Assembly (NCBI GenBank): GCA_023441125.1
Contig: JAEZQV010000098.1
Location: 1 to 5,868, forward strand
DNA: 5,868 bases
Direction of reading: 5' to 3'
DNA from: Bacillota bacterium
GTDB lineage: Bacteria; Bacillota_C; Negativicutes; Sporomusales; Sporomusaceae
Shown piece after piece: positions 1-5,868 of the stretch. The notes under the pieces were generated by a model. That model had not been told where the DNA came from and did not search any database. It worked only from the letters and a program-made list of their open reading frames with translations. Made by a program: the position numbers and the translations under genes. Position 1 is the stretch's first letter. Each line of letters begins with the position of its first letter.

Positions 1-822
1 GTCACGTTCCCAATGCCCGTCGATGTGCAGGCTGACTGCAGCTCCCTCTTCTATGATGACATCGGCCACGGCTTTAATGTATTTCCAGACAAACCGCGCC
101 CACAGCTTGTGAGACCAAAACTCACTGGCACCGCGCGACGGCGAAGCAAAGACAATTTTTGCACCGCTGGCGCGTATCTGCTGCCGCAGCATATTGCCCG
201 TCTCTTGCTGGATGACATCCAGCACAGCCTCCACCTTATCGGGCATTTTGTATAAATCCTTGATAAAGCATGCCAGGGAACGGCCGCCGCTAAGAAATTC
301 ATTGACCGTTGCGGTGGCAACCGGGGCATACACCATGTAACCAGCGTCTTCAAAATTTTGGGTTAATTGCGGACTTTCCGCCAGTTGACCGAAAAGGCTG
401 TCAAGGTCAATCCCCAGCCTGTTGGTCAGATAATCGGTCATAAATGGCGTCCAGCCTTTATTCAAAATGGTATCATAATCCGCTATGGTTATTTGCTCCT
501 GCTCGTCAACCTGCCAGAGGGCATTGTCCGGCAATTCGCGCCCGGGCATTTTGACTTTGGACATGTAAATCAAAGGAAATACTGCCCCGCCTGCAAAGGC
601 GAAATTGGCTCCGTCAAAATCGCCGAAAGCTTTTAAAGAATTCAGCATAATCTCATTGGAACGCCTAAAGCTGGAACAAAGCTCCTTCATCGTTACACCC
701 ATATGCGCGGCGGCAAAGGAATCACCCATGTGAATCACCGGAGTCCTGTCCGTCTTTTCCAATGCGATGGTCTTTACTACTCGTTCGGTACGTTCCTTCA
801 ATAGGGCTTGTGCTGTACTCAT
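1..822 (-). CDS. URO-D family protein, probably a corrinoid-linked methyltransferase (partial, C-terminus missing)
   Basis: The frame reads 274 codons from an ATG at 822 to the window edge without a stop, so the C-terminal part is missing. An AAGGAGAT ribosome site at 833-840 supports this start. The protein has the URO-D layout: RTPVIHMGD near residue 26, a segment like the family's 'RG..DLYR.P' helix (FLSGGRSLACFIKDLYKMPD, 176-195), and LHIDGHWERD at 265-274. It is not HemE, because the N-terminal RQAGR motif of true uroporphyrinogen decarboxylases is absent. Family knowledge: the non-HemE branch includes MtaA/MtbA-type cobamide methyltransferases and relatives in acetogen O- and N-demethylation clusters. 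The HxC zinc motif of MtaA appears here as HxD. It follows a sensor gene and a transporter on the same strand, which fits a substrate-specific methyl-transfer operon. Family is secure; methyltransferase role is likely; substrate unknown. Confidence 0.85.
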   Translation of the reverse strand, partial: MSTAQALLKERTERVVKTIALEKTDRTPVIHMGDSFAAAHMGVTMKELCSSFRRSNEIMLNSLKAFGDFDGANFAFAGGAVFPLIYMSKVKMPGRELPDNALWQVDEQEQITIADYDTILNKGWTPFMTDYLTNRLGIDLDSLFGQLAESPQLTQNFEDAGYMVYAPVATATVNEFLSGGRSLACFIKDLYKMPDKVEAVLDVIQQETGNMLRQQIRASGAKIVFASPSRGASEFWSHKLWARFVWKYIKAVADVIIEEGAAVSLHIDGHWERD

Positions 823-882
823 AAATAATTCCATCTCCTTATAATTAATCATATCCATGCACCATAAACGGCGGCAGGCAGA

Positions 883-1707
883 TTATGTGATGTCCGCCAG
901 CTTCTCCACTTCGCCGGCAGTTAAAGCGAAAGCCTCAATGGTTGTCGATATTCCCCGCACGGCAGCAGCCTGTTGCTCACTCATTTTTGCTACCCTCTGA
1001 ATGGAGTTGACTACAGAGGTTATCTCCTGCTGAATGTCATTGAGGATATATTGGATCTCCTTGACAGAATCGGCACTGTTAACTGCCATTTTCCGTATTT
1101 CATCGGCGACGACGGCGAAGCCTCTGCCGTGCTCGCCTGCTCGGGCCGCCTCTATGGCGGCGTTCAGTCCCAGCAGATTGGAATTGGCGGCTATATTGCT
1201 GACAAATGCTAAAATCGAATCTGTCTTTTTGATTCTGTTAAGAACAGACTCTCCTCTTGTCTGTACTTTGACTAACTCATCAGCCAAACAATTGGCTGTT
1301 GCCCCCAATTCCTCGCTGGTGGCCGCCAGTTCCTCCGCGTTGACAGCGATGGTCTGTGCGGCAGCACATAAACCATCGTACTTTTCCATACTCTGCGACG
1401 TCCCCATAGCACCGATAACCTCCCCGTTAGCGGCGAAAATCGGCGTGGCACGGGTAATAATCTTGCAGCCTAAGACTTCTCGGGGCAATATACTGTCCGC
1501 TGTCGCTTTGCTTTTTAAGCATAACTGGACGGAAGAATTATCTGGAACTTTTACGCCAACCTTTGACAGATTGAGCTTTTTGAAAGCCTCATCCTCCGCA
1601 AAAGCCAAAATTACTCCTTCGCTGTCAGTTACGATAAAAGAGCAATCCGCGACACATGCTTCTTTCGTCAGCGCAATTAAATCAATTGCCATTTCCAGCA
1701 GTGTCAT
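883..1707 (-). CDS. Short soluble methyl-accepting chemotaxis-type sensor protein
   Basis: The protein has 274 residues and ends in TAA at 883-885. I place the start at the ATG at 1707 because GGAGGA lies directly upstream (1712-1717). A GTG at 1734 would add nine residues but has no ribosome site. Residues 1 to about 110 form a PAS/GAF-like sensor domain ([11 protein letters not shown], then a [16 protein letters not shown] strand-turn-strand). The rest is a coiled-coil signalling hairpin with the near-invariant receptor tip at about 178-208 ([20 protein letters not shown], then VVADEIRKM). There is no membrane segment, no HAMP domain and no C-terminal CheR/CheB-binding pentapeptide, and each hairpin arm is only about 65 residues, shorter than in classical receptors. 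It should bind CheW/CheA in the cytoplasm and sense an internal signal. Lying between transporter and methyltransferase genes, it may report on that pathway's substrate. Family call firm; ligand unknown. Confidence 0.92.
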
Positions 1708-1711
1708 TCTT

Positions 1712-1717
1712 TCCTCC
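1712..1717 (-). promoter_or_regulatory. Ribosome binding site deciding the chemoreceptor start
   Basis: GGAGGA on the minus strand lies four bases before the ATG at 1707. The upstream in-frame GTG at 1734 has no purine-rich stretch in front of it, so this site favours the shorter 274-residue protein. Confidence 0.75.
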
Positions 1718-1807
1718 GAAGCCTGATTTGGCACTCGGTCTTTGCTATTCCTCAGACCTTACGGCACCAATGGCTTGACCCTCTTTTTTCATATCGGGAA
1801 ATCAATA

Positions 1808-3067
1808 TTATAGATGGTTATTGGAACTTAATTTCACTTCAGGTTTTGCGGTTTTTAAAAACGGCATGATGATTAGCCCTAATAGCGCTGCTCCTGCTAA
1901 CATAATAAAGGTAGAATCATAATTGCCGGTAGCAGTCACCAATATGCCGCTGGCTAACATGGCGGCCGCCCCCCCGAAGCTGCCGATTCCCATCCAGATC
2001 CCCAGCAGGGAACCGACAATTTCCCGTGAATAAATTTGCGCAATCAGCACTTGCATAGCCGGGTACAAAAATTGAATCACAGTGCCGAACAATGCCATCA
2101 CGATTACTAAGAGTGCAACACTGCTCGTTATTCGGGGAACTACAAGTCCATATAAAAATATTGCGGACAGAGCAAATCCCAGCAACATAACCGGCCGGGG
2201 ATTGCCGGCGAAAGTTTTATCCAGCAGTATGCCGCCGATAATCGGTCCCACCATACCAGCAAGCATAATCGCCAGCATAAGCTGTCCGGCCAACATTGGG
2301 CCAAATCCAAGCCCTACAGGCTTGGCAGCCGCCAGATAGGCCGGCGCCAGGGCGTAAGTTCCCTGCATGGACCAGGCAATAAGAAAAGCAACGACAACCC
2401 CCAGCCAGGTTACCGGCATACGAAGAGCATTCTTCAAAGCCATCCCACCAGCTTCAGACTGAGCCTGATGCTGGACGCCACTGTCATTCAGCTTGCGGAT
2501 AGCAGCAAAAATTAAGGCAATATTCAACCACCCCGGCACGGAAAGCCAGGCTACCGTATGCTGCCAATTGCCTCCTGTTGCCATATATAGTGCCGGTGAG
2601 ATAAGCGCCCCTAGCGCTGATCCCAATGATATCGACAGACCGATTTTACCGCCCGCAACCCCGCGCTGCTGCGGCGGATACCACGTGGCCAGAATAGGGG
2701 ACGCCGTACAGATTACACCCCCTGAGAACCCCTGCAGCAGCCGTAGCCCAAAAACCATAGAATAGGATTCTCCCAGCCAGGGCATGACAAAAGCCGGGAT
2801 AACCGCGAAAGATAGGCCGATAGCCAGAACCTTCATCACACCGATGCGATCGCAGAGAAACCCGCCGACAAGGAGGCCTATCGCCGCTGTAAACGCGAAA
2901 ATTGCCATTAATTGTGTGGCGCTGCCCATATCCACCTGTACATCCTTGGCGATTTCCGCCAGCAATGGCGCCCAGGATAATTGAGCAATAAAATAATTTA
3001 CAATACTGAATCCATTTACGAACATTACCATCTTACGCATTTTAATAAATGTTGCCGTCTCCTCCAT
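1808..3067 (-). CDS. Major facilitator superfamily transporter, 12 membrane segments
   Basis: From the ATG at 3067 the protein has 419 residues, a normal length for the superfamily, and ends in TAA at 1808-1810. It is hydrophobic throughout, with two six-helix halves joined by a polar loop around residues 199-220. Motif A is clear after helix 2 (GGFLCDRIG, about 68-76), and a YPPQQRG turn follows helix 4 (about 130-136). The frame continues to a TTG at 3100 but no ribosome site serves it. AGGAGG at 3079-3084 sits 11 bases before the ATG at 3067 and 5 bases before a GTG at 3073; either could be used. It is a secondary transporter of the metabolite/anion:H+ symporter type by general resemblance. 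Its position at the head of a minus-strand cluster with a sensor and a methyltransferase-like gene suggests uptake of the substrate, perhaps a methoxylated or carboxylated compound (inference). Confidence 0.93.
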   Translation of the reverse strand: MEETATFIKMRKMVMFVNGFSIVNYFIAQLSWAPLLAEIAKDVQVDMGSATQLMAIFAFTAAIGLLVGGFLCDRIGVMKVLAIGLSFAVIPAFVMPWLGESYSMVFGLRLLQGFSGGVICTASPILATWYPPQQRGVAGGKIGLSISLGSALGALISPALYMATGGNWQHTVAWLSVPGWLNIALIFAAIRKLNDSGVQHQAQSEAGGMALKNALRMPVTWLGVVVAFLIAWSMQGTYALAPAYLAAAKPVGLGFGPMLAGQLMLAIMLAGMVGPIIGGILLDKTFAGNPRPVMLLGFALSAIFLYGLVVPRITSSVALLVIVMALFGTVIQFLYPAMQVLIAQIYSREIVGSLLGIWMGIGSFGGAAAMLASGILVTATGNYDSTFIMLAGAALLGLIIMPFLKTAKPEVKLSSNNHL

Positions 3068-3077
3068 AATCACCCAT

Positions 3078-3084
3078 CCCTCCT
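3078..3084 (-). promoter_or_regulatory. Ribosome binding site of the MFS transporter gene
   Basis: AGGAGGG on the minus strand rules out the upstream TTG at 3100 as the main start, because that codon precedes it. It leaves the GTG at 3073 (spacing 5) and the ATG at 3067 (spacing 11) as the two candidates. Confidence 0.75.
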
Positions 3085-3171
3085 GAATTATAAGAAACAA
3101 TATTTTCTTGCGACGCTTCCTCCTTTCCTCTGCAAGTTTTGTTTAAATATTGTAAAAATATTGCTGAGTAA

Positions 3172-3195
3172 ATAGTATCATGTAACCCGAGCCTG
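3172..3195 (-). promoter_or_regulatory. Weak candidate promoter for the MFS-chemoreceptor-URO-D cluster
   Basis: On the minus strand TACTAT at 3172-3177 is preceded by TGA (an extended -10), and a poor -35 (TAGAAC) lies 17 bases further upstream, just outside this span. Transcription would begin near 3165, about 100 bases before the transporter start. The weak -35 and the inverted repeat just upstream (3201-3259) would suit an activator-dependent promoter. This is the best match I found by eye, not a strong one. Confidence 0.3.
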
Positions 3196-3200
3196 TTCTA

Positions 3201-3259
3201 TTGGTGATTCAGCCGATATATCGCTGCATATCTGCCACGATTGTTGTACAAATCACCAA
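3201..3259. repeat. Inverted repeat with nested palindrome upstream of the MFS gene (possible operator)
   Basis: TTGGTGATT (3201-3209) and its exact reverse complement AATCACCAA (3251-3259) are 9-base arms separated by 41 bases. Between them, CAGCCGATATATCGCTG (3210-3226) is a palindrome apart from one extra C. The arms start four helical turns plus about ten bases apart. The location, upstream of the candidate transporter promoter, suits a dimeric regulator. Confidence 0.45.
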
Positions 3260-3285
3260 AGGTAAGTAAAAATTATTTCTTATCA

Positions 3286-3343
3286 TGAAAAGCGGTTGTC
3301 TTATCCGGTTTTAAAATTATATACCTGAAAAGTGGTTACCTTT
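3286..3343 (+). repeat. Imperfect direct repeat, 18 bases, 40-base period
   Basis: TGAAAAGCGGTTGTCTTA (3286-3303) and TGAAAAGTGGTTACCTTT (3326-3343) match at 14 of 18 positions, and three of the four differences are transitions. Start-to-start distance is exactly 40 bases, close to four helical turns, so two protein molecules could bind the same DNA face. A possible plus-strand promoter (TTGTCT at 3296, TATATA at 3318) overlaps the first copy and the spacer. Confidence 0.5.
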
Positions 3344-3354
3344 AGAGAGGAAAA

Positions 3355-3486
3355 GTGTATGGATTTAGACACCTTACCTATTTTGTGGTAATAGCAGGCT
3401 CGGCAGGTGGATTAATTTTCCTGATATATGTTGATTTCACTAAAAAAACCATGAAAATAACCTTATTTTTTCATGGCAAACGCTAA
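3355..3486 (+). CDS. Possible small single-span membrane protein (43 residues)
   Basis: A GTG at 3355 opens a 44-codon frame ending in TAA at 3484-3486. AGAGG at 3346-3350 lies four bases before it, a little close but usable. The product begins MYGFRHLTYF, continues with a hydrophobic stretch (VVIAGSAGGLIFLIYV, about residues 11-26) and ends in a basic tail with KKT, K and GKR, consistent with one membrane helix with its positive end inside. A weak promoter pair (TTGTCT/TATATA, 16-base spacing, 3296-3323) is correctly placed. Against it: the region is AT-rich, a frame this short can arise by chance, an overlapping ten-codon frame starts at ATG 3359, and a terminator-like hairpin on the other strand overlaps its last codons. 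I recognise no family. Treat as a candidate only. Confidence 0.3.
   Translation: MYGFRHLTYFVVIAGSAGGLIFLIYVDFTKKTMKITLFFHGKR
3442..3476 (-). terminator. Orphan intrinsic terminator-like hairpin, minus strand
   Basis: CCATGAAAA (3449-3457) pairs with TTTTCATGG (3468-3476), with a partly paired TAA/TTA inside. On the minus strand the stem is followed by seven T residues (complement of 3442-3448), the form of a rho-independent terminator. On the plus strand no T run follows. No minus-strand gene lies immediately upstream, so it would stop either antisense transcription from the tatA region or a long leader of the transporter operon. Confidence 0.5.
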
Positions 3487-3505
3487 AGACGATTTTCAGT
3501 GAACC

Positions 3506-3514
3506 TGTTATACT
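3506..3514 (+). promoter_or_regulatory. Candidate extended -10 promoter for tatA
   Basis: TGTTATACT contains TATACT (3509-3514) with a TG one base upstream, an extended -10 that can work without a good -35; none is visible at 17 bases. Transcription would start near 3521, giving a leader of about 105 bases before tatA. The leader includes a small near-palindrome, ACCTGAGCTAGGT (3544-3556). Confidence 0.5.
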
Positions 3515-3612
3515 ATTTTATAAAGTTAAAAAGAGTATTGGTTACCTGAGCTAGGTGGCTGGTGCGAATGGATCACGCTATGCTAAAAAAAGGAATCTTA
3601 TAAAATTAGCCA

Positions 3613-3622
3613 AAGGATGTGA
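3613..3622 (+). promoter_or_regulatory. Ribosome binding site deciding the tatA start
   Basis: AAGGATGTGA matches nine of ten bases of the full anti-16S complement AAGGAGGTGA. It directly abuts a GTG at 3623 (too close to use well) and sits at normal distance, nine bases from the GGATG core, from the TTG at 3629. Confidence 0.7.
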
Positions 3623-3628
3623 GTGACT

Positions 3629-3838
3629 TTGTTCAATTTTAGCATGCCTGAATTGGGTTTAATCCTCGTTATTGCATTGATTGTATTCGGCCCCGGAAAG
3701 CTCCCCGAGGTCGGGAAAGCTTTGGGCAAGGGACTGGGAGAACTGAGACGTTCTCTGAGCGAACCGGTCAAGGAAGAGCCGGTGCCCCTACACAGTCAGC
3801 CTGCGTCTAGCCTCCCCTCCGCTAAAGAAAAAGACTAA
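3629..3838 (+). CDS. tatA: Sec-independent protein translocase subunit TatA
   Basis: The product has 69 residues from the TTG at 3629 and ends in TAA at 3836-3838. TTG is preferred over the GTG at 3623 because of ribosome-site spacing and because it gives the usual short MF-N-F-S-MPEL N-terminus. The layout is classic TatA: polar Glu8, a membrane helix at about 9-20 (LGLILVIALIVF), the FGP hinge (20-22) with GKLPEVGKALGKGLGELRRS forming the amphipathic helix at about 23-42, and a Pro/Ser-rich soluble tail ending KEKD. TatA oligomers form the pore through which TatC-recruited, folded twin-arginine proteins cross the cytoplasmic membrane. No tatC lies within the window, so this is a stand-alone copy or its partner is elsewhere. 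It has its own promoter candidate and terminator. TatB-like function is unlikely given the length. Confidence 0.95.
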   Translation: MFNFSMPELGLILVIALIVFGPGKLPEVGKALGKGLGELRRSLSEPVKEEPVPLHSQPASSLPSAKEKD

Positions 3839-3866
3839 AAAATGTATATTGGCAGGAAGTGAACAA

Positions 3867-3916
3867 AAAAGCACGACTGATGCAAAAACCATTTTTTAGA
3901 CTTCGGTTGTGCTTTT
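3867..3916. terminator. Terminator hairpin downstream of tatA, possibly bidirectional
   Basis: AAAAGCACGACTGA (3867-3880) pairs over all 14 positions, two of them G-T wobbles, with TCGGTTGTGCTTTT (3903-3916) around a 22-base loop. It lies 28 bases after the tatA stop. In the plus direction the T run is short (TTTTGC). In the minus direction the stem is followed by six T residues (complement of 3865-3870), so it would also, perhaps better, end a minus-strand transcript. Confidence 0.7.
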
Positions 3917-4104
3917 GCTATTTCTACTCATAATAAATTGGTTTCGTTTACATATTTTAGTGTCAAAGGAACGGGATTATCGACATAAAAATCTTTTTTT
4001 GCTAAAACTTACAAAAGACTATGTCATTAACTCCTCCCTCTCGACAGAGCGTCATATGTTCCTCAAAGCTTACACAATGAAGCACTTCGAACTATGATAA
4101 CGGA

Positions 4105-4135
4105 TTTATCACGATCAGTACATAGCCATTGTCAA
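4105..4135 (-). promoter_or_regulatory. Candidate minus-strand promoter in the tatA downstream spacer
   Basis: A perfect TTGACA (-35) lies at 4130-4135 on the minus strand, with GATAAA at 4105-4110 as the nearest -10-like hexamer; the spacing of 19 is long. No coding frame follows, only the minus-strand-competent terminator at 3867-3916. The -35 box is next to the T run of the 4137-4166 terminator, so the match may be accidental. Confidence 0.3.
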
Positions 4136-4136
4136 G

Positions 4137-4166
4137 AAAATAGCATGCCAATCAGCATGCTATTTT
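4137..4166. terminator. Perfect bidirectional intrinsic terminator
   Basis: AAAATAGCATGC (4137-4148) and GCATGCTATTTT (4155-4166) form a perfect 12-base-pair stem with the 6-base loop CAATCA. A/T runs at both ends make it usable in both directions. It lies between plus-strand tatA and the minus-strand DUF1659 cassette, which converge here, and is the most likely end of the cassette transcript. Confidence 0.85.
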
Positions 4167-4197
4167 TCTAAACTAATATCAACTTAGCACAGCTTTT

Positions 4198-4256
4198 CTC
4201 TTTGGTCGGTCGAGCTTCCGCAACCAAAGATAGTTCCTTTAGAACCTAGCTCTTTT
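4198..4256 (-). other. Structured 3' region of the DUF1659 cassette transcript
   Basis: Directly after the last stop codon, the minus strand reads GAGCT, a 5-pair hairpin (GGTTC/GAACT), then a 10-pair bulged hairpin (CTTTGGT and CGG pairing with CCG and ACCAAAG) whose 8-base loop AAGCTCGA contains AGCTC. That loop segment is the exact complement of the leading GAGCT, so a pseudoknot is possible. One G-T pair counts only on the minus strand. On the plus strand the same DNA ends in AGCTC plus six T residues, so a plus-strand terminator reading is also open. Function unknown. Confidence 0.4.
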
Positions 4257-4397
4257 TTACCGTTCCGTTGGCAGTGGAACCATGTTCTCGTCGCGCTCGG
4301 CCACGTTTTCTTCCCTGATACCTTCTTCCTGTCCTAACTCTATATCCTCGATCCGCTCGGCATCAGCCGGCGGGGGACCATATACGGTTTTAATCAT
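4257..4397 (-). CDS. Small acidic hypothetical protein, fourth gene of the DUF1659 cassette
   Basis: The ATG at 4397 opens a 46-residue frame ending in TAA at 4257-4259. It overlaps the end of yvrJ by eight bases (ATGATTAA), which suggests translational coupling; GGAGG at 4410-4414 is 12 bases upstream. The product is strongly acidic (13 Asp/Glu against 5 Lys/Arg), with no cysteine and no membrane segment. It begins MIKTVYGPPPADAERIED, continues with a likely charged helix (QEEGIREENVAERDEN) and ends MVPLPTER. I recognise no family. The overlap, the frame running right to the structured 3' region, and the non-random composition argue that it is real. It could interact with the basic face of the YvrJ tail or simply be a cassette-specific accessory (inference). 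Confidence 0.55.
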   Translation of the reverse strand: MIKTVYGPPPADAERIEDIELGQEEGIREENVAERDENMVPLPTER

Positions 4398-4551
4398 GAT
4401 CTTGTCTGCCCTCCATCCTCTCGACGCAATAACACATCTGATTGATTGCGTCGGTTAATTCGGTCAAACGTTTTTCCAGTCGAATCAACAGGAAGAAGGC
4501 CACTACCATGGGAAAACCGTATGTTGCCGTTAGACGGGCCAGTTCTTCCAT
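4390..4551 (-). CDS. yvrJ: YvrJ family small membrane protein
   Basis: The product has 53 residues, from the ATG at 4551 to the TAA at 4390-4392. AGGAGG lies eight bases upstream. It starts MEELARLTATYGFP, followed by a single hydrophobic span (MVVAFFLLI, about 15-23), then RLEKRLTELTDAI, an amphipathic helix, and a tail with two cysteines (MCYCVERMEG, Cys40 and Cys42). The YGFPxxVAxxLLxRLExRLxxL pattern is that of the YvrJ family, of unknown function and found in spore-forming Firmicutes. The design (short outside segment, one membrane helix, charged cytoplasmic helix) resembles BhlA/UviB-type holin-like proteins. It begins 22 bases after the DUF2922 stop and overlaps the next small gene, so it belongs to the same transcript. 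The family call is strong; any pore or holin role is inference. Confidence 0.85.
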   Translation of the reverse strand: MEELARLTATYGFPMVVAFFLLIRLEKRLTELTDAINQMCYCVERMEGRQDHD

Positions 4552-4573
4552 TCGTAGGGCCTCCTCTCATTTA

Positions 4574-4798
4574 CTAAGCCAGCTCGGTAATCGCCAACTG
4601 CCTGATTTGCGCTTCTTTGGCAGTCACCAGCTCACCGCTGTTACTGGAAAAGACATTTTTGTCAATAATGGTGGTCATCACCGCCTGCACTTCGGCCAGC
4701 GTCAGGCCGTCTCTCGGTTCCTTGACCGCCACAGTAACCTCCTTGCCGCCGGAAGTGGCAAAGATCATTTCCAGTGTTCTGGTATTGGTATCGGCCAT
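4574..4798 (-). CDS. DUF2922 domain protein
   Basis: The product has 74 residues, from the ATG at 4798 to the TAG at 4574-4576, with a second stop (TAA) immediately behind. An in-frame ATG at 4822 is rejected because the perfect ribosome site AAAGGAGGA falls inside that extension, seven bases before the chosen ATG. The sequence fits the DUF2922 family: a first strand RTLEMIFATSGGKEVTVAV, a turn KEPRDGLT, a helix TLAEVQAVMTTIIDKNVF, then SGELVTAKEAQIRQLAITEL. It is soluble, with no signal peptide or membrane segment. It follows DUF1659 after 37 bases, the usual pairing of these two families in Firmicutes. Function is unknown; constant pairing with DUF1659 suggests that the two products act together (inference). 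Confidence 0.9.
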   Translation of the reverse strand: MADTNTRTLEMIFATSGGKEVTVAVKEPRDGLTLAEVQAVMTTIIDKNVFSSNSGELVTAKEAQIRQLAITELA

Positions 4799-4835
4799 GG
4801 GTAATCCTCCTTTCCGCTTCATCTGCTCTTGTCAC

Positions 4836-5057
4836 TTACTGATTGACCAGACTGGCATTGTCTTCCCGGGCAATATCTGCCACCGGATAGATTTGCAGTC
4901 CCGCCAGCGCCTGCGCCACATCAAATAAATCCTGATCGGATGCCGTCGGTTTGCCGGTATAATTCCGGGTAACATAGGCCGGACTACCGGCTGCATTCAC
5001 ACCCTTTTGCAGCTTGATGGCGATGGTGCTGCTTTGCGGCATTTTTACTACAGCCAT
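4836..5057 (-). CDS. DUF1659 domain protein
   Basis: The product has 73 residues and is the first gene of the cassette. The ATG at 5057 is preceded by an excellent ribosome site (AAAGGAGGT, eight bases upstream). The sequence is typical of DUF1659: STIAIKLQKGVNAAGSPAYV, then a TRNYTGKPTASDQDLFDVAQ segment and ALAGLQIYPVADIAREDNASL. There is no membrane segment and no signal peptide, so it is probably a small cytoplasmic beta-alpha-beta protein. Function is unknown. The gene is driven by a near-consensus promoter at 5217-5245 through a structured leader (5093-5196), so expression of the whole cassette may be controlled at the RNA level. Strand order and helix placement resemble its neighbour DUF2922, so the pair may share ancestry or assemble together (inference). 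Confidence 0.92.
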   Translation of the reverse strand: MAVVKMPQSSTIAIKLQKGVNAAGSPAYVTRNYTGKPTASDQDLFDVAQALAGLQIYPVADIAREDNASLVNQ

Positions 5058-5092
5058 TGCTTATACCTCCTTTCTTGGTATTCCCACGCAAA

Positions 5093-5116
5093 AGGCACAC
5101 CCCGGGAGGTGTGCCT
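5093..5116 (-). terminator. Terminator-like hairpin in the DUF1659 leader
   Basis: On the minus strand AGGCACACC and GGTGTGCCT form nine base pairs around the 6-base loop TCCCGG, followed by only four T residues before GCG. It lies between the large leader hairpin and the ribosome site, the usual place of a riboswitch expression platform. The short T run makes it a weak or conditional terminator. Its left arm and loop also contain ACCTCC, complementary to the gene's own ribosome site. Confidence 0.55.
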
Positions 5117-5117
5117 G

Positions 5118-5197
5118 CTGCGCCTGGAACGGATTATGACAAGCGCGGCCCATTATTGGCCACGCGGGTCACCTATCTTTCGCCCGTTCCAGGAGCG
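5118..5197 (-). ncRNA. Long structured 5' leader element of the DUF1659 cassette (unassigned)
   Basis: On the minus strand CCTGGAACGG (5184-5193) pairs perfectly with CCGTTCCAGG (5123-5132); after one mismatch, two more pairs extend the outside. Inside, TGAC/GTCA (5168-5171 with 5137-5140), a CC/TT internal loop, and an 8-pair stem GCGTGGCC/GGCCGCGC (5158-5165 with 5143-5150) close a 7-base loop. A large asymmetric internal loop (12 bases GCGAAAGATAGG against 4) separates the outer and middle stems. The one imperfect pair in the inner stem is G-U only in the minus-strand RNA, which fits transcription from the promoter at 5217. I could not match it to any riboswitch class I know, nor to T-box, SRP or 6S RNA. 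Confidence 0.6.
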
Positions 5198-5216
5198 TAT
5201 ATTTCATTATGTAGTT

Positions 5217-5245
5217 ATTATAACAACAAAATGAAATATTGTAAA
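5217..5245 (-). promoter_or_regulatory. Sigma-A promoter of the DUF1659 cassette
   Basis: On the minus strand TTTACA (5240-5245) and a consensus TATAAT (5217-5222) are separated by exactly 17 bases, and TGT just before TATAAT adds an extended -10. This is the best promoter in the window. Transcription should begin near 5210, giving a leader of about 150 bases before the DUF1659 ATG. Confidence 0.85.
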
Positions 5246-5301
5246 TACCTTGCCGCAAAATATTTTTAATCCGAGCTTACTGCCATTACTCTTAGTACAA
5301 A

Positions 5302-5850
5302 TTAGAATAATTCCTGCTGCGCAAAATATGTATCAATCGCTTCAGCAATCGCCAATGCCGCCCCCAGTTGCCAGGCATATTCTGTTAGAACTTGCCGGTC
5401 TGCTTCATTTGAAATAAATGCAACCTCCACTAATACGGCCGGGCAAGCCGTTTCTCTTAGTACCTGAAAATTCGCTTCACGAATCCCCAGGTCAACAGTA
5501 TCTAATTCTGTTACCAGTTTGGCTTGAATAAGCCCGGCTAACCGTTTTCCCGGCGCACTCCCCGGATAATAATAAGTTTCCGTTCCGCGGGCAGCGGTAT
5601 TCACCGTACTATTAGCATGAATGCTGACAAAAAGATCCGCTTGCTTCGTATTCGCCAGTTCCGCTCGGAAGTTCAGATCATCCGTTTCGATCGCACCGTT
5701 CCGGGTAAGCAATACTTCATACCCTTGTTCATACAACTGCTCAGCCAATAACTTGGCAATATCCATCACTACATTGCACTCGTATACCCCGCCGGCGCAG
5801 GCGCCTGGTTCCACCGGCCCCGAATGACCGGGATCAACGATAATTTTCAT
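5302..5850 (-). CDS. N-acetylmuramoyl-L-alanine amidase (Amidase_3 family), catalytic domain only
   Basis: The gene is complete: the ATG at 5850 has AGGAGG nine bases upstream, and TAA lies at 5302-5304. The 182-residue product is a bare Amidase_3 catalytic domain, a zinc enzyme that cuts the bond between N-acetylmuramic acid and L-alanine in peptidoglycan. Zinc ligands are visible as His9 (IVDPGHSG), Glu24 (GGVYECNVV) and His78 (LFVSIHANS), and the catalytic Glu142 is in PAVLVEVAFISNEAD. RGTETYYYPG and the REANFQVLRET strand are also typical. There is no signal peptide, membrane anchor or wall-binding repeat, unlike housekeeping LytC/CwlD-type enzymes, so it is either cytoplasmic until released, as phage endolysins are, or exported by another route. 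It precedes the DUF1659 cassette by 244 bases on the same strand with no clear terminator between, so partial read-through is possible. Confidence 0.93.
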   Translation of the reverse strand: MKIIVDPGHSGPVEPGACAGGVYECNVVMDIAKLLAEQLYEQGYEVLLTRNGAIETDDLNFRAELANTKQADLFVSIHANSTVNTAARGTETYYYPGSAPGKRLAGLIQAKLVTELDTVDLGIREANFQVLRETACPAVLVEVAFISNEADRQVLTEYAWQLGAALAIAEAIDTYFAQQELF

Positions 5851-5868
5851 AGACTTTTCCCTCCTAAC

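What the first reader, a model, noticed from the sequence alone, without database searches (positions are those of the whole stretch)
5093..5222. Unassigned structured leader RNA with riboswitch-like architecture ahead of DUF1659-DUF2922-YvrJ
A near-consensus promoter, a roughly 75-base interrupted hairpin with a 10-pair perfect outer stem and a large asymmetric internal loop, a terminator-like hairpin and a strong ribosome site follow each other in order. The single wobble in the inner stem is G-U only in the transcribed strand. I cannot match it to a known riboswitch class, and the controlled genes have no known function, so the ligand or factor could reveal what the cassette does.
Basis: partly seen in the sequence, partly recalled or inferred. 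Interest (0 to 1): 0.7.

Follow-up and report, generated by a model that had tools for sequence, protein, structure and literature searches.

The report
Leader RNA of a mobile element
A folded RNA that matches no catalogued family sits at the front of a phage-like gene set in Sporomusa-type bacteria, in relatives carried by small jumping DNA elements; its shape is kept while its letters change, so it probably controls whether a lysis-like gene set is read, but what it responds to is unknown.

Summary
The minus strand at 5245-5055 reads promoter, 75-nt interrupted hairpin (P1-P2-P3), second hairpin (HP2), ribosome site, DUF1659. No Rfam 15 family matches. I found 20 distinct leaders of six sequence types (window plus 12 genomes) that fold alike and precede a terminator-like hairpin. 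P1 and P2 differ between types yet pair within each. A model of type 2 alone recovers one type-3 and two of four type-1 leaders, at modest scores. Other sampled DUF1659 upstream regions lack it: 0 of 59 and 0 of 17.

Two points change the reading. First, in 9 of 10 relatives' contexts an integrase lies near, with repressor-, xis- and replication-like genes, SSB, an endolysin-like amidase and holin-like YvrJ; the leader promoter shares a motif with the element's early promoter. Second, a ligand riboswitch is not supported: no competing fold frees HP2 in eight leaders, and little beyond AUA is shared in the loops.

Most likely it is an attenuator or antiterminator-type leader of a late, lysis-like operon; termination and its relief are inferred.

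The parts
5302..5850 (-). Amidase_3, no signal peptide seen by eye; PHROG endolysin family in the close relative L079
   Evidence: Pfam PF01520 E 1.3e-46; the L079 homologue hits phrog_435 endolysin 2.1e-45
5217..5245 (-). promoter TTTACA-17-TATAAT, TG before the -10
   Evidence: best promoter-like site before the other 19 leaders (no shuffle control there)
5201..5239 (.). palindrome over the promoter, half-sites ATATTTCATTTTG / CATAATGAAATAT: possible operator of the element's repressor
   Evidence: motif TACAWAATGNAAT 8-9 bases from the start of the -10 in 11 of 12 type-1 leader promoters and 9 bases in 6 of 7 early promoters, at most 1 mismatch; motif chosen after seeing them; binding is inferred
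5183..5196 (-). P1, 5' strand (GCUCCUGGAACGGG)
5168..5172 (-). P2, 5' strand (GUGAC)
5158..5165 (-). P3, 5' strand
5143..5150 (-). P3, 3' strand
5136..5140 (-). P2, 3' strand (GUCAU)
5135..5137 (-). AUA directly 3' of the P2 core triplet, shared by all 20 leaders (its first two letters pair in type 1); it was used to recognise some of them
5120..5133 (-). P1, 3' strand
5094..5116 (-). HP2, terminator-like hairpin; its base can extend with CGCA 5119-5122 and UGCG 5087-5090
   Evidence: (A-U to G-C change in 2 of 12)
5090..5093 (-). U4 tract after HP2
   Evidence: sequence
5066..5073 (-). Shine-Dalgarno AAAGGAGG
   Evidence: sequence
4836..5057 (-). DUF1659
   Evidence: PF07872 E 7.7e-20
4574..4798 (-). 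DUF2922 (start MADTNT as in relatives)
   Evidence: PF11148 E 1.9e-22
4390..4551 (-). YvrJ, holin-like
   Evidence: PF12841 E 2.8e-14; phrog_4898 holin E 1.7e-7
4257..4397 (-). 46-aa ORF; similar ORFs (MIKTVYGPPPADAERIE...) in relatives

Best explanation
A new family of cis-acting leader RNA. It is made from the (probably repressor-controlled) late promoter of a small, about 6 kb, integrative, phage-like element and precedes an operon that includes a holin-like protein. The nascent RNA folds at once into two neighbouring hairpins: the interrupted P1-P2-P3 hairpin and HP2, an intrinsic-terminator-type hairpin. By default HP2 stops, or strongly reduces, transcription, which keeps the lysis-like operon quiet when the promoter leaks or upstream genes are read through. 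P1-P2-P3 is the recognition domain that lets RNA polymerase pass HP2 when the element is induced: either directly, in the way HK022 put RNA acts on polymerase, or through a protein. Shown here by sequence: the fold, its conservation, its place between promoter and operon, the terminator-type hairpin, the element context in relatives and the shared promoter motif. Inferred: that termination occurs, that P1-P2-P3 relieves it, what it binds, repressor binding, and that the operon lyses cells.
For: Fold conserved: in 12 type-1 leaders 407 of 414 cells (98.3%) are standard pairs; eight pairs vary on one side and two on both; G-U in the transcribed strand is a variant at nine pairs, A-C (the wobble of the other strand) at one. 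Six types differ in P1 and P2 yet pair within type; exchanging P1 strands between types leaves on average 4.80 of 9 pairs, at most 8. A model from type 2 alone finds L054, type 3 (24.2 bits, E 0.0025), and two of the four type-1 leaders offered (19.9 and 19.0 bits, E 0.023 and 0.036) at the right place and strand. The best promoter-like site matches 10 or more of 12 in 18 of 20 leaders and 9 in the other two, 20-71 nt before P1. HP2 is in the lowest-energy fold of 8 of 8 leaders and stays when P1 is held open. In L018 a group II intron (Rfam matches) seems to begin right after the T-run of HP2 (start read by eye); bacterial-C introns are reported to insert just after intrinsic terminators (PMC8919778, passages), though this intron's class was not determined. 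Integrase in 9 of 10 contexts, a tRNA within about 130 bases of it in 6 of those 9. Endolysin and holin PHROG matches. Shared motif at late and early promoters.
Against: Type 1, the window's own type, has only U4 before GCG, and the scan did not call HP2 a terminator. HP2's sequence in type 1 is almost invariant (7 of 9 pairs never vary), which a plain terminator would not need. The scores by which R2 finds other types are no higher than those of the antisense strands of its own members (19.5-26.4 bits), and it misses L003, L045, L115, L117 and the window. Type 1 alone does not prove covariation: 30 of 500 shuffles reach the number of pairs changed on both sides. No transcript data. The operon is short (about 1 kb), so processive antitermination is not obviously needed. 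Few genomes have it: type 1 in 7 of 300, type 2 in 2 of 379. In one genome (L063) the leader is intact though DUF1659 is broken.
Confidence: 0.5

Rival explanations
1. Put-like RNA in the strict sense: the two hairpins together bind RNA polymerase without any other factor and make it resistant to pausing or termination; HP2 is part of the element and not a terminator.
For: Two stem-loops next to each other (0-1 nt apart in the folds of types 1, 3, 4, 5 and 6), about 110 nt in all, shortly after a promoter; HP2 extends past its U-tract in several types. HK022 put is about 70 nt, two stem-loops, putL just after PL (PMC9378689, passages).
Against: U-runs at or shortly after HP2 in all eight leaders folded, an intron behind one leader, and 5-8 nt between P1 and the HP2 stem proper in type 2. 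No homology test with put sequences was made.
Confidence: 0.2
2. Ligand-binding transcription riboswitch.
For: Structured domain followed by a terminator-type hairpin; in type 2 the P1 3' strand (CCCC) could pair with GGG(G) of HP2 (by eye).
Against: No competing fold in 8 of 8; P1 opening costs 7.6-22.7 kcal/mol, and HP2 forms either way. Loop letters are hardly conserved between types. I saw no such match in types 1 and 4 (by eye).
Confidence: 0.1
3. Stable 5' structure that protects the mRNA or insulates it, with no switching.
For: P1-P2-P3 lies 20-71 nt from the -10 box, close to the expected 5' end, and is very stable.
Against: Does not explain the kept P2 and AUA, nor a terminator-type HP2 in every type.
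Confidence: 0.13
4. Short terminated RNA acting in trans, for instance immunity between copies as with satellite P4 CI RNA (recalled, not tested).
For: Several copies per genome (type 1: one to three; five leaders in G005); the leader ends in a terminator-type hairpin; an intact leader persists beside a broken DUF1659 (L063).
Against: Apical loops vary; no target was looked for. Full-length leaders found lie on the operon's own strand in front of it.
Confidence: 0.1
5. A DNA feature (cruciform, replication or integration site) and not an RNA.
For: It sits in an integrative element with SSB and a replication-like gene.
Against: G-U in the transcribed strand is a variant at nine pairs, A-C at one; the antisense strand scores 19-34 bits against 78-98 with model R1; it lies 20-71 nt after a promoter-like site.
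Confidence: 0.04

Closest known systems
HK022 put RNA (antiterminator)
   Same: Two stem-loops soon after a phage promoter in a mobile element (PMC9378689, passages)
   Different: put is an antiterminator; here the second hairpin looks like a terminator. No sequence relation to put was tested
Tn916 canT and pLS20 conAn2 antiterminator RNAs
   Same: cis RNA at the head of an operon of a Gram-positive mobile element whose terminators guard its genes (PMC11658703, PMC8955417, passages)
   Different: canT fragments active in antitermination are 341-452 nt with a complex predicted fold; conAn2 has a protein partner, ConAn1; I saw no description of this hairpin in either
Transcription-terminating riboswitches
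   Same: Structured domain, then a terminator-type hairpin, then the gene
   Different: No mutually exclusive pairing found, no large conserved core, no Rfam match
Phage holin-endolysin cassettes (phrog_4898, phrog_435)
   Same: Endolysin-like amidase and holin-like YvrJ close together
   Different: DUF1659 and DUF2922 between them, and this leader in front

Membership tests
Any Rfam 15 family | Covariance-model match at the leader | tested here: not met
   No match overlapping 5050-5222 at E up to 10; none at the leaders of L001, L002, L003, L005, L006, L018, L020, L021, L024 at E up to 5. Types 3-6 were not scanned
Transcription riboswitch | Mutually exclusive structures between the sensing domain and the terminator | tested here: not met
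   8 of 8 leaders keep HP2 with P1 held open and show no antiterminator in the truncated transcript; energy model only
Transcription riboswitch | Conserved ligand-binding core across diverged members | tested here: not met
   Between six types the loops share little more than AUA at the 3' side of P2
Transcription riboswitch | Specific metabolite or ion binding | not testable with these tools
   needs in-line probing
HK022 put antiterminator | Two adjacent stem-loops soon after a phage promoter | tested here: met
   by architecture only, with a spacer in type 2
HK022 put antiterminator | Sequence and structure homology to put RNAs | not tested
   no put sequence was fetched
HK022 put antiterminator | Binding to the beta' zinc-binding domain and relief of termination | not testable with these tools
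   -
Intrinsic terminator (HP2) | GC-rich hairpin directly followed by a U-rich tract | tested here: inconclusive
   Window: 10-pair hairpin and U4, not called by the scan; types 2-6 have U3-U7 after the stem or, in L054, four bases later
Phage-satellite or other integrative element | Integrase, repressor and replication-type genes around the cassette | tested here: met
   Of 10 relatives' contexts: integrase 9, HTH_3 repressor-like 7, xis-like 7, replication-like 8, by crude ORF calling; names from one or two representatives. Not testable in the window, which ends at the amidase
Phage-satellite or other integrative element | Flanking att repeats; helper dependence | tested here: inconclusive
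   No repeat of 14 bases or more between the two sides except in L081, which has no integrase; a 9-mer in four loci is weak; helper not testable

The most novel reading that the evidence does not exclude
A new RNA-only (or RNA-led) antiterminator family: a nascent 110-nt RNA with a P2-AUA core that modifies RNA polymerase, used by a family of 6-kb lysis-carrying integrative elements in Negativicutes, not described in anything I searched, to open a repressor- and terminator-locked DUF1659-DUF2922-holin operon.
Probability: 0.25. Interest if true: 0.78.

Novelty: new variant of a known kind. Interest (0 to 1): 0.55.

Why it matters
It adds a leader RNA family, supported by different sequences that keep the same pairing, which Rfam 15 does not hold, tied to one kind of integrative element. 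It also gives a handle on DUF1659 and DUF2922: in these elements they lie between an endolysin-like and a holin-like gene, under a motif shared with the element's early promoter. The RNA is short, and its default state (terminate or pass) can be tested in one in vitro transcription experiment.

Tried and rejected
Known RNA family: rejected. Leader peptide: an ATG-to-TGA frame exists in the window, L002 and L003 but not in L001, L005 or L036, read by eye; rejected. Occurrence in phages: a DNA pattern in the viral contigs gave 2 stretches, both chance matches on reading; DUF1659 in viral contigs: 49 stretches matched a pattern, none confirmed; window 4250-5300 against phage and plasmid records 0. 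Clear attachment repeats: not found. MAFFT alignment of types 1 and 2 together put P1 or P2 out of register, so no model was built from it. The six-type census is a hand comparison whose rows I cut at the ends of P1, so its full P1 pairing is by construction, and AUA was part of the pattern used there; only the exchange control, the scans with their shuffles and model R2 count as tests, and R2's cross-type scores lie in the range of its members' antisense strands. Diverged leaders are only partly recovered by models: R1 gives 14.3 bits for L021 and 8.0 for L020; R2 misses the window, L003, L045, L115 and L117. The P2 exchange control is weak (2.07 of 3). The first motif scan missed L062. The promoter search and the LexA-box count had no shuffle control. 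Fold search for DUF1659 and DUF2922: no significant hit (best E 0.035 and 0.11). Searches outside the class: R1 in 4 genomes, 0; R2 in 113 genomes, 0; neither had a positive control there.

A script error copied L074 under the name L075; L075 (G003) was left out of the context counts, and 'of 10' means L073, L074 and L076-L083, of which L074 and L083 are nearly identical.

Full report
WHAT IS IN THE SEQUENCE. On the minus strand the window carries an Amidase_3 gene (5302-5850), a promoter (TTTACA-17-TATAAT, 5245-5217), a leader, and then DUF1659, DUF2922, YvrJ and a 46-aa frame. No Rfam 15 family matches there at E up to 10. The terminator scan, which wants five T in eight, did not call HP2.

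IT IS CONSERVED. DUF1659 homologues (74 proteins) led to 29 loci in genome contigs. A leader almost identical in P1, P2 and HP2, with a changing P3, stands before DUF1659 in Propionispora, Sporomusa silvacetica, Pelosinus propionicus and Sporomusa sp. KB1. A covariance model of eight of them (R1) found it in 7 of 300 genomes of the class: 12 full copies, 11 before an intact DUF1659 and one (L063) before a broken one, besides one truncated copy and one antisense row. In the order searches it was in 5 of 28 and 1 of 10 genomes. In the alignment of 12 distinct type-1 leaders, 407 of 414 cells are standard pairs. Eight pairs vary on one side and two on both, one of them in HP2 (A-U to G-C in two sequences); G-U in the transcribed strand is a variant at nine pairs, A-C at one. 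Against the shuffle control, 2 of 500 shuffles reach the percentage paired, 2 of 500 the covariation score and 2 of 500 the cells changed on both sides, but 30 of 500 reach the number of pairs changed on both sides and 200 of 500 the number of pair types. Type 1 alone is too uniform to prove the fold.

SIX TYPES SUPPORT IT. A Sporomusaceae MAG (G005) has a differently spelled leader of the same build in front of its DUF1659 copies (L018, L020, L021, L024). R1 finds L021 with E 0.0015 in 354 bases and L020 only weakly, E 0.063. A scan for P1 plus the motif TG[CT]CAT in 548 kb of held loci found the known leaders except L062, and one new one, L087 (3 hits in three shuffles of the set). Reading upstream regions and the stretch between amidase and DUF1659 elsewhere gave L054, L045, L115 and L117. 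In all there are 20 distinct leaders of six types in 12 genomes and the window. Each folds on its own into P1-P2-P3 with small local differences, and AUA lies directly 3' of the P2 core triplet (AUA was part of the search pattern). P2 core pairs read are GAC/GUC, GAU/GUC, GGC/GCC, GGU/GCC, GGC/GCU, GGU/ACC, GCU/AGC and GCU/AGU. Swapping P1 strands between types leaves 4.80 of 9 pairs on average (max 8), against 9 of 9 within types (the rows were cut at P1, so the 9 of 9 is by construction). A model built from type 2 only (R2) recovers L054 (24.2 bits, E 0.0025), L001 (19.9) and L006 (19.0) at the right place and strand in 51 kb, but misses the window, L003, L045, L115 and L117; the antisense strands of its own members score 19.5-26.4 bits, so part of this is the long stem alone. 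R2 in the class: 2 of 379 genomes, five hits, all before DUF1659, one of them with an intron in between. HP2-like hairpins follow in type 1 and in the other leaders. The best promoter-like site lies 20-71 nt before P1 in all 20, with 10 or more of 12 matches in 18, and all 20 have an AAGGAG ribosome site (no shuffle control).

IT BELONGS TO ONE KIND OF DUF1659 OPERON. PF07872 is found in 285 of 380 genomes of the class. A relaxed scan of upstream regions found no leader in 59 of 59 other loci (L140-L198, part of the listed matches, L177 only 222 bases) nor in 17 of 17 (L088-L105 without L100, which is the leader locus L115 again); shuffles gave 2 in 1200. Among L007-L029 it found L020, L021 and L024 only (in L018 the leader lies beyond the 350 bases searched because of the intron), and among L030-L057 13 of 28, all known leader loci. 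Three of the four upstream genes of leaderless chromosomal operons that I read were given to Pfam, and all three are sigma-70-like.

THE ELEMENT. I fetched up to 20 kb around eleven leaders and analysed ten (one was lost to a script error). An integrase lies near in 9 of 10; crude ORF calling found the HTH_3 repressor-like gene in 7, the HTH_17 xis-like gene in 7 and the replication-like gene in 8. The order is integrase and repressor on one strand, then xis-like, replication-like, SSB, amidase, leader and DUF1659 operon on the other. Names rest on one or two representatives: Phage_integrase, HTH_3, HTH_17, SSB, Amidase_3 and PHROG matches, the replication-like one weak (5.4e-4). A tRNA lies within about 130 bases of the integrase in 6 of the 9. 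The amidase is closest to endolysins (phrog_435, 2.1e-45), YvrJ to a holin family (phrog_4898, 1.7e-7). Type 1 has 1-3 copies per genome, and G005 holds five leaders. There are no clear attachment repeats. The window itself ends at the amidase, so for it the element is inferred from synteny.

THE PROMOTER. It lies in a palindrome. The 3' half, TACAWAATGNAAT, begins 8-9 bases from the start of the -10 box in 11 of 12 type-1 leader promoters and 9 bases from it in 6 of 7 promoters between the repressor-like and xis-like genes, with at most one mismatch (58 of 2000 shuffled stretches reach two mismatches or fewer). The motif was chosen after seeing these sequences, and some copies are close relatives. 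I take it as the operator of the element's repressor; binding is not shown. In 12 of 23 loci of L007-L029, mostly Desulfotomaculia-type by record title, the DUF1659 gene instead has a LexA-like box GAAC-N4-GTTY within 300 bases, against 0 of 6 in L001-L006 (the box is recalled knowledge, no shuffle control).

HOW IT MAY WORK. A U-run follows HP2 in all eight leaders folded, in L054 four bases later. In L018 a group II intron seems to start right behind the T-run (by eye). That is where bacterial-C introns are reported to insert, after intrinsic terminators (PMC8919778, passages); the class of this intron was not determined. A riboswitch would need an alternative pairing that frees or blocks HP2. 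I found none: with P1's 5' strand held single, HP2 still forms in 8 of 8, P1 costs 7.6-22.7 kcal/mol to open, and before HP2's 3' arm is made its 5' arm pairs at most weakly and locally. The letters shared in the loops are, in my judgement, too few for an aptamer of the usual kind. What remains is a constitutive fold that a protein or RNA polymerase itself reads, next to a terminator-type hairpin. The nearest described parallels I found are HK022 put, Tn916 canT and pLS20 conAn2 (PMC9378689, PMC11658703, PMC8955417; passages). The biological sense would be a double lock, repressor and terminator, on genes that look like a lysis set. Termination, its relief and lysis are all inferred.

PROTEINS AND PAPERS. 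AlphaFold models of DUF1659 (pLDDT 89.7) and DUF2922 (86.0) show the same strand-strand-helix-strand order. Foldseek finds nothing significant in the PDB, and no solved sequence relative of DUF1659 was found at E up to 1. In the open library one paper names DUF1659 and none DUF2922 (search listing), and five contain the word YvrJ (search listing). A search for structured-RNA papers naming Negativicutes listed three (listing only), which I did not read.

Noticed in passing
L007, L008, L009, L010, L013, L014, L015, L017, L019, L022, L023, L025, within 300 nt upstream of DUF1659: LexA-like boxes GAAC-N4-GTTY before DUF1659 in 12 of 23 loci: the operon looks SOS-controlled in another lineage.
   Followed up: partly
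L030, L050, L101, gene just upstream of DUF1659: Chromosomal DUF1659-DUF2922 operons without the leader follow a sigma-70-like gene (3 of 3 given to Pfam).
   Followed up: partly
window 4836-5057 and 4577-4798: DUF1659 and DUF2922 are predicted to share a strand-strand-helix-strand order and may be paralogues or partners.
   Followed up: partly
L018, about 1030-2930: A group II intron sits between leader and DUF1659 and seems to start directly after the terminator T-run.
   Followed up: partly
L063: The leader, HP2 and promoter are intact although the DUF1659 gene behind them is broken.
   Followed up: no
L004 around 2850-2930: The 5' half of the leader is missing; the start of an SSB-like frame runs into its P3.
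   Followed up: no
L007, L019, L023, L025 upstream of DUF1659: A different long GC-rich interrupted hairpin follows the LexA-like box (by eye); the leader scan does not find it.
   Followed up: no
L139 and L136: Amidases close to the window's (66-68% identical) without a DUF1659 match in the 4-5 kb fetched; in L136 a cobalamin-riboswitch-like stretch follows (by eye).
   Followed up: no
window 4131-4170: Perfect inverted repeat AAAATAGCATGC...GCATGCTATTTT between the DUF operon and tatA, terminator-like in both directions (by eye).
   Followed up: no
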